Shown piece by piece: positions 1 through 64,000 of a stretch of DNA of 64,000 nucleotides. The DNA comes from Bacteroidetes bacterium 37-13 (GTDB lineage Bacteria; Bacteroidota; Bacteroidia; Chitinophagales; LD1): assembly GCA_001897535.1 (NCBI GenBank), contig MKTC01000040.1:186001-250000 (forward strand), read 5' to 3'. The notes under the pieces are model-generated. The model worked only from the letters and a program-made list of their open reading frames with translations, was not told where the DNA came from and did no database searches. The translations under genes were made by a program, and so were the position numbers. Positions within the stretch are counted from its first letter, which is position 1, and the number at the start of each line of letters is the position of its first letter.

Positions 1-1660
1 CAGGAATTTTATCTCCGTATTCTTTTAATTGTTTTTCTGTTTGGAAAGCTAAGCTATCGGCAGCATTTTTCTTCTCTGCTTTTTCACGTGCTTCTTTATC
101 GGCAGATTCATTGGCTTTTGCTTCGTTGCGCATTTTTTCAATTTCCTCTTTGCTCAATCCTGTTGAAGCTTCAATACGAATGCTTTGTTCTTTTCCAGTG
201 CCTTTATCTTTTGCACTTACGTGAATAATACCGTTGCTATCAATATCGAAAGTAACTTCAATTTGAGGAACACCACGCGGAGCCACAGGAATATCGCCTA
301 AGTGAAAACGACCAATGCTGCGGTTGTCTTTCGCCATAGAACGCTCACCTTGCAATACGTGAATTTCTACCGATGGTTGATTATCGGCAGCAGTAGTAAA
401 CACTTGCGATTTTTTAGTTGGAATGGTTGCGTTAGATTCAATTAGTTTAGTGAATACGCCTCCGTAAGTTTCTAAGCCTAAAGAAAGTGGTGTTACATCA
501 ACCAACACAATATCGTCTTTCACATCTCCGCTTAAAATACCACCTTGAATAGCAGCTCCAATAGCTACAACCTCATCTGGGTTCACACCTTTTGAAGGTT
601 TTTTTCCGAAGAATTTTTCTACAACTTCCTGTATTTTTGGAATACGAGTTGAACCTCCAACCAAAATTACATCATCAATATCATTTGCAGTAAATCCGGC
701 ATCTTTTAATGCTTGGCGGCAAGGCTCTAAAGTTCTTTGCACCAAATCATCGGTAAGTTGCTCAAACTTAGCACGAGAAAGTTTGCGCACTAAGTGCTTC
801 GGCACACCATCAACAGCAGTAATATATGGCAAGTTTATTTCTGTTTCTTGCGAAGAACTTAATTCAATTTTAGCTTTCTCAGCAGCTTCTTTCAAACGTT
901 GGTAAGCCATTGGATCTTTGCGTAAATCTACATTTTCTTCACGCTTAAATTCATCAGCAAGCCATTCGATAACTGCGTGGTCAAAATCATCACCACCCAA
1001 GTGTGTATCACCGTTGGTAGATTTTACTTCAAACACACCACCGCCTAATTCAAGAATAGAAACATCAAATGTTCCGCCACCTAAGTCGTAAACTGCAATC
1101 TTAATATCTTGACCTTTTTTTTCAAGACCGTAAGCTAAAGCTGCTGCGGTAGGTTCGTTTATTATTCTGCGAACTTTTAAACCAGCAATTTCTCCAGCTT
1201 CTTTGGTAGCTTGGCGTTGGCTGTCGTTAAAGTAAGCGGGAACAGTAATTACCGCTTCCGTAACGGGTTGCCCAAGATAATCTTCAGCAGTTTTTTTCAT
1301 TTTCTGCAATATCATTGCCGAAATTTCTTGCGGTGTGTACAAACGTCCGTCAATATCTACACGCACAGTATCGTTATCGCCTTTTACTAATTTGTAAGTA
1401 AAGCGGTGCGATTCTTTTTCAATTTCGCTAAATCTATGCCCCATAAAACGTTTAATTGATTGTACCGTTTTAGTTGGGTTGGTAATTGCCTGGCGCTTAG
1501 CCGGATCGCCAACTTTGCGCTCGCCATTAGCCAAAAATCCAATTATGGAAGGTGTTGTTCTGCGACCTTCATCGTTTGCGATTACAATTGGATCTGCGCC
1601 TTCCATCACGCTCACACAACTGTTGGTTGTACCCAGGTCAATTCCTATTATTTTTCCCAT
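1..1660 (-). CDS. dnaK: Chaperone DnaK (Hsp70), C-terminus cut by window edge
   Basis: Cytosolic ATP-dependent Hsp70 chaperone working with DnaJ and GrpE. The reverse strand starts at the ATG at 1658-1660 and reads [16 protein letters not shown], the Hsp70 phosphate-1 motif. About 553 residues are present of the usual ~635, so the ATPase domain (about 1-380), linker and substrate-binding beta domain are here and the end of the helical lid is missing to the left. The last readable residues ([20 protein letters not shown]) match the lid helix of DnaK. It is divergent from the sensor kinase gene at 1854, with a 193-bp shared upstream region. Identification is certain; regulation is not visible, as no exact TAnnTTTG box precedes it. 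Confidence 0.97.
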
Positions 1661-1801
1661 GTTGATTAAATTTAAAAATTAAAGTTGCTATAGCTTTATC
1701 AACTGCTGTGCCAAGTACTTATTTTGCTAAGTGTGGCATACTTTTTAATTTCTGCAAGCCATAGTTTCTATTTTTATATGACAGAAAGGCAGTTTTAGGA
1801 G

Positions 1802-1834
1802 TTTGTGCATTAGCAATTTTACTTTCTAAATTTG
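1802..1834 (+). promoter_or_regulatory. Bacteroidota-type promoter for the sensor kinase gene
   Basis: TTTG at 1802-1805, a 21-bp spacer and TAAATTTG at 1827-1834 match the Bacteroidota -33 TTTG / -7 TAnnTTTG consensus exactly. The predicted transcription start would leave a leader of only about 13 nt before the ATG at 1854. Both hexamer-like elements and the spacing are seen; promoter activity is inferred. Confidence 0.55.
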
Positions 1835-1853
1835 CCCCAAACTTTTGTATTGA

Positions 1854-2900
1854 ATGAAGAACGCTACTCAAAAAAGTGTATCATTACTAGTATCTGTTCT
1901 TATCGCAATTTTTTTGCTGGTAGGCTTAGTTATTATTAAATTTTCGGTAGATGAAAATATGCCATTTTACATTATTGCCGCCCTTCCGCTATTGGTTTTT
2001 ATCATCTCTTTTCTTTTGGTTTATTTTACGGTTGAAGAATTTATATATCGAAGAGTAAAGTTGATATACAAAATTATTACCGACTTGAAAACAGGGAAAA
2101 ATGTGCTGCGCGAACAAAAAGATTCTCCCAATATTTTAGACGATGTGAAAGCACAAGTGATTGAGTTTAGCTTAAAGAAAAGTGCTGAAATTGACGAGCT
2201 AAAAAAATTAGAAAAATATCGCAAGGAATTTCTCGGCAATGTTTCGCACGAACTAAAAACTCCCATATTTAATATTCAAGGATATTTGGAAACCTTGTTA
2301 GACGGTGGTTTAGAAGATAGCAAAATTACGCGCGACTACATTGAGCGCGCAGCAAAAAATGCTGAACGATTAGAAAATATTGTTGCTGACCTTTTATTGA
2401 TTTCGCAATACGAAGCAGGAGAATTACAACTCCATATCGAAACTTTTGACATTCGCCAACTCGCTCAAGATATTTTTGAGAGCCTGAAAATGCAAGCAGA
2501 ACAGCGCAATATTCATTTGCAATTTAAGGAAGAAAGCAATAAGCTTTTTAAAGTTGAAGCCGATAAAAATAGCATATCGCAAGTGCTATATAATCTAATA
2601 ACCAATGCTATAAAATACGGACACGAAAGCGGCTTTGTGTTTGTTGGCTTTTATGAAAGAGATGAAAAACTTTTAGTAGAAATAAGCGATAATGGAATTG
2701 GAATTGAGCAGCGATACTTAGATAGATTGTTTGAGCGCTTTTACAGGGTGGACAAAGCTCGTTCGCGCGATGGAGGCGGTACAGGGCTTGGGCTCTCTAT
2801 TGTAAAACATATTATTGAAGCACATGGTGAAACTGTAAATGTTCGCAGTACCGTTGGTATTGGAACCACATTTGGTTTCACGCTAAGAAGAAGTGTTTAA
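1854..2900 (+). CDS. Membrane sensor histidine kinase, PhoR/WalK-like
   Basis: Inner-membrane two-component sensor kinase of 348 residues. Two hydrophobic segments at about 8-29 and 38-58 enclose a very short extracytoplasmic loop, so there is no room for a periplasmic sensor domain. A HisKA dimerisation domain follows with the H-box VSHELKTP (phospho-acceptor His132). The HATPase_c domain has the N-box NLITNAIKYG (about 247-256), the G1 box DNGIGI (279-284), an F-box FERFYRVD and the G2 box GGTGLGLSIV (about 308-317). All catalytic motifs are intact. No response regulator gene is next to it, so it is an orphan in this window; a PhoB/OmpR-type partner elsewhere is likely. Convergent with the ABC ATPase gene 22 bp downstream. 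Confidence 0.92.
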   Translation: MKNATQKSVSLLVSVLIAIFLLVGLVIIKFSVDENMPFYIIAALPLLVFIISFLLVYFTVEEFIYRRVKLIYKIITDLKTGKNVLREQKDSPNILDDVKAQVIEFSLKKSAEIDELKKLEKYRKEFLGNVSHELKTPIFNIQGYLETLLDGGLEDSKITRDYIERAAKNAERLENIVADLLLISQYEAGELQLHIETFDIRQLAQDIFESLKMQAEQRNIHLQFKEESNKLFKVEADKNSISQVLYNLITNAIKYGHESGFVFVGFYERDEKLLVEISDNGIGIEQRYLDRLFERFYRVDKARSRDGGGTGLGLSIVKHIIEAHGETVNVRSTVGIGTTFGFTLRRSV

Positions 2901-2922
2901 ACTCAGATTTTGCGGTAGAAAT

Positions 2923-3531
2923 TTATTTCCAAAGGTTCATGTCGAACACTTCGGTGGATAGATCTTTGTATTCCATTTCATGGTTTGAAGCAATCACCAC
3001 CAATCTGTTTTCTCGATATTTTGAAATAGTTTCTAAATACCAATTCGACCATTCATTATCAAAATTTGCAGTTGGCTCATCAACAAAAAGTGCGCTACCT
3101 TTTGTAAAAATTGCAAGTGCTAATTTTAAGCGCTGTTTCATACCCGAAGACAAATTGCGAATTTCAAGATCGTTTGAAATTTTAATCTGCTCGCTCAATT
3201 CCTCTAACGAAACTAAAAGCGGTCGCATCGAAGCATGGAAATTTACCATTTCACCAACTGTAAGTTCCTCAATCAATTCCATGTAGGGCGAAGAAAAGCT
3301 AAGATGTGCCGGAAACATATCTGCCGAAATAGCTTGTTGCTCCAAAGTGTAAGTGATTGTGCCTTCGTTTTGAGTAACCAGACCTGCTAGTGTTTTTAAA
3401 AGCGTAGATTTTCCGCTGCCGTTGCTGCCTGTAATGGCATAAGTGCTGCCGGGCTTTAATGCTAAATTTACATTTCTAAAAATCCATTGTGTTCCAAAGC
3501 GTTTGCCTATGCCTTGTGCATCAATCATCAT
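2923..3531 (-). CDS. ABC transporter ATP-binding protein, orphan, CcmA-like size
   Basis: A 202-residue single ABC nucleotide-binding domain. It shows Walker A (GSNGSGKST, about 36-44), a signature motif in the variant form LSSGMKQR, and Walker B followed by catalytic Glu and D-loop (ALFVDEPTANFD). It is short for an ABC ATPase, similar in size to CcmA-type subunits. No permease gene lies beside it. Its start overlaps the last codons of lpxA by 11 bp on the same strand, so the two are probably translationally coupled. The initiator may be either of two consecutive Met codons (3531 or 3528). The substrate is unknown; the link to lpxA suggests, but does not prove, an envelope role. Confidence 0.85.
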   Translation of the reverse strand: MMIDAQGIGKRFGTQWIFRNVNLALKPGSTYAITGSNGSGKSTLLKTLAGLVTQNEGTITYTLEQQAISADMFPAHLSFSSPYMELIEELTVGEMVNFHASMRPLLVSLEELSEQIKISNDLEIRNLSSGMKQRLKLALAIFTKGSALFVDEPTANFDNEWSNWYLETISKYRENRLVVIASNHEMEYKDLSTEVFDMNLWK

Positions 3532-4315
3532 TTGTTTTGCTGTTAAAGCCTTTCATAATACCGCGTACACTTTCGCGCACAAATGCAACTATTTCATCTT
3601 TTTCGGCACTTGCCGGAATTTCAGCTTCAATAATTTTTATTGCATTGGTGGTATTGTAGCCACGCACAAACAGAATACGGTAAATATCTAAAATCTGGTT
3701 GATGGTTTCGGTAGAAAAACCTCTTCTGCGCAAGCCGATTGAATTTACGCCTGCGTAGCAAGTTGGATGGCGAGCTGCACGCACAAATGGCGGCACATCT
3801 TTGTTCATTAAAGTTCCACCCGATAAAATTGAATGTCGTCCAATTTTTAAAAACTGCTGAATACTCACATTTCCGCCTAAAATTGCAAAGTCGTGAATTT
3901 CTACGTGCCCTGCAAGGTTTACGTTATTTGCCAAAATACAGTTTTTGCCAATTTTGCAATCGTGCGCTACGTGTACATAAGCCATTAACAAAGAATTGTC
4001 GCCAATTTCTGTAACTCTTGTTGCTTCTGTGCCGCGGTTTATTGTAACGTATTCTCTAATCATCACGTTATCGCCAATATGCACAGCGCTTTTTTCGCCT
4101 TTAAATTTTAAATCTTGTGGCACGGCAGAAATTACCGAACCGGGAAATATTTTACAGTTTTTGCCTATTCGCGCGCCTTCCATAATGGTTACATGCGGTC
4201 CTATCCAAGTACCTTCGCCAATTACTACATCTTTGGAAATTGTAACAAAAGGCTCTACCACCACATTGTCTGCCAAGTCTGCCTGCGGGTGAATAAAAGA
4301 AAGCGGTTGATTCAT
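3521..4315 (-). CDS. lpxA: Acyl-ACP--UDP-N-acetylglucosamine O-acyltransferase
   Basis: First committed acylation of lipid A synthesis: transfers a 3-hydroxyacyl chain from ACP to UDP-GlcNAc in the cytosol. The 264-residue length is typical. The first ~190 residues are imperfect hexapeptide repeats of a left-handed beta helix (for example VIGEGTWIGPHVTI, ARIGKNCKIFPG), followed by the helical C-terminal domain. The conserved HVAHDC motif at about 115-120 contains the general-base His (His118, equivalent to E. coli His125). Start ATG at 4313-4315. In many Bacteroidota lpxA follows lpxC/fabZ; here it is followed by an overlapping ABC ATPase gene and preceded divergently by a glycosidase gene, so the usual lpxD-lpxC-lpxA linkage is broken. 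Confidence 0.96.
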   Translation of the reverse strand: MNQPLSFIHPQADLADNVVVEPFVTISKDVVIGEGTWIGPHVTIMEGARIGKNCKIFPGSVISAVPQDLKFKGEKSAVHIGDNVMIREYVTINRGTEATRVTEIGDNSLLMAYVHVAHDCKIGKNCILANNVNLAGHVEIHDFAILGGNVSIQQFLKIGRHSILSGGTLMNKDVPPFVRAARHPTCYAGVNSIGLRRRGFSTETINQILDIYRILFVRGYNTTNAIKIIEAEIPASAEKDEIVAFVRESVRGIMKGFNSKTNDD

Positions 4316-4482
4316 CTGCTAATAATAACGGGCGAATGTAATTTTTTCTTTCGGTTATAGCGATAAGTTTTTTAGCAACGGTAGAATTGCCACTTTTATG
4401 TAGCGAAACAAAAACCGTTCAAATCATAAACATTTTGAACTGAAAAAACTCAGATTAACTTCACCTAATATTTCCCGCAAAA

Positions 4483-5883
4483 ATGAAACATCTCCAACTC
4501 TTGTTACTTTTAAGTTTCTTGATATTGGCATCTTGCCAAAAAGATAAATTTAATCCGGCAGATTCGCCTTTTAAAACCGCACAAACTACTCCTTGGCCCG
4601 AATGGATTTTTAAACATTGGGTTTGGGAAGATGAAGGCACACAACAAAGTGCGCAACAGTTGGTTGATGATTACTTAGCCAATGATATTCCTGTTGGAGC
4701 CATAATAATTGATAGCCCTTGGGAAACGGATTACAACACTTTTTCTTGGGATAAAACTTTGTATCCAGACCCGAAAGGAATGGTAAATTATTTTCACTCA
4801 AAAGGCGTGCGTGTAATGGTTTGGATTACCGGAGTGGTGAACGTAAATGTGCAGCCGATGTATAACGAAGCTGCTGCAAAAGGCTATTTCTTAACCAAAA
4901 GTGCAACCGATACTTCTGCATTTGTGGCAAATTGGTGGAAAGGGAACGGCAGTTTAATAGATTTCTATAATCCGGAAGCAGTAAAATGGTGGCAAGGAAA
5001 AGTAGATTCTGTTTTGGCTATCGGCATTGATGGTTGGAAAGTTGATGGAACAGATTTCTCTATGCTGCTCGGTGGAAATGTTTACAGCAAAGGACTTGGC
5101 GCAAATATTAGCCGTATAGATTATTCGCGCAAATACTATAACTTCTTTCATAATTACACGCGAGAGCGCTTAGGAATTGACCGCGCTAATACCACACGCC
5201 CGGTTGATACGTATTACGGTTTTCAAAGCATTCCTGCTTCGAATGCAGAAAACTTTTCGTTTAGCGATAAAGCAAACTGTTGGGCAGGTTGGGTTGGAGA
5301 TCAAGACCCAACTTACAAAGGCTTAAAAGTAGCTTTGGATAATATGTATTTGAGTGCTGCTTATGGTTATCTTTCTTTTGGTTCCGATATTGGTGGCTAC
5401 CGCGAAGACAATACCATTCCAAGAGGCAGAACCGAAGATATTTTAATTCGCTGGGCACAGTTTGGAGCATTTTGTTCTATTATGGAAAATGGTGGAGGTG
5501 GCGAACATCGCCCTTGGAAATTTAGCGCTACAGCATTGAATGTTTACCGTAAATTTACAAAACTACATCATGCTATGATTCCATACATTCAAAGCAGTGC
5601 CGATAGTGCTTGGCGATTAAAAAAATCTATCTATACTTTTTTGGATAGAACCAATTATCGCTATTTATTAGGGAAAGACATTTTTGTGCAACCAATTTTA
5701 CAGGTTCCTGCCGATAATATTTCAATACAATTACCTAGCGAAGGTCGCTGGGTTTATTTATTCGATAACTCAAAAGTGTATGATGCAAACACAACTGTTA
5801 CTATGAATTTTCCTTATGAAGAATTTCCTGTTTTTGTGCGCGAAGGAAGTAGTGTTTTAGATTTGTTGAAGAAGGAGTTGTAG
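4483..5883 (+). CDS. Lipoprotein glycoside hydrolase family 31
   Basis: Probable surface or periplasmic alpha-glycosidase of 466 residues. A lipoprotein signal ends in the lipobox LASC (Cys18). The catalytic (beta/alpha)8 barrel carries the GH31 nucleophile motif GWKVDGTD (nucleophile Asp188 by analogy) and the acid/base motif GSDIGGY (Asp302), followed by RWAQFGAF and an RPWKF segment typical of the family. It is short for GH31 because the usual N-terminal beta-sandwich domain is essentially missing; the barrel begins within ~40 residues of the lipid anchor. Substrate cannot be read from sequence; GH31 includes alpha-glucosidases, xylosidases and sulfoquinovosidases. It precedes an FGE-fold secreted protein by about 50 bp and may share its transcript. 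Confidence 0.88.
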   Translation: MKHLQLLLLLSFLILASCQKDKFNPADSPFKTAQTTPWPEWIFKHWVWEDEGTQQSAQQLVDDYLANDIPVGAIIIDSPWETDYNTFSWDKTLYPDPKGMVNYFHSKGVRVMVWITGVVNVNVQPMYNEAAAKGYFLTKSATDTSAFVANWWKGNGSLIDFYNPEAVKWWQGKVDSVLAIGIDGWKVDGTDFSMLLGGNVYSKGLGANISRIDYSRKYYNFFHNYTRERLGIDRANTTRPVDTYYGFQSIPASNAENFSFSDKANCWAGWVGDQDPTYKGLKVALDNMYLSAAYGYLSFGSDIGGYREDNTIPRGRTEDILIRWAQFGAFCSIMENGGGGEHRPWKFSATALNVYRKFTKLHHAMIPYIQSSADSAWRLKKSIYTFLDRTNYRYLLGKDIFVQPILQVPADNISIQLPSEGRWVYLFDNSKVYDANTTVTMNFPYEEFPVFVREGSSVLDLLKKEL

Positions 5884-5934
5884 GAACACTACAAAATTAA
5901 AATTTGTAAATTCGTGAAACTAAACACGTTTAAT

Positions 5935-6735
5935 ATGCAACAGATAAAACTCGTTATACTTTTGCTAATTCTCGTAGCGGCAAAGCCCAAAGCCGATTTA
6001 GTTCTTGAAGGCAAATACAAAAGCAGTTATTCCTATATTCCTCAAAATTCAGGCTTTTTTATCAGCAAAAGCGAAATAACTAACGAAGAATATCGCAAAT
6101 TTTTGAATCACCTAAGAGCAATCAACGATTCTGAAACACTCCAGGAAGCACAAGTAGATTCGGCTCGTTGGAAAAATGAATTCAGCTATGGGGAATTGTA
6201 TGAAAATTACTATTTTAAGAGTGCTGAATACAATAAATATCCTATGGTAAATATAAGTAAACGTGGTGCAGAACTTTACTGCCAGTGGCTTACAGAAACT
6301 TATAATGCTATTGCTAAACAAAAGTTTTTATTTCGATTGCCAACTGAACAAGAATGGCTGCTTGCTGCACAAGGAGGTAATTCTTCTGCAAAGTATGCTT
6401 GGGAAGGCGGGTCGCTCACTTATGAGAAAAAAGGGAAATTATTTGGCAGAACACTCTGCAATGCCAGAATTAGCACAACAACTTCAAGAACTGATACTGC
6501 AAAGGTTAATCCGTCAGCCGATATTACAGCACCGGTTATTTCCTATTTACCAAATGCTTATGGCTTGTTTAATATGTGTGGCAATGTAGCTGAAATGCTA
6601 AGCGATAAGCCATTTACAAAAGGTGGAAGTTGGAATTCAAAATCTGAAAAAGTGCAGATTGCCGCTTCTGAGCCTTACGATGGAAAACCATTAGCTACCG
6701 TTGGCTTTAGAGTAGTAGCAATTCCATTAAAGTAA
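5935..6735 (+). CDS. Secreted FGE/SUMF1-fold protein, GldK/GldJ-like
   Basis: A 266-residue protein with a hydrophobic N-terminal segment that looks like a signal peptide. The body matches the formylglycine-generating-enzyme (FGE-sulfatase) fold: FFISKSEITNEEYRKF, then YPMVNISKRGAELYCQWL, FRLPTEQEWLLAAQGG, GLFNMCGNVAEM and the terminal KGGSWNS...GFRVV signature. No paired catalytic Cys pattern of true FGE was recognised, so a structural role as in the Bacteroidota gliding/T9SS proteins GldJ and GldK is more likely than sulfatase activation. The ATG at 5935 is preferred; an in-frame GTG at 5914 would add seven polar residues ahead of the signal peptide. Downstream of GH31 and convergent with ftsK. 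Confidence 0.75.
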   Translation: MQQIKLVILLLILVAAKPKADLVLEGKYKSSYSYIPQNSGFFISKSEITNEEYRKFLNHLRAINDSETLQEAQVDSARWKNEFSYGELYENYYFKSAEYNKYPMVNISKRGAELYCQWLTETYNAIAKQKFLFRLPTEQEWLLAAQGGNSSAKYAWEGGSLTYEKKGKLFGRTLCNARISTTTSRTDTAKVNPSADITAPVISYLPNAYGLFNMCGNVAEMLSDKPFTKGGSWNSKSEKVQIAASEPYDGKPLATVGFRVVAIPLK

Positions 6736-6761
6736 TCCGTTTCAATTTTTTTTATAGCAAA

Positions 6762-9320
6762 CTACTCTCTTAATTTAAGCAAGTAACTTTCTAATTCTGC
6801 TTCTGTTTTAAATTTTACTTCACGCGCTTTGCTGCCCACATTTTCGCCTACAATTCCGGCTTCTTCCAATTGATCCATTAAGCGACCTGCGCGGTTGTAG
6901 CCCAACTTCATTCTGCGCTGGATAAGCGAAGTTGAACCCATTTGGTTTTGTACAATTATGCGTGCGGCATCTTCAAACAATTCATCGCGTTCAGTATCGG
7001 AAAAGAAATCGCTATCGGCACTTTTTTCACCTTTAGGGTCAATGTATTCCGGTAATTCAAATGCTGTTGGGTAAGCTTGCTGCTCGGCAATATAATTGCG
7101 CACCAATTCCACTTCAGGCGTATCCACAAAACCGCATTGCAAACGAAGCATATCGCTACCCACACTCAAAAGCATATCGCCTCTACCAATTAGCTGCTCT
7201 GCACCGCCTTGGTCTAAAATAGTGCGCGAGTCAATTTTTGAAGTTGTTTTAAATGCGATACGCGCAGGAAAGTTTGCTTTAATTGTTCCTGTAATAATAT
7301 TTACCGAAGGGCGCTGTGTTGCTAAAATTAAGTGAATACCAATGGCACGAGCTAACTGAGCCAATCGCGCAATCGGCATTTCTACTTCTTTTCCGGCAGT
7401 CATAATCAAGTCTGCAAATTCATCAACTACTAATACAATGTATGGCAGAAACTTGTGTCCGTTTTGTGGATTTAATTTGCGGCTGATAAACTTTGCATTG
7501 TACTCTTTTAAATTTCTAACACTTGCTTTTTTGAGTAATTCGTAGCGGTTATCCATTTCCACACAAAGTGCATTTAGCGTAGTTACCACCTTCTTTGTAT
7601 CGGTAATAATTGCATCTTCTTCACCCGGAAGTTTTGCAAGAAAATGCCTTTCTAATGCTTCGTATAAACTTAACTCAACTTTCTTTGGATCGACCAATAC
7701 AAACTTAATTTGCGATGGATGTTTTTTGTAAAGCAACGAAACAATGATGGCATTTATACCAACTGATTTTCCTTGTCCGGTTGCGCCCGCCATGAGCAAG
7801 TGTGGCATCTTGGCAAGGTCGGCAACATAAATTTCGTTGCTGATAGATTTACCCAAACAAATCGGCAAATCGGCAGAAGTGTTTTGGAATTTTTCACTTG
7901 CCAAAAGACTGCGCATCGAAACCACTTCTTTGTTCAAATTCGGCACCTCGATACCAATTGTTCCTTTGCCCGGAATTGGCGCAATAATACGAATGCCTAA
8001 AGCTGCTAAGCTAAGCGCAATGTCATCTTCTAAGTTTTTAATTTTTGAAATTCTAACGCCCGGAGCAGGAATAATTTCATACAAAGTAACGGTTGGCCCC
8101 ACAGTTGCTTTTATCTTAGAAATTTCAATTTGGTAGTTGTTGAGCGTAGCAACAATTTGGTTTTTGTTTCGCTCTAATTCTTCCTTGTCTAAATTTATTT
8201 TTTCGCTACCGTGCTCCTCTAACAAAGTTAGTGTTGGCATTTTGTAGTTTGAAAGATCTTCTGTTGGATCGTAAGGTGTTGTGTGCGTATGTTTTTGTTC
8301 GTATTCGTACTCCTCTTCCTCCGGTTTTGTTTCTGCAATTTCTAAATCTAAGTCTTCTTCATCTGCTTCCTTTGGCGGTGCTACTACTTTATTTTTTTGA
8401 ACAATAATTTCCTCTTTTTCAATTTCTAAATCCAAACCGTTTTCTACTGCTTCATCTAAATTATCTTTTGCAAAAATGTTTTCAGAAGGGTCGCGATAAT
8501 CTGCCGGAAAATCGGCTGTGTGTGCCACCGTTCCTGTGTTTGTAGAAATTGGAGAAGTCGCTTGCGGTTTCTTCTTAAACCAATTGAGCATACTGCCAAA
8601 ACTGATGTTGTAAATAGCAACAGCAACAATTAAAGCTGAAATAAATAACGTAGCGAAAACACCGGGAATACCAATCAATCCGGTTAGCCAGCCATAGCTT
8701 CCGGTTAAAAAATTACCAACGCTTCCGCCCCAAGCCAAAACTGAATCTGGGGAGATTAAATAATTGGCAAAAGCTAAAGTTGCTGCGCCCCACACTGCTA
8801 AAAGTGCACCATTCACAGTCATTGTTAGCACATTAAAAACGCGCTTTTGAAGCAGCAAATTAAAACCTGCCGCAAACACAATTGCCACTAAAATAAATGA
8901 TGAAAATCCAAATAAATTATTGAAGAAAAAATTCGCCAATACCGCGCCCAGTCTGCCTAATGCATTTTCTGCGTGAATGGAATTGCGAGTGAGTGTTTCT
9001 AACGAATTTCCATGAACGAGCGACTGGTCTTCTTCGATGGTAAACAAAAAAGAAGTAAGCGCAATACCAAGGAAAAATGAAAATAGAAGCAACAGTAGAC
9101 CCACAATTTTTAATGCGCGACCATCTTTAAAAAAGTTAGGTTCTTGAACCGGAGTATCAAAATCGTCTTTCATTGTTTTAGATGATTTTTTGCCTTCACT
9201 TTGCTTTGTGGGCTTAGCTTTTTGGGGCTTTTCTTTTACCGTTTCCTCTACTGTATTTTCAGCGGTTTCTTCTTTCTTTTTCTTTCCCTTAAATGAATTT
9301 TCAAACACTACTTCCTGCAT
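6762..9320 (-). CDS. ftsK: DNA translocase FtsK/SpoIIIE
   Basis: Septum-anchored hexameric DNA pump that clears chromosome termini and activates XerCD at division. The 852-residue protein (ATG at 9318-9320) has a basic N-terminus, about four membrane segments, an acidic linker rich in Glu/Asp, and the motor: Walker A GATGQGKSVG and Walker B VLVVDEFADLIM. The C-terminal gamma winged helix is present (SLIQRRMKLGYNRAGRLMDQ) and should read polar KOPS-like sites. A longer reading frame to 9419 exists but its extra 33 residues look unrelated to FtsK. Upstream on the same strand sits a possible 34-residue membrane peptide ORF. Confidence 0.95.
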   Translation of the reverse strand: MQEVVFENSFKGKKKKEETAENTVEETVKEKPQKAKPTKQSEGKKSSKTMKDDFDTPVQEPNFFKDGRALKIVGLLLLLFSFFLGIALTSFLFTIEEDQSLVHGNSLETLTRNSIHAENALGRLGAVLANFFFNNLFGFSSFILVAIVFAAGFNLLLQKRVFNVLTMTVNGALLAVWGAATLAFANYLISPDSVLAWGGSVGNFLTGSYGWLTGLIGIPGVFATLFISALIVAVAIYNISFGSMLNWFKKKPQATSPISTNTGTVAHTADFPADYRDPSENIFAKDNLDEAVENGLDLEIEKEEIIVQKNKVVAPPKEADEEDLDLEIAETKPEEEEYEYEQKHTHTTPYDPTEDLSNYKMPTLTLLEEHGSEKINLDKEELERNKNQIVATLNNYQIEISKIKATVGPTVTLYEIIPAPGVRISKIKNLEDDIALSLAALGIRIIAPIPGKGTIGIEVPNLNKEVVSMRSLLASEKFQNTSADLPICLGKSISNEIYVADLAKMPHLLMAGATGQGKSVGINAIIVSLLYKKHPSQIKFVLVDPKKVELSLYEALERHFLAKLPGEEDAIITDTKKVVTTLNALCVEMDNRYELLKKASVRNLKEYNAKFISRKLNPQNGHKFLPYIVLVVDEFADLIMTAGKEVEMPIARLAQLARAIGIHLILATQRPSVNIITGTIKANFPARIAFKTTSKIDSRTILDQGGAEQLIGRGDMLLSVGSDMLRLQCGFVDTPEVELVRNYIAEQQAYPTAFELPEYIDPKGEKSADSDFFSDTERDELFEDAARIIVQNQMGSTSLIQRRMKLGYNRAGRLMDQLEEAGIVGENVGSKAREVKFKTEAELESYLLKLRE

Positions 9321-9331
9321 CTTAACTTGTT

Positions 9332-9436
9332 TCAACGAAACGAAAATTCGTTCATTGCTTTTATATGGCACAAAAACAATATAAACAACACTAAAATGGT
9401 GTATAGCAGAATGTACCATTGGTATAATTCCGGCAT
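9332..9436 (-). CDS. Possible 34-residue single-pass membrane peptide upstream of ftsK
   Basis: An ATG at 9434-9436 opens a 34-codon frame ending 11 bp before the ftsK start. The product begins MPELYQWYILLYTILVLFIL and is essentially one hydrophobic helix with a short polar tail. The frame stays open another ~40 codons upstream with no ATG, GTG or TTG; a good AGGAGG sequence lies about 23 nt before the ATG, so a rare start (ATT) further up is conceivable. No family recognised. It could be a true small protein or a chance frame; position directly before ftsK is the main argument for it. Confidence 0.3.
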   Translation of the reverse strand: MPELYQWYILLYTILVLFILFLCHIKAMNEFSFR

Positions 9437-9816
9437 TGATTTCTGCTTTTTAATAAGTCCTCCTATTTCGCTGCCACTTTTTGACCCAGGAACCGAGTTT
9501 TTCTCATAATTTTCTAAATAACTACTTAAAATGGCTTTAAGATTTGCACTTTGTTAGAAAGTACAATGTTCTTTTATCGTTAATAGTGGTTTAAAAAGTA
9601 TTGTTTTCTGTTGAAAACATGTTTATTGAGCTGTTAGCTCTTCTATTTAAAGGTTTTCCACAGGTAGGTTTTATAGTGCAAATTTTCATTGAAACATATA
9701 CTGCATAATGATTTTGCCCCATTTGCTAAAATTGTTGAAAACTTTTTTGTCTATTTTTATGGCAATAAGTGGCATTAAGTGGACTAATTTCATAATTTCG
9801 TTTTGAATTTAAAGAA
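9437..9816. other. Intergenic region between ftsK and the division cluster
   Basis: About 380 bp between two divergent transcription units. Seen: a perfect inverted repeat GTTTTC-TGTT-GAAAAC at 9603-9618; two direct copies of TGTTGAAAAC (9609-9618 and 9733-9742); a DnaA-box-like TTTTCCACA at 9654-9662 with one mismatch to TTATCCACA; and the three-copy repeat before mraZ described separately. No convincing gene or RNA was found. Confidence 0.6.
9757..9800 (+). promoter_or_regulatory. Candidate MraZ operator and overlapping promoter
   Basis: Three TGG triplets at exactly 10-bp spacing (9760, 9770, 9780), the last two in the longer form AAGTGG (9767-9772 and 9777-9782), end 34 bp before the mraZ ATG. 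Known MraZ operators upstream of mraZ in other bacteria are short direct repeats with ~10-bp periodicity (TGGG-like in E. coli, AAAGTG-like in mycoplasma). A near-consensus -7 element TAATTTCG (9793-9800) follows, so bound MraZ would cover the -33 region. The repeats are seen; autoregulation is inferred from the family. Confidence 0.6.
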
Positions 9817-10287
9817 ATGGGCAAATTCAGAGGTCAGTTTAATTGTTCGGTGGACGACAAAGGGCGTATTAAAATGCCTGTGTCGTTTAAGCAGCAATTT
9901 GACCCGGCTGATAAAGGTTCATTCATGATAAAAAAAGGGTTAGACGATTGTCTTGAAATATACCCTTTGGCAATTTGGACAAAAGAAGAGGAGCGCTTAG
10001 ACCGATTAGATGATTACAATCCTATTCATCGCGCATTTCGTGGCACATTTATTTTAGGAATTACGGAGCTTACATTAGATGGTTCTGACAGATTTTTAAT
10101 TCCCAAAAGTTTAATGGGGTACTTAAACAACACCCGCGAAGTAATTATGGTTGGCGACCTTAATTTAATAAAGATATGGGAGCCAAGCAAGCTCCACGAT
10201 TTCACTTCGGTAACGTTGCCAAACATGCACCAATACAGTATTGAAGTTTCTAACTATTTAAACGAGTTAGAACGAAACAAAAAATAA
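9817..10287 (+). CDS. mraZ: Transcriptional regulator MraZ
   Basis: DNA-binding protein at the head of the division and wall cluster; in other bacteria it represses its own operon. The 156-residue sequence has two SpoVT/AbrB-like swapped-hairpin domains: the first around CSVDDKGRIKMP (about 10-21), the second around LTLDGSDRFLIPKSL (about 86-100). Length and start fit the family. It is preceded by a three-copy 10-bp direct repeat and separated from rsmH by only a few bases. Confidence 0.96.
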   Translation: MGKFRGQFNCSVDDKGRIKMPVSFKQQFDPADKGSFMIKKGLDDCLEIYPLAIWTKEEERLDRLDDYNPIHRAFRGTFILGITELTLDGSDRFLIPKSLMGYLNNTREVIMVGDLNLIKIWEPSKLHDFTSVTLPNMHQYSIEVSNYLNELERNKK

Positions 10288-10295
10288 CCGTGAAA

Positions 10296-11207
10296 ATGAG
10301 TTCAGAGCAGAACAATTATCACGTACCCGTTCTTTTACATGAATGTGTGGAGGCGCTGAATATTTTGCCCGATGGCGTGTATGTGGATACAACTTTTGGC
10401 GGTGGCGGTCATTCGCGCGAAATTTTGAAACACCTTTCAGCAAAAGGCAAACTCATTGCTTTCGACCAAGATGCCGATGCGAAACAGAATTTGCCAAGCG
10501 ATGAAAGGCTTGTTTTTATTCCGCAAAACTTTAGGCACTTGCAGCGCTTTCTTAGAGCAGAAGGCTTTGCAAAAGTAGATGGGATTTTAGCTGATTTAGG
10601 CGTTAGTTCATTTCAATTCGATACAGCTGAAAGAGGCTTTAGCTATCGCTTTGATGGTGCTTTGGATATGCGAATGAATGTGAACTCAGGCAGAACCGCA
10701 GCAGACATTTTAAACCAAGAAAGCGCAGCAACACTTCAGCAAATTTTTGGCGAATATGGTGAAGTGCGCAATGCAAAAACATTGGCAGAAAAAATTGCAG
10801 AAGTGCGCTTCCAAAAGCCATTCAAAACCATTAGCGATTTGCTCAACGTGTGCGAAGTAGTAATGAAAGGCGACAAACATCGCTACTGGGCACAAGTTTT
10901 TCAAGCGCTGCGAATTGAGGTAAACGATGAGTTGAGTGCGCTAAAAGATTTGCTGGAGCAAAGTGCGAAAGTGCTGAATCCAAATGGAATTTTGGCAGTA
11001 ATCACCTTCCATTCGCTCGAAGATAGATTGGTGAAAAACTTTATGAAAACCGGAAATTTTGAAGGTGAACATATTAAAGATGACTTTGGAAATATTGAGC
11101 GATTATTTAATGTAAAAACTAAAAAACCAATTGAAGCAAACGCACAAGAACTAAAACAAAACTCAAGAGCGCGAAGTGCCAAACTTCGTGTGGCGATAAA
11201 AAGATAA
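10296..11207 (+). CDS. rsmH: 16S rRNA (cytosine(1402)-N(4))-methyltransferase RsmH
   Basis: SAM-dependent methylation of C1402 in the ribosomal decoding centre. About 303 residues, with HVPVLLHECVEAL at the N-terminus, the SAM-binding motif TFGGGGHS, LADLGVSSFQFD, RGFSYRFDGALDMRM and FHSLEDRLVK, all diagnostic of the MraW/RsmH family. An ATG at 10296 is preferred; a GTG two codons earlier is also possible. Conserved second gene of the cluster, directly downstream of mraZ and upstream of the FtsL-like gene. Confidence 0.96.
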   Translation: MSSEQNNYHVPVLLHECVEALNILPDGVYVDTTFGGGGHSREILKHLSAKGKLIAFDQDADAKQNLPSDERLVFIPQNFRHLQRFLRAEGFAKVDGILADLGVSSFQFDTAERGFSYRFDGALDMRMNVNSGRTAADILNQESAATLQQIFGEYGEVRNAKTLAEKIAEVRFQKPFKTISDLLNVCEVVMKGDKHRYWAQVFQALRIEVNDELSALKDLLEQSAKVLNPNGILAVITFHSLEDRLVKNFMKTGNFEGEHIKDDFGNIERLFNVKTKKPIEANAQELKQNSRARSAKLRVAIKR

Positions 11208-11223
11208 TTTGAAAATAGAGGCT

Positions 11224-11562
11224 ATGGAAGAAACGGAAAAACAAACGGAAAAAAGTAAGGGTAATTTTTGGAGTAAAGCAAACGAAGCCAGTGAAATAGG
11301 TTTTATGAGCTTGTTTACAAACTTGCCTTTTATTCTGTTTTTAATTGGCTTGGGTGTGATACACATTGCCAATGCACATTTAGCTGAAAACTATGTGCGC
11401 GACATAGCTAAAAAAGAAAAACAAGTACAGCAACTGCGTTGGGATTACCTCTTTACTTCTTCAGAAATGATGAAGCAAAGCAAGCAGAGTTCAGTTGCCG
11501 GTTTAGTTGAAGAATATGGAATAAAGCCTTTACGTATTCCACCAAATATTGTTGAAGAATAA
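11224..11562 (+). CDS. FtsL-like division protein
   Basis: A 112-residue bitopic membrane protein in the position where ftsL is found in all division clusters, between rsmH and the division PBP. A polar cytoplasmic N-terminus of about 35 residues, one membrane segment (LPFILFLIGLGVIHIANAHL) and a C-terminal periplasmic heptad-like stretch (VRDIAKKEKQVQQLRWDYLF) match the Bacteroidota FtsL-like family. ATG at 11224 chosen; an in-frame TTG at 11209 directly after the rsmH stop is an alternative. It is expected to bridge the FtsQB complex and FtsW-FtsI. Primary sequence similarity to E. coli FtsL is minimal, so the call rests on position and topology. Confidence 0.85.
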   Translation: MEETEKQTEKSKGNFWSKANEASEIGFMSLFTNLPFILFLIGLGVIHIANAHLAENYVRDIAKKEKQVQQLRWDYLFTSSEMMKQSKQSSVAGLVEEYGIKPLRIPPNIVEE

Positions 11563-11582
11563 AAAGTAATAGAAAAATTAAA

Positions 11583-13682
11583 GTGAATAAAAAACAAGAA
11601 ATAGTAGTACGTGTCCGCATTGGCTTTTTAGCTATATGTTTGGTAGGTGCTGCCATTCTTGCACGCGCTTTTTACATTCAATCTTACCAAGGCAATTACT
11701 ACCTTAGCTTAGCCGATTCTCTCACTATTTCAAAAATAAAATTACCTGCCGAGCGCGGAAATATCTATGCCAACGATGGCAGGTTATTAGCTACTACACT
11801 GCCAATTTTTGATTTAGGTTTTGATATAAAAGCAAGCCTGCGAAACGATAAACTTTTTAGAGCGCATGTTGATTCATTAGCACTTCTATTTAGCAATAAA
11901 TTTAAAGATAAATCTGCGGCAGAATACAAAAAAGAACTTTGGAGATTACACAGAAGCAAGAAGAGCTATGTTGTATTAAGAAAAGGGATTCCTTATGATT
12001 TACAGAATGAAATGCAGCACTGGCCATTGCTTAGAAATGGGCAAAACAAAAGCGGTTTTGTTTTCGACAAACACAAAAAGCGCTTGAAGCCTTTCGGCTG
12101 GTTAGCAGAAAGAACCATTGGCTATTACAAAGAAAATTCAAAAGAAAAAGTAGGTGTTGGATTAGAAAAAAAATTCGATACTATTCTCACCGGTATTCCT
12201 GGAAACACATTAGCACAAAAAATTTCAGGAGGATTAAGAATACCTTTGGAGTCGCCTGAAAACGTAAGACCTCAACCCGGAAAAGATGTCCATACTTCTA
12301 TCGATATAGATTTTCAAGATGTTGCAGAAGATGCACTAAACCGTGCGTTGCTTCACCACGGAGCAGAACATGGCTGCGTTGTTTTAATGGAGTGCAAAAC
12401 TGGAAAAATAAGAGTCATTGCAAACTTAGGCTTAACCAAAGATTCAATTTACAAGGAAATTAAAAACTATGCTTTGGCAGAAGCTGAAGCACCTGGCTCA
12501 ACCTTTAAAATTGCAACTGTTGCCGCTTTGCTCGAAGATGGCTATGCAAATAATCAAACCAAAGTAGATTTAGGTAATGGCACAGCAATATTCTATGGCT
12601 TGCCAGTGCGCGATCACGATGTGCCCAAAACTCAGATTATAGATTTAAAACGCGCAATAGAAATTTCTTCAAACGTGGCAATTGCCGAACTAGCTGATAA
12701 ATTTTACAATACCGCACAAGGCAAGCAAAAACTATTTCAGCACTTAGAAAGTTTTGGATTTACACAACCAATTGATATTGAAATTGAAGGTGCTGCAAAA
12801 CCTATTTTAAGAAACTATAAAAAGTGGCAAGCAACATCAGTTCCGTTTTTAGCACACGGCTACGAAATGCAAGTTACACCATTGCATATCCTTTCTTTTT
12901 ACAATGCAATTGCCAACAATGGCATTATGGTAAAGCCTTCTTTAATAGAAAAAATTACAGCATATAATCAAACTGTTGATTCGTTTACAACAGTTGTATT
13001 GAATAAAAAATTATTAAGTGCAAAAACTATTGTAGAGCTCCGTCAAATGCTGGAAGGCGTAGTGGAAAATGGCACTGCAACCAATTTAAAAACTGACTAC
13101 TTGCGCGTAGCGGGAAAAACAGGAACAGCAAAAATTGCACAAGGAAAAGAAGGCTATAAAAAAGCAGTTTATCAGGCATCTTTTTGCGGTTACTTTCCTG
13201 CTGAAAATCCATTGTATTCAATGATTGTAGTAATCAATTCTCCTTCTCAAAATGGTTACTATGGAAATAAAGTAGCAGGTACAATTTTTAAAGAAGTGGC
13301 TGATAAAGTTTACTCTAAATCGCTGCAAATGCAGAAACCTGTTCAGCAACTGATTGCACAAAAAGAAGTGCCAATAATAAAGAAAGGCAATAGCGATGAA
13401 ATAAAAAATATCTACGCTGCTTGGGGAAAGAAAATTCAAACTTCGGACCAAGAATGGACACAGGTTTCACGCAACCAAACTGTATTGCAGCCAACAGATT
13501 TTAATGTAAAAGAAAGTGTGATGCCGGAAGTAGTAGGAATGGGTTTGCGCGATGTTTTATATCTATTAGAAAACATGGGATTGAAAGTAAATATAGTTGG
13601 GCAAGGCATGGTGAAATCGCAAAGTATAAAAGCGGGCGAACCAATTGTGAAAGGAACACAAGTAGTAATAGAATTATCATAA
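11583..13682 (+). CDS. ftsI: Division penicillin-binding protein (class B, FtsI) with PASTA domain
   Basis: Septal peptidoglycan transpeptidase, 699 residues from a GTG start. It has one N-terminal membrane anchor (about 11-30), a dimerisation/pedestal domain beginning LPAERGNIYANDGRLLA, and the transpeptidase domain with the catalytic SxxK (Ser306-Thr-Phe-Lys309), SxN (Ser362/363-Asn364) and KTG (512-514) motifs intact. A single C-terminal PASTA domain (VMPEVVGMGLRDVLYLLENM onwards, about 640-699) is typical of Bacteroidota and Firmicutes SpoVD-like PBPs rather than E. coli FtsI. Partner of FtsW encoded five genes downstream. Confidence 0.95.
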   Translation: MNKKQEIVVRVRIGFLAICLVGAAILARAFYIQSYQGNYYLSLADSLTISKIKLPAERGNIYANDGRLLATTLPIFDLGFDIKASLRNDKLFRAHVDSLALLFSNKFKDKSAAEYKKELWRLHRSKKSYVVLRKGIPYDLQNEMQHWPLLRNGQNKSGFVFDKHKKRLKPFGWLAERTIGYYKENSKEKVGVGLEKKFDTILTGIPGNTLAQKISGGLRIPLESPENVRPQPGKDVHTSIDIDFQDVAEDALNRALLHHGAEHGCVVLMECKTGKIRVIANLGLTKDSIYKEIKNYALAEAEAPGSTFKIATVAALLEDGYANNQTKVDLGNGTAIFYGLPVRDHDVPKTQIIDLKRAIEISSNVAIAELADKFYNTAQGKQKLFQHLESFGFTQPIDIEIEGAAKPILRNYKKWQATSVPFLAHGYEMQVTPLHILSFYNAIANNGIMVKPSLIEKITAYNQTVDSFTTVVLNKKLLSAKTIVELRQMLEGVVENGTATNLKTDYLRVAGKTGTAKIAQGKEGYKKAVYQASFCGYFPAENPLYSMIVVINSPSQNGYYGNKVAGTIFKEVADKVYSKSLQMQKPVQQLIAQKEVPIIKKGNSDEIKNIYAAWGKKIQTSDQEWTQVSRNQTVLQPTDFNVKESVMPEVVGMGLRDVLYLLENMGLKVNIVGQGMVKSQSIKAGEPIVKGTQVVIELS

Positions 13683-13683
13683 A

Positions 13684-15150
13684 GTGAAAGATTTAAAAAC
13701 CCTCTTAGTGAATGTAAAAGTAAAGCAGCTTTGCGGCAGCAGCGATGCGGTTGTAAATGCTTTGCAATTAGACTCACGCAAAGTGAAAACCGGAGATTGC
13801 TTTGTAGCAGTTTCAGGCACTTTGGTTGATGGGCATAATTTTATTGAACAATGTGTTTCAGCAGGTGCTTCTGTAATTGTGTGTGAGAAACTACCTGTCA
13901 ATATAAACTCAAATGTAACTTATGTTTTAGTAGAAGAAAGCAGCCGTGCACTTGGTATTATGGCAGCAAATTTTTACGATAACCCTTCGCACAAATTAAA
14001 AGTAGTTGGTGTTACCGGAACAAACGGAAAAACATCTGTCGCAACTTTACTTTTCAGGCTTTTTAGAGAGTTGGGTCATCGTGTAGGATTGCTTTCAACG
14101 GTTCAAAATCAAATTGATGAAGTTGTAATTCCATCTACGCATACAACACCTGATGCCATAGGCTTAAATTCGCTATTAGCACAAATGGTTCAAGAAGGTT
14201 GCCAATACTGCTTTATGGAGGCAAGCTCACACGCTATTCACCAAAATAGAATTGCAGGATTAAAGTTTGCAGGTGCTGCGTTTACAAACATCACACACGA
14301 TCATTTAGATTATCATAAAACGTTTGACAATTACATTAAAGCCAAGAAAAAATTCTTTGATGAATTGAACGAAGATGCTTTTGCAATTTCAAATGCAGAT
14401 GACCGAAATGGCTCTGTGATGCTTCAAAATACTAAAGCAAAAAAGTATTTCTATTCATTAAAAACGCCATCAGACTTCAAGGCAAAAATTATTGATAACA
14501 ACATCACCGGCTTGCAATTAGACATCAACGGGCAAGAATTGCACGTGCGCCTCATTGGTGAATTTAACGCTTACAATTTGCTTTTGGTTTATGCAATAGC
14601 AAATTTACTTGGTGCTGAAAAAGAAGAAGTTTTACGCATTATTTCTGCGCTTTCTCCACCTGCCGGCAGGTTTGAACAAGTAATTTCGCTAAAAGGAAAA
14701 ATAGTTGGAATTGTTGATTACGCACACACACCTGATGCACTGAAAAATGTAATATTTACCATCAATGCAATTCGCAATGGCAATGAACAATTTATTGCTG
14801 TAGTTGGCTGTGGCGGAAATAGAGACGCGGCAAAGCGCCCGCTCATGGCAATGCTGGCAAGCAAGTTTGCAGATAAAGCAATCTTTACTTCAGATAATCC
14901 GCGCACTGAAGACCCAAATGAAATTTTGCGTGAAATGAACGAAGGTGTTCCTGCGCCTGAACGCAAAAAAGTAATCACTATTTCTGATAGAAAAGAAGCA
15001 ATAAAAACTGCTTGCTCTTTGGCAAATGCAAACGACATTATTCTAATTGCAGGAAAGGGACATGAAAAATACCAAGAAATAAATGGTGTAAAACATGACT
15101 TTGATGATAAAAAAATATTGCAGGAAACTTTTGAAGAGCTAGAGAAATAA
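13684..15150 (+). CDS. murE: UDP-MurNAc-tripeptide synthetase MurE (meso-DAP adding)
   Basis: Adds the third stem-peptide residue to UDP-MurNAc-L-Ala-D-Glu in the cytosol. 488 residues from a GTG start one base after the PBP stop codon. Shows the Mur-ligase ATP-binding loop VTGTNGKTS, HTTPD, the FTNITHDHLDYH motif and the C-terminal DNPR motif (404-407), which in characterised MurE enzymes reads meso-diaminopimelate rather than lysine. dapA in this same window is consistent with DAP synthesis. Conserved position in the cluster. Confidence 0.96.
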   Translation: MKDLKTLLVNVKVKQLCGSSDAVVNALQLDSRKVKTGDCFVAVSGTLVDGHNFIEQCVSAGASVIVCEKLPVNINSNVTYVLVEESSRALGIMAANFYDNPSHKLKVVGVTGTNGKTSVATLLFRLFRELGHRVGLLSTVQNQIDEVVIPSTHTTPDAIGLNSLLAQMVQEGCQYCFMEASSHAIHQNRIAGLKFAGAAFTNITHDHLDYHKTFDNYIKAKKKFFDELNEDAFAISNADDRNGSVMLQNTKAKKYFYSLKTPSDFKAKIIDNNITGLQLDINGQELHVRLIGEFNAYNLLLVYAIANLLGAEKEEVLRIISALSPPAGRFEQVISLKGKIVGIVDYAHTPDALKNVIFTINAIRNGNEQFIAVVGCGGNRDAAKRPLMAMLASKFADKAIFTSDNPRTEDPNEILREMNEGVPAPERKKVITISDRKEAIKTACSLANANDIILIAGKGHEKYQEINGVKHDFDDKKILQETFEELEK

Positions 15151-15226
15151 TAAAAAAATCAGAATAAAGAAATAATTAAAAACAAGAAAGAATCAACGTC
15201 CAAGTTTCAAAATAAAATATAGAACC

Positions 15227-16480
15227 ATGTTATACTATTTGTTCAGATGGCTTGATGTTCAATACGATTTTCCGGGAGCGGGATTGTTTAACTACATTTC
15301 GTTTCGCGCAGCAATGGCTTTGCTGCTAAGCTTGGTTATTTCTCTTGTTTATGGAAAAAATATCATTGATTTTTTACGCAAAAAACAAATTGGCGAAACC
15401 ATTCGCGAGCTTGGTTTAGAAGGAGAGAAAACCAAAAAAGGCACACCAACAATGGGTGGTTTAATTATCCTAAGCGCTATTTTAATTCCTACTTTACTTT
15501 TTGCAAAAATCGGAAGTGTTTATATCATTTTGTTGCTCATCACTACTGTTTGGTTGGGCATAATTGGTGCTTTAGACGACTACATAAAAGTTTTCAAAAA
15601 AGATAAAAAAGGGCTTTCAGGAAAATTCAAAATCATTGGCCAAGTTGGCTTGGGAATTATAGTTGGAACGGTGCTTTACTTTAATGGAAATGTGGTGATT
15701 AAAGATGAAATTCCAACAGGAGAGGTTTATAAATACGATAGTAATGAAGTTACAAAAGTAACTGATGATAAAGGCGTAGCGCACTATATGATAACCGAAA
15801 AATCAACCATTACAACTTTACCATTCATTAAAAACCAAGAGATTGACTACGAAAGAATATTAGGCAGCATAAATGAAGAATGGACTAAATACACTTGGCT
15901 TATTTTTATTCCAATCGTCATTTTTATTATCACTGCGGTAAGCAATGCAGCAAACTTAACTGATGGCATTGATGGCTTAGCTGCAGGTTCCGCCTCAATT
16001 ATTGGTGCCACACTTTTAGTATTTGCTTACGTATCAGGCAATATCATTTTCGCTGATTACCTAAACATAATGTACATACCGAATGTGGGTGAATTAGTAA
16101 TTTTTTGCGCAGCATTTATTGGCGCTTGCGTTGGCTTTTTGTGGTACAACGCTTACCCTGCGCAAGTATTTATGGGCGATACAGGCTCATTAGCATTAGG
16201 TGGAATTATTGCAACAATGGCACTTTGTGTGCGCAAAGAATTATTGCTTCCACTAATCTGCGGTGTATTCTTAGTTGAAACTGTGAGTGTAATGATGCAA
16301 GTAAGCTACTTTAAATATACTAAAAGGAAATATGGAGAAGGCAGGAGAATTTTTTTAATGAGCCCACTGCACCATCATTTTCAAAAAATGGGAATACATG
16401 AAAGCAAAATAGTAAGCCGCTTTTGGATTATTGGAATTATGCTGGCGGTATTGAGCATTGTAACATTAAAAATTCAGTAG
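15227..16480 (+). CDS. mraY: Phospho-MurNAc-pentapeptide translocase MraY
   Basis: Makes lipid I at the inner membrane from UDP-MurNAc-pentapeptide and undecaprenyl phosphate. 417 residues with about ten membrane segments. Active-site motifs are present: [45 protein letters not shown] and [12 protein letters not shown]. The protein is about 55 residues longer than E. coli MraY because of an insert around 165-225 ([15 protein letters not shown] region) between membrane segments; such an insert is common in Bacteroidota. A 76-bp gap separates it from murE, the largest gap inside the cluster apart from the one before ftsW's neighbour region. Confidence 0.97.
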
Positions 16481-16502
16481 GAAAGGAATTAAAACTATTA
16501 AA

Positions 16503-17840
16503 ATGGCTAAGAAATTAGTAGTACTTGGTGGAGGAGAGAGTGGCGTTGGCACTGCTATTTTGGGTGTTAAGCAAGGCTATGAAGTTTTTTTAAGCGATGG
16601 TGGAGAAATAAAACCTAAGTATCAAAAAGTACTTGATGAATATGGCATTCAATACGAAAGCAAATCGCACACTGAGAGCAAAATTTTAGATGCTGACATA
16701 GTAATGAAAAGCCCCGGAATTCCACATAAAGCTCCGATAGTAAAACACCTAAAAGAAGCAGGAATAAAAATTGTGAGCGAAATGGAATTTGCTGCACCAT
16801 ATACCAATGCAGAAATTATTGGCATCACAGGCAGTAACGGCAAAACTACTACTACTGCACTCACTTATCACATCATGCGCAATGCCGGATTAAATGTTGG
16901 GCTTGGCGGCAATATTGGCAAGAGCTTTGCATGGCAAGTAGCTACCGAAAAATTTGATTATTACGTACTTGAAATTTCAAGTTTTCAGTTAGATGATATT
17001 GAAACTTTTAGACCCAATGTGGCGGTGCTTACCAATATCACACCCGATCATTTAGATAGATACAATTATGACCTTCAAAACTATGTGGAAGCGAAATTTA
17101 ACATAGGAAAATTTCAAAACGAAACTGACTATTTCATCTACTGTGCTGATGACGAAATAACCATGCAAAACTTGGAGCGTTATCCAACAAAAGCACAAAA
17201 AATTCCTTTCAGTCTTGAAAAGAAATTTTCGCAAGGAGGCTATTTAGAAAACGAAACTTTATTCATTAACATAAACCAATCTCAGTTCACCATGAGCAAT
17301 TCAGAACTTGGCATTAAAGGACGCCACAACACTTACAATTCTTTAGCAGCAGGAATTGTAGCAAACATTTATGGGCTGCGCAAAGAAGAAATCAAGCAGA
17401 GTTTAAGCGATTTTAGATCACTTGAACACCGCTTGGAAAGCGTAACAAAAGTGCGTGGAGTAGAATTTATTAACGACTCAAAAGCAACCAACGTAAACAG
17501 TACTTGGTATGCACTGGAAACCATGAGCAAACCTGTGATTTGGATTGCGGGCGGTGTGGACAAAGGCAACGATTATTCTGTGCTTTTGCCTTTGGTGCAA
17601 AAGAAAGTGAAAGCATTAGTTTGCTTAGGTGAAGACAATACAAAATTGCATAGTGCATTCGGCAAAGCAGTTGATGTAATTGTGAATACCAACAATATCC
17701 AAGATGCCGTAAAAATGGCTTACCACTTGGGAAATCCTGGCGATGTAGTACTGCTTTCTCCATGCTGCGCTTCATTCGATTTGTTCCAAAATTTTGAAGA
17801 CAGAGGAATGAAGTTTAAAGATGAAGTAATTAAGCTGTAG
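16503..17840 (+). CDS. murD: UDP-MurNAc-L-alanine--D-glutamate ligase MurD
   Basis: Cytosolic ligase adding D-Glu to UDP-MurNAc-L-Ala. 445 residues, usual length. Features: N-terminal Rossmann-like GGGESGVGTA, ATP loop IGITGSNGKTTTTALTY, central NITPDHLDRY and C-terminal NDSKATNVNSTWYAL plus LLSPCCASFDLFQNFEDRG. All family motifs are intact. It lies 22 bp after mraY and about 50 bp before ftsW. Confidence 0.97.
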   Translation: MAKKLVVLGGGESGVGTAILGVKQGYEVFLSDGGEIKPKYQKVLDEYGIQYESKSHTESKILDADIVMKSPGIPHKAPIVKHLKEAGIKIVSEMEFAAPYTNAEIIGITGSNGKTTTTALTYHIMRNAGLNVGLGGNIGKSFAWQVATEKFDYYVLEISSFQLDDIETFRPNVAVLTNITPDHLDRYNYDLQNYVEAKFNIGKFQNETDYFIYCADDEITMQNLERYPTKAQKIPFSLEKKFSQGGYLENETLFININQSQFTMSNSELGIKGRHNTYNSLAAGIVANIYGLRKEEIKQSLSDFRSLEHRLESVTKVRGVEFINDSKATNVNSTWYALETMSKPVIWIAGGVDKGNDYSVLLPLVQKKVKALVCLGEDNTKLHSAFGKAVDVIVNTNNIQDAVKMAYHLGNPGDVVLLSPCCASFDLFQNFEDRGMKFKDEVIKL

Positions 17841-17892
17841 CATGTAAAAACTTGTATTCAACTAAGTAAAATGAATTTTGATTCATCAATAA

Positions 17893-19059
17893 ATGAGTAA
17901 CGTATTCAAATATTTACAAGGCGACCGACTAATTTGGTTAGTTGTGTTTTTGCTCATTGGATTTTCCATGTTGGGCATTTACAGTTCTACCAGCACTCTG
18001 GCTTTTCGCTTGCAAGGTGGCAATACCGAATACTATGTGATGAAACAATTCTTTTATGTAGCCATTGGTTTTGGGCTGATGTTTGTAACGCATTTGGTGG
18101 ACTATCGTTACTATTCACGAATAGCCCAAATACTTTGGATTGCCTCTATTCCCTTACTTATTTATACTATGTTTTTTGGAACTGAACTAAACGATGCTAA
18201 TCGCTGGATAACCATTCCTTTGGTTGGGCTAACGTTCCAAACTTCTGACTTGGCAAAGTTGGCGCTTATTATGTATTTGGCGCGGCAGTTAAGCCTAAAG
18301 CAAGATAATATTTCAGATTTTAAAGAAGCATTTTTACCTATACTTTTACCCACTTTGCTCACTGCAATTCTTATTGCTCCAGAAAACCTTTCAACAGCGC
18401 TTATTATTGTATTTACAGGTGTTTTCGTAATGTTTGTTGGAAGAGTTTCTCTAAAACATATTGCACTTTTAGCCGGCTCTGGAATCTTAATTTTGAGCTT
18501 GTTTTTAACCTTGCTTTTTGTGATGCCGGAAAGCGCACTCAAAGGGAGAACATTAACATGGAAACACAGAGTAGAAAGTTTTTCTAACCCAACAGGAAAT
18601 GCTGATGAAGAGTATCAAGTATTGCAATCTAAAATTGCTATTGCGAAAGGTGGCATAGTGAATTTAAACGCTGGCGGTAGCGACCAAAAAAACTTTTTGC
18701 CACATCCTTACTCCGATTTTATTTATTCCATTATTATTGAAGAATATGGCCTGCTTGGCGGTGGCGTAATTGTGCTTTTGTATTTGTTTTTTCTATACCG
18801 ATGTGTGAGAATTGTTTTGAAAGCCCCAAAAGCATTTGGCGCTTTTTTGGCAGCAGGCTTAGGCATTGCTTTAGTAATTCAAGCGATGATAAATATGGCT
18901 GTGGTAGTGAATTTAGTGCCTGTAACAGGCGTTACTTTGCCACTTGTGAGCATGGGCGGAAGCAGCGCGATTTTCACGAGTATCGCTTTTGGAATTATTC
19001 TTAGCGTGAGCAGAAATGTGGAACTGCAATCTGGTGAAGAAAACTTAGAAATGGCATAG
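17893..19059 (+). CDS. ftsW: Peptidoglycan glycosyltransferase FtsW (SEDS family)
   Basis: Polytopic SEDS polymerase of septal peptidoglycan, partner of the division PBP encoded at 11583. 388 residues with about ten membrane segments. SEDS hallmarks are present: NTEYYVMKQ, the extracytoplasmic loop with NPTGNADEEYQVLQSKIAIA, FLPHPYSDFIYSIIIEEYGL and PVTGVTLPLVSMGGSS. This is the last gene of the division cluster in the window; murG, which normally follows, is not here. Confidence 0.95.
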   Translation: MSNVFKYLQGDRLIWLVVFLLIGFSMLGIYSSTSTLAFRLQGGNTEYYVMKQFFYVAIGFGLMFVTHLVDYRYYSRIAQILWIASIPLLIYTMFFGTELNDANRWITIPLVGLTFQTSDLAKLALIMYLARQLSLKQDNISDFKEAFLPILLPTLLTAILIAPENLSTALIIVFTGVFVMFVGRVSLKHIALLAGSGILILSLFLTLLFVMPESALKGRTLTWKHRVESFSNPTGNADEEYQVLQSKIAIAKGGIVNLNAGGSDQKNFLPHPYSDFIYSIIIEEYGLLGGGVIVLLYLFFLYRCVRIVLKAPKAFGAFLAAGLGIALVIQAMINMAVVVNLVPVTGVTLPLVSMGGSSAIFTSIAFGIILSVSRNVELQSGEENLEMA

Positions 19060-19199
19060 TGCCACAAAGCAATTTCCTCTAATATTTACTTTACTTTTTC
19101 AATTTTCTTTTACAAAGAATTTAATGTAAAAGGATAAAGCCGTTACAATATTATTTGATAGTATGGTATAGAATAAATAGAAAAGACTATTGTCCTCTT

Positions 19200-19304
19200 A
19201 TGAATTCTACCTTACTTCTTACATTAGATCCGGGCATGTATTTTATCTATGCTGCGAATAGCAATAATGAACTTATTATAAATTTTTTTGATTTTGTAAA
19301 ATGA
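19200..19304 (+). CDS. Possible 34-residue peptide overlapping the gwsS-like start
   Basis: An ATG at 19200 opens a 34-codon frame whose TGA stop overlaps the ATG of the next gene (ATGA at 19301-19304). The product includes LDPGMYFIYAANSNNELI, which loosely resembles the end of a T9SS sorting domain (PxGxYfI ... K). The frame is open back to 19125 without another ATG. It has no double-glycine leader and is not a recognisable ATP-grasp or precursor. It may be a remnant of a lost upstream gene, a coupling peptide, or chance. Confidence 0.25.
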   Translation: MNSTLLLTLDPGMYFIYAANSNNELIINFFDFVK

Positions 19305-20396
19305 TTGTTTACAAATCTTTTGAAGATATTAAATTTGCAAAGGGATTTCTACGTGGACTATCAATAGATTTAACAAGAGAATCCTGGAACTATATACCCA
19401 ATGAAGTTATTGATACAGTTCAGCGGATAAATGGAGTTTACGTTAATGATTCTACTTTAAAAGAATATCAAGTGATTTTAAATAAATACGATAATATCCT
19501 TTTTTTTTAAATGCCCTGCTTCATTGTTATCTAATTTTGCGCCTCTTACCGAGCATTTCTACCAACCCAGCCATTTTAGCTCCGCTGTTATCTTTGTTAG
19601 TCAATTATACCCATCTTATTTGGATTGTTTATTTAAGCAATTAGAAGTAAGTAATTGCCATGATATTGCACTTGTATTTGAAAACTACTTTGACAGCCAA
19701 TTACTTAGGAAAAATATATCAACATCAGGCTTTGAAAATATTGAAATATATATCAATAAAAATTATCTAAAGGATTTAGATGAAATCATACAAATATGGG
19801 AGTCGGAGCCAAGAATAAATAATATTTTCATTTTTAACTTTTCACATGACACGATAATTGTTAAAGACGATTTAACAGGGTGTTCAATTATTGGAGTAAG
19901 TCAACCTTTTAATGTTGCTCAAAACTATATAAGTAATAGCGAACACTATTTTCAAGTAACTATTGATATTTATATGGAAGCATTAAGGCATAATCTTTTT
20001 TACAACAAGAAAATATTTATTGATGGAGAAGGTACAATATATAACGATGTAAATTTAACGAAAGAATTTGGAAATATTACCCAAATAAATGATTTAAAGG
20101 CACTATCTGAAAATGCTGATTTTACTTGGCATTGGCATATTCCTAAAACAGAGATAGACATTTGCAAGCATTGTGAATTCCGCTATTTATGCTTAGATTC
20201 TAGAGTGCCTATTAAAAGAGAAAGTGGCGGCTATTATCACGAATTAGAATGTAACTACAATCCATTTATTTGTAAGTGGAAGGGTGAAAATGAATACTTA
20301 ACATTGAAAGAGGTTGGTGTTGTATCAAATTCTGAGGAATATACCATTGATTATGAAAAGTTAAAGACTATAAATAACATACTATGGGGAAGTTAA
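19301..20396 (+). pseudogene. gwsS: GwsS-like SPASM-domain peptide maturase, frameshifted
   Basis: Two frames, 19301-19510 and one that continues to 20396, form one protein of about 364 residues if a T9 run at 19500-19508 is read as T8; the join then reads NILFFKCPASLLSNF. Overall layout and the C-terminal segment IDICKHCEFRYLC ... LECNYNPF match the SPASM-domain maturase of grasp-with-spasm RiPP systems, which modifies ribosomal peptides together with an ATP-grasp enzyme. Of the usual SPASM cysteines the C-x2-C-x5-C set and the last Cys are kept, but the earlier pair around the IFIDGEGTIYND strand is missing. No ATP-grasp partner or precursor gene is adjacent. Base composition is more AT-rich than the flanking genes. 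Probably a decaying relic; a sequencing error in the homopolymer would restore the frame but not the missing partners. Confidence 0.7.
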
Positions 20397-20430
20397 GTAT
20401 AGAACGGATTGCAATTTTTATAGTATATAT

Positions 20431-20461
20431 AGTCTAAGAAATTAGAAGATATTTTTAGACT
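20431..20461. terminator. AT-rich hairpin after the gwsS-like gene
   Basis: AGTCTAA (20431-20437) and TTAGACT (20455-20461) form a perfect 7-bp stem with a 17-nt loop between the convergent gwsS-like and mvaD genes. It lacks a GC core and a clear T tract, so terminator function is only possible. Confidence 0.25.
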
Positions 20462-20479
20462 TAAATCAAACATTAAAAC

Positions 20480-21550
20480 CTACTTTACTTTTTCAATTCC
20501 ATTGCCCGTAAAGTCATGAATCATTTTTCCGTCTTCGCACAAGCCGGAAAGTTCATAATCGGCAAATTCTAAAACCTTTTTTGCATAAGATTTCGGATAA
20601 AGCAAATGCACGTTTGGACCTGCATCTAAAGTAAAATAAACCGGAATTTTACTGCTGTTGCGAAAGCTTCGGATACTTTCTATCATGCTTAAAGTATGTG
20701 CATTCATCAAAATAAAAGAAGGATTAGAACACATCATCAAAGCGTGCAGAGTCATGGCTTCGTTCTCGGCAATGTTGCCAAAAGTTTCCCAGTCTCCGGC
20801 TTTGAGTGCAGGCAATAAATTTTCTAAATTACTCTCTGCTTGCTTATAGCGTGTTTTAGCAAAAGGATGCCCTTTCATTAAAGAGTGCCCAACACGGCTC
20901 GATACTACTTTCTCTCTGCTGCTAGCAATTAAAATACTATCGCAAAGGGTTTTAAAATCTTTATGCAATAGATTTTCTGCGCCAATTCCATATTCATCAG
21001 AAGAGTTTTTTACAGCATCTGTTTCGCCCCACACAGAAGCATAAGGAAATAGAGAACGACAGGCACTTCCCGAACCAATGCGCGAAAAATAAGAAGTGCG
21101 TTTTATCCATTTGGCATCAGCAAGCAACTGCTTTTCGCTACTTGCTTTTTTGTTTGATAATTGAGTTTCAATATCGCACAAAGCCGCTGCCAATGCGCTA
21201 TACGAAGATGCCGAAGAAGCAATTCCGCTGGAGTGTGGAAACGAATTTGCAGAGTGAATTACTAACCCGTAATCATTTAAAAATTTAAAGTCTTTTTGTA
21301 TAGATGCAAAGAAATTTAGCAAGCGCAAACGGAAAGCTATATTTTCTTTTTTATCGAAATAAAACTGCAACTGCAATTCATCGCTCTTGGTTTCTTTCGG
21401 TACTAACGAAACCGAAGTTTCCGTAAAGCATTTGCTTAATGTGAAACTCAGCGATGGGTTCTCAGGAATTTGGTTTTTCTTTTTCCCCCAATACTTAATA
21501 ATAGCAATGTTTGAAGGGCTTTTCCATGTAGCTGCAGCAATCGTTTTCAT
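20480..21550 (-). CDS. mvaD: Diphosphomevalonate decarboxylase
   Basis: Converts mevalonate diphosphate to isopentenyl diphosphate with ATP, the last step of the classical mevalonate pathway. About 356 residues of GHMP-kinase fold: N-terminal SPSNIAIIKYWGKKKNQIPE, the glycine/serine-rich ATP loop PHSSGIASSASS, and the catalytic Asp region FTLDAGPNVHLLYP. The ATG at 21548-21550 is chosen; an upstream TTG (21571) would fall inside a promoter-like -7 box. No other mevalonate genes are in the window. It is convergent with the gwsS-like relic and divergent from the TPR protein gene. Confidence 0.94.
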   Translation of the reverse strand: MKTIAAATWKSPSNIAIIKYWGKKKNQIPENPSLSFTLSKCFTETSVSLVPKETKSDELQLQFYFDKKENIAFRLRLLNFFASIQKDFKFLNDYGLVIHSANSFPHSSGIASSASSYSALAAALCDIETQLSNKKASSEKQLLADAKWIKRTSYFSRIGSGSACRSLFPYASVWGETDAVKNSSDEYGIGAENLLHKDFKTLCDSILIASSREKVVSSRVGHSLMKGHPFAKTRYKQAESNLENLLPALKAGDWETFGNIAENEAMTLHALMMCSNPSFILMNAHTLSMIESIRSFRNSSKIPVYFTLDAGPNVHLLYPKSYAKKVLEFADYELSGLCEDGKMIHDFTGNGIEKVK

Positions 21551-21568
21551 ACGCTTATAATTTAGCTC

Positions 21569-21602
21569 CAAACCTAAATGAATTTTATTTTACTACACTA
21601 AA
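21569..21602 (-). promoter_or_regulatory. Bacteroidota-type promoter for mvaD
   Basis: On the reverse strand TAGGTTTG (21576 to 21569) matches TAnnTTTG, with a weaker TTTA -33 element about 22 bp upstream (21602-21599). The start codon at 21550 would then have a leader of roughly 14 nt, like the promoter of the sensor kinase gene. This also argues against the longer mvaD frame. Confidence 0.4.
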
Positions 21603-21670
21603 TGTTTTCCCACATCTGCTTAATATTTACAGTGCAAAAAAATATCTTTCTTAGCGCTTTCATTTCTTTT

Positions 21671-23701
21671 ATGTTCAACAATAAAAAAGCTTTTTGGTTA
21701 GTTGCGATAGTTGCATTTGCAATGCTGATTTTCGCATATAGCAATCATTGGAACAATAGTTTTCACTTTGATGATTCGCACACGGTAGAAAACAATTTGT
21801 ATGTGCGCCACATTCAAAATATTCCACTCTTTTTTAAAGACTGCACCACATTCAGTTCTATTCCCTCACATGGTTCGTATCGCCCGCTGGTAACTACCAC
21901 GCTTGCCATAGATTACAAACTTGGCGAAACATTTTCGGGCAAGGGATACACTCCGTTTTGGTTTCATCTTTCAACCTTTATTTTCTTTCTGCTGCAAAGC
22001 ATTTTAATGTGGTTTTTCTTTAAAAAAATATTAGATAAAGTTTCTCCTGAATCTCCCAATAATTTCATTTCTCTTTTTGCTGTTGTATGGTATTCGCTCA
22101 ATCCGGTAATGGCAGAAACTATTAACTACGTAATTTCTCGTTCCGATTCTATTTCAACCTTTTTTGTGGTGCTGGCTTTTGTGGTTTACCAATATTCAAG
22201 CAAGTCGCGTAAGTATTATTTATACTTAATTCCAATACTTATTGGAGGCCTTGCAAAGCCCACGGCAATTATGTTTGCGCCAATGCTTATGGTTTATCAT
22301 TTGCTTTTTGAACAAGAACAAAGTTTACTTGCATTTGGCAAATGGAAATGGGATAGTTTGCTAAAAGTTGCTTTGCCTGCAATGGCTGTTTTTGTGTTTG
22401 TATATTTCTTAATCAAAAAAATGGAAGAAGGAATGTTTGAACCGGGCGGTAGTTCACTGTTTGAATATGTAATTACACAACCATACGTTTATTTGCATTA
22501 CATATCTATGTTTTTATTGCCATTGCAGCTAAGTGCAGATACCGATTGGGGCACTTTTAAATCACTTTCAGAATTTGGTTCAATAATTGGTTTTGTGTTT
22601 CTTATACTTCTTATTGCAACAGTTTTTATTACTTCTAAAAATAAAAAACAACGCCCGATAGCGTTTGGTATTTTGTGGTTTCTCTTTGCCTTAGTGCCAA
22701 CCACTTTTGTGCCTTTGGCAGAAGTAATGAACGACCACCGCCAATTTTTTCCGCATGTAGGAACAGCGCTGGCGCTTACTTGGGCAGCGTATTTATTGCT
22801 GCAAAATATATTAAAGAGGATTCCTGCGGCAGCAGTTTTTGTAGTTTGCTTTCTGTTCTGCACCGCTTATGCCTATGGCACTTTCGAGCGTAATAAAGTT
22901 TGGCTGAATGAAGAAACTTTATGGAAAGATGTTTCAGAAAAAAGCCCGCTTAATGGTCGCGGCTTAATGAATTATGGCTTGGCATTGATGGGAAGAGGTG
23001 ATTATGTAGGAGCCGAGAACTATTTTCAGCGGGGCTTAGAGCGTTGGCCTTACTATTCCTATTTGTATATAAATATGGCAATAGTGAAAGAAGTAACAGG
23101 AAAACAGAACGAAGCAGAATACTATTATTTGAAAGGTTTAGAATACGGCAAGAGCTATCCAAATAATTATTATTTCTACGGAAAGTATTTATACAAACAA
23201 GGTAAAAAAGAAGAGGCAATCGGCTACTTGCAGCAATGCCTGAAAATGAGTAGTGCACAAGTAGATGCCAGATACCTTTTAATGGACGCACTTTACGAAA
23301 CCAAACGATTGGAAGAATTAAAAATACTGTGTAATGAAACGCTTGACATTTTGCCCAGCGATGCGAAAGCAAAAGCATTTTTAGAATTGGCTGCTACCGG
23401 AAAAAGCAAAGCAGAAATTGAAGAAACTGCACTCGCACTTGCGCCAACGGCTGATGGTTATTTGAATTTAAGTTTAAGCTACTACCAGGCAGGTAACTAC
23501 GAAAAGTGTATTGAAGCAGCGCAAAAAGCATTGTCAATAAAACCTAATTATGCTGAAGCATGGAACAATATATGCTCGGCAAATAATGCACTCGGCAGAT
23601 TTAAAGAAGGCGCTGCCGCTTGCGAAGAAGCATTGAAAATTACTCCCGGTTATGCTTTGGCAAAAAATAATTTGCAATGGGCGCAAAAGAATTTAAAGTA
23701 G
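21671..23701 (+). CDS. Polytopic membrane protein with C-terminal TPR repeats
   Basis: A 676-residue inner-membrane protein. The first ~420 residues carry about ten hydrophobic segments; the luminal-side loop after the first one contains HFDDSHTVENNLYVRHI and SYRPLVTTTLAIDY, an arrangement seen in TMTC/PMT-like (GT-C type) membrane proteins, including an acidic pair (DD) where GT-C transferases hold their catalytic acid. The remainder (about 440-676) is a series of tetratricopeptide repeats such as AEAWNNICSANNALGRFKEG. A protein-glycosylation or polymer-related role is possible but unproven. The ATG at 21671 gives a normal signal-anchor; an ORF extension to 21602 adds 23 residues without support. 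Confidence 0.75.
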   Translation: MFNNKKAFWLVAIVAFAMLIFAYSNHWNNSFHFDDSHTVENNLYVRHIQNIPLFFKDCTTFSSIPSHGSYRPLVTTTLAIDYKLGETFSGKGYTPFWFHLSTFIFFLLQSILMWFFFKKILDKVSPESPNNFISLFAVVWYSLNPVMAETINYVISRSDSISTFFVVLAFVVYQYSSKSRKYYLYLIPILIGGLAKPTAIMFAPMLMVYHLLFEQEQSLLAFGKWKWDSLLKVALPAMAVFVFVYFLIKKMEEGMFEPGGSSLFEYVITQPYVYLHYISMFLLPLQLSADTDWGTFKSLSEFGSIIGFVFLILLIATVFITSKNKKQRPIAFGILWFLFALVPTTFVPLAEVMNDHRQFFPHVGTALALTWAAYLLLQNILKRIPAAAVFVVCFLFCTAYAYGTFERNKVWLNEETLWKDVSEKSPLNGRGLMNYGLALMGRGDYVGAENYFQRGLERWPYYSYLYINMAIVKEVTGKQNEAEYYYLKGLEYGKSYPNNYYFYGKYLYKQGKKEEAIGYLQQCLKMSSAQVDARYLLMDALYETKRLEELKILCNETLDILPSDAKAKAFLELAATGKSKAEIEETALALAPTADGYLNLSLSYYQAGNYEKCIEAAQKALSIKPNYAEAWNNICSANNALGRFKEGAAACEEALKITPGYALAKNNLQWAQKNLK

Positions 23702-23764
23702 TAGATTGCTCAAATAAAAAATCATCTAACTTCACTCGCTTTTAAAACTTTAGAAAAAGAAAAA

Positions 23765-25090
23765 ATGCCATTAAAACAATTTAATGTATTTCCAAAGTCT
23801 GCTCCATATATTGTTGGAACGGAATTAGCAGAGCGGTTTAGTTTTTATGGCATGAAAGCCATACTCACTACTTTTTTAGTGAGCAATTTTTTTAATCCTG
23901 AAAGTAATACCACACTACAAGCAAGCGCAGAAGCACGCTCTAATGAAATTACACACTTATTTACTGCTATCACTTACGGTTGCAGCATTTTAGGTGGCTT
24001 GCTTGCCGATAGATATTTAGGACGATACAAAACTATTGTTTACCTAAGTGTTTTGTACATCATCGGGCATTTGTTTTTAGCTGTTTTTGAAAATAACTAC
24101 AACTTGTTTATCACCGGTTTAATGCTTATTGCAATTGGCGCAGGTGGCGTAAAACCTAATGTGAGTGTGATGGTGGGCGACCAATTTGAAAATGAAGATG
24201 ACAAGCGAATAAGTAAACTCTATGATGTCTTTTATTTCTCTATCAATTTAGGTGCATTTTTTTCAATGCTTATTATTCCGGTTTTGAAACATAAATACGG
24301 TGCATCTGTAGCATTTACAGTTCCGGGATTGCTGATGCTGGTTGCACTAATTATTTTCTTGGCAGGAACGAAAAAATATAAAATGGTGCCGCCAACTAAG
24401 AGTGAAAATACCCTATCATTTATGCAAACTGTAAGGCAACTTTCTAAGGTGCTAATTGTGTTTGCATTCATACCTTTGTTTTGGGCGCTTTACGACCAAA
24501 ATGGTTCTGAGTGGGTGTTACAAGCTGCCAAAATGGATTTGAACTTTATGGGCATTACTTGGCTAAGCGAACAAATACAAGTCGTGAATGCAATTTTAAT
24601 ATTGGTGTTTATTCCGCTTTTTTCAGTAGTGGTTTTTCCAACTTTAGAAAAGATTGGCATTCGAGTTACATCAGTGCGAAAAATTGGCTGGGGCTTCATT
24701 TTAATTGTACTTACTTTTTTACTTTCTGCATGGATTCAAAAACAAATTGATGCAGGAATAAAATTGAATATTGCCTGGCAACTCTTGGCCTATGCAATTC
24801 TCACAGCTTCAGAAATTTTAGTTTCGCTTACAGGCTTGGAATTTGCATTTTCAAACTCTCCAAAAAATATGCGCAGCACTGTGATGTCGCTATTTTTCTT
24901 CACTGTTTTTATCGGAAATATTCTGGTATCATTCATCAATAACAGCATTCATTCCGGAGGTGTTTTTAGTCAATTTTCCGGTGCTGATTATTTTCTGCTT
25001 TTTGCAGGAATGATGGCAGCAAATGCGCTATTGTATTTTGCAACTGTAAAGATTTTTAATGTAGAAGCTCACAACAATGAAAATATTTAA
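23765..25090 (+). CDS. POT/PTR2-family proton-coupled oligopeptide transporter
   Basis: Inner-membrane di/tripeptide:proton symporter of the major facilitator superfamily. 441 residues with 12 or more membrane helices. The ExxERFxYG motif appears as ELAERFSFYGMKAIL (helix 1), and the PTR signature GGLLADRYLGRYKTI follows. The C-terminal helices contain EILVSLTGLEFAFSNSPKNM, also typical. It is somewhat shorter than the usual ~500 residues, with compact loops. The 3' end overlaps the panC start by 14 bp. Confidence 0.9.
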   Translation: MPLKQFNVFPKSAPYIVGTELAERFSFYGMKAILTTFLVSNFFNPESNTTLQASAEARSNEITHLFTAITYGCSILGGLLADRYLGRYKTIVYLSVLYIIGHLFLAVFENNYNLFITGLMLIAIGAGGVKPNVSVMVGDQFENEDDKRISKLYDVFYFSINLGAFFSMLIIPVLKHKYGASVAFTVPGLLMLVALIIFLAGTKKYKMVPPTKSENTLSFMQTVRQLSKVLIVFAFIPLFWALYDQNGSEWVLQAAKMDLNFMGITWLSEQIQVVNAILILVFIPLFSVVVFPTLEKIGIRVTSVRKIGWGFILIVLTFLLSAWIQKQIDAGIKLNIAWQLLAYAILTASEILVSLTGLEFAFSNSPKNMRSTVMSLFFFTVFIGNILVSFINNSIHSGGVFSQFSGADYFLLFAGMMAANALLYFATVKIFNVEAHNNENI

Positions 25091-25937
25091 AACCGTTGCC
25101 GATTGGAAAAATGAACTTGCTACTATTAAAGGCAAAACTTTGTATTTTGTTCCAACAATGGGCGCACTGCACCAAGGGCATTTGAGTTTGGTGGAAAAAG
25201 CAAAGCGCAAAAATACTTATGTGGTGGTAAGCATTTTTGTGAACCCAACACAGTTTAATAATGCCGAAGATTTTGCAAAATATCCTATCACTACAGAGAA
25301 AGATATTGCGCTTTTAGAGCAAGTAAAATGCGATGCAGTTTTTCTTCCTTCGGTGAAAGAAATGTATCCAAATGGAACAGCTCTACAAGATGAAATAGAT
25401 TTTGGTTTTATGGCGCAAACGCTGGAAGGAGAATTTAGACCTGGACATTTTGCCGGAATGGCACAAGTGGTAGAACGACTGCTTCGAATTATTGAGCCGC
25501 AAAAATTGTTTATGGGGTTAAAAGATTTTCAGCAAGCTATAATAGTTGGAGAATTGATAAAGAAAAGAAAGCTGAAAATTGAATTGGTGAAATGCCCAAC
25601 CAAGCGCGAAGCAGATGGTTTGGCAATGAGTTCGCGCAATGTTCGTTTAGATAAAAAATCGAGAGCCATTGCGGTGCAACTAAGCAAAGCACTTTTTTAC
25701 ACACGCAGAAAAATTCAAAGGCTTAAACGAGAAAAAAATCTTGCAGCCGTGAAAACAATAGTAACTGCTGCAAAAGAAAAATTGGCTGCTTACAAAGAAA
25801 TAGAAATAGAATATTTTGAAGTGCGCAATGCCGAAACACTCCGTGCCGAAACTAAAATATCGGATAAGTCTTTGGTAGCTTTGGTGGCAGCCAATATTGG
25901 TGGCGTACGCTTAATAGATAATGTGGTGATAGCATGA
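25077..25937 (+). CDS. panC: Pantoate--beta-alanine ligase
   Basis: ATP-dependent condensation of pantoate and beta-alanine to pantothenate, a precursor of coenzyme A. 286 residues with the nucleotidyl-transferase HIGH-like motif in FVPTMGALHQGHLSLV, FVNPTQFNNAEDFAKYP and the KMSKS-equivalent GLAMSSRNVRL. Pantothenate-binding segment RPGHFAGMAQVV and FGLKDFQQ-like MGLKDFQQAIIV are present. Overlaps the transporter gene upstream and aroE downstream (ATGA), forming a tight three-gene unit. Confidence 0.97.
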   Translation: MKIFKTVADWKNELATIKGKTLYFVPTMGALHQGHLSLVEKAKRKNTYVVVSIFVNPTQFNNAEDFAKYPITTEKDIALLEQVKCDAVFLPSVKEMYPNGTALQDEIDFGFMAQTLEGEFRPGHFAGMAQVVERLLRIIEPQKLFMGLKDFQQAIIVGELIKKRKLKIELVKCPTKREADGLAMSSRNVRLDKKSRAIAVQLSKALFYTRRKIQRLKREKNLAAVKTIVTAAKEKLAAYKEIEIEYFEVRNAETLRAETKISDKSLVALVAANIGGVRLIDNVVIA

Positions 25938-26659
25938 ATCTCGGTTTAATCGGTTTTCCGCTCACACACTCGTTTTCTAAAAAATATTTTGAAGAAAAGT
26001 TTCTGCGGGAACATATTCAAAATGTTACTTACGATTTGTTTCCGCTGCAATCTATTCAAGAACTGCCTTTGTTGATTTCACAGCATAATTTATTCGGCTT
26101 AAACGTTACCATTCCGCATAAAGAAAGTGTTCTGAAATTCTGCAATCATGTTTCTAAAGAAGTAGAAGCTATTGGTGCCACGAATTGCCTTAAAATATCA
26201 GATAATAAAATTGCAGCATTTAATACCGATATAATTGGTTTTGAAAAGTGCATTAAACCGTTGCTGCAATTGCATCATACAAGTGCACTTATTTTAGGAA
26301 CAGGAGGAAGTTCAAAAGCCGTTCAATATGTAATGAAGAAATTGGGTATTGCTGCTTCACTTGTGTCAAGAGAAAAAATTGAGAATGGTTTTACTTACAC
26401 AGCGTTAAACGACTCAATTGTAGAGGCTCATACTATTATTGTGAATACGACTCCGGCAGGTATGTTTCCTAATATTAAAGCCATGCCACTTATTCCATAT
26501 AATGCAATTTCGCACCGGCATTTAGTGGTTGATTTAATTTACAATCCTGCACAAACATTATTCTTACATACCGCACAAACACAAGGCGCAGTAACCAAAA
26601 GTGGCTTAGAAATGCTCGAAATTCAAGCCGAAGAATCATGGAAAATTTGGAGTGAATAA
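25934..26659 (+). CDS. aroE: Shikimate dehydrogenase
   Basis: NADP-dependent reduction of 3-dehydroshikimate in aromatic amino-acid synthesis. 241 residues, slightly short for the family. Conserved elements: FPLTHSFSKKYF at the N-terminus (shikimate-binding Ser pair), GLNVTIPHKESVL with the catalytic Lys, AFNTDIIGFEKCI, and the nucleotide-binding loop LGTGGSSKAVQYV. ATG overlaps the last codon of panC. Last gene of the unit. Confidence 0.95.
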   Translation: MNLGLIGFPLTHSFSKKYFEEKFLREHIQNVTYDLFPLQSIQELPLLISQHNLFGLNVTIPHKESVLKFCNHVSKEVEAIGATNCLKISDNKIAAFNTDIIGFEKCIKPLLQLHHTSALILGTGGSSKAVQYVMKKLGIAASLVSREKIENGFTYTALNDSIVEAHTIIVNTTPAGMFPNIKAMPLIPYNAISHRHLVVDLIYNPAQTLFLHTAQTQGAVTKSGLEMLEIQAEESWKIWSE

Positions 26660-27016
26660 CCGGATTCCCTTTGCAATTTCCTTTTAAAAAACACTGATTT
26701 TTTCACAACAAAGCAGCTGAAACCAAGCAGCGGCAATGGTTTTAAGTGTTTTCATGTTGTTTGTTTTATCATAAAAATAGGAACAAGCAAAACCTTTGTT
26801 CTACGGTAAAAAGATTAGAAAGGTTACACGCATACAATTAGAAAGCCTAATTTACAATACAATTAAGTAATTGATTATCAATGATTTAATTTTTTATTCT
26901 TTAAATATGTAACTTCAACAAAACTATAAAAGTGTAGAACACAAGGGGTGTTCGAGCAACTATGTTTGCATTATGTAAACGATATTGTTTACACAAAAAC
27001 AAAAAACATCTGAATT
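26660..27016. other. Control region upstream of the repeat-peptide gene
   Basis: A 357-bp non-coding stretch. Its right half holds ATTGAT-T-ATCAAT (26870-26882), GAACAC-N5-GTGTTC (26937-26953), a -7 box TATGTTTG (26961-26968) and TGTAAAC-N6-GTTTACA (26974-26993). The left half shows no clear element. No ORF of substance was found on either strand. Confidence 0.6.
26937..26993 (+). promoter_or_regulatory. Promoter flanked by two perfect inverted repeats
   Basis: TATGTTTG (26961-26968) matches the TAnnTTTG -7 element. The spacer to the -33 area is occupied by GAACAC-AAGGG-GTGTTC (26937-26953), and TGTAAAC-GATATT-GTTTACA (26974-26993) begins at about the predicted transcription start. The first palindrome is placed where a repressor or activator dimer would contact polymerase; the second could be an operator or a 5'-end mRNA hairpin. 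No clear TTTG -33 box is present, which suggests activator dependence. The binding proteins are unknown. Confidence 0.55.
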
Positions 27017-27370
27017 ATGGAACTATTACTTGCAATCTTAATTTCTCTAACACTTGGAGGAGATACAAAAGGCTACGAAGGTGGTTATGGCGATTTATTT
27101 TTAAAAGCTAATCCAACTGATGTTGCTGCCAAACTTAGCGACATTAAAATCACCGGAGGTTACGGAGATTTATTCCTAAAAGATTTGTCTGCTGATGAAA
27201 TTCAAAAAATTCAAGACGACATTAAAATCACTGGAGGCTACGGAGATTTATTCTTGAAAGATTTATCTCAAGAAGAGGTTGAAAAAATCGCAGGTGATAT
27301 TAAAATTACCGGAGGCTATGGCGATTTATTCTTGAAAGAGTTAGAAAGACTTCAAGCTTCCCAAAAGTAA
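27017..27370 (+). CDS. Small repeat protein with four GGYGDLFLK motifs
   Basis: A 117-residue protein of no recognised family. After a short hydrophobic N-terminus (MELLLAILISLTLGGD) the sequence consists of four copies of GGYGDLFLK (the last three preceded by IT) at a strict 26-residue (78-bp) period. Between copies lie amphipathic, helix-prone segments such as DLSADEIQKIQDDIK and DLSQEEVEKIAGDIK. Those linkers resemble the LSxEExxKIxGG pattern of double-glycine leader peptides, but repeated. Third-position differences between repeats with unchanged residues (for example GGTTAC / GGCTAC / GGCTAT for Gly-Tyr) indicate purifying selection. It has its own regulated-looking promoter and a strong terminator, so it is monocistronic. 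Possible roles: repetitive RiPP-type precursor, self-assembling or surface peptide, or ligand-binding repeat; none is proven. Confidence 0.8.
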   Translation: MELLLAILISLTLGGDTKGYEGGYGDLFLKANPTDVAAKLSDIKITGGYGDLFLKDLSADEIQKIQDDIKITGGYGDLFLKDLSQEEVEKIAGDIKITGGYGDLFLKELERLQASQK

Positions 27371-27390
27371 GATTCTCACACCCTAATATT

Positions 27391-27438
27391 ACTATTGCAA
27401 TAGTATCTACAAGCGAGTCAATATTGGCTCGCTTTTTT
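27391..27438 (+). terminator. Rho-independent terminator of the repeat-peptide gene
   Basis: GCGAGTCAAT-ATTGGCTCGC (27413-27432) pairs along its whole length apart from one G-T wobble and is followed by TTTTTT (27433-27438). A second perfect palindrome, ACTATTG-CAATAGT (27391-27404), lies just upstream. The T tract is on the plus strand, so it ends transcription of the repeat gene. Confidence 0.8.
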
Positions 27439-27500
27439 ATTTTGTACTAAATAGGCAAGCAAAAGCGCGATTAACTGATTTTTTTTTTAAAAAGGAATAA

Positions 27501-30500
27501 CTAATAGCCCAAATTCGGGCGAAGCCAACGTTCCATTTCTGGAATAGAGTAACCTTTTGCTTCTGCTAAAACTTCCACTTGGTCTTTTAAAATTTTACCT
27601 ACGCCATAGTATTTGGCATGTGGTGAAGCAAAGTAAAAACCGCTAACCGAAGTTGCCGGATACATGGAGAAGTTTTCGGTAATTGTCATTCCGGTGTTTT
27701 GCTCAACGTTGAGTAAATCCCAAATTTGTTTTTTAAGCGTGTGGTCTGGGCAGGCTGCGTAGCCTGGTGCAGGGCGAATACCTTGATATTTTTCTTGAAT
27801 TAGTTCATCGTTTGAAAAATTTTCATCTTTTACATAACCCCAAAATTCTTTGCGGATACGCTCGTGCAAATGTTCTGCGAATGCTTCGGAAAGACGGCCA
27901 GCCAAGGTTTTTAGCATGATGCTGTTGTAATCATCAAACTCTTTTTCAAAACGCTCAACATGTTTTTCAATATCAAAACCGCAACTTACGGCAAATGCTC
28001 CGATGTAATCGGTAAGCGGTTGATTATTGTATGTGGCAGGCGCAACAAAATCTGATAAACATAAGTTTGCTTGCGAGCCTTGTTTTTTAGTTTGCTGCCG
28101 CATAAAAGCAATATTTTTTACGGTAGCGTTGGCATCTTTTATTTCAACCAATTCATTATTAGAATTGGCAGGAAAAATTCCAAAAACACCATTTGCCGTC
28201 AGCCATTTTTCGTCAATAACTTTTTTCAATAATGCTTGAGCATCGTCAAATAGTTTTTTCGCTTCTACGCCATACTTTGTGCTTTCAAAAATGCGCGGAT
28301 AGGTTCCTGTCATTTCCCATGAAGCAAAGAGAGGAGACCAATCAATATATGGCACTAATGCTTCTAAGCTATAGTTGTTTAAAACATGTACTCCGCTTAC
28401 GTTTGGTGTAGTTATTTTTTCTTGCTTCCAGTCTATCCTGGGTGCGTTTTCTCTCGCTTCTTTTAAGCTTACAAATTCAATTTCGTTTTTGCGATTATTG
28501 TGTGTATCGCGCATTATTTCGTAGCGCTGTTTTACTTCGTTTACAAAGTTTTCTTTTTGTTCTTTGCTAAGCAAAGCGCTCACTACCGGCACACTTCTGG
28601 AAGCGTCTAAAACATAAACCGCAGGTGCAGAATATTCCGGTGCTACTTTCACCGCAGTGTGAATTTCGGAAGTGGTTGCGCCACCAATAAGCAATGGAAT
28701 TTTAAAACCTAAACGCTCCATTTCGCTGGCAACATGTATCATTTCATCTAATGACGGTGTAATCAATCCGCTTATGCCGATTATATCTGCCTCTTCTGCT
28801 TTGGCGCGTTCTAAAAGTTTATCAGCAGGCACCATCACACCCATGTCTATAATTTCGTAGTTGTTGCATGCCAACACAACACCCACAATATTTTTCCCAA
28901 TATCGTGTACATCGCCTTTTACTGTTGCCAATAAAATTTTGCCATTACTTTTAGAAGTAATTCCGCTCTTCTTTTTTTCTTCTTCCATAAAAGGAAGTAA
29001 GTAAGCAACAGCTCTTTTCATCACGCGAGCACTTTTTACCACTTGTGGAAGAAACATTTTTCCTGAGCCGAATAAATCGCCAACTACGTTCATTCCGTTC
29101 ATTAAAGGACCTTCAATTACCTCTAATGGCTTGCTATATTTTTGACGAGCTTCCTCCACGTCAGCTTCTACAAATTCCACTATACCTTTTACCAAAGCAT
29201 GGGTTAATCTTTCTTCTACGCTTCCGTTTCTCCATTCATCGTTTACCACATCTGCTTTATCTTTTTTCTTCACCGTTTCTGCAAATGCAAGTAAGCGTTC
29301 GGTGGCATCATCTCTGCGGTCAAAAAGTACATCTTCTACACGTTCTAATAAATCTTTTGGAACATCGTCATATACTTCTAGCATGCTTGGATTCACAATT
29401 CCCATATCCATACCATGTTGAATTGCATGATACAAAAAAGCGGAGTGAATAGCTTCGCGTACTACGTTGTTGCCACGGAAAGAAAAGGACACATTGCTCA
29501 AGCCGCCACTTACATGTGCATGCGGCAAGTTTTCTTTTATCCATTTTGCTGCACGGAAAAAGTTTATTGCATTTTTGCGGTGTTCTTCCAATCCTGTTGC
29601 CACAGGAAAAATATTTGGATCGAAAATTATATCTTCAGCAGGGAAACCAACTTTATCAACTAAAACACGATAGCTGCGTTCGCAAATTTCAATTCTTCTT
29701 TCGTAAGTATCGGCTTGTCCATCTTCATCAAAAGCCATCACCACTACTGCAGCGCCATACTGCTTCACTAATTCGGCTTGGCGAATAAATTCTTTTTCGC
29801 CTTCTTTTAGAGAAATAGAATTTACAATTCCTTTGCCTTGTAAGCATTTTAAACCAGCTTCGATAATGTGAAATTTAGAACTGTCTATCATTACCGGAAC
29901 GCGCGAAATATCCGGCTCTGAGGCAATTAAATTTAGGAATTGTTTCATGGCGGCTTCTCCGTCTAACATTCCTTCGTCCATGTTGATGTCAATGACTTGC
30001 GCACCGCCTTGCACTTGCTCTAATGCAACCGAAAGCGCATCTTCGTATTTGTCATCTTTAATGAGTTTTAAAAAAACTTTTGAGCCCGTAACATTAGTAC
30101 GTTCGCCTACGTTCATAAAATTACTTTTAGGCGTAACCACCACAGGCTCTAAACCGCTGAGTTGCATAAAAGGAATTGGGCGTGGTGCTTTGCGAGGAGG
30201 ATACTTTTTTGCTACTTCTGCAAACACTCGAATGTGATCGGGCGTAGTGCCACAGCAGCCGCCAATAATATTTACAAATCCATTTTTTAAAAAATCTTCT
30301 AAAGCTTCGCCCATGCTTTCGGGTGTTTCATCGTAGCCGCCAAATGCATTGGGCAATCCGGCATTTGGGTAAGCACTTACAAAGCAGGTTGTACTTTTAG
30401 AAATTGCTTCAATATGTGGTCGCATATCTTTTGCGCCTAAAGCACAGTTTAGTCCTATTGAAAATGGTTTAGAGTGGGAAACAGAAATTACAAATGCTTC

Positions 30501-31187
30501 AGGAGTTTGTCCACTAAGTGTTCTGCCGCTGGCATCGGTAATTGTGCCCGAAACCATTACGGGCAAATCTGTTCCCTTTTCTTTTTGTATTTGTTGAATA
30601 GCAAACAAACATGCTTTGGCATTAAGTGTATCAAAGATTGTTTCAACTAAAAGAATATCTGCTCCACCATCAATTAAACCACGTGTTTGCTCAGAATAGG
30701 CGTTTACCAATTCGTCAAAAGTAATAGCGCGAAAACCGGGATTGTTTACATCGGGCGAAATAGATGCCGTGCGGTTGGTGGGACCAAAAGCACCTGCCAC
30801 AAAAACTTCTTTTTCGGGATGCGATAAGCGATATTTTTCAACTGCCTTTTTAGCAAGTTGTGCACCTTCAAAATTAATTTTGTATGCTTCTTTTTCAAGT
30901 TTGTAATCGGCTTGTGCAATCCATGTTCCGCTAAAGGTGTTGGTTTCAATTATATCGGCACCAGCTTCGAGGTATTCTAAATGGATAGACTCAATAATAT
31001 CAGGACGAGTAATATTTAATATATCGTTATTTCCTTTTAAATCGTGCGAGTGTTGTGCAAATTCTTTTCCTCTAAAATCTTGCTCAGTAAGTTTATAGCG
31101 CTGAATCATAGTTCCCATTGCGCCATCTAATACTAATATTTTCTCTTGGGCGAGTTGTGTTAATTTCTCTTTTATATTCATATTCAT
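27501..31187 (-). CDS. metH: Cobalamin-dependent methionine synthase
   Basis: Cytosolic transfer of a methyl group from methyl-tetrahydrofolate to homocysteine through cobalamin. At 1228 residues it is the full four-module enzyme: homocysteine-binding domain with zinc ligands ([12 protein letters not shown] and [13 protein letters not shown]), folate/pterin-binding domain ([14 protein letters not shown]), B12-binding module with the axial-His motif [11 protein letters not shown], and the C-terminal SAM-binding reactivation domain ([13 protein letters not shown]). All modules sit in one chain, unlike several Bacteroidota that split them. It is controlled by a SAM-I riboswitch in its leader. 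Confidence 0.97.
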
Positions 31188-31270
31188 TTACTCTACGGCA
31201 CATAAAATGCACCTTTCATTATTTTTAAAAAATGAAACAGCGTATCCTGAAAGATATGAAACAGAAAAGG

Positions 31271-31294
31271 TCAGTAAAACAAAAACTATACTGA
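31271..31294 (-). promoter_or_regulatory. Hairpin between the SAM-I aptamer and metH
   Basis: TCAGTA and TACTGA form a 6-bp stem with a 12-nt loop immediately after the aptamer on the reverse strand. It could be part of the expression platform. It has no strong GC stem or T tract, so it is not a good terminator by itself; translational control further down the ~110-nt leader is also possible. Confidence 0.3.
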
Positions 31295-31295
31295 A

Positions 31296-31412
31296 CTTAT
31301 CTTTCTCTGCTTTTTTGGGGCAGTGTAGGAATTAGCACCAACAATATTTTAGAATAAATTTTGCGGTTGCCAAGACTTCGCAGGGCCTAATCCCTCAGTC
31401 TTTCTGGATAAG
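31296..31412 (-). ncRNA. SAM-I (S-box) riboswitch upstream of metH
   Basis: On the reverse strand the 117-nt element begins CTTATCC and ends GAAAGATAAG, closing the P1 stem. Between them are the conserved S-box blocks GAGGGATTAGGCCC, CTTGGCAACC and GGTGCTAATTCC in the correct order and spacing. This is the SAM-I aptamer, which lowers expression of methionine genes when S-adenosylmethionine is abundant. It lies 108 nt before the metH start, the expected place. Seen directly by pattern; ligand response is inferred from the family. Confidence 0.93.
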
Positions 31413-31517
31413 TTGTTTCAAAGAACCAATCGCGAATATAAAAGCAGAATAGTATTTATAGCATTTTTTCGAGGTAAATTATCGGTAAACTTTGTGAAGA
31501 ATAATAAGTTAAGCAAG

Positions 31518-33377
31518 TTATTCTATATCAGGAAATTGCTTTTTTGCTTGTTCATTATGTTCGTGAAGTTGGTCGTCTTGCAAAAGCTTTTCTTGGATTT
31601 CCATTTGTTCTTTTGCACTTAAAGCATATTGCTTTAGGTTATGGCGATCTGCTTTTAGTTTACGAATTGATTTTTCATCGTATTCAATAAATCGTTGTCC
31701 TTTTTCTTTGACCACATTACTGTTAAAGCCAAGAAATTTAAGGGTATCTTCTGCCAGTTTTACAGAAGAATATAATGTTTCGCGATAAATATCATTTACA
31801 CCTAAGTCCATTAGTTCATACGCATCAAAACGATTTTTGGCGCGCGACATAATATGTAAATGTGGAAATCGCTTTTTTACTTTGCGAATCAATTCTTCAT
31901 TTATGGCAGGAGAATCAATAGCGGCAATTAGTATTTTGGCTTTTTCGGCACCTGCGGCTTCTAAAAAGTCAATTCTGGTGGCATCGCCATAGTGAACTTT
32001 AAAGCCCATTTTTCGCAATAAATCTACCCTGTCTGGGTCAAAATCTAAGATGGTAGATTTTATTCCATTTGCTCTTAGAAATCTGCCAACGGTACTTCCA
32101 AAATGCCCAAAGCCTGCAATAATTACATCGTGGGTTTCTTCAATTTTATCGGTTTCTTTTTGTGGTTTAGCTGTTACTTTTTCTTCAAATTTTGGGCTGA
32201 TAAATTTCTCGTTTAAAATAAGCAAAATAGGCGTAAGAGTCATGCTTACTGCGGTGCTTGCCATTAACAAATCACTCCATGTTTTATCTATAATTTCTAA
32301 TTGGTTTGAAAATGCGAGCAGCACAAATGCAAATTCACCTACTTGTGCTACACCCAATGAAAATATTAGGTTTTGGTCTGTTTTAAGCTTAAATACTTTT
32401 CCTGCAATAAATAAAACTACAGCCTTGAGTATTATTAAGCCAAATACAATTCCTGAAACCAACAGCGGCTGTTCTGCTAATAATTTAAAATTGATTGATG
32501 CGCCTACACCAATAAAAAACAAACCGAGTAGCAAATCTTTAAAAGGCTGAATATTGGTTTCTAATTCATGTTTAAATTCATTTGAGGCCAAAACCACTCC
32601 TGCTAAAAATGCTCCTAATGCAGAACTTAATCCAACTAATTCCATTAAATAAGAAACTGCAACAACCAGCAGCAAAGCAGATGCCGTGAAAAGTTCTCGC
32701 AGTCTTGTTTTTGAAACAATTCTTAAAACCGGAACTACCAAAAATTTACCTGCTAATACCACTAAATTTACAGCACCCAATACAATAGCTGCTTGTGTCC
32801 ATGCCGGCAGACCTTTAATTATGGAATGAGTTTCTTCTGCTTCAATATTTGCATTTGTTTTGTTGGCAAGAAATGGTAGTAGTGCCAAAATGGGAATTAC
32901 CATTATATCTTGAAATAACAGCACCGAAAATGAGGCTTGCCCGGCAGCAGTTTGTGAAAGGTTTTTTTCTTTTAATGTTTGCAACACTATGGCTGTTGAA
33001 CTCATAGAAAGTGTCATTGCTACAGCTAAACTCATTTGCCATTGCCAACCAAATAGCTTACCAACATAAAAGAGAGCAATTGTTGTGAGAAAAAATTGAA
33101 TGCTTCCCAATCCAAAAATACCTTTCCGCATTTGCCAAAATTGTGAGGGTTCTAATTCTAACCCAATTAGGAATAGCATCATTACTACACCAAATTCTGC
33201 AAAGCCCATCACGCTTTCGCCTTCGTTGCCAACTAAGCCTAAAATGTAGGGTCCAATTAACATGCCGCCAATTAAATACCCCAATACCGCACTCAATCCA
33301 AATCGCTTAGCTAATGGAACACAGAATACTCCTGCTGATAAAAAGATTATTGCCTGTAATAGAAAGTTGGCGTCCAT
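31518..33377 (-). CDS. Kef-type monovalent cation:proton antiporter (CPA2) with TrkA-N domain
   Basis: Inner-membrane potassium or sodium/proton antiporter of 619 residues. The first ~390 residues form the 12-13 helix Na/H-exchanger domain with FGVVMMLFLIGLELEPSQFW and the LGAFLAGVVLASNEFKHELE segment typical of KefB/KefC/YbaL. A cytoplasmic Rossmann TrkA-N domain follows (VIIAGFGHFGSTVGRFLRAN, then DFDPDRVD and YGDATRIDFLEAAGA), which binds NAD(H) or nucleotides. A charged C-terminal tail ends the protein. Start ATG at 33375-33377. No KefF/KefG ancillary gene is next to it, so glutathione gating cannot be assumed. Confidence 0.92.
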   Translation of the reverse strand: MDANFLLQAIIFLSAGVFCVPLAKRFGLSAVLGYLIGGMLIGPYILGLVGNEGESVMGFAEFGVVMMLFLIGLELEPSQFWQMRKGIFGLGSIQFFLTTIALFYVGKLFGWQWQMSLAVAMTLSMSSTAIVLQTLKEKNLSQTAAGQASFSVLLFQDIMVIPILALLPFLANKTNANIEAEETHSIIKGLPAWTQAAIVLGAVNLVVLAGKFLVVPVLRIVSKTRLRELFTASALLLVVAVSYLMELVGLSSALGAFLAGVVLASNEFKHELETNIQPFKDLLLGLFFIGVGASINFKLLAEQPLLVSGIVFGLIILKAVVLFIAGKVFKLKTDQNLIFSLGVAQVGEFAFVLLAFSNQLEIIDKTWSDLLMASTAVSMTLTPILLILNEKFISPKFEEKVTAKPQKETDKIEETHDVIIAGFGHFGSTVGRFLRANGIKSTILDFDPDRVDLLRKMGFKVHYGDATRIDFLEAAGAEKAKILIAAIDSPAINEELIRKVKKRFPHLHIMSRAKNRFDAYELMDLGVNDIYRETLYSSVKLAEDTLKFLGFNSNVVKEKGQRFIEYDEKSIRKLKADRHNLKQYALSAKEQMEIQEKLLQDDQLHEHNEQAKKQFPDIE

Positions 33378-33537
33378 TGATTTTTTTAAATGCTATTAGC
33401 GATAGTGGTCGATTGGTTCAGTTGCAAATAAAAACGATGCTGCAACTTTCTCCCTCCAAACTAATGCTAAAAAGCAATGCTGAAATTGTTGAGTCGCTAA
33501 ATGTAAAAAAAATACCGAAATCTGAAACGTATGGCAA

Positions 33538-34641
33538 CTATTGCATCATAGCAATAAAGTTATCAAAAAGATAACGCGAATCGTGCGGACCTGGAGAACT
33601 TTCCGGATGATGTTGCACACTAAATGCTTTGCCGTTTTTAAGTCTTATTCCTTCAACCGTATTATCGTTTAAATTTATGTGTGTTACTTCTACGGTTTCA
33701 CTTTTTTCGATAGCTTCCATGCTTACGCCAAAGCCGTGATTCTGCGAAGTGATTTCACTTTTCCCGGTAAGTAAATTTTTTACAGGATGGTTTCCACCTC
33801 GGTGTCCTCTGTGCATTTTAAAAGTGGGAATTCCATTTGCCAATGCAAGTAATTGGTGGCCCAAACAAATACCAAAAAACGGTTTTCCTGAAGCCAATAA
33901 TTGCTTGGTAGTTTCAATAGCATAAGGCATGGCAGAAGGATCTCCCGGTCCGTTTGAAACGAAAATACCATCGGGCTGCCAGTCTAATAAATCTTGCGCT
34001 TTTGCCGTAACAGGAAAAACCTTGGCATACACGCCTCTTTCGGTTATGCAACGTAGTATATTCGATTTGATACCACAATCTAAAACAGCAACTTTTAAAG
34101 GAGCATCTGCATTTCCAGCAAAGTAAGGTTCTTTTGTGCTCACTTCTTTTGCTAAATCTAAGCCGCTCATATCGGGTACTGCATTTAGCTTTTGTTTTAG
34201 CAATTCAATATCATCGGTTTCGCTGCTAATAATACAATTCATAGCACCTGCATTGCGAATGTGAATTACTAAAGCGCGCGTATCAATTTCAGAAATTCCG
34301 GGTATATTATTCGTTTCAAGATAAGTTTGTAAAGAATTTGTGGCAAGAGTTCTTGAATATCCTGCCCCAGTAAATTTTTTACAAATCATACCCGAAATTT
34401 TTATGGAAGATGACTCAGTTTCTTCGTTGTGAACGCCATAGTTTCCTATATGGTCGTTTGTCATTACAACAATTTGCCCCAAATACGATGGGTCGGTAAA
34501 AATTTCTTGATAACCGGTCATGCTGGTATTGAAACAAATTTCACCCGTTGCTGTTCCTATTTTTCCTAATGCTTTGCCTTTGAAAATTGTGCCATCTTGC
34601 AACATTAAGATGGCGGCTGGCGTTGTTGAAGTATTTAACAT
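33538..34641 (-). CDS. carA: Carbamoyl-phosphate synthase small subunit
   Basis: Glutaminase subunit feeding ammonia to CarB for pyrimidine and arginine synthesis. About 367 residues: N-terminal CarA domain (LMLQDGTIFKGKALGK, ICFNTSMTGYQEIFTDPSY) and a class I glutamine amidotransferase domain with the nucleophile Cys in FFGICLGHQLLALA and the His in FSVQHHPESSPGP. The ATG at 34639-34641 is chosen over an upstream frame start at 34680 because the extra 13 residues are unlike CarA and a promoter-like box lies in between. carB is not adjacent. Confidence 0.96.
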   Translation of the reverse strand: MLNTSTTPAAILMLQDGTIFKGKALGKIGTATGEICFNTSMTGYQEIFTDPSYLGQIVVMTNDHIGNYGVHNEETESSSIKISGMICKKFTGAGYSRTLATNSLQTYLETNNIPGISEIDTRALVIHIRNAGAMNCIISSETDDIELLKQKLNAVPDMSGLDLAKEVSTKEPYFAGNADAPLKVAVLDCGIKSNILRCITERGVYAKVFPVTAKAQDLLDWQPDGIFVSNGPGDPSAMPYAIETTKQLLASGKPFFGICLGHQLLALANGIPTFKMHRGHRGGNHPVKNLLTGKSEITSQNHGFGVSMEAIEKSETVEVTHINLNDNTVEGIRLKNGKAFSVQHHPESSPGPHDSRYLFDNFIAMMQ

Positions 34642-34650
34642 TTCGGAATG

Positions 34651-34681
34651 CAAATGTAATGTGAAATTTGAAAGGTTCAAC
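34651..34681 (-). promoter_or_regulatory. Bacteroidota-type promoter for carA
   Basis: Reverse-strand TACATTTG (34658 to 34651) matches TAnnTTTG; a TTG lies 19 bp upstream (34680-34678). The implied 5' leader to the ATG at 34641 is only about five nucleotides. Motif and spacing are seen; use is inferred. Confidence 0.4.
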
Positions 34682-34913
34682 TTGTGTTTATATCTTGTGC
34701 AAATTCGGTTTTAAAAACAAAGGATAAGTTGGCTAAAATCTGAATTAGACACTATTTTCTATTCTTATGTAGAAGGTGCAAAAAGTTTGTAATGAATTTG
34801 TCAAATATTGTTTCACTTTTTGTAACTATGCCGCCCGAAAGCAGCATTCTTGTGATTTTGCTTCCTTTTTTAGATAAAAACTATAACTTATACATAATAA
34901 ACAATTTTAATTT

Positions 34914-35909
34914 ATGAATTCTCTTAAAAGTAAATTTTCATTTTGGCGTGGCACATTTGTAGCCGCTTTAACCACAATTTCTATGCAGGCAATGAGCCAA
35001 GCTGAAGCAGCAAAAGATACAGTAGCAGCTTCAACTTCAGATAGTTCAAGTTTTATTTGGTGGTTGGTTATTGCAGCAATGATAATTTTGTTGTTGGCTA
35101 TCGGAGTGTTAGGCAATGTTTTAATAGTATTGGCAAAAGTAAGCGTGAAAAAAGCAAAGGGCGCTGCAACATTGTTGTTACTTTTACTTGCATTTGGTGC
35201 GAATGCACAAGATGCAGCTCCGGCAACTGCTCCTGCTGCAAGTAGTTTACCTGATATTAGTGTGATTTTAGCTTGTGTCGTTTTGTTGGCAGAAATTTCG
35301 GCAATTGCCATTTTGGTAACAAAAATCATGAGCTTGTCTAGTAAACTTGCAGGAAAAACAGAGGCAGCTAAGAGTTCAACAGAACCGGGAATGCTTACCC
35401 AACTTTGGTGGAAATATGGAATGGCGGCAATTTCAGTAATTACATTTGGTTATATATTATACGATTTTGTTTTTGAAATTGGCAAACCGGAGCCTGTTGC
35501 TATTGTGAAACCAAAAGAGCCGGAAATAAACGAATCTAATGTAAAAATGGCTGATGCTGCCGGAATTAAAGAAGGTAAAACTATTTACGATGAAAAATGT
35601 GGTGTTTGCCACGGTGCTGCCGGAGAAGGTATGGTTGGTCCAAATTTAACTGATGATTATTGGTTACATGGCGGTTCATTAGGCAATATTTTTCATACTA
35701 TTACTGTTGGCGTGCCTGATAAAGGAATGATAAGCTGGAAAGACCAATTAACTCCGGCTCAAATTCAAGATTGCGCAAGCTATATTAAAACCTTACACGG
35801 TACTAAGCCGGCTAATCCAAAAGAACCACAAGGTGAACTTTACAAAGATGATGCCGCAGCAACAACCGCTGCTCCTGCTGCCGATACAACTGCTAAAGCA
35901 AAATCATAA
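34914..35909 (+). CDS. ccoP: CcoP-like mono-haem cytochrome c subunit
   Basis: Probable cbb3-type oxidase cytochrome c subunit, 331 residues. A signal-like N-terminus (about 13-29) and a membrane segment (about 47-72) are followed by a second signal-like segment ending AFGANAQ (about 84-99), membrane segments at about 113-138 and 165-185, then a periplasmic cytochrome c domain. The haem motif is CGVCH (229-233) with axial Met in PDKGMISWKDQL (Met272). The sequence VGPNLTDDYWLHGGS and the AQIQDCASYIKTLHGTKPAN end are diagnostic of CcoP. Only one CxxCH is present, as usual in Bacteroidota and unlike the di-haem proteobacterial form. No ccoN, ccoO or assembly gene is nearby. Confidence 0.82.
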   Translation: MNSLKSKFSFWRGTFVAALTTISMQAMSQAEAAKDTVAASTSDSSSFIWWLVIAAMIILLLAIGVLGNVLIVLAKVSVKKAKGAATLLLLLLAFGANAQDAAPATAPAASSLPDISVILACVVLLAEISAIAILVTKIMSLSSKLAGKTEAAKSSTEPGMLTQLWWKYGMAAISVITFGYILYDFVFEIGKPEPVAIVKPKEPEINESNVKMADAAGIKEGKTIYDEKCGVCHGAAGEGMVGPNLTDDYWLHGGSLGNIFHTITVGVPDKGMISWKDQLTPAQIQDCASYIKTLHGTKPANPKEPQGELYKDDAAATTAAPAADTTAKAKS

Positions 35910-35931
35910 ACATAACTTTCAATACTTGGAA

Positions 35932-35957
35932 AAGCCCGCAATTTTTGTGGGCTTTTT
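35932..35957. terminator. Terminator between ccoP-like and sulfotransferase genes
   Basis: AAGCCCGC - AATTTTT - GTGGGCTT forms a GC-rich stem followed by TTTTTT on the plus strand. An A run upstream (GGAAAAG) gives only a weak T run on the other strand. It probably serves mainly the ccoP-like gene; the converging sulfotransferase gene ends 6 bp further on. Confidence 0.75.
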
Positions 35958-35962
35958 TATGT

Positions 35963-37168
35963 TTATCCTATTACTTCATTAGAAGAAACGGAATTTTTAG
36001 AATCTTGCTGAGGCGTAGATGTGTAGGGAAAATGAAACGCTTCAAAAATTACATTTAGCCTTTCGGCTATTTCTTTCTCCGAATAACCGTATTGAGATAA
36101 AGTATAATGATTTGTTGATTTATACTGCCGCTTTTTTTCAATTCCAAGTGTGAGTTTTTCTCTAAATTCCGGAGTGAAATTCCAATGAAATTGTTTGTAA
36201 ATACGTTCAACAATTTCTATCGGTTCTGCAACTAAATCTTCATATTCTACTGCTAAAAATTTATCTTGATTAAATGCTTTGCACACCTCGTCAAAGTGAA
36301 TGTAAAAAGCAATACTAAGTTCGCACCATTCGCGGTACTCGGCATCAGTTTTTTGCAAAGCAGGAGAATGCAATGGATACATGGCTGAAAACATGCTGGC
36401 GGTTGAAGGCACGGCATTTATTGGGTTTCGAGCTATAAATATTAAACGCGCATCAGGAAATTTGGTAAGTATTGATTGTATTCTGCCGGTACTGTTTACA
36501 TTCTTTGCCAAATAGATTTTGTTGCTTCCGGTGGCATACATAAAACGTTTCAAACTGCTTTCATAAAAGTCCATTGCGTTTTTCCTCACAGTTTCAGATT
36601 CGCAATCTAAGCAATGCGTATTTTTTATTCTATTTAAAAAAGGAAACAGCACGAAAATACCAGAGCTTTGCATCATTTGCGCAAAGAGTGCTTCATCTTC
36701 TTCAGCCTGGCTAAAACCCATGTTGTGAACACCTTTCCAACCTTTAAACAATTTGCTCTCAGTCCAATTCATTACCCTTTTTAGCGGGCTACCGATGGCT
36801 TTGTCAAAGCGACTTAACAGGTTGTAGAATTTGATAAACGAAACGGAACAAAATAGCGTATGTGCAAATTTCATATAAGCAAAACGCTCGCCATCCATTG
36901 AAATAATTCTATGCAAAAAAGTAGTGCCACTTCGCGGATTGGCAATAATAAAAACAGGCTCTTTTATTTGAACTTTCTTGAAATCGCTGTAAAAAAATTC
37001 ATCAACCAAACGGAATAAAATATGCAGCAGTAAATCTATTAGCCAAAGCACTAAAAAAAGAATAGTGATAACCCAAAGCCGTAAATTAAACGATTTTAAT
37101 GTGAGCCATAAACACTTAGAAAGAACATCAATTCTTATGAAATAAAACTTTGCAGAACCAATTACCAC
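35963..37168 (-). CDS. Membrane-anchored sulfotransferase family protein
   Basis: Likely PAPS-dependent sulfotransferase of 401 residues. Two hydrophobic segments near the N-terminus (about 30-53) suggest membrane anchoring. The 5'-phosphosulfate loop is present as FIIANPRSGTTFLHRII, and the 3'-phosphate region as LIFIARNPINAVPSTASMF, the two hallmark motifs of the Sulfotransfer_3 group. Starts at GTG (37166-37168); no nearby ATG is available. The acceptor is unknown; a glycan or lipid head group is plausible given the glycan genes 3 kb away. Confidence 0.82.
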   Translation of the reverse strand: MVIGSAKFYFIRIDVLSKCLWLTLKSFNLRLWVITILFLVLWLIDLLLHILFRLVDEFFYSDFKKVQIKEPVFIIANPRSGTTFLHRIISMDGERFAYMKFAHTLFCSVSFIKFYNLLSRFDKAIGSPLKRVMNWTESKLFKGWKGVHNMGFSQAEEDEALFAQMMQSSGIFVLFPFLNRIKNTHCLDCESETVRKNAMDFYESSLKRFMYATGSNKIYLAKNVNSTGRIQSILTKFPDARLIFIARNPINAVPSTASMFSAMYPLHSPALQKTDAEYREWCELSIAFYIHFDEVCKAFNQDKFLAVEYEDLVAEPIEIVERIYKQFHWNFTPEFREKLTLGIEKKRQYKSTNHYTLSQYGYSEKEIAERLNVIFEAFHFPYTSTPQQDSKNSVSSNEVIG

Positions 37169-37333
37169 TTAATCTATAAATATTTTTCGCGAATAAAAAC
37201 CAATGAAAACGAATGGCTTGCTATATTTTGTGAAATACATTTTGGTAAAACTTATTTCGATTGTTTGTGGAAGCAGAAAATTCTACTTGACAAATTTAAC
37301 GTTCTGTGTTATTTTCACTACTCCCGAAGAAGT

Positions 37334-39919
37334 ATGAAGAAATATAAATTTAAGTCGTTAAAAGTTTTTGCTTCCGATGAATGGCTTGCGAACAGAACCC
37401 GTGCATACCGAACAGTTTTCGACCGTATGGAAACTGCATACATAAATGGCGAACTCGCTTTCTACAATAAACTTTTTGATGAAGAAGAATGGGAATGTGT
37501 AGTTATGCTAAAAGCATTTTCGCACATTGGTGGTGAAAAAAAAGAACTCTGCTGCCAAGAAGAAAAGCGAAAAGTGAGAACAGATGAAAATATTGTTCAC
37601 CTACACAAAGGCTGGGGAAACACCAACGCAGGCTTGTTTTGGACACATGGCGAATATAGCTGGGAAGCGTATATTGATGGCGAATTAGTAGGCTTTAGAA
37701 AGTTTTTTATTGAAGATGCAGGCAGTGTTTCAGCAAATAGTAATCCGTTTTTCGACTTAGAATCTCTGCGATTTTTTTCGGGAATATACTCAGCCGTAAA
37801 CGAGCCGGAAAAAACTTATTTGAAAAAAATTTCGCGAAGTAAAACACCGTATTTGTATGTAGAATTTAAAATTAAAAACCGTCTAAATACAGATTGGAAT
37901 TGCGAGTTATTTTTTAATTGGTACAATGCTGCCGGAATGTTAAAGGCACATATTGAACGCCAACGAAGAATTGAAGCCGGCAACGAAGGTGAAATTTTTA
38001 CCTTTAACGAAGGTTGGGGAAACGATTACCCCGGCACCTGGCAAGACGCACATTACAGGCTCGAAGTGGTGTTTATGGGTACGGTTGTAGCTGTGGTGCA
38101 TTTAGAAACTGGCAGTGAAGATGAAGAAGGCGATGTGCCAATAAATAATATTGCTCACGCATATATTGCACCGGCTAATGCGCAACCAATTGAGCCAAGC
38201 GAATCGCTCGCAGCGCAGATGGATAAACTGGAGCAATTAGTTGGTTTGGAAGATTTAAAATCAGAAATAAAGAATCACATTAAGTATTTAAACTTCCTGA
38301 AACTTAGGCAAGAAAGAGGCATTAACGAAGAAGGCAGTATTTCTTTACACAGCGTGTTTACGGGTAACCCGGGAACAGGAAAAACAACTGTGGTAAAAAT
38401 GCTTGGACAAATTTACAAAGGCATGGGTTTGCTTAGTAAAGGACATGTAAAAGAAGTGGATAGAAGCCAGCTGATTGGCGAATATATCGGGCAAACAGCA
38501 CCTAAAGTAAAGAAAGCATTAGAAGAAGCGAAAGGTGGAATTTTGTTTATTGATGAAGCTTATTCGCTTGCGCGCGAAGCAGATGACTCTAAAGATTTTG
38601 GACGTGAAGTGATTGAAGTTTTGGTGAAAGAAATGAGCGATGGAAATAAAGATATTGCCATTATGGTTGCAGGCTATCCGCGCGAAATGGAAAAATTTCT
38701 CGATTCAAATCCTGGGCTAAAATCACGCTTTAATCAGTTTTTTAATTTTGAAGATTATTTGCCTGAAGAACTGCAAGAGATTGCACTTTTAGCAGCCAGC
38801 CAAAGCACAGTTTCTATTACCAACGATGCACAAAAGTATCTCTTCGATGCGCTCACAGAAGCATTTAGAAATAGAGATAAAACCTTTGGTAATGCGCGTT
38901 TTGCTCACTCTGTAATTGCTGAGGCGAAAATGAATTTAGGCTTGCGGATAATGAAGAGAGATGATGTAAATGAGCTTTCGCAAGAGCAACTTTCGTTAGT
39001 TGAAGTAAGCGATATAAAAAAGGTATTTGATACCAAACGCAAACGCAAAGCAAATATTAAGGTGAATGAAAAATTACTGAAAGATGCGCTGAAAGAACTT
39101 GATGCATTAGTAGGTATTAAAAATATAAAAGAGGAAATTTATGAGTTAGTGAAACTGGTTCGCTTCTACGAAGAAGAAGGAAAAGATATTTTGAATCGTT
39201 TTTCATTACACAGTGTTTTTATTGGTAATCCAGGAACAGGAAAAACAACTGTAGCACGCATTGTAGCTAAAATTTACAAAGCTCTTGGATTGCTGGAACG
39301 CGGACACACAGTAGAAGTTGATAGGCAAGGTTTGGTTGCGGGATATTTAGGACAAACTGCAATAAAAACAGACGAAATTATTAATTCTGCAAAAGGTGGA
39401 GTGCTGTTTATTGACGAAGCATATTCTCTTGGCGAAGGCAACGATTACGGTAGAGAAGCAGTGGAAACTTTGCTAAAAAGAATGGAAGATATGCGTGGAG
39501 AATTTGCAGTAATTGTAGCTGGCTATACCGAGCCAATGGAGCGGTTTGTTAATTCAAATCCGGGCTTAAAATCGCGCTTCGATAAAACATATACTTTCAA
39601 CGATTACAGCATTGGCGATTTGTGCAATATTGCCATGTCGTTACTCAAAAAAGAAAGTTACCAGTTAGATGAAGTTTCGCAAAAATATTTAGAAAAATAC
39701 ATCACCAATTTGTTTGAAAACAGAGAAAAACATTTTGGCAACGCACGTGAAATTCGTAAACTGGTGGAACACGCTATTCAAAACCAGCACTTGCGTTTGG
39801 CATCGCTTGCAAAAGAAGAACGCGCTAAACAAAATCTTTCTTCTATCACCGAAAATGATTTAAAAGATTTAGAAGAAATTACTTCTAAAAAGCGCGGACT
39901 TGGTTTTCGGTATAGATAA
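37334..39919 (+). CDS. Tandem AAA+ ATPase, CbbX/SpoVK-type, with repeated N-terminal domain
   Basis: An 861-residue protein with two AAA+ modules. Module 1: Walker A GNPGTGKTT from residue 344 and Walker B GILFIDEAYSL (Asp407/Glu408). Module 2: the same Walker A from residue 631 and Walker B GVLFIDEAYSLGEGND (Asp694). Each module carries the CbbX/CfqX features PGLKSRFN/D and FGNAR(F/E). The first ~290 residues hold two copies of an all-beta-looking unit, recognisable by GWGNTNAGLFW ... AYIDGELVGFRKF and GWGNDYPGTWQ ... VVFMGTVVAVVHLE. ATG at 37334 chosen. CbbX-like AAA+ proteins remodel other proteins; the client here is unknown. No helper gene is adjacent. Confidence 0.85.
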   Translation: MKKYKFKSLKVFASDEWLANRTRAYRTVFDRMETAYINGELAFYNKLFDEEEWECVVMLKAFSHIGGEKKELCCQEEKRKVRTDENIVHLHKGWGNTNAGLFWTHGEYSWEAYIDGELVGFRKFFIEDAGSVSANSNPFFDLESLRFFSGIYSAVNEPEKTYLKKISRSKTPYLYVEFKIKNRLNTDWNCELFFNWYNAAGMLKAHIERQRRIEAGNEGEIFTFNEGWGNDYPGTWQDAHYRLEVVFMGTVVAVVHLETGSEDEEGDVPINNIAHAYIAPANAQPIEPSESLAAQMDKLEQLVGLEDLKSEIKNHIKYLNFLKLRQERGINEEGSISLHSVFTGNPGTGKTTVVKMLGQIYKGMGLLSKGHVKEVDRSQLIGEYIGQTAPKVKKALEEAKGGILFIDEAYSLAREADDSKDFGREVIEVLVKEMSDGNKDIAIMVAGYPREMEKFLDSNPGLKSRFNQFFNFEDYLPEELQEIALLAASQSTVSITNDAQKYLFDALTEAFRNRDKTFGNARFAHSVIAEAKMNLGLRIMKRDDVNELSQEQLSLVEVSDIKKVFDTKRKRKANIKVNEKLLKDALKELDALVGIKNIKEEIYELVKLVRFYEEEGKDILNRFSLHSVFIGNPGTGKTTVARIVAKIYKALGLLERGHTVEVDRQGLVAGYLGQTAIKTDEIINSAKGGVLFIDEAYSLGEGNDYGREAVETLLKRMEDMRGEFAVIVAGYTEPMERFVNSNPGLKSRFDKTYTFNDYSIGDLCNIAMSLLKKESYQLDEVSQKYLEKYITNLFENREKHFGNAREIRKLVEHAIQNQHLRLASLAKEERAKQNLSSITENDLKDLEEITSKKRGLGFRYR

Positions 39920-39928
39920 AAGAGAGGG

Positions 39929-40735
39929 CTAAAACTGCTTTACTTTTAAGTTTAGTTCGTAAGTGCATTTTGGATTTGCCAAAGCGTCAAATTCATTTGA
40001 TTTAAAATTTCCCCTAACAAAAATTGCACACATAGTATTAGCAACATGGTACAAATTGGAGTGGAATTTTTTTGGCACGCCATCTAAAATAGCATTCATT
40101 ACTTCGAACCTTAAACTCTCCGGTGTATAGGCGTAATCGTGCCAAACTACGATTGAATTTTCGTGTATTAAATGCTCAAAAACTTTTTGGGTGTCTGATT
40201 TTACAAAGTCGTAAACGTGGTTTCCATCAATAAAAATTACATCGAACTTTTTGTTTAATGCTGCATAACTAAAAGTGCGCGAATCGCCTTCCAATTGTGT
40301 TACGTTCGGTAAGTTTTTTGAAAAGAAAAAGTGCGCATCTGCATATTTTTTTCCAAAGCCTAATTCCTCAATTTGCTTTTTAGAAAGATTTAATGTGAAA
40401 CATTCTTTAGCAACATTGGCAACATTAAAAACACTTTCGCCACGCCAAGTTCCAATTTCAAAATAGCTGGTGTTTTCAAACTTTTTGCAAAGCGATTTTA
40501 GCAATGCAATATCGGTGGGCAGCGAACCTCCGCCTAAGAATGAAAAGGATTCAAGATGTTCAGAAAAGTTAGGAAATAATTCGTTCAGTTGTATTTGCGG
40601 CAAGCCGTTTGGTAAATCATATTTCTCAACTACTGTGCTTTTCCAATTTTCATTTTCATCAATTACAAGGTTAAGCATATAAGGTTTGCGAATAATAATT
40701 TTTAGTGCTTTTAAAAGCTTTTTAAATTTTCCCAT
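39929..40735 (-). CDS. Class I SAM-dependent methyltransferase (Methyltransf_24 type)
   Basis: A 268-residue cytosolic enzyme with the SAM-binding motif I FEIGTWRGESVFNVANVA, followed by FDVIFIDGNHVYDFVKSDTQ and NSIVVWHDYAYTPES, typical of the Methyltransf_24/CmcI-like group that methylates sugars or small molecules. The start overlaps the flippase gene by 14 bp on the same strand, placing it in the glycan gene set. Likely tailoring of a surface polysaccharide; substrate unknown. Confidence 0.8.
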   Translation of the reverse strand: MGKFKKLLKALKIIIRKPYMLNLVIDENENWKSTVVEKYDLPNGLPQIQLNELFPNFSEHLESFSFLGGGSLPTDIALLKSLCKKFENTSYFEIGTWRGESVFNVANVAKECFTLNLSKKQIEELGFGKKYADAHFFFSKNLPNVTQLEGDSRTFSYAALNKKFDVIFIDGNHVYDFVKSDTQKVFEHLIHENSIVVWHDYAYTPESLRFEVMNAILDGVPKKFHSNLYHVANTMCAIFVRGNFKSNEFDALANPKCTYELNLKVKQF

Positions 40736-41981
40736 TTTCTAAATTTCTTAGATATGCATAAAAGAGAAGCATAGTGTAAATACCTGTGAAGGTTAATGCC
40801 AGAGCCATTCCTACGGCTGCGCCAATAATGCCGTAAATTGGGATAAGCCAAAAACCAACTGCTAAAATAATTACGATTGCGCCTAAAGTGGCGTGTGTAT
40901 TCCAGTTTGCTTTACCGATGGCAGCAGCCAAGTTTCCATATAAACTTCTAAGCCACATATTTAAAACTAATGCCAAAAGTATAATAAAAAACACCCAGCC
41001 GTTTCCGCAATAATCATTTCCAAAAAAGAGTGGAACAATCAGGTCTTTGAGTAAAAATCCAACTAAAATTATCGCTATGCCAAGCGGAATAAATATTTTG
41101 TAGTAATTCTTAATGTAGTATTTTAAATAGCCGACATCTTGGTGATTTAGTGTGAGTTTGGGATAATCTGTTTGCATAAAAATTTGTGGCAGCAGCGCTA
41201 AATTCATAGGTAAAATAATAGCTGTTTTGTAGAAGGCAATATCGCTTTCTTGCATCATTAAACCGATAAGCATAAAATCTATTGAAAACAAAATATCGGA
41301 AAAAAAACTATTTAAACTGGAGTGAATAGAGTAGCTCCAGAATTCTTTAGTATTAAAATTAAGTGTAGGTACAAAGTTGGCATACATCGGTTTTTTAAAA
41401 TAGATGAGCGAAACCCAAGGCATTATTGCCATTGCTACCAAATAGCCGGTTAAGGCAAAGCCAAAAGTGCCAACCACAACCATTGCTAAACCAACAACAC
41501 TCACGGTCATGTTTAGAATTGAAAAGCGTTTATTGTCGTTGTTGGTACGTAAATAAGTTTGAATATGATTTAAAAAATAAGTGCCAACCAAACGAACGCC
41601 AAAGAGAAGAATGATGAGTTTTAAATTCCCGTATTTGAGCGTGTAGAAATAGCAAACGATAAAGTAAAAAACAGTAATCATTAAATGATTTGCCATTCCT
41701 TTTCTAAAAGCATAGTTGCTTATAGCGTCTCTATTTTCATTGTTTTTTTCAAGCACTCCAAAGCGCAGCAAACCTTGGTAAGAGCCCATTCCGCTTAGCG
41801 GAACAAAAATGGCAAATACAGAAAATACTAAAGCTACTAATCCAAATTCTTCTTTTGAAATTAAGCGCGCTGCAATAATATTGGTAAGCAGCATTGAGAA
41901 TTTTGAAACAAAGATTGATGTAAAAACAAACAGTCCTTTGTTTTGAATAAATTCTTTAAGAAAACGGATTAGCTCTTTCAT
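40722..41981 (-). CDS. Polysaccharide flippase (Wzx/MATE-like)
   Basis: A 419-residue polytopic protein with about 12-14 membrane helices, beginning with an amphipathic segment and SKFSMLLTNIIAARLISKEE, the usual opening of the polysaccharide-synthesis/oligosaccharide flippase family (RfbX/Wzx). Expected to move undecaprenyl-linked oligosaccharides across the inner membrane. Lies 18 bp downstream of the glycosyltransferase gene and overlaps the methyltransferase gene, so all three are likely one transcript. Confidence 0.87.
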   Translation of the reverse strand: MKELIRFLKEFIQNKGLFVFTSIFVSKFSMLLTNIIAARLISKEEFGLVALVFSVFAIFVPLSGMGSYQGLLRFGVLEKNNENRDAISNYAFRKGMANHLMITVFYFIVCYFYTLKYGNLKLIILLFGVRLVGTYFLNHIQTYLRTNNDNKRFSILNMTVSVVGLAMVVVGTFGFALTGYLVAMAIMPWVSLIYFKKPMYANFVPTLNFNTKEFWSYSIHSSLNSFFSDILFSIDFMLIGLMMQESDIAFYKTAIILPMNLALLPQIFMQTDYPKLTLNHQDVGYLKYYIKNYYKIFIPLGIAIILVGFLLKDLIVPLFFGNDYCGNGWVFFIILLALVLNMWLRSLYGNLAAAIGKANWNTHATLGAIVIILAVGFWLIPIYGIIGAAVGMALALTFTGIYTMLLFYAYLRNLENGKI

Positions 41982-41999
41982 TTGCTTAGCAGCACAAAT

Positions 42000-43142
42000 T
42001 TAATTGCAAACTAATTGATTGTAAACTTCATCAAATTTTTGTGCAATAGTTTGTTTAGAAAAATGCGCTACGGCATATTGATGCAGTACTTCCTTAGAAG
42101 CAAACTTTTTACCATTACAAACTAAAACCATCGCGTCATAAAGTGCATTCTCATCGGCTTTAGGAATTAAAATTCCCAATTCTTCAGGTAGAAACTGAGC
42201 GATGCCACCCACATCAGTACCAATAAAAATTAAACCACTTGCATAAGCTTCAATTTGAACACAGGGTTGATTTTCGTAATTGCTGAAAAGTACAAAGCAA
42301 TCGGCATTTGCCATTTTTTCAACTACTTCGTTATGCTTTAAGTCGCCAAATACTTTAATGTATTTTGAAAGTTGATGTGTTTCAATGAAAGTAGTTATCG
42401 GTTTCAAAGATCCGTTGCCGCCAATATGAAATTCAAAGTCGAAACCTGCATCTGCTAAGCGTTTGGCAACATTCAACATGCCGCTTACATTTTTATGCTC
42501 TTCTTTCAGCATAGAAATGTGTAGAAATTTTACAGTTGAATTTTTTGTGTTTGCTGCTTGAATGTGAAAGCGTTCGGTGTCCACTACATTTGGAATTACT
42601 TGCATTGCTTTTTTAGGAGAAATGGCTTGCATACTTTTCCCTAAATGATTAGAAACAGGTAAATACATTGCTGCTCCGGCTAAAATTTTTTTAATCATAA
42701 AACGCATTCCAAAATTCATTTTTGGAAAATGCTCCTGATGCAATCCTGTCCAGTTTTCGCTTATTACATATTTTTTATGCTTGAACCATTTTAAGTAGAG
42801 CGCAAAAATTCCTGCCGTGTAGCAAACATTTAAGTGCACTAAATCTATTTCATCAATTTTTTTAAATGCTTTTTGCCAGGCAATAAACCTTTTAAAAAAA
42901 TTAAACGGACGAAAAAATGAAGGTTTGTAATAGACAATTATCTCAGTGATGTCGCTTTTCGTTTCTGTAATTTCATAGTTGCTTTTTAAGCTTTTGTCGT
43001 TCACTGCATAAAGCACTGTAATTCTATTGTGCAAAGCTGCTGCTTGTGCATGGCGCTGAATAAAATCGCCATTAAAGTTATCGGTTCGCGAAGGATACCA
43101 AGAAGCCAAAAACAATATATGTTTAGATTTTCGAGCGTTCAT
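42000..43142 (-). CDS. Glycosyltransferase family 4
   Basis: A 380-residue GT-B enzyme. N-terminal acceptor half starts FLASWYPSRTDNFNGDFIQR; the C-terminal donor half contains PNVVDTERF, FHIGGNGSLKPITTFI and the E-x7-E region NQPCVQIEAYASGLIFIGTD that binds the nucleotide sugar in GT4 enzymes. First gene of a three-gene glycan unit on the reverse strand. Probably extends a capsule, exopolysaccharide or O-antigen unit; the sugar is unknown. Confidence 0.88.
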   Translation of the reverse strand: MNARKSKHILFLASWYPSRTDNFNGDFIQRHAQAAALHNRITVLYAVNDKSLKSNYEITETKSDITEIIVYYKPSFFRPFNFFKRFIAWQKAFKKIDEIDLVHLNVCYTAGIFALYLKWFKHKKYVISENWTGLHQEHFPKMNFGMRFMIKKILAGAAMYLPVSNHLGKSMQAISPKKAMQVIPNVVDTERFHIQAANTKNSTVKFLHISMLKEEHKNVSGMLNVAKRLADAGFDFEFHIGGNGSLKPITTFIETHQLSKYIKVFGDLKHNEVVEKMANADCFVLFSNYENQPCVQIEAYASGLIFIGTDVGGIAQFLPEELGILIPKADENALYDAMVLVCNGKKFASKEVLHQYAVAHFSKQTIAQKFDEVYNQLVCN

Positions 43143-43253
43143 ATTTGAAGAAGTGAAAGTACTTTATTCTTTGGTAACCCAAGGTTTGCACTGGGTATAA
43201 AAGTTAAATTCAGATTAAGCAATAGAAATTTAAGCGAAACGTAATAGAGCATA

Positions 43254-43286
43254 AATAAAAAAGCCCCACCAAAAAGGTGAGGCTTT
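43254..43286 (-). terminator. Rho-independent terminator after tRNA-Asp
   Basis: On the reverse strand AAGCCTCACC - TTTTT - GGTGGGGCTT forms a ten-pair stem with G-T wobbles and runs into TTTTTT. It begins two bases after the tRNA 3' end, so it terminates the tRNA transcript. Confidence 0.85.
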
Positions 43287-43287
43287 G

Positions 43288-43361
43288 CGGACCGGACGGG
43301 ACTCGAACCCGCGACCTCTGCCGTGACAGGGCAGCATTCTAACCAACTGAACTACCGATCC
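43288..43361 (-). tRNA. tRNA-Asp (anticodon GTC)
   Basis: The reverse strand folds into a 74-nt cloverleaf. The acceptor stem is GGATCGG / CCGGTCC with G73 as discriminator, the anticodon stem CTGCC / GGCAG encloses CTGTCAC with anticodon GTC, and the T arm is GCGGG-TTCGAGT-CCCGT. CCA is not encoded. It is flanked by its own promoter-like element and a strong terminator, so it is monocistronic. Confidence 0.97.
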
Positions 43362-43380
43362 TTTCCTTGAAAAGGGAGCG

Positions 43381-43410
43381 CAAATATAATCGCTTAAAAA
43401 TTCAATGCAA
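43381..43410 (-). promoter_or_regulatory. Bacteroidota-type promoter for tRNA-Asp
   Basis: Reverse-strand TATATTTG (43388 to 43381) is an exact TAnnTTTG box; TTG lies 19 bp upstream (43410-43408). The predicted start is roughly 14 nt before the mature tRNA 5' end. Confidence 0.5.
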
Positions 43411-43490
43411 GAGTTTCGTAAAAAATTGTTTGCGAACGCTTATTTTCGCCACTCTGTTTTCCTATTTAGAATAAACAAAACAAAATATAA

Positions 43491-44468
43491 ATGACATTTT
43501 TAGATTTTGAATCTCCCATTGCCGCATTGGTTGAAGAGCGCGAAAAGCTTAAACAAATTGAGCTTCGCAGCGGAGTGAGCATGAGCGATAAAACCAGTGA
43601 AATAGAAACTAAAATTAAAGAAAAGCAAAAAGAGCTCTATTCAAATTTGACAACTTGGCAGCGTATTCAGGTGAGTCGCCACCCTGAACGCCCTTATTCT
43701 TTATTTTATATTGAATTTGTTTGTGATTCGTTTATCGAACTTTTTGGCGATCGCCATTTTAAAGACGATAAAGCGATGGTTGGCGGTTTTGGTAGCCTAA
43801 ACGGAGAAACAGTAATGTTTATCGGCAACCAAAAAGGAGTAAACACCAAAATGCGTCAATATCGAAATTTTGGAATGGCAAATCCTGAAGGCTATCGAAA
43901 AGCATTGCGCTTAATGAAGTTGGCAGAAAAATTTAATAAGCCGATTGTAACTTTAATTGATACTCCGGGTGCTTTCCCTGGTGAAGAAGCCGAGCAGCGT
44001 GGACAAGGCGAAGCCATTGCCAGAAATTTATTTGAAATGGTGAATTTAAAAGTTCCGGTTTTGTGCATTGTAATTGGTGAAGGCGCATCGGGCGGGGCTT
44101 TGGGAATTGGCATTGGCGATAAACTTTTAATGTTGGAAAACACTTGGTATTCTGTAATTTCTCCTGAATCGTGCTCTTCAATTTTATGGAGAAGTTGGGA
44201 ACACAAAGAAAAGGCTGCCAACGCATTAAAGCCAACACCAAACGATTTATTTAAGTACAAAATTATTGATGGAATTGTGAAAGAACCGTGTGGTGGAGCA
44301 CATAGCAATCCACAAGAAATGGCGAAAACTTTAAAGAAGACAATACACAAATATTTAGAAGAATTAAAAGCACAAACACCTGAAGAAAGAATTGAAAACA
44401 GAATCAATAAATTCTCGAAAATTGGAGTTTACGAAACATTGCAAACGAAGGAAGAAATACAGGGCTAA
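43491..44468 (+). CDS. accA: Acetyl-CoA carboxylase carboxyltransferase subunit alpha
   Basis: Transfers the carboxyl group from biotin to acetyl-CoA in fatty-acid synthesis, with AccD. 325 residues, usual length: [59 protein letters not shown] and the oxyanion region [19 protein letters not shown], then [10 protein letters not shown]. Its stop overlaps the ATG of the next gene. accD is not in the window. Confidence 0.97.
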
Positions 44469-44992
44469 TGAACTGGTGGTATAGTTTAAGAAAATTCTTT
44501 TTTTTGCAAACATTTAATGCAATTCGCGCAAAAGAGCACAGTTTTGTAAACTGGGAAAAAGTGAAAACTGTAAGTATTTTGTTGGCAGATAATTCGGCAA
44601 CTTCACAGCAAGAATTAAATGAGGCAATCCAATTTTTAGCTAAAGAAAATAGAGCTGTTGTACTGTTGTCTTTTACCGAGCAAGAAAAAGTAGAAGGAAG
44701 CGAACAATTATTTTCTAAAAAGAGTTTAAATTGGTGTTTTGTACCCGAAGGTATTGCGGTTACAAACTTCTGCAATGCTAAAAGCGATGTGCTATTTGCT
44801 TTTTACAAACATGAAAATCTCACCATGGATTTTATAGTGAAGCAAAGCAGTGCAAAATGTAGAGTTGGTATTTTTAGCGAAGCCAAAACCGATAATTTTG
44901 AGCTAATGATAAATCCACCAACAGAAAATATACTGAGCTTGAAAAAACTAATAGAACAGAGTATAACTTATCTTCAAAAAACTGAAAATTAA
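44468..44992 (+). CDS. DUF6913-like protein between accA and dapA
   Basis: A 174-residue protein of unknown function. The start overlaps the accA stop (TAATG) and dapA begins two bases after its end, so translation is probably coupled across all three. No signal peptide; the N-terminus is basic and aromatic ([16 protein letters not shown]) and the C-terminus ends in a helical segment. The layout resembles a small alpha/beta protein found next to dapA in Bacteroidota (DUF6913, recognised from context and general pattern). Function unknown. Confidence 0.75.
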   Translation: MNWWYSLRKFFFLQTFNAIRAKEHSFVNWEKVKTVSILLADNSATSQQELNEAIQFLAKENRAVVLLSFTEQEKVEGSEQLFSKKSLNWCFVPEGIAVTNFCNAKSDVLFAFYKHENLTMDFIVKQSSAKCRVGIFSEAKTDNFELMINPPTENILSLKKLIEQSITYLQKTEN

Positions 44993-44993
44993 T

Positions 44994-45875
44994 ATGAAAA
45001 AATTTCAAGGAACAGGTGTTGCTTTGGTAACGCCATTTAGCAAAAGCGGCAAAGTAGATTTTAAAGGTTTGGCCAATGTGATTGAACTGAATATTACCAA
45101 CGGAACTGAATATTTAGTTACACAAGGAACAACGGGCGAAACTGCCGTGCTTTCAAAAGAAGAAAAGAAAGAAGTAATAAAGTTTACAGTGGAGCAAACT
45201 GCCGGAAGAGTGCCTGTGGTTGCGGGTTTTGGTGGTAACAATACACTTGCTATTGCCCACGATTTAGAAACATTTGATTTCACAGGAATTGATGCAGTTT
45301 TGAGTGTGAGTCCATACTACAACAAGCCAACACAAAAAGGAATTATAGAGCATTACAAAGTGCTTGCAGCGGCTTCTCCCAAGCCAATAATTTTGTATAA
45401 TGTTCCAGGAAGAACAAGCTCAAATATCGAAGCAGAAACTACTTTGAAAATTGCCAATGAAATACCAAATATAATTGGCATAAAAGAAGCTTCCGGCAAT
45501 TTTGCACAAGCTATGCACTTAGCAAAATATCGCCCTGAAAATTTCTTGCTCATCAGCGGAGACGACAATATCACTTTAGGCTTACTTGCTTATGGTTTCG
45601 ATGGTGTAATTTCTGTGGTAGGTCAAGCATTTCCAAAAATATTTAGCGAAATGGTTCGCTGTGGCTTGCGTGGCGATTTTGCCCAAGCGCGCGAATTACA
45701 TTACAAACTAAACGATATTACAGACATGCTTTTTGCCGAAGGAAATCCGGGTGGCGTAAAGTATGCGTTAGAAATTCTTGGCGTATGCGAAAATAATCTT
45801 CGCTTGCCATTGGTTTCTATTGGCGAAGAACTAAAACTGAAAATGAGAACCGCAATAAAGCAGTTGGAAAAGTAG
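44994..45875 (+). CDS. dapA: 4-hydroxy-tetrahydrodipicolinate synthase
   Basis: Condenses pyruvate with aspartate semialdehyde, the branch step to lysine and meso-DAP. 293 residues, TIM-barrel aldolase. Visible: GTGVALVTPFSKSGKVDF, GTTGETAVLSKEEK, the Tyr in ILYNVPGRTSSN and the Schiff-base Lys in IIGIKEASGN. All catalytic residues are intact. Supplies DAP for the MurE encoded at 13.7 kb. Convergent with the small-protein gene 7 bp downstream. Confidence 0.97.
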   Translation: MKKFQGTGVALVTPFSKSGKVDFKGLANVIELNITNGTEYLVTQGTTGETAVLSKEEKKEVIKFTVEQTAGRVPVVAGFGGNNTLAIAHDLETFDFTGIDAVLSVSPYYNKPTQKGIIEHYKVLAAASPKPIILYNVPGRTSSNIEAETTLKIANEIPNIIGIKEASGNFAQAMHLAKYRPENFLLISGDDNITLGLLAYGFDGVISVVGQAFPKIFSEMVRCGLRGDFAQARELHYKLNDITDMLFAEGNPGGVKYALEILGVCENNLRLPLVSIGEELKLKMRTAIKQLEK

Positions 45876-45882
45876 TTTTAGA

Positions 45883-46173
45883 TTAACTCAGTTCCACTTT
45901 CACAATAGCTTCTGTTGGAATATAAATTCCACCCTTTAGCATAATAAAACTGTCGGTGAAAGCCCACACGGTTGTTTCTACTACTTTTCTTCCTTCAGAA
46001 GTAGAAAAATGAATTTTTACTTTGTTATGATAGCCATTGCCGAGCAGCATGGCGCGATATAAGTTTTTGTCGTTTTGTTTACGCTCTTCAGCGCTAAGGC
46101 GCAATCTTCCGTTTGTGAAATTGCAAACGCCAATCAATTCTTTTTCAATAGTTGCAATAGCAGATAAGTGCAT
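45883..46173 (-). CDS. Small conserved protein, paralogue 1
   Basis: A 96-residue cytosolic-looking protein without a recognised domain. Its C-terminal two thirds align with the neighbouring 94-residue protein: a (M)xLGNxYxxKVxxxxxT region, then an E-T/E-L strand and a conserved (F/V)IMLKGG/FLKGGT...(V/I)P..AI.(K/E)V(E/K)V end. The beta-rich pattern suggests a small barrel. The two genes are in tandem on the same strand with a 64-bp gap. Function unknown. Confidence 0.75.
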   Translation of the reverse strand: MHLSAIATIEKELIGVCNFTNGRLRLSAEERKQNDKNLYRAMLLGNGYHNKVKIHFSTSEGRKVVETTVWAFTDSFIMLKGGIYIPTEAIVKVELS

Positions 46174-46237
46174 ACGTGTTTTGGTTTTAAGGTTAATGTT
46201 CCTTAATACTTACGCTAAAACAATAAAAAGGTTTCTG

Positions 46238-46522
46238 CTAATAAACTTTTACTTCAGCAATGGCATGAACAGGCACTTTGGTACCGCCTTTCAAAAATAC
46301 CATTCCTTCGTTCATGGCTAAAACAATACCGTGAAGCTCGACAGTTTCTTCGGTTGTAACCACTTGCATTTGCACGCGCTTGCCGTAATTATTGCCCAAT
46401 ACCATTGAAAGGAATAGCGTATCTTTTCGCAACTCTTGGTGATACGAATTGGCGAGTACGTCTTTTTCTACAAAGTCATATTCAAATACTGCTGGGGCAT
46501 CAATTGTGGTAATTTGTTTCAC
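46238..46522 (-). CDS. Small conserved protein, paralogue 2
   Basis: A 94-residue protein starting at GTG (46520-46522). It shares with its downstream paralogue the LGNNYGKRVQMQVVTTEE segment and the end VFLKGGTKVPVHAIAEVKVY. The frame is open for 15 further codons upstream (reading GKHFRQQFVNGKRVKQ) but offers no ATG, so the true start is uncertain. Function unknown; beta-rich. Confidence 0.7.
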   Translation of the reverse strand: MKQITTIDAPAVFEYDFVEKDVLANSYHQELRKDTLFLSMVLGNNYGKRVQMQVVTTEETVELHGIVLAMNEGMVFLKGGTKVPVHAIAEVKVY

Positions 46523-46670
46523 TCTTTTTCCGTTTACGAATTGTTGGCGAAAGTGTTTTCCTAATCTTATTTATTAAATAATATTTATCCACTAATTGTT
46601 AGCGGATTACTAAATCTGTTTTACTTGTTATACAAACGGGAAATTTTGTTTGCTTTGTTGCAGTAATAAA

Positions 46671-47459
46671 ATGGCAAAGCGCAAGGTTAAAATTTGTGTA
46701 ATATCTGATGTGCATTTAGGCTTCGTGGGCTGTAAGGCAAAGGAACTCATGCGCTATTTAAAAAGTATCGACCCCGAAATTCTAATTCTAAATGGCGATT
46801 TTATTGATATATGGCAGTTTCGCTCGTATTATTTTCCTGCATCGCACTCCAGAATTTTACAGCGTATTTTTAAATATGTGAGCAGTGGAAAAATGGTATA
46901 TTACCTCACCGGAAATCACGATGAATTGTTGCGAAAATATAGCGGTTTACATCTCGGAAATTTTATTTTAGACGATAAACTTGTGCTGGAACTTGATGGA
47001 AAAAAGCACTGGTTTTTTCATGGCGATATTTTTGATGTTTCTATTCACGGCACAAAGTGGTTGGCAAAGTTAGGAAGCATTGGTTATGAACTTTTAATTT
47101 TGCTCAACAAACTGGTAAATTTTTTTCTGGAATTATTAGGAGGAAAGAAAACAACCTTTAGCCAAAAGATAAAACAGGCAACCAAAAGTGGTGTGAAAAA
47201 ATTGAATAATTATGAAGTTGCCGCAGCTGAAATTGCAGTAGATAATGGATACGATTTTGTGATAAACGGACACTCGCACCAGCCTGGTAAAAAGGTAATT
47301 AGAACAGATAGAGGTTCCATTACTTATGTAAATTCAGGCGATTGGGTTGAAAACTTAACTGCCTTGGAATATAACAATGGCGAATGGAAAGTGATATATT
47401 ACAAAGACTTAACTTTTGATGATAATTGGTTAGAAATAGAAGCAGGAGATTTACCGTGA
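46671..47459 (+). CDS. lpxH: UDP-2,3-diacylglucosamine diphosphatase-like metallophosphoesterase
   Basis: Likely the lipid A pathway enzyme producing lipid X; 262 residues. The calcineurin-type metal motifs are all present: ISDVHLGF (DxH), LNGDFIDIW (GD), LTGNHDELL (GNHD), FFHGDIFDVS and INGHSHQPGK (GH). A hydrophobic helical insert (LLILLNKLVNFFLELLGG) fits membrane association. ATG at 46671 preferred over an upstream TTG at 46650. The stop overlaps the GTG start of the next gene (GTGA). Confidence 0.87.
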   Translation: MAKRKVKICVISDVHLGFVGCKAKELMRYLKSIDPEILILNGDFIDIWQFRSYYFPASHSRILQRIFKYVSSGKMVYYLTGNHDELLRKYSGLHLGNFILDDKLVLELDGKKHWFFHGDIFDVSIHGTKWLAKLGSIGYELLILLNKLVNFFLELLGGKKTTFSQKIKQATKSGVKKLNNYEVAAAEIAVDNGYDFVINGHSHQPGKKVIRTDRGSITYVNSGDWVENLTALEYNNGEWKVIYYKDLTFDDNWLEIEAGDLP

Positions 47460-48934
47460 TTGAAAATTTAAAAACAAAATATAAACTCATTTTTTTTCTA
47501 TTGCTTTTGGCAGTAAGCCTTACTGCAATGGCACAGCCACATTTAGAAATTTCGGCACCAACAAAACTTACCGGTAAAGCTTCGCGCTTTAAAATTATTG
47601 GTAAGAATCAAGATGGATATGTTGTTCGGTTTTTTGGTTCAACCGATGTGTTGCAATCTTTTAGCAGCGATTTAAAATTGCTGGCAACGAGAACGATAGA
47701 TTTTAAAAATCAAATTGGGTTAATACAACATTTGCAGTTGAATAAAACAGGCGCTACGGCTTTTTATTTAAGTGGCGATAAAAAGGGAATTGCCTTAATT
47801 GCCCAACCGCTCAGCACGCGCTTTGTAGAAAATGGCAAAGCGGTAGCGATAGATAGTATTTTTGATAAGCCCGATTTTGCAAGTGTAAATTTGCGCGTTA
47901 AGCAATCGCTTAATCAGCAATATACGCTGTTTTATTACCCATATTTTAGAGGTGAAAAAATTGAGAGCATTTTATTTATGTGCGTAGATAGAGCGCTGCA
48001 TAAAGTTTATACTCGAAGATTAAAATTAGACCGCCCCGATTATGAAATTGAAACCGCAAGATTTGTAGTTGCAAATAATGGTTGCGCTTACGCAATATTT
48101 CTAAATTCTAAAGAAAAAGCAAACCATACACATGGAGAAAATTTTAGTGTTTACAAAATGGTGCCCGAAGTAGAAGATATTTACGAAACGCAAATAGCAA
48201 TAGACAAAAGCTTGTTTGGTAATTTCTATTTTGATGCAGATAATGTCAACAACAATGTGGTGCTATCAGGTCTTTTTGATGATGATAATATAACAAATGA
48301 ACCTGCCGCTTACGGCTTTTTCTTCACTTCTTTAAATGCAGATTCCGGTTCGCTGAATGCAGTAAAATATACCGCTTTCAATGCTGATTTTATGCAAGAG
48401 CTTACAGGTAGAGCTAATCAAGAGCCGAGGTTATTTACTTTTAATATAAGCAATGTGATATTGCGCAACGATGGTGGCGCGCTTATTGTTGCAGAATCGC
48501 TGGTGAAAGATTCGCGCGAAACAGTTTTTAATTCGCAGTTTTCACCAACCTTTAATTCTATTCAGCGCATAAATATTTATCAGTACAACGATATTATTGC
48601 GTTTAGTTTAAAACCCGATGGCACTGTAGATTGGCATGTTACAATGCGCAAAAAGCAAGCCAGCGAAGAAGATAACGGAATTTTCTCTTCGTTCTTAACC
48701 GTAAACGAACGCGATAAACTTCGGTTTTTATATTTAGATGAAATATCAACCGCGGCAAGTTTGCGCGAATATGTAATGAACAGTAGCGGGAAAGTTACCA
48801 ATAATAATTTGCTGTATCAAGAAAATATGGACGTGATGCTTTTACCAAAAGCGGGCAAGCAAGTTGCACCCGATGAGGTGGTGTTGCCAAGCTATCTGCG
48901 CAATCAGTTTAGAATTTTGAAAATTACATTTTAG
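47456..48934 (+). CDS. Secreted protein of unknown function
   Basis: About 492 residues from a GTG that overlaps the lpxH stop codon. The N-terminus is a classical signal peptide (KLIFFLLLLAVSLTAMAQ, cleavage after AMAQ). The rest is made of short beta-strand-like repeats alternating with polar turns, compatible with a beta-propeller or beta-sandwich, but no repeat unit is clear enough to name. No T9SS tail. Periplasmic or outer-membrane-associated location is likely. Sits in the unit lpxH - this gene - DUF6427-like - purQ. Confidence 0.75.
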   Translation: MIENLKTKYKLIFFLLLLAVSLTAMAQPHLEISAPTKLTGKASRFKIIGKNQDGYVVRFFGSTDVLQSFSSDLKLLATRTIDFKNQIGLIQHLQLNKTGATAFYLSGDKKGIALIAQPLSTRFVENGKAVAIDSIFDKPDFASVNLRVKQSLNQQYTLFYYPYFRGEKIESILFMCVDRALHKVYTRRLKLDRPDYEIETARFVVANNGCAYAIFLNSKEKANHTHGENFSVYKMVPEVEDIYETQIAIDKSLFGNFYFDADNVNNNVVLSGLFDDDNITNEPAAYGFFFTSLNADSGSLNAVKYTAFNADFMQELTGRANQEPRLFTFNISNVILRNDGGALIVAESLVKDSRETVFNSQFSPTFNSIQRINIYQYNDIIAFSLKPDGTVDWHVTMRKKQASEEDNGIFSSFLTVNERDKLRFLYLDEISTAASLREYVMNSSGKVTNNNLLYQENMDVMLLPKAGKQVAPDEVVLPSYLRNQFRILKITF

Positions 48935-48997
48935 GTTTACACAAGGTGTTTATATTCAATTTAAATGTAGTTTAATAATGTAATTATTTCGCTGCTC

Positions 48998-49984
48998 GTG
49001 TATAGAATTTTCACACTCAATTCTCCGCTTAATTTGCTGTTTTATGCCATCGTTTTGCTTGCATTGCAAGTAGCATGGTGGGCACAGCCTATTGCGGAAA
49101 ATGTAGTAATTGAACACGCAGAGCCGCTTAGCAATTTGTTGTTTCCTAAATTGCAAACATTGCCAAATGCTAAGTCGGTATTGCAATCTTTGGGTTTGGT
49201 TTTGAGTTTAGTGATTGCCATTTTTTTGAATAATACTATCGCTTCAAATAAAATTTTAAACTCACGCAGTTACACCACCGGTATTTTCTTTATAATTTTT
49301 TTGAGTTTAGTACGGCACTTTGGAGTTTTATCTCCGGAACTTATTTCGGTGTATTTTTCACTTAGAATTATTCAAAAGGCATTGCGGATTGTGAAGGAAG
49401 AAAAGCCTTTCGGAAATATTTTTGATTTAGGTTGGATTAGCGCGCTATCTGTGCTTTTTTATTTTCCATCACTTTGGATGCTGTTCTTTTCATTCTTGAT
49501 TTTAGTAGTGTTTAGGCCGTTTTCACTAAAAGAATGGCTGATGGTTTTTATAGGATTTTTAGCGCCTTTCTTTTTCATTTTTACACTCTATTTTTGGTTC
49601 GATAAAACGCATGAATTGCTAATTGGCTTAACAAATTTACCGAATGTGCAAGCGCGTAGTTTTGAATTTTCACCGAGTGTTATTATTGCTGCTTTAGTTT
49701 TTGTTATTGCTTTTTTATTATCTGCAAGTGCATTGCCGCGCATTTTGTTTTCAAACGTAATTCAGGTGCGTAAATTTGTAAACCTTTTGCTCATTATGAT
49801 TGCATTGGTACTGCTGAGCTCATTTTTACAAGCAGAATTTACTGCGCTTCACTTTAGTGTATTGTGTTTGCCGCTAAGTATTTTGTGCGCTATGTATTTT
49901 CAATCGTTAAAAGGTGTTTTTCTTTCCGAACTTCTGTTTGGAATGTTAATTTTGAGTGCTGTAATTGTTCATTTTTTCAAATAA
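48998..49984 (+). CDS. DUF6427-like membrane protein
   Basis: A 328-residue polytopic inner-membrane protein with about eight hydrophobic helices and very little soluble sequence, starting at a GTG. The stretch FDLGWISALSVLFYFPSLWM followed by FRPFSLKEWLMVFIGFLAPF is characteristic of a Bacteroidota-specific membrane family (DUF6427). Located seven bases before purQ. Function unknown. Confidence 0.75.
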   Translation: MYRIFTLNSPLNLLFYAIVLLALQVAWWAQPIAENVVIEHAEPLSNLLFPKLQTLPNAKSVLQSLGLVLSLVIAIFLNNTIASNKILNSRSYTTGIFFIIFLSLVRHFGVLSPELISVYFSLRIIQKALRIVKEEKPFGNIFDLGWISALSVLFYFPSLWMLFFSFLILVVFRPFSLKEWLMVFIGFLAPFFFIFTLYFWFDKTHELLIGLTNLPNVQARSFEFSPSVIIAALVFVIAFLLSASALPRILFSNVIQVRKFVNLLLIMIALVLLSSFLQAEFTALHFSVLCLPLSILCAMYFQSLKGVFLSELLFGMLILSAVIVHFFK

Positions 49985-49991
49985 ATAAATC

Positions 49992-50696
49992 ATGAAATTT
50001 GGTGTAGTAGTTTTCCCTGGTTCCAATTGCGATAAAGATATGCTCCATGTATTGGGAAATGTAATGGGAGCGCAGGTTCGCGAAATTTTTCACAAAGAAA
50101 CTTCCATAGATGATTTTTCGGAAAAAGATTGTATAGTGCTACCGGGCGGTTTTAGCTATGGCGATTATTTGCGCACCGGAGCCATCGCGCGTTTTTCGCC
50201 AGTGATGAATGCAATTATTGAGTTTGCAAACGCAGGAGGAAAAGTGCTTGGCATTTGCAATGGTTTTCAGGTTTTGTGCGAAAGTCATTTGTTGCCCGGA
50301 GCTTTGCTTCGCAACAACAATATGCAATACATCTGCAAAAATGTTCATTTAAAAGTTGAAACAAACAACACGCAATTTACTGCGCTCACTCAAAAAGGAA
50401 GTGTGTTAGAAATTCCAATTGCGCATGGCGAAGGCAGATTTTACTGCGATGAAAAAACGCTGCAAGAGTTGTATGCAAACGACCAAGTTCTTTTTAAATA
50501 TTGCGATGCTACGGGTAATTATACTGAAGCTGCAAATCCAAATGGTTCAATAGATAATATTGCGGGAATTACGAACAAAACACGCAATGTGTTTGGCATG
50601 ATGCCGCATCCTGAACGCGCTTCGGAGTTGGCGATGAACAATACCGATGGCAGAATTTTATTCGAAAGTTTATTGGCTAAAGCAGCAGTTGTTTAG
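49992..50696 (+). CDS. purQ: Phosphoribosylformylglycinamidine synthase subunit PurQ
   Basis: Glutaminase subunit of the three-part FGAM synthase (PurS-PurQ-PurL) in purine synthesis. 234 residues: [30 protein letters not shown], the nucleophile Cys in [24 protein letters not shown], and the catalytic His/Glu in GMMPHPERA. purS is encoded 6 kb away on the other strand and purL is not in the window. Confidence 0.96.
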
Positions 50697-50765
50697 CCTT
50701 TAATTTTTTACGCGCAGCATTGCAGCGCTTTATTTTTTTATTAAAACATTTTTAAGTATCAAACT

Positions 50766-51962
50766 ATGAAAGCTGTTTTTGTTGTTGAAGCATTGCGCAC
50801 TCCAGTTGGTAAATTTGGCGGCACATTAAGCCATATTCGCCCCGATGATTTGGCGGCTTTTATACTTAAAAAAGTAGCTGCAAAAAATACTTGGCTCAAC
50901 TTAAATGAATTGGAAGAAGTAATTCTTGGCGCAGCCAACCAAAGTGGAGAAGATAACAGAAACGTAGCCAGAATGGCGGCTTTGTTGGCTGGTTTTCCGG
51001 TGAGTGTGAGTGGCGTAACTGTAAACCGTTTGTGCGCTTCGGGTTTGCAAGCAATAGCCGATGCTGCAAAGAATATTTCAACCAATAATGGCGAAATTTA
51101 TATGGCTGGCGGTGTGGAAAGCATGAGCCGCGCACCTTATGTTTTAAGCAAAGCAGAAACTTCATTTAGCAGAACACAGCAAATGTACGATACAGCTATT
51201 GGTTGGCGTTTTACCAACCCGGCTTTTGCAAAAGATATTACCTATAGTATGGGCGAAACTGCTGAAAATGTTGCCAAGAAGTGGAATATTTCAAGAGAGG
51301 CACAAGATACTTTTGCGCTTGCTTCGCAGCAGAAATACGAAACGGCTTTTATTACCGGAAAATTTACTGATGAAATTGAAGCAATAGAAGTAGAAGTGGA
51401 ACGCGGCAAAACTGTTCTGTTTGAAAAAGATGAGCATCCGCGCAAAACCACATTGGAAAGTTTAGCAAAGCTGAAACCTGCTTTTGTGAAAGATGGAACA
51501 GTTACTGCAGGAAACTCTTCGGGAATAAATGATGGCACTGCAGCGCTGCTTTTAGTAAGCGAAGATGTGGTGAAAACAAATAATCTAAAGCCTTTGGCGC
51601 GTGTAGTTTCAAGTGCGGCTGCTGGTGTAGAAGCCGCTTACATGGGAATTGGTCCAGTGCCGGCAACACAAAAAGCATTAAAACGCGCAGGAATCACGAT
51701 AAGCGATATTGGTTTAGCGGAATTAAATGAAGCATTTGCTTCACAATCACTTGCTTGCTTGCAAGAATTAGAATTGAATCCAAACATCGTAAATGTAAAC
51801 GGTGGTGCAATAGCAATCGGACATCCGCTGGGTTGCACCGGAGCACGAATTTCTGCAACACTTTTGCACGAAATGCAGCGTAGAGAAAATGTGCGTTATG
51901 GTTTGGCTACCATGTGCATTGGCGTAGGGCAAGGCATGGCTGTTATTTATGAAAAATGCTAA
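50766..51962 (+). CDS. Acetyl-CoA acetyltransferase (thiolase)
   Basis: Degradative- or biosynthetic-type thiolase of 398 residues. The nucleophile Cys lies in TVNRLCASGLQAIADA, the His in NGGAIAIGHPLGCTGARI and the second Cys in TMCIGVGQGMAVIYE, the three signature sites. Substrate chain length cannot be read with certainty; a 3-oxoadipyl-/acetoacetyl-CoA thiolase is possible. If acetoacetyl-CoA is made, it could supply the mevalonate pathway represented by mvaD. Confidence 0.9.
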   Translation: MKAVFVVEALRTPVGKFGGTLSHIRPDDLAAFILKKVAAKNTWLNLNELEEVILGAANQSGEDNRNVARMAALLAGFPVSVSGVTVNRLCASGLQAIADAAKNISTNNGEIYMAGGVESMSRAPYVLSKAETSFSRTQQMYDTAIGWRFTNPAFAKDITYSMGETAENVAKKWNISREAQDTFALASQQKYETAFITGKFTDEIEAIEVEVERGKTVLFEKDEHPRKTTLESLAKLKPAFVKDGTVTAGNSSGINDGTAALLLVSEDVVKTNNLKPLARVVSSAAAGVEAAYMGIGPVPATQKALKRAGITISDIGLAELNEAFASQSLACLQELELNPNIVNVNGGAIAIGHPLGCTGARISATLLHEMQRRENVRYGLATMCIGVGQGMAVIYEKC

Positions 51963-52096
51963 ATGCAGGTCTTCGTTTTTCTATATTTCAACTACTTTTT
52001 TACATTTCGCAAAAATTTAATTTACGCCCATTCGTTGTTGCATAAGCTAAGTTTTTGAGTGTAAAATTTATGCCATTAAAAACACCATTTACGCGA

Positions 52097-53185
52097 ATGA
52101 AATATTTTCCTTTTGTGTTTGTATTTGCATTGCTGCTAAATGCTTGCAAGCAAACGCCAACAGTTCAGGTAAAGAAAAAAGCCATTGTAGAAGCCGTTTA
52201 TGCTTCGGGTTTTGTGATGCCTAAAAATGAGTATAAACTTTATGCCATTGGTGATGGTTATGTGGTTCAGCAATTTAAAAAAGCTGGTGATGAAATAAAG
52301 GTAGGAGAAGCGATTTATCAAATACAAAACGATAACCAAAGTGCTAAGTTAGATGCTGCCGGAAGTGCTTATCGTGTAGCACAGCAAAATTTGCAAAATA
52401 ATTCTCCTGTGTTGCAGGAATTGCAAAACAGTGTGGAGAGTGCAGCACTAAAATTTAGCAATGATTCTTTGGCTTATGTACGCTCTAAAAATATGTTCAC
52501 ACAAGGTGTAATTACCCAGAGTGAATTTGATAAAACGACACTTACTTTTAATGTTTCCAAGAATGATTTGCAGAGCGCAAAAGACCGCTTTCGCAAAACA
52601 AAAGACCAGCTTAATGTAGATGCAAAAAATGCTCAAAGTACTTTGCAAGCAGCTACAACCGATTTTAATAATTACAGTTTAAAAAGCATTATTAATGGAA
52701 AAGTGTTTGAAACCTACAAAGAACCCGGTGAGTTAGTAAAACGCAACGATTTAATCGCTTTGCTCGGTGATAAGACTGAAAAAATTTTGCAGCTTTCGGT
52801 AGATCAACAAGATATTGAAAAGGTAAAAGTAGGGCAGAAGGTGATGGTGAAAATTGACATTTCGGGCAATAAAGTTTATGAAGCTACAGTAGATAAAATA
52901 TACCCTACAATGAACCAAAACGAACAGAGTTTTCGTGTAGATGCAGTGTTTGAGAATGGCTTAGACATTGGTTTTATTCGCACTTCAGTAGAAGCAAATA
53001 TTGTGATTGCACAGAAAGAAAATGTGCTTGTGATTCCGCGTACCGGTTTAGTTAATGGTGATAAAGTTATTCTAAAAAATGGCAGCGAAAAGAAAGTAAT
53101 CACTGGCATTGGAAACCTTGAAGAGGTTGAAATTACAAGTGGTTTAAGCGAAAATGATGAATTGAAAATTATAGAATCGAAATGA
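52097..53185 (+). CDS. HlyD/DevB-like periplasmic adaptor lipoprotein
   Basis: Adaptor subunit of an ABC exporter, about 362 residues. The lipobox is LLLNAC, about 15 residues after the preferred ATG at 52097; in-frame starts at 52070 and 52055 would lengthen the signal. It has a lipoyl-like half (VYASGFVMPKNEYKLYAIGD, VVQQFKKAGDEIKVGE), a long coiled coil (residues about 95-180) and beta-barrel/membrane-proximal segments (VDQQDIEKVKVGQKVMVKID, VLVIPRTGLVNGDKV). Stop overlaps the permease start (ATGA). Order adaptor-permease-ATPase matches DevBCA/MacAB-type systems. Confidence 0.88.
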   Translation: MKYFPFVFVFALLLNACKQTPTVQVKKKAIVEAVYASGFVMPKNEYKLYAIGDGYVVQQFKKAGDEIKVGEAIYQIQNDNQSAKLDAAGSAYRVAQQNLQNNSPVLQELQNSVESAALKFSNDSLAYVRSKNMFTQGVITQSEFDKTTLTFNVSKNDLQSAKDRFRKTKDQLNVDAKNAQSTLQAATTDFNNYSLKSIINGKVFETYKEPGELVKRNDLIALLGDKTEKILQLSVDQQDIEKVKVGQKVMVKIDISGNKVYEATVDKIYPTMNQNEQSFRVDAVFENGLDIGFIRTSVEANIVIAQKENVLVIPRTGLVNGDKVILKNGSEKKVITGIGNLEEVEITSGLSENDELKIIESK

Positions 53186-54441
53186 TTAGCCGCGTAAATT
53201 TCAAGATTGCAAAAACACATCTGCTTGCTAAAAAAAAGCAAACATTAGTGGCAATGTTAGGCGTTACATTCGGCATTGGAATGTACATTTTGATGATAAG
53301 TTTTATGAGTGGTTTTAATGAATATTTATCAGATGCTATGCTTTCTGCCACGCCCGATGTTCATTTATATAACGATATTAAAACAGATTATTCGCACAGT
53401 ATTTTAAGTGATGTTTACGATACTTCAAAATACCTTTCGGTGGTGCATCACCCAAAGCCAAAAGATATTCAACCGAACATAAAAAATCCGTTGGCGATAG
53501 TAAATTCTCTAAAAAGCGATGAGCGTGTTTTGGCAGTTTCGCCACAGCTTACCACACAAATTTTTTACAATAGCGGTCCAGTTCAAATAAACGGCTCGCT
53601 GCAAGGTGTAAACATTATTGAAGATGCGAAACTTACTTCGCTGCGCACCAAAATTAAAACCGGAAAAATTGAGAGTTTACTCACCACCAGCAACGGTATT
53701 TTAATGGGACACGGCTTATCTAAAAAGCTAAATGTAAAAGTAGGCGATGCTGTAAATCTTGCTACACCAAAAGGAAATTCTATGCGCTTTCGAGTGGTGG
53801 GCACATTTCAGTTTGGCGTTGGTTCTATTGATAATATTCGCAGCTATGTGAACCTTGCAAGTGTGCAGCAGTTGATGGGAAAAAATAGCCAATTCATAAC
53901 CGATATAAACATAAAGTTAAAGAACAATGCGCAGTCTGCTGCAATGGCGAAAGAACTTAAAAACAGATACCATTACGTGAGCGAAGATTGGAAAACGGCA
54001 AACGCTTCGGCAATGGTGGGTATTACCGTTCGCGATGTGATGACGATTGTAGTGAGCTTTACACTTTTAGTGGTTGCAGGTTTCGGTATTTACAACATTA
54101 TGAACATGACCATTCAAAACAAGCTAAAAGATATTGCCATACTTAAAGCACAAGGGTTTAGTGCGCAAGATGTGCGTCAAATATTTTTGTTGCAGTCAAT
54201 TACCATTGGCGTGCTTGGCGCTTTATTTGGCATGGTGCTTGGTTACATAATGAGCTATGGCGTTTACAGTTTGCCTTTTCCTTCAAACGAAATGATTAGC
54301 ATCACGCGCTTTCCGGTTACTTTCCATTGGTATCATTATGTTTTTGGTTTGGTATTTGGCATTATCACTACTTTTTTTGCAGGCTTTTTTCCAAGTATTA
54401 AAGCAGGAAAAATTGATCCGGTTGAAATTTTAAGAGGCTGA
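53182..54441 (+). CDS. ABC exporter permease, FtsX/MacB/DevC-like
   Basis: A 419-residue permease with one N-terminal helix (about 20-42), a large extracytoplasmic MacB-PCD-like domain, and three C-terminal helices forming the FtsX domain, including FTLLVVAGFGIYNIMNMTIQ and DIAILKAQGFSAQDVRQIF. Four-helix topology is that of type VII ABC systems, which drive periplasmic or outer-membrane transport rather than crossing the inner membrane themselves. Functions with the adaptor upstream and ATPase downstream. Confidence 0.9.
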   Translation: MISRVNFKIAKTHLLAKKKQTLVAMLGVTFGIGMYILMISFMSGFNEYLSDAMLSATPDVHLYNDIKTDYSHSILSDVYDTSKYLSVVHHPKPKDIQPNIKNPLAIVNSLKSDERVLAVSPQLTTQIFYNSGPVQINGSLQGVNIIEDAKLTSLRTKIKTGKIESLLTTSNGILMGHGLSKKLNVKVGDAVNLATPKGNSMRFRVVGTFQFGVGSIDNIRSYVNLASVQQLMGKNSQFITDINIKLKNNAQSAAMAKELKNRYHYVSEDWKTANASAMVGITVRDVMTIVVSFTLLVVAGFGIYNIMNMTIQNKLKDIAILKAQGFSAQDVRQIFLLQSITIGVLGALFGMVLGYIMSYGVYSLPFPSNEMISITRFPVTFHWYHYVFGLVFGIITTFFAGFFPSIKAGKIDPVEILRG

Positions 54442-54465
54442 TTTTTACTATAAAATTAAGCAAGC

Positions 54466-55155
54466 ATGAATGAAATTCTTTCAGTACGAAATTTGAATAA
54501 GCACTTCACAGAGCCGGAAGATTTTCATGTATTGAAAAACATAAATTTTAGTATTCAGAAAGGCGAGTTTGTGAGTGTGGTTGGCAAAAGCGGCTGTGGA
54601 AAATCTACCTTACTCTATTTGCTTTCTACTTTAGATACCAATTACACTGGCGAAATATTTATTGGTGGCGAAAAAGTTTCGGGCATGAAACATAAAGCAC
54701 TTGCGGCTTTTCGCAACGAGCATATTGGTTTTGTGTTTCAATTTCACTTTTTGTTGCCCGAATTTTCTGCTCTGGAAAACGTGATGATTCCTGCACAGAA
54801 AGCAGGGAAATTTCCATTGAGCGAAATTAAAGACCGCGCTTACGAAAAGCTAAAACTACTCGATATGCACGAACACGCGCACAAGCTTTCTTCGCGTTTA
54901 AGTGGCGGACAGGCGCAGCGCGTAGCCATTGCGCGAGCACTCATCAATGAGCCTTCAATAATTATGGGCGATGAACCAACCGGCAACTTAGATTCTGCCA
55001 ATACGCAAACGGTTTTTCAAATTCTAAAAGATCTTTCAAGCAGCGGAAAACAAACCATTATCACCGTAACACACGATAGCGAATTTGCCGCTAACTGTGA
55101 CCGTATTATCGAAATGAAAGATGGTGAAATAATTGGTGATGAAAAAATGAGATGA
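54466..55155 (+). CDS. ABC exporter ATP-binding protein, LolD/DevA-like
   Basis: A 229-residue nucleotide-binding domain with Walker [16 protein letters not shown]-loop [20 protein letters not shown], signature [16 protein letters not shown], Walker [13 protein letters not shown] and H-loop VTHDSEF. Completes the DevBCA/MacAB-like three-gene operon 24 bp after the permease. No TolC-type gene is adjacent. Confidence 0.92.
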
Positions 55156-55158
55156 AAT

Positions 55159-55845
55159 TTATTCTACTTCCTTTCCACCAATCACTATCACAAATTCGCC
55201 TCTTGGTTCGTTGGTGGTAAAATGCTGCAAAACTTCGGCTGCGGTGCCGCGTATGGTTTCTTCAAATTTTTTGCTCAATTCTCGGCTGGCGCTCACTTTG
55301 CGTTCTGGTGATGCAAATTTGTTTAGTGCTTCTAAGAACTTCACCACGCGATATGGAGATTCGTAAATAATAACGGTTCTGCTTTCTTCTGCAATTTTTT
55401 TTATAGCTGTTTCTCTACCTTTTTTATGTGGTAAAAAACCCATAAACACAAACTCATCAGCCGGTAAGCCGGAAACTACCAACGCGGGCACAAAAGCCGT
55501 AGCTCCGGGCAAGCATTCCACAGCAATGCCTTCTTGCAAGCAACTCCGCACCAGTAAAAAACCAGGATCGGAAATGGCAGGAGTACCGCAATCGCTCACC
55601 AATGCAATTTTTTGTCCGGCACGCAATCTATCAATCACGTTCATTACCGTTTTGTGCTCGTTAAAAGCATGATGCGCGTGCATCGGTTTTTGTATGTTGT
55701 AATGCGCAAGCAATTTGTGTGTTTGGCGCGTATCTTCAGCTAAAATTAAATCGGCATCTTTCAACACGTTTAATGCGCGAAGTGTAATATCTTCCAAATT
55801 GCCAATGGGCGTAGGAACAACTACAAGGCAAGGCGCAGTACTCAT
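55159..55845 (-). CDS. rsmI: 16S rRNA (cytidine(1402)-2'-O)-methyltransferase RsmI
   Basis: Methylates the 2'-OH of C1402, the same nucleotide modified on its base by RsmH (encoded at 10.3 kb). 228 residues of the tetrapyrrole-methylase fold: LVVVPTPIGNLEDITLRAL, ILAEDTRQTHKLLAHY, ALVSDCGTPAISDPGFLLVR and VIIYESPYRVVKFLEAL. Shorter than E. coli RsmI (286), lacking the C-terminal extension. Last gene of a reverse-strand unit; convergent with the exporter operon. Confidence 0.94.
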   Translation of the reverse strand: MSTAPCLVVVPTPIGNLEDITLRALNVLKDADLILAEDTRQTHKLLAHYNIQKPMHAHHAFNEHKTVMNVIDRLRAGQKIALVSDCGTPAISDPGFLLVRSCLQEGIAVECLPGATAFVPALVVSGLPADEFVFMGFLPHKKGRETAIKKIAEESRTVIIYESPYRVVKFLEALNKFASPERKVSASRELSKKFEETIRGTAAEVLQHFTTNEPRGEFVIVIGGKEVE

Positions 55846-55881
55846 GGTAAACTGAAAAATTAAATTTTACCGTAGGCGGTT

Positions 55882-56133
55882 TTATTCTGAAAAAAGCTCG
55901 AAAGTGTAGCTTTCCATAATTGGATTTGCCAATAACTTTTTACATGCTTCTTCAATTTTTTGTTTTGCTTCTGCTTCGCTTGCAGCAGAAAGTTTTATAG
56001 TAAGGTGTTTGCCAATGCGCACATCGGCAACATCACTAAAATTCATTTTGTGTAAGCCTGCTGCCACAGCTTTGCCTTGCGGGTCTAATAATTCTTTGTG
56101 TGGCATTACGTTAATTTCTGCTCTAAAATTCAT
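55882..56133 (-). CDS. purS: Phosphoribosylformylglycinamidine synthase subunit PurS
   Basis: Small structural subunit (83 residues) that joins PurQ to PurL in FGAM synthase. The sequence FRAEINVMPHKELLDPQGKA, then VADVRIGKHLTIKL and a C-terminal ANPIMESYTFEL fits PurS. The ATG overlaps the pssA stop by 4 bp. Its presence means this organism uses the small PurL form rather than the single long PurL. Confidence 0.93.
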   Translation of the reverse strand: MNFRAEINVMPHKELLDPQGKAVAAGLHKMNFSDVADVRIGKHLTIKLSAASEAEAKQKIEEACKKLLANPIMESYTFELFSE

Positions 56134-56840
56134 TTTTTTAAAAATGGTTGAATGAAAGATAAAAGTACATACAAAATTATGCTTGCAGGTACAGCGGCAA
56201 ATTTAATAGTTGCTGCCAACATTACTACCAAAAGTATAAACACTAACTGAATTTCATTTCCCTTTATACCGTTTTTAAAACTTATTTTGAACGAAAACAT
56301 AGGAATTTTGGCAATCATTAAAAAACTAAGCACTGCAACCATTCCATAAAGAAAAAATGGCTGAAAAATAGTAGCGGAAAGATTGAACGAATTGTTGAGA
56401 AAAACCAATAAAATTCCTATTACAAATATGGTTGCCGCAGGTGTTGCTAAGCCAATAAATCCCGTAGTTTGACGTTCGTCCACATTAAACTTTGCCAAGC
56501 GTAAGGCTGCAAATAGTGCAAGGAAAAACGCGGGCGATGCCGCTAAAAAAAGAAAGCTTTCACTTAGGTTTTTTGTTTCCCAAAATTGAAGCAAAAGATG
56601 AAAAACAACACAAGCCGGCACTACGCCAAAGCTCACCACATCAGCCAAAGAATCTAACTCTTTACCAATTCCTTTGGGTGTTTTTAAAGCGCGTGCAGCC
56701 ATGCCGTCAAAAAAATCGGCAACTAACGAAATTACTATGCAAAATGGAACCCAATCTATATGAAAACTAAACACGAAAACAATGGCTAAGCAGCCACTAA
56801 ACAAGTTTATGAGTGTAAGAAAATTTGGTAAGTTGAACAT
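56130..56840 (-). CDS. pssA: CDP-diacylglycerol--serine O-phosphatidyltransferase
   Basis: Membrane enzyme making phosphatidylserine for phosphatidylethanolamine. 236 residues, about seven helices. The CDP-alcohol phosphotransferase motif D-G-x2-A-R-x8-G-x3-D-x3-D is visible in DFFDGMAARALKTPKGIGKE followed by LDSLAD. N-terminal FNLPNFLTLINLFSGCLAIV is typical of PssA. Overlaps purS. Confidence 0.93.
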   Translation of the reverse strand: MFNLPNFLTLINLFSGCLAIVFVFSFHIDWVPFCIVISLVADFFDGMAARALKTPKGIGKELDSLADVVSFGVVPACVVFHLLLQFWETKNLSESFLFLAASPAFFLALFAALRLAKFNVDERQTTGFIGLATPAATIFVIGILLVFLNNSFNLSATIFQPFFLYGMVAVLSFLMIAKIPMFSFKISFKNGIKGNEIQLVFILLVVMLAATIKFAAVPASIILYVLLSFIQPFLKK

Positions 56841-56854
56841 TTTAAAGTTTTAAA

Positions 56855-57709
56855 TTATGGTTGTGTAGGCTTTTCAATATTTTTCTTTTTTGGAACAAAA
56901 CCATACATCAAGCTAAGTTGTGGCGTGAAACCCAAAACAGGATGGTAACTCGTTCCTGCATCTAAGCGAAAACCTTTTACGGCTGTGCCTAAACCAAACG
57001 AAACACTAAATGGTGTGGTTTGCACGCCTGCTCTCAAGTTTAAATACTTAATCGGCCGATATTCTATGCCGCCTTTAAACTGCGGTTTGTGGTAAATATT
57101 TTGTTGGTATTCTATTGCCAATAAAACTTTTGGCGAAGGCTCGTAACCCAAGCCTAACTTCACAATAGTTGGTAGCCGCTCGTTAAAAACCTTATCCATT
57201 TTGTATGGAATGGGATTGTAAATATGCGCACCGAAAGTAAGCACTTTCCAAGGGCGGTATTGAAATCCGGCTTCTAAAGTGAAAATGTTTTTTTGCCCGT
57301 TTTCAAAAATAAAAAACCGCATGTAATCAAACTGAATGCCCATGCTGAATTTTTCACCGAATTTTCGGGCATAAGCCAAGCCAACTTTTGTTTCGTTGTA
57401 TAAACTGTAGCCGTAATAATTTACACTCAACCCAAAAGTGCCTATTTTAGGTGAAAACGGAACTGCAACGGCAGCATTAAAATTATTTGTTTTAGCTGAA
57501 ATAAATTTACGGTCGCTGTATATTCCAAAAGCAATTTCGTTCATAAAGCCTAATCCGGCTTGGTTGGTTGTAGTGCTAAAAACATCACTGAGCGTAATGG
57601 AAGCATCGCCCATAGAAGCAGCTCGCGCACCGGCAGTAAAGTTCTCGCCACCGGCAAAAGCATTGGCACTAAATACACACATTGCAAAGAGAATGTATAA
57701 CTGCTTCAT
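56855..57709 (-). CDS. PorV/PorQ-like outer-membrane beta-barrel protein
   Basis: About 284 residues with a signal peptide (MKQLYILFAMCVFSANAFA). The mature start, GGENFTAGARAASMGDASIT followed by FSTTTNQAGLGF, is the characteristic opening of PorV/PorQ and the related UPF0164 barrels of Bacteroidota; the remainder is alternating amphipathic strands. PorV shuttles T9SS cargo, PorQ anchors the sortase; this smaller protein may be either or an uncharacterised relative. ATG at 57707-57709 preferred over a frame start at 57733. Heads the unit with pssA, purS and rsmI. Confidence 0.75.
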   Translation of the reverse strand: MKQLYILFAMCVFSANAFAGGENFTAGARAASMGDASITLSDVFSTTTNQAGLGFMNEIAFGIYSDRKFISAKTNNFNAAVAVPFSPKIGTFGLSVNYYGYSLYNETKVGLAYARKFGEKFSMGIQFDYMRFFIFENGQKNIFTLEAGFQYRPWKVLTFGAHIYNPIPYKMDKVFNERLPTIVKLGLGYEPSPKVLLAIEYQQNIYHKPQFKGGIEYRPIKYLNLRAGVQTTPFSVSFGLGTAVKGFRLDAGTSYHPVLGFTPQLSLMYGFVPKKKNIEKPTQP

Positions 57710-57922
57710 ATTTTGCTGCAATAAAGCAAACAATTTTTAAGACTTAAAATAAACATATATAAAGAACTAATTTCAATAGGCAGATTTTAAGAATAAGGCT
57801 TTTTTCTGCTATGGAATTTGGGATTGCTGCAACTATCTTGTTATTCTTACCAACCGAAACGAACAGATATGACAGCCAATATTCTTTTACTTTTTACCAC
57901 CGCTCCGTTTAAATCCATTGCC

Positions 57923-58309
57923 ATGAAAATATTGCCAATTTTGATTTTTGTACTATTAAACTCCTGCACACCCGAAAAAATTTCCGTAAAAACAGGTGTT
58001 GAAGAAATCAGCTTTGGCGGTGGTGGCGGATTTACAGGAGAAATAAAAAATTATACGCTCACAGCAGATGGCAAGCTGTTTGAAAAAGAAAAGGAACTCA
58101 AAAAGATAGACAAAACGAAAACCTTAGAAATTTTTAATGAAGCCAAAGAACTGAAGGACTACAATTTCAATGAACCTGACAATATGTATTCCTTTATTGA
58201 AATAAAAACCAAAGAGAAAACAAACCGAATAGTTTGGGGCTTCGGCTCTGCAAAAATTGACATGGCAGTAATTCAGTTTAACAATAAAATAACATCACTC
58301 ATTCAATAA
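57923..58309 (+). CDS. Small lipoprotein, possibly an emfourin-like M4 peptidase inhibitor
   Basis: A 128-residue lipoprotein with lipobox LLNSC. The mature part begins with a glycine-rich strand (FGGGGGFTGEI), then TLTADGKLFEKEKEL, a helix (IDKTKTLEIFNEAKEL), a DNMYSFIEIKTKEK strand pair and a final helix. This order and length resemble emfourin-type inhibitors, which are encoded next to M4 metallopeptidases. The M4 peptidase gene starts eight bases after its stop. An ORF extension to 57818 adds 35 residues unlike a signal peptide, so the ATG at 57923 is used. Lipoprotein call is firm; inhibitor role is inference. Confidence 0.6.
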   Translation: MKILPILIFVLLNSCTPEKISVKTGVEEISFGGGGGFTGEIKNYTLTADGKLFEKEKELKKIDKTKTLEIFNEAKELKDYNFNEPDNMYSFIEIKTKEKTNRIVWGFGSAKIDMAVIQFNNKITSLIQ

Positions 58310-58317
58310 ATTACCAG

Positions 58318-61300
58318 ATGAACAAAATAATATCAATAGTTTCGGCTACCCTTTTGGCAATAGTTGTTTCTGCAAATTGTTTTGGACAAGGCAAACCAAT
58401 TTCTACACCTCAAAACTTCCAAAATCCATTCAATACCGGAGGAAAAAAAATTACAACACTTATTTCGGCTGCTCCGCAACAACAAACGCCTGTGGCCGAA
58501 AAAGAAAAACTTAAAATAGAAGTAGAAAAAGATGGTGTGTTTCACCGCAGCCTTTCAAAGTATAATATCAGCAGGGAATCGCTGACAGGCAATTTTAATT
58601 CTTATCTTAATTTAGATAAACAATATACCTTTAAGCAAATAAGTGAAAGAACCGATGATATAGGTTTTACCCATGTAAATTACCAACAATTATACCAAGG
58701 GATTCCTATTAGCGGTTGCTTGGTAATGCTCCATTTTAAAGATGGCAAAGCCAATTCCATTAACGGGCAAATTGCACAAAAACAAGAAATTGATATAGCG
58801 CAAAATATTGATGAAAAACAAGCCTATTCTATTGCGAAGGCATATATGAATGCCTCTGAATTACTAAATGAATACCCTATTAAATTAGTGATTGCTCCGA
58901 TACCAACCGAAAACGGCTTTGGTTACAAACTTGTCTATAAAGTGCGTATAGATGTAGCCAATCCATTACAAATGGCGAATGTGATGGTTGATGCTGCAAG
59001 CGGTGAAGTACTTAATAAAATTAGTTTAATAGCCCATGCAGATACTCCTGGAACAGCACAAACGCTTTACAGCGGAACTCAAAATATAATTTGCGACAGC
59101 TATAATGGCTATTATAGGTTACGGGATAATGGTAGAAAGATTGAAACTTATGATGCTACAAATGCACAACAAGGGGTAGATTTTACTAATAGTTCTACTA
59201 ATTGGGGTATTCCTCCTAAGTTGATATCTTTTACAATTACAAACGTATCTCAAAGTTGGTGGTACACTGCTTTTGCTGATGAACAACCTGACCTTTTTAT
59301 CAGTATAAAAGATGGCTCAAACAATATTGTTTACACATCGGGCTATTTAAATAATACATTTCCGTCTGTAACTTTCAACAACCTGAATATCTACCTCACG
59401 AACCCACCATATACAGTTGAAGTTTGGGATTACGATGCGGTGGGTGGAAACGATTTTGGGGGTAGCTACACTATATCTTCCAATGCAGGAACATTCAACT
59501 GGTCGGGCAACGGAAATAACGGATATTACTCTGTTTTCTTACAAAGTAATCCCGCGTTAGATGTTCATTGGGGAATGGAAAAAATATTCGATTTTTATTC
59601 AAGCGTTTTCAGCAGAAACAGCTATGACGGAAATGGAGGTATCATCAAACAATATTTGAACCCATCTATTATGCAGGGTAGTAATGCAAACAATGCCAAA
59701 GCTTTCCCACCTCCATACAACTTTATAGCTTATGGCATGGGCGATGGTAGCTTAATGAATCCGGTTGTTGGATTAGATATTGAAGGACATGAGTTTACTC
59801 ATTTAGTTGTTGCCAATAATGGAAAAGGAGGTTTAGATTATCAAGGAGAATCAGGTGCGTTAAATGAATCTTTTGCAGATATTTTTGGAACTTGTATTGA
59901 GTTTTACGCCAAACCTTCTACAGCTAATTGGACGCTGTTTGAAGATTTCACTCTAATACCCCCTTATTATACTCGGTCAATGTCCAATCCTAATAGTGGA
60001 TTGGAGGGCAAAGCAGATACTTACCAAGGTCAGTATTGGATAAACCCTTCAAACTTATCAGACGACAACGGTGGAGTTCACACTAATAGCGGTGTTCAAA
60101 ACTATTGGTTCTATCTGCTTTCACAGGGCGGTAGTGGAACAAACGATTTGGGAAATTCCTACTCTGTAACAGGCATAGGCATCAATCAGGCAAGGCAAAT
60201 CGTCTATCGCAATCTGATGAATTATTTAACTCCAAACTCCAACTACTTAGCGGCATATAACAGTTCTTTGCAAGCAGCAGAAGATTTATACGGAAATCCT
60301 TCCACACAATACAACGCAGTCCGTGCGGCTTGGTATGCGGTAGGCATTGGAAGTAATCCAAATACTTATTGCAGTGGTACAACTGTTTTAACTGCCAACA
60401 GTGGCACGGTAACTGACGGAAGCGGTTCTGCTAATTACAACAACAATTCAAATTGCAAATGGATTATTGCTCCCCCGGGTGCAACACAAATCACTTTAAA
60501 TTTCACTTCTTTTAATTTAGAAAACGGTTACGATACCGTGTTTGTTTATGGTGGAACCGATACAACAAGCACTCCATTAAAATACACAGGCACAACTTTA
60601 CCACCTCAAATACAAACGCCCGCAGGAATTGGGGCGTGTTTGGTAAAATTTAAAACTGATGCAAGCGTTACGGCAGGCGGCTGGTCGTTTAATTACACTT
60701 CTTCGGGCATTACTCCTGCCTGTAGTGGTGTTACACTCTTATCCACTCCGTCCGGCTCGTTTTCTGATGGTTCGGGCAGCAGTAATTATGGAAACAATCT
60801 TAATTGCTATTGGTATATTGCTCCACCTTGTGCCACATCGGTTACACTTTCTTTATCGCAATTCAATACAGAGCAAAATTATGACGGGATAATTGTGTAT
60901 GATGATATCTATGGCACCAATCAGTTGGCGGTTTATTCGGGAACTTCGCTACCTCCTTCTGTAACTTCCAACACGGGAACTATGCTTGTTTATTTTGTTT
61001 CGGACTATGCCAATACCTATCAGGGTTTCACGGCAAATTATACATCAACTGGTTCGGCTTATTGTTCAGGAACAACAACGCTTAATACTTCTGATTGGGG
61101 AACAATTACAGACGGAAGCGGAACAAACAATTATTGCAACAATATGGAATGTAGCTGGTTGATACAACCTCCGCAAGCTACAAGTGTAACACTTGAATTT
61201 AATTCGTTTGATTTGGAAGTTACTCCTGGAGGCAGTCAAACGCTTTATGATTATGTAGAAGTTTACAATGGCGTAAATGCCAATGCTCCTCTTTTGGGGA

Positions 61301-63192
61301 GATTTGCCGGAGCTAATATTCCTAATCCTGTAACTTCTACCGGAGGTAGCATGTTTGTCCGTTTTGTAACAGATGTAGCAGTTACAGCACAAGGCTTTTC
61401 GGCAACCTATACATCAACTACTAATCCGTATTGCAACGGCTTAACCACGCTTACTGCGCCAAGCGGTAATCTTTCTGATGGTAGCGGGTTCAATCAATAT
61501 GCAAACAATGCACAGTGCTCATGGTTAATTCAACCACCTAATGCTACGGCAATTACACTTTCTTTTGTAGATTTTAATACAGAACAAAATAAAGATGGAG
61601 TGGTAGTGTATGATGGAGCAAATAATTCGGCTTCAATACTTGGACGATTTTCAGGCAACAATATCCCTAATCCTATTACTACTACCGGAGGCAGCATGTT
61701 TATTGAGTTTGCATCTGATGCAACAATAAGAGGAGAGGGCTGGACTGCAAATTATACATCAACAATACCGGTAATAGCTCCTGTTGCTAATTTTAGTGCT
61801 AATAGCACAATATTATGTGCGGGGCAGTGTGTTGATTTTACAGATTATTCAACTAATACGCCTACAAGTTGGCTTTGGTCTTTTCCGGGTTCTTCTACTC
61901 CGACTTCTACCGATAAAAACCCAAGTAATATTTGCTATCCGAGCCCGGGAGTATATAATGTTCAGCTTGTGGCAACCAATAGTGCAGGAGGGAATACAAG
62001 AACTAATCATGGTTATATTACTGTAAATCCTACTCCGTCTATTCCGGTAGTTGCCGCCAACCCTTCAACTACAATATGCCAAGGTATCAATACAACATTA
62101 AGTGTATCAAATCCATGCAATGGGTGTAATTATACATGGCAGCCAAACGGCTCAACGGGGCAATCAATAAGCGTTAATCTCGCTAATGATTATACGGTGA
62201 TAGCAAGTAATAGTTGTGGACAATCCACCGCCACCACAACAGTTACAGTGAACCCTCAAGCTGTTGTTCCAATAATTGCCGCCAATCCATCAACAAATAT
62301 TTGTCAGGGAGAAACTACAGTTTTAAGTGTTTCTAATCCTTGTAGTGGTTGCGCTTATACGTGGCAGCCGATAGGAATATCAGGACAAACAATATCAACA
62401 AGCACTTCCGGTAACTATACGGCAACTGCTATCAATAGTTGTAGTCAGGCTATTTCGCAAATAGCGGCTGTTACGGTGTTGGAACAGCCCACAATTCCGA
62501 TAGTAACAGCTAACCCATCAGCAATTATTTGTCAAGGTAAATCTACAGTGTTAACAGTTTCTAATCCTTGTAGCGGCTGCAATTATGAATGGTCTCCATA
62601 TAGTTCAACAAGCATTTCTAAAACAGTAGATATTCCTGCGAATTATACAGTAACGGCAACGAATAGCTGTGGACAAATTGCTTCAGCCCCAACAACAGTT
62701 TTAGTTAAACCTTTACCTCCGCTACCCAATATTACGGTTAATGGAAATACCCTGTCTTCAAGCGCAGTAAGCGGCAACCAGTGGTACTTAAATGGCTCGC
62801 CTATTGGTGGAGCAGACCAGCAAATATTTATTGCACAACAATCGGGCGATTATCAGGTTATGGTAAAAGATGGAAATAATTGCCAAAGCCAATCAGGTGT
62901 TGTATCGGTTATGGTAACGGGAATTAAAAATGTTGAAACAAAATCTTTTGTTGCCGTATATCCCAACCCAACAACAGGAAATGTGAACATTCAGTTTTCA
63001 AAGGAGCAAAAGAATGTTGCGGTTGAACTATTTGATGTTGCAGGAAAGTTAGTGATGAATCAAGCATTGAATAATGTTTCTCCTAATGAAGTTCACTCAT
63101 TCAGTATTTCCGCTTTGCCAAATGGAATTTACCAGTTGCGGCTAAATGCAAACGGAGGTTTTAGCCATCATCGTTTGGTTTTGGCAAAATGA
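58318..63192 (+). CDS. T9SS-exported M4 (thermolysin-like) metallopeptidase with CUB, PKD and Ig-like domains
   Basis: A 1624-residue secreted protease. Order: signal peptide (1-23); FTP/PepSY propeptide (about 60-240); an inserted beta domain that reads like a pre-peptidase C-terminal fold (about 255-410, LFISIKDGSNNIVYTSG); M4 catalytic domain with zinc motif HEFTH (491-495) and third ligand in GALNESFADIF (Glu517); four CUB domains starting at about Cys685, Cys802, Cys916 and Cys1039; a PKD domain (about 1155-1235); three Ig-like repeats marked by (A)NPS.ICQG (about 1240, 1315, 1393); and a type A T9SS sorting domain (YPNPTTGNVNIQF onwards to LVLAK). Likely anchored on or released from the cell surface. 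Eight bases after the small lipoprotein gene. Confidence 0.93.
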   Translation: MNKIISIVSATLLAIVVSANCFGQGKPISTPQNFQNPFNTGGKKITTLISAAPQQQTPVAEKEKLKIEVEKDGVFHRSLSKYNISRESLTGNFNSYLNLDKQYTFKQISERTDDIGFTHVNYQQLYQGIPISGCLVMLHFKDGKANSINGQIAQKQEIDIAQNIDEKQAYSIAKAYMNASELLNEYPIKLVIAPIPTENGFGYKLVYKVRIDVANPLQMANVMVDAASGEVLNKISLIAHADTPGTAQTLYSGTQNIICDSYNGYYRLRDNGRKIETYDATNAQQGVDFTNSSTNWGIPPKLISFTITNVSQSWWYTAFADEQPDLFISIKDGSNNIVYTSGYLNNTFPSVTFNNLNIYLTNPPYTVEVWDYDAVGGNDFGGSYTISSNAGTFNWSGNGNNGYYSVFLQSNPALDVHWGMEKIFDFYSSVFSRNSYDGNGGIIKQYLNPSIMQGSNANNAKAFPPPYNFIAYGMGDGSLMNPVVGLDIEGHEFTHLVVANNGKGGLDYQGESGALNESFADIFGTCIEFYAKPSTANWTLFEDFTLIPPYYTRSMSNPNSGLEGKADTYQGQYWINPSNLSDDNGGVHTNSGVQNYWFYLLSQGGSGTNDLGNSYSVTGIGINQARQIVYRNLMNYLTPNSNYLAAYNSSLQAAEDLYGNPSTQYNAVRAAWYAVGIGSNPNTYCSGTTVLTANSGTVTDGSGSANYNNNSNCKWIIAPPGATQITLNFTSFNLENGYDTVFVYGGTDTTSTPLKYTGTTLPPQIQTPAGIGACLVKFKTDASVTAGGWSFNYTSSGITPACSGVTLLSTPSGSFSDGSGSSNYGNNLNCYWYIAPPCATSVTLSLSQFNTEQNYDGIIVYDDIYGTNQLAVYSGTSLPPSVTSNTGTMLVYFVSDYANTYQGFTANYTSTGSAYCSGTTTLNTSDWGTITDGSGTNNYCNNMECSWLIQPPQATSVTLEFNSFDLEVTPGGSQTLYDYVEVYNGVNANAPLLGRFAGANIPNPVTSTGGSMFVRFVTDVAVTAQGFSATYTSTTNPYCNGLTTLTAPSGNLSDGSGFNQYANNAQCSWLIQPPNATAITLSFVDFNTEQNKDGVVVYDGANNSASILGRFSGNNIPNPITTTGGSMFIEFASDATIRGEGWTANYTSTIPVIAPVANFSANSTILCAGQCVDFTDYSTNTPTSWLWSFPGSSTPTSTDKNPSNICYPSPGVYNVQLVATNSAGGNTRTNHGYITVNPTPSIPVVAANPSTTICQGINTTLSVSNPCNGCNYTWQPNGSTGQSISVNLANDYTVIASNSCGQSTATTTVTVNPQAVVPIIAANPSTNICQGETTVLSVSNPCSGCAYTWQPIGISGQTISTSTSGNYTATAINSCSQAISQIAAVTVLEQPTIPIVTANPSAIICQGKSTVLTVSNPCSGCNYEWSPYSSTSISKTVDIPANYTVTATNSCGQIASAPTTVLVKPLPPLPNITVNGNTLSSSAVSGNQWYLNGSPIGGADQQIFIAQQSGDYQVMVKDGNNCQSQSGVVSVMVTGIKNVETKSFVAVYPNPTTGNVNIQFSKEQKNVAVELFDVAGKLVMNQALNNVSPNEVHSFSISALPNGIYQLRLNANGGFSHHRLVLAK

Positions 63193-63203
63193 TTTTTTTC
63201 TTC

Positions 63204-63217
63204 ACAGAATTTTCTGT
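63204..63217. repeat. Short inverted repeat after the M4 peptidase gene
   Basis: ACAGAA-TT-TTCTGT is a perfect inverted repeat 12 bp after the stop codon. The loop is too small and no T tract follows, so it is unlikely to be a strong terminator. Confidence 0.3.
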
Positions 63218-63342
63218 AGGAAACTTTTATGGAGAGGGGACTTCTCAAAATAGATATTTGGGGAAGCCGCGATAAAGGGTTGGAATAAATTTACAATACC
63301 CTAAATTATTGTACTCATTACATTTCTATATCTTCGCCCGCC

Positions 63343-64000
63343 ATGAGCAAAGAAAATTCAACTAACCAGTTTCAGGAAATCATTTCACATTGCAAAGAAT
63401 ATGGTTTCATTTTTCCTTCTTCAGAAATTTATGAAGGATTAAGCGCTGTTTACGATTACGGACAAAACGGCATTGAACTTAAAAATAATTTACAGCAATA
63501 TTGGTGGAAAAGTATGGTGCAGTTGCACGAAAATATTGTGGGAATTGATGCCGCTATTTTTATGCACCCGAAAACATGGAAAGCCAGCGGACACGTAGAT
63601 GCTTTTATGGATCCTTTAATTGATAATAAAGACAGTAAAAAGCGCTATCGTGCAGATGTACTTATTGAAGATGCAATGGCAAAAATTGAGGAGAAAATTG
63701 AAAAAGAAGCAGAGAAAGCAGCGAAGAAATTTGGAGATAGTTTTAATAGGGAAATGTTTTTGCAAACTAACCCGAATGTGTTGCGAAACAAAGAGAAATT
63801 GAACGTAATTGAAACACGCTTTAAAAATGCTTTAGAAGAAAATAACCTCACAGAACTTCGCCAAATAATTATTGACCTTGAAATTGCCTGCCCAATTAGC
63901 GGAACAAAAAACTGGACAGAAGTTCGCCAATTTAATTTAATGTTTTCTACTGAAATAGGCAGTGTGGCTGATGAAGCCGGAACAATTTATTTGCGTCCAG
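63343..64000 (+). CDS. glyS: Glycyl-tRNA synthetase (homodimeric type), C-terminus cut by window edge
   Basis: The first ~219 residues of a class II synthetase of the single-chain (eukaryote/Gram-positive-like) type. It opens EIISHCKEYGFIFPSSEIYE and contains YDYGQNGIELKNNLQQYWWK, VGIDAAIFMHPKTWKASGHV, and NLMFSTEIG, the conserved N-terminal motif 1 region and GRS insert. Residues between about 100 and 160 are lysine/glutamate-rich. The remainder lies beyond the window. Confidence 0.96.
   Translation, partial: MSKENSTNQFQEIISHCKEYGFIFPSSEIYEGLSAVYDYGQNGIELKNNLQQYWWKSMVQLHENIVGIDAAIFMHPKTWKASGHVDAFMDPLIDNKDSKKRYRADVLIEDAMAKIEEKIEKEAEKAAKKFGDSFNREMFLQTNPNVLRNKEKLNVIETRFKNALEENNLTELRQIIIDLEIACPISGTKNWTEVRQFNLMFSTEIGSVADEAGTIYLRP

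Follow-up and report, generated by a model that had tools for sequence, protein, structure and literature searches.

A 10-bp array of TGG repeats upstream of mraZ as a probable, conserved MraZ operator in Bacteroidota

MraZ is a ring-shaped protein whose DxKGR loop forms its DNA-binding part, and MraZ boxes at the E. coli dcw promoter were reportedly described by Eraso in 2014. The array of E. coli K-12 is GTGGGAAATTGTGGGGCAAAGTGGGA, i.e., three boxes (GTGGGAA-GTGGGGC-AAAGTGGGAA) at a 10-bp period, and with hexamers picked by eye the order in K-12 is TTGACA, TAAACT, CAGTGGGAAATTGTGGGGCAAAGTGGGAAT and then mraZ. According to the accessible part of one published account, MraZ acts as a repressor in E. 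coli by binding MraZ boxes that precede the cluster, it represses in M. genitalium too, and the mollicute site is made of AAAGTG[T/G] repeats (PMC8475190). The mollicute site, reportedly described by Fisunov in 2016, is written as (AAAGTGKN3)3 in the accessible part of a second account (PMC5282649), and within these portions of both sources the site at the mraZ promoter is the sole occurrence on the M. genitalium chromosome (PMC5282649, PMC8475190). MraZ is widely conserved, and the accessible operator literature concerns E. coli and mollicutes; among the titles and abstract beginnings of the matches listed in our search, which left closed-access papers and regulon databases outside its scope, none described a MraZ operator in Bacteroidota.

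The window, i.e., the whole 64-kb stretch of DNA that we analyzed, is part of contig C40 of a 3.12-Mb genome in 43 contigs. It carries mraZ (9817..10287, + strand; PF02381, E-value 2.8e-20), whose 156-residue product is the presumed binding protein, as the first gene of a dcw cluster that continues with rsmH/mraW (10290..11207, +; PF01795), an FtsL-like gene (11209..11562, +; PF19579) and frames that by appearance resemble more division and wall genes, while ftsK (Pfam) lies in the opposite orientation (9419 to 6762, - strand). A sequence-only reading had pointed to three TGG repeats just upstream of mraZ, and we found these at 9760-9762, 9770-9772 and 9780-9782 (window sequence tatttttaTGGcaataagTGGcattaagTGGactaattt), within the mraZ/dcw promoter region, with the last TGG ending 34 bp before mraZ. 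Two of the copies extend to AAGTGG (9767-9772 and 9777-9782), also as that reading had it, and these belong to putative MraZ boxes 2 (AAGTGGCA, 9767..9774, +) and 3 (AAGTGGAC, 9777..9784, +), both assigned from sequence and alignment with relatives. Putative box 1 (TTATGGCA, 9757..9764, +) begins TTATGG and is degenerate at the A/G positions, its core being ATGG rather than GTGG; it nevertheless repeats directly at the 10-bp period and keeps the register of the arrays that relatives conserve. The E. coli dcw promoter resembles this locus in having three boxes at a 10-bp period just before mraZ and in its mraZ-rsmH order, and the mollicute site resembles it in its GTGK core preceded by A, its 10-bp period, its three copies and its place in the mraZ promoter region, although it belongs to a different phylum and the Bacteroidota box is extended to GTGGKA. 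The window boxes differ from those of E. coli in the base that follows GTGG or ATGG, which is C, C and A and never G or T; the fourth G of TGGG, which the sequence-only reading named as the E. coli feature, is absent from all three (TGGC, TGGC, TGGA). The suggestion that the core combines E. coli and mycoplasma features is a misreading of consensus words, as the two describe one and the same AAGTGGKA box, and because E. coli K-12 carries the same array we regard this as one shared operator and not a hybrid.

Within the window the pattern TGGN7TGGN7TGG occurred once against 0.15 matches expected from dinucleotide shuffles, and 14 of 100 shuffled windows held it at least once. AAGTGGN4AAGTGG occurred without mismatch at the array site only, and with up to two mismatches at eight window sites (4.2 expected). 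Since a single array match in 64 kb is weak evidence taken alone, we treated conservation as the decisive test. Relatives were sampled by graded distance (same genus and family, same order, phylum, and named contigs) and mraZ starts were fixed with a MraZ HMM, giving 170 upstream regions, mostly from Bacteroidota; 130 non-redundant regions were left once those shorter than 120 bp, or having more than 30% of their 8-mers in common with a kept region, had been dropped. The comparison of mraZ upstream regions that the sequence-only reading had proposed bore it out: two TGG exactly 10 bp apart were present in 121 of the 130 regions (shuffles 7.0 in the array test and 7.6 in the count by spacing), a triple in 83 (0.10 in shuffles) and a quadruple in 10 (none in shuffles). 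Its statement that the spacing equals the periodicity of MraZ boxes also stood, in that the 10-bp period dominates these regions and is the same in the E. coli and mollicute sites. Spacings of 10 (121 regions) and 20 (91) were the most prominent, there were lesser excesses at 30 (28 regions), 3 (21), 31 (20) and 40 (16), and spacings of 9 and 11 showed no excess over background in the 130 regions. The strict array was absent from six regions (L029, L077, L078, L147, L154 and L159). The box consensus was AAGTGGKA, and 455 boxes gave (A/T)(A/T)GTGG(T/G)A with core T and G each at 0.94, frequencies that lean to the consensus because the box finder rewarded it, whereas the TGG-only counts are free of this bias. 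Both the fixed period and the place of the array were kept in relatives down to 23–40% MraZ identity.

The protein of the window is consistent with this picture. It has two PF02381 stretches (72.5 bits) and keeps the DxKGR loop, with D13, K15, G16 and R17 invariant; its identity to the E. coli protein is 28%, and its R17 aligns with E. coli R15, a residue important for DNA binding. Four distinct MraZ sequences are found in the PDB. Across the phylum, mraZ was detected in 225 of 238 sampled genomes that were at least 90% complete. We combined the 13 genomes without it with an order member that likewise gave no match (G033) into a set of 14, and a second profile also found no mraZ in 14 of 14, a search that had no positive control of its own though the Pfam model had detected the 225 others. 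rsmH could be located in 11 of the 14, the remaining three being dropped as rsmH was undetected there as well. In the 500 bp before rsmH of these 11 genomes there was no triple array, and a pair in one; nine of the 11 come from a single family (f44), so the comparison represents few independent losses of mraZ. All nine sampled genomes of f44 (G085, G116, G142, G157, G161, G169, G192, G200 and G288) keep rsmH and had no detectable mraZ, and this family appears to be a natural case of MraZ loss in the phylum.

The conserved array and its non-detection before rsmH in mraZ-less genomes support the earlier interpretation as an operator, and with a probability of about 0.9 we propose that 9757-9784 is a MraZ operator serving negative autoregulation of the dcw operon. 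The three direct AAGTGGKA repeats, one DNA turn (10 bp) apart, would lie on one face of the helix, where neighbouring subunits of the MraZ ring would read successive turns; MraZ, as the product of the first dcw gene, would in this way bind the array and lower transcription of its own operon. Here we infer the binding by MraZ, the sign of the regulation, the stoichiometry and the choice of promoter. From comparison of the sequences, the array appears to be a real and conserved MraZ operator of known type, to which these data would add a class-linked arrangement of the promoter and an unexplained distal element in the window's family. The consensus AAGTGGKA at 10 bp, valid through the sampled phylum, would permit direct annotation of the operator.

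In the whole genome we saw 22 sites for TGGN7TGGN7TGG (five for the pattern read backwards) and six for AGTGGN5AGTGG (control three). A second MraZ target in the window's own genome was considered and rejected for the AGTGGN5AGTGG sites, which were the ones taken into this check (the other 21 TGGN7TGGN7TGG sites are not AGTGGN5AGTGG sites), as all five besides that at mraZ fell within open frames, counted from stop to stop, of 100 codons or more. These contexts agree with a single main MraZ target, as the accessible part of one account describes for M. genitalium (PMC8475190).

How the array is placed relative to the promoter bears on the sign of regulation. The -7 element of the Bacteroidota primary sigma factor is given as TAnnTTTG in the accessible part of one source (PMC7366714) and as spanning -12 to -5 in that of another (PMC9723704). 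Taking the final G of the array as the reference position, and with the six regions lacking a strict array excluded, we compared 30 regions of other classes with 94 from Bacteroidia or named contigs, a group that holds named contigs of unassigned class or order, some of them bearing labels of other phyla (e.g., L109 and L112, Zixibacteriota, and L111, Eubacteriales). When +9 to +14 was tested, TAnnTTTR was found in 53 of the 94, starting at +11 to +14, and in none of the 30; among the 94 there was none at +3 to +8 or at +15 to +20, and minor positions were +1 (seven regions), +21/+22 (five) and -30 (four). Conversely, TTGAC at -58 to -40 was present in 24 of the 30 other-class regions vs. eight of the 94. 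From these position counts we draw a contrast between classes: outside Bacteroidia, as in E. coli, where the array sits after TTGACA/TAAACT, it would mostly follow a sigma70-type promoter, whereas within Bacteroidia, where many regions instead have the TAnnTTTR element after the array, it would often precede and overlap the promoter. The data thus suggest an array that stays fixed while the promoter switches sides between classes. The window's family shows both kinds, with a TTGTTGAAAA...TAnTTTAG-like stretch directly against box 1 and, past box 3, elements resembling TAnnTTTG. In the window itself, an upstream promoter candidate supported by sequence and family conservation (9732..9759, +) consists of TTG at 9732-9734, a 17-bp spacer and TATTTTTA at 9752-9759 abutting box 1, and a candidate, imperfect -7 element (TAATTTCG, 9793..9800, +), with one mismatch to TAnnTTTG, begins 11 positions past the last G of box 3.

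In Bacteroidia the array would by this geometry mostly begin upstream of the core promoter and extend into it (for the window, roughly -48 to -21 relative to the start that TAATTTCG predicts), and bound MraZ would therefore exclude sigma. With the upstream candidate, whose end lies at box 1 in the window, bound MraZ would sit over the start site, which is the E. coli arrangement. A position upstream of the -7 element could, however, also suit an activator, and the alternative that survives best keeps the site and reverses the sign: MraZ of Bacteroidia would activate the dcw operon from an array beside the -33 region and off the start site. The 53 regions in which the array shortly precedes the -7 element fit such an arrangement, as does the lack of any TTTG at the -33 distance among these 53 when aligned. 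We nonetheless consider activation unlikely, since MraZ represses in both organisms in which its action is described above, the array covers the entire -33 region, which is a usual place for a repressor, and the window has its upstream promoter candidate in an E. coli-like arrangement.

Far less probable is that the array is the site of another regulator, such as DnaA, with mraZ merely adjacent. This alternative has in its favor that DnaA boxes (TGTGGATAA) have a TGTGG core in common with the array and, within the order, occur upstream of mraZ more often than expected. In a search zone of 300 bp ending 100 bp before mraZ, all 22 non-redundant regions of the family and 12 of the 26 from the order had a DnaA box with at most one mismatch to TTATCCACA (7% in shuffles), and exact TTATCCACA occurred in 22 of the 48 regions of family and order together, each at most 400 bp long, compared with a mean of 0.18 and a maximum of 8 for 200 permuted 9-mers, and once per 125–300 kb in five whole genomes of the family. 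Inverted MraZ boxes may be the source of part of the one-mismatch signal. Against DnaA as the reader of the array, the boxes in the family lie 161–256 bp upstream, apart from it, and elsewhere in the sample they are far less common (nine of 46 named regions, whose orders are unassigned, and four of 31 from other classes; shuffles 7–8%), while the 10-bp array is phylum-wide, is found with the same consensus in E. coli and was not found in the mraZ-less genomes examined. As for a chance repeat in AT-rich intergenic DNA, the patterns that arise in shuffled windows speak for it, yet the conservation of period and place in such distant relatives leaves it a negligible probability.

The window has one DnaA-box-like sequence (TTTTCCACA, 9654..9662, +), which differs from TTATCCACA at one position and sits where relatives have their DnaA-box region. 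Across the order, TTATCCACA boxes were seen 80–226 bp before mraZ (L006, L011, L018, L136, L152 and others), and in many members of the family they form a convergent pair 17–18 bp apart. Given the DnaA boxes and a change in skew inside the window, we considered an origin of replication at mraZ. In G002 the skew was positive in 16 of 16 samples over the 660 kb around mraZ, and in G091, where skew is weak, eight of nine samples at 1.0–2.8 Mb were negative and the sign changed 0.6–0.8 Mb away from mraZ (2.21 Mb), so we rejected oriC at mraZ in both; G010 had weak GC skew with no clear change at mraZ. MraZ and DnaA sites have met before, in that a MraZ site overlaps a DnaA box at the E. coli mioC promoter according to the accessible part of one report (PMC4446571). 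The mraZ upstream regions studied here resemble mioC in having MraZ-type and DnaA-type sites close together and differ from it in location, as mioC adjoins the E. coli origin, whereas here the sites are upstream of mraZ and, in the two genomes whose skew could be used, not at the origin.

The family has a second element. An inverted pair, TACCACTTTTTACCAC or a close variant, was present 143–156 bp before mraZ in 28 of 30 family genomes (L005-L030, L291 and L292; by the loose pattern, 26 of 28 plus both of two further genomes), which are not independent because they represent one family and four genera. Read on the other strand, TACCACTTTTTACCAC gives two MraZ boxes spaced 10 bp apart, and it is missing from the window and from L004 of the same genus (two of three genus members). 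The distance from the distal pair to the first forward box was 84–89 bp in 27 of 28 genomes and 97 bp in one (L025). With that outlier left out, the first 25 regions gave a mean of 86.0 bp and a standard deviation of 1.3, compared with a standard deviation of 3.2 for the distance from array to start codon, and the first 40 nt between pair and array had a median identity of 0.57 vs. 0.53 when shuffled. The 86 bp correspond to about 8.2 turns, but the 5-bp spread amounts to half a turn, which is too wide to establish strict helical phasing. An operator for a divergent gene is an unlikely reason for the pair, which was kept with either a divergent or a tandem upstream open frame (frames called mechanically), and a mirrored -7 element beside it was rejected, with TAnnTTTR at +9 to +14 in 0 of 26. 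The strict pattern matched 13 of 22 non-redundant family regions (0.15 in shuffles); inverted pairs are not confined to the family, as it also matched eight of 46 named and seven of 31 other-class regions at other distances.

The MraZ ring could bridge the distal pair and the forward array. Extending this, we tentatively suggest, as a reading that is possible though more probably wrong than right, that the dcw promoter of the family is composite, with a proximal MraZ array, the inverted pair about 86 bp upstream and DnaA boxes beyond it: a small repression loop would form as MraZ joins the two arrays, and DnaA would couple the transcription of dcw to the initiation of replication, while the window's genus would be losing the distal pair and the window would keep one degenerate DnaA box. 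Both the two-array loop and the link to DnaA are open to testing in this family.

Inverted CCAC pairs at 10 bp were also seen outside the class, 241–294 bp before mraZ (L139, L140, L144, L146, L149, L156, L160 and L164). At L076 an inverted MraZ box pair occupies the gap separating mraZ from a divergent alpha/beta hydrolase gene, which is followed by one for a ribosome-binding-type GTPase (Pfam; frames 1947-2744 and 1333-1947, minus strand), and it is possible that these divergent genes are a second MraZ target; divergent frames of similar length were noted at L070, L086 and L104. Finally, the mraZ upstream regions of L064 (labelled Verrucomicrobia) and L084 (labelled Alphaproteobacteria) resemble those of the Bacteroidota loci L032 and L085, so their labels or bins are probably wrong.

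What the first reader, a model, noticed from the sequence alone, without database searches (positions are those of the whole stretch)
27017..27370. Four-copy GGYGDLFLK repeat protein of unknown family
The gene encodes four GGYGDLFLK motifs at an exact 26-residue (78-bp) period, joined by helix-prone linkers. Codon third positions differ between repeats while residues stay the same, so the repeats are old and selected. I do not recognise this family. A 117-residue stand-alone gene with a strong terminator and no operon partner is a candidate for a new class of repetitive peptide.
Basis: partly seen in the sequence, partly recalled or inferred. Interest (0 to 1): 0.8.

Follow-up and report, generated by a model that had tools for sequence, protein, structure and literature searches.

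The report
Genus-restricted four-copy GGYGDLF motif protein
A small stand-alone bacterial gene encodes four nearly identical copies of a short peptide motif joined by fast-changing spacers; it is real and under selection, but it was found in only two species of one genus and its function is unknown.

Summary
ORF 27017-27370 encodes 117 aa with four GGYGDLFLK copies, spaced 25, 26 and 26 residues (not an exact 26), with its own terminator and no operon partner. A second species of the genus (G002) carries two 106-aa homologues, one after panC-aroE as here, one elsewhere. They also have four copies, but one spacer is about 10 residues shorter. Between species the motifs are under strong selection (dN 0.06, dS 0.73), whereas 34 of 48 aligned spacer codons change residue. 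No other homologue was found in about 1,000 genomes searched, nor by an exact-motif scan of GTDB species genomes, nor in phage, plasmid, Pfam, NCBIfam, PHROGs, PADLOC or PDB searches. A 21-bp palindrome 23 bp before the start codon is identical in all three copies and occurs nowhere else in the three genus genomes with fewer than three mismatches. Best reading: a lineage-specific array of short linear motifs behind a conserved hydrophobic N-terminus, acting through the repeated motif rather than a rigid fold. Release as peptides and a beta solenoid remain open. Graspetide (grasp-with-spasm) membership is not supported: its ligase is missing from both genomes. A new orphan family of moderate interest, not a demonstrated new class of peptide.

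The parts
27017..27370 (+). Coding sequence, 117 aa, four GGYGDLFLK motifs
   Evidence: homologues in G002 at 62% identity
27017..27061 (+). Conserved hydrophobic N-terminus MELLLAILISLTLGG (residues 1-15); short, no positive charge
27080..27106 (+). Motif copy 1 GGYGDLFLK
27155..27181 (+). Motif copy 2 GGYGDLFLK
27233..27259 (+). Motif copy 3 GGYGDLFLK
27311..27337 (+). Motif copy 4 GGYGDLFLK
26973..26993 (.). Palindrome ATGTAAACGATATTGTTTACA, identical in all three copies; candidate operator or 5' RNA hairpin
26961..26968 (+). TATGTTTG, candidate Bacteroidota -7 promoter element (TAnnTTTG), present in all three copies; G at -9 is atypical
26937..26953 (.). Inverted repeat GAACAC-N5-GTGTTC; arms change together in G002 copy L002, one mismatch in copy L025
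26870..26882 (.). Inverted repeat ATTGATTATCAAT, conserved in all three copies
26791..26825 (.). AACCTTT / AAAGGTT inverted repeat near the upstream end of the conserved (and in G002 duplicated) module
27411..27444 (+). Intrinsic terminator, 10-bp stem and T-rich tail

Best explanation
A lineage-specific, single-gene array of short linear motifs. Shown: the gene is conserved and maintained under selection, and its conserved parts are the first 15 residues and the (IT)GGYGDLFxK motifs, while the spacers vary in sequence and length. Inferred: the hydrophobic N-terminus attaches the chain to, or feeds it into, the membrane; the four motifs act as repeated binding sites (multivalent display) for one unidentified partner, with the acidic spacers as flexible tethers; a dedicated promoter with its own dyad controls expression. 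Expression, location and partner are not shown.
For: Motif codons dN 0.06 and dS 0.73, N-terminus dN 0.17 and dS 0.85, spacers 34 of 48 codons changed residue, against aroE dN 0.31 and dS 1.6. Spacing varies 15-26 residues. Two G002 copies differ only at three synonymous sites inside the ORF, although the 620-bp module is 95% identical overall. Neither AlphaFold2 model is confident. No shared neighbour at the second G002 site and no recognised maturation or export gene beside any copy.
Against: No partner, location or expression data. The hydrophobic segment is only about 13 residues and lacks the positive charge usual in signal peptides, so membrane targeting is uncertain. Low model confidence may only reflect a two-sequence alignment. 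The same conservation pattern fits a cleaved precursor.
Confidence: 0.4

Rival explanations
1. A multi-copy peptide precursor: the chain is exported and cut to release four near-identical peptides containing GGYGDLFxK, as in alpha-factor-like or multi-core RiPP precursors.
For: Invariant short cores, variable spacers including a shortened one, conserved N-terminus ending in GG, and a conserved Lys closing each core. Multi-core precursors exist in bacteria (PMC5934393).
Against: No maturation, protease or exporter gene recognised at any of the three sites. The grasp-with-spasm ligase TIGR04192 is absent from G000 and G002, and the SPASM maturase TIGR04193 from G002. No Cys in either protein. 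No conserved residues on the outer side of the cores that would mark cleavage sites.
Confidence: 0.25
2. A small beta or beta-alpha solenoid, in which each repeat forms a strand-turn-strand unit (IKIT-GG-YGDLFLK) followed by a helix, perhaps membrane-anchored or self-assembling.
For: One AlphaFold2 model shows strand-strand-helix units. Weak resemblance to beta-repeat proteins: DUF4097 (E 0.033, below cut-off) and a repetitive SYGN/SYGD frame in L143.
Against: Model pLDDT is below 70 everywhere and the homologue's model is all helical. The third G002 spacer lost about 10 residues, breaking the register. Spacers show no sequence constraint.
Confidence: 0.2
3. The conserved object is mainly a DNA or RNA element (dyads and leader), or a mobile cassette, and the encoded protein is unimportant.
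For: Conserved dyads upstream; the whole 620-bp module was duplicated to a second site in G002.
Against: Motif codons show protein-level selection and the duplicates differ only synonymously in the ORF but more in the flanks. No Rfam match at threshold, folding z only -1.6, no covarying pair in the predicted fold. No mobility gene near the copies.
Confidence: 0.05

Closest known systems
Multi-core graspetide precursors (for example AMdnA of Anabaena sp. PCC7120, PMC5934393)
   Same: One chain with an N-terminal conserved segment and several repeated short cores carrying Thr, Asp and Lys residues
   Different: No ATP-grasp ligase next to any copy; TIGR04192 absent from G000 and G002; the core does not match the microviridin core TX1KYPSDX2D/EE/D quoted in that paper
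Peptide pheromone precursors with tandem copies (yeast pro-alpha-factor type; from general knowledge)
   Same: One chain carries four near-identical short units separated by variable spacers
   Different: No classical signal peptide and no conserved processing sites flanking the units; a bacterium
DUF4097 'toastrack' and similar beta-repeat proteins (PF13349)
   Same: Repeated strand-turn-strand-like G[DN][IL] pattern
   Different: Match is below the Pfam cut-off (14 against 22.9 bits); spacing is irregular and spacers are unconstrained

Membership tests
Graspetide / grasp-with-spasm precursor | Cognate ATP-grasp ligase (TIGR04192) encoded in the genome, usually alongside | tested here: not met
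   No match in G000, G002 or G001
Graspetide / grasp-with-spasm precursor | SPASM peptide maturase (TIGR04193) in the genome (grasp-with-spasm type only) | tested here: not met
   Absent from G002, which has the repeat gene twice; G000 has two sub-cut-off matches, one frame-disrupted
Other RiPP classes | Any other modification enzyme family in the genome | not tested
   Only the grasp-with-spasm models were searched genome-wide; Cys-dependent crosslinks within the peptide are excluded because neither protein has Cys
DUF4097 (PF13349) | Score over the Pfam gathering cut-off | tested here: not met
   14 bits against 22.9; no match listed for the G002 protein
DUF4649 (PF15507) | Score over the Pfam gathering cut-off | tested here: not met
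   23.1 bits against 27 over 23 residues; 10.3 bits for the G002 protein
Multivalent linear-motif protein | A partner that binds the motif | not testable with these tools
   Needs pull-down or two-hybrid work

The most novel reading that the evidence does not exclude
A genus-specific tandem peptide precursor in a Bacteroidota-like bacterium: copies of (IT)GGYGDLFxK are released, possibly as a signal or bacteriocin-like peptide, under a dedicated operator and without adjacent maturation genes.
Probability: 0.15. Interest if true: 0.7.

Novelty: new variant of a known kind. Interest (0 to 1): 0.36.

Why it matters
It is a clean case of an orphan gene whose constrained unit (a motif of about 11 residues) can be read directly from two species, so its function can be tested with short synthetic peptides and motif mutants. 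If the peptides are released it would be an unusual bacterial multi-copy peptide precursor; if not, it is a new lineage-restricted repeat protein.

Tried and rejected
Pfam, NCBIfam, PHROGs, PADLOC and PDB sequence searches gave only sub-threshold or chance matches. A scan of GTDB r220 genomes for GGYGDLFxK gave 25 loci, all single matches in unrelated frames, several of them SlyD-like or DnaJ-like by eye. Viral contigs, phages and plasmids gave nothing. A profile of the two proteins found only this genus in 399 order-level genomes; among 395 class-level genomes only weak hits to long unrelated frames appeared. A weak DNA hit in G001 (L042) lies inside an unrelated ORF. The upstream region as a structured RNA: no Rfam family at threshold, folding z -1.6, no covarying pair in the predicted consensus fold. 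Codon usage as a proxy for expression: average and uninformative, since the reference region was not purely ribosomal. A link to the nearby SPASM gene was considered and rejected. No structure-library search was run because both models are too poor. No held paper contains GGYGDLF.

Full report
What is there. The ORF at 27017-27370 (+) is as described: 117 aa, MELLLAILISLTLGGDTKGYEGGYGDLFLK..., with four GGYGDLFLK copies at residues 22, 47, 73 and 99. The period is 25, 26 and 26 residues, not an exact 26. A TGA two codons upstream in frame makes this ATG the first possible start. Four copies of a 9-residue word are far beyond chance: in 20,000 shuffles of the same composition the longest word found four times was 4 residues or less. 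The neighbours are panC and aroE upstream, with a 357-bp gap after aroE, and metH convergent downstream. A 10-bp stem-loop with a T-rich tail follows the gene.

Relatives. In 100 related genomes the only significant homologues are two in G002, of the same genus. One lies after panC-aroE as here, but with different genes downstream (L025). The other lies between genes that read, by eye, as a pyridoxal-phosphate deaminase-like gene and an aminopeptidase-like gene (L002, L129). Both encode the same 106-aa protein. G001, the third genus member sampled (93% complete), has no detectable copy and none after aroE. A two-sequence profile found nothing else in 399 order-level genomes, and in 395 class-level genomes gave only weak hits to long, unrelated frames. 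An exact-motif scan of GTDB r220 genomes gave only single chance matches; records of very near genomes may be left out of that scan. Phage, plasmid and viral collections gave nothing. Library searches found no family.

What is conserved. Between species the motif codons (with the preceding IT) have dN 0.06 and dS 0.73, and the N-terminal segment dN 0.17 and dS 0.85, while 34 of 48 aligned spacer codons change residue; neighbouring aroE has dN 0.31 and dS 1.6. Across all eight motif copies the only residue that varies within GGYGDLFxK is the eighth (L, F or Y), with 81 synonymous and 17 non-synonymous codon differences over the 28 pairs. In G002 the last interval is 15 residues instead of 25, and the DGANIT before its fourth motif repeats the sequence before its first motif, which suggests recombination between repeats (inference). 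The two G002 copies share a 620-bp module, 95% identical, from the AACCTT inverted repeat to the terminator. Inside the ORF they differ at three synonymous sites only. Gene conversion could also produce this, so it supports selection but does not prove it.

Control region. The 21 bp ATGTAAACGATATTGTTTACA at 26973-26993 are identical in all three copies, although aligned upstream blocks are mostly 40-75% identical; all other matches in the three genus genomes have three mismatches. The only TAnnTTTG upstream in each copy is TATGTTTG, here at 26961-26968. By the Flavobacterium johnsoniae consensus (PMC6847099) this would place the transcript start at about 26973, exactly at the dyad, although a G at position -9 is atypical. 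A second dyad, GAACAC-N5-GTGTTC at 26937-26953, keeps its pairing through a paired change in one G002 copy and has one mismatch in the other. Operator and 5' hairpin are both possible; no RNA family matched at threshold and the fold is not unusually stable.

Mechanism. Short motifs held fixed while spacers change in sequence and length fit an array of linear motifs, either displayed (best guess, 0.4) or cut out as peptides (0.25). They fit a solenoid less well (0.2): the two AlphaFold2 models are poor and contradict each other (mean pLDDT 47 with strands and helices; 39, all helical). The hydrophobic N-terminus is conserved but short and without positive charge, so anchoring or export is inferred, not shown. 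A reading in which only the DNA or RNA matters (0.05) conflicts with the codon pattern.

Compared with known systems. A frame-disrupted SPASM maturase of the grasp-with-spasm type lies 6.6 kb upstream (19301-20396), which raised the graspetide idea. The ligase TIGR04192 is missing from G000 and G002, and TIGR04193 is missing from G002, which carries the repeat gene twice. Membership is therefore not supported, although other RiPP enzyme families were not searched. Multi-core precursors are known (PMC5934393), so the resemblance is one of layout.

Verdict. A real, selected, genus-restricted orphan with a dedicated control region. It is unusual enough to test, but nothing yet shows a new class of peptide.

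Noticed in passing
window 19301-20396 (+): Matches the grasp-with-spasm SPASM maturase TIGR04193 (101.5 bits, below the 175-bit cut-off) but the reading frame appears split at a run of eight T near 19500: pseudogene, sequencing error or slippage. No ATP-grasp ligase of the system (TIGR04192) was found in this genome, and a second partial SPASM match lies at G000:C40:78847-79101.
   Followed up: partly
L129 9490-10097 and L130 9481-10100 (G002): The whole promoter-gene-terminator module (about 620 bp, 95% identical) is present twice at unrelated sites with no recognised mobility gene, so it moves or duplicates as a unit.
   Followed up: partly
window 37265-39919 (+): 884-aa protein that appears, from reading its sequence, to carry two tandem AAA-type ATPase modules after an N-terminal domain; not searched against any library.
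   Followed up: no
L091 2918-3398 (G023, downstream of aroE): A non-homologous tandem array encoding repeated SEHFRSLSDEFRKV-like units, apparently a short DNA repeat read in more than one frame.
   Followed up: no
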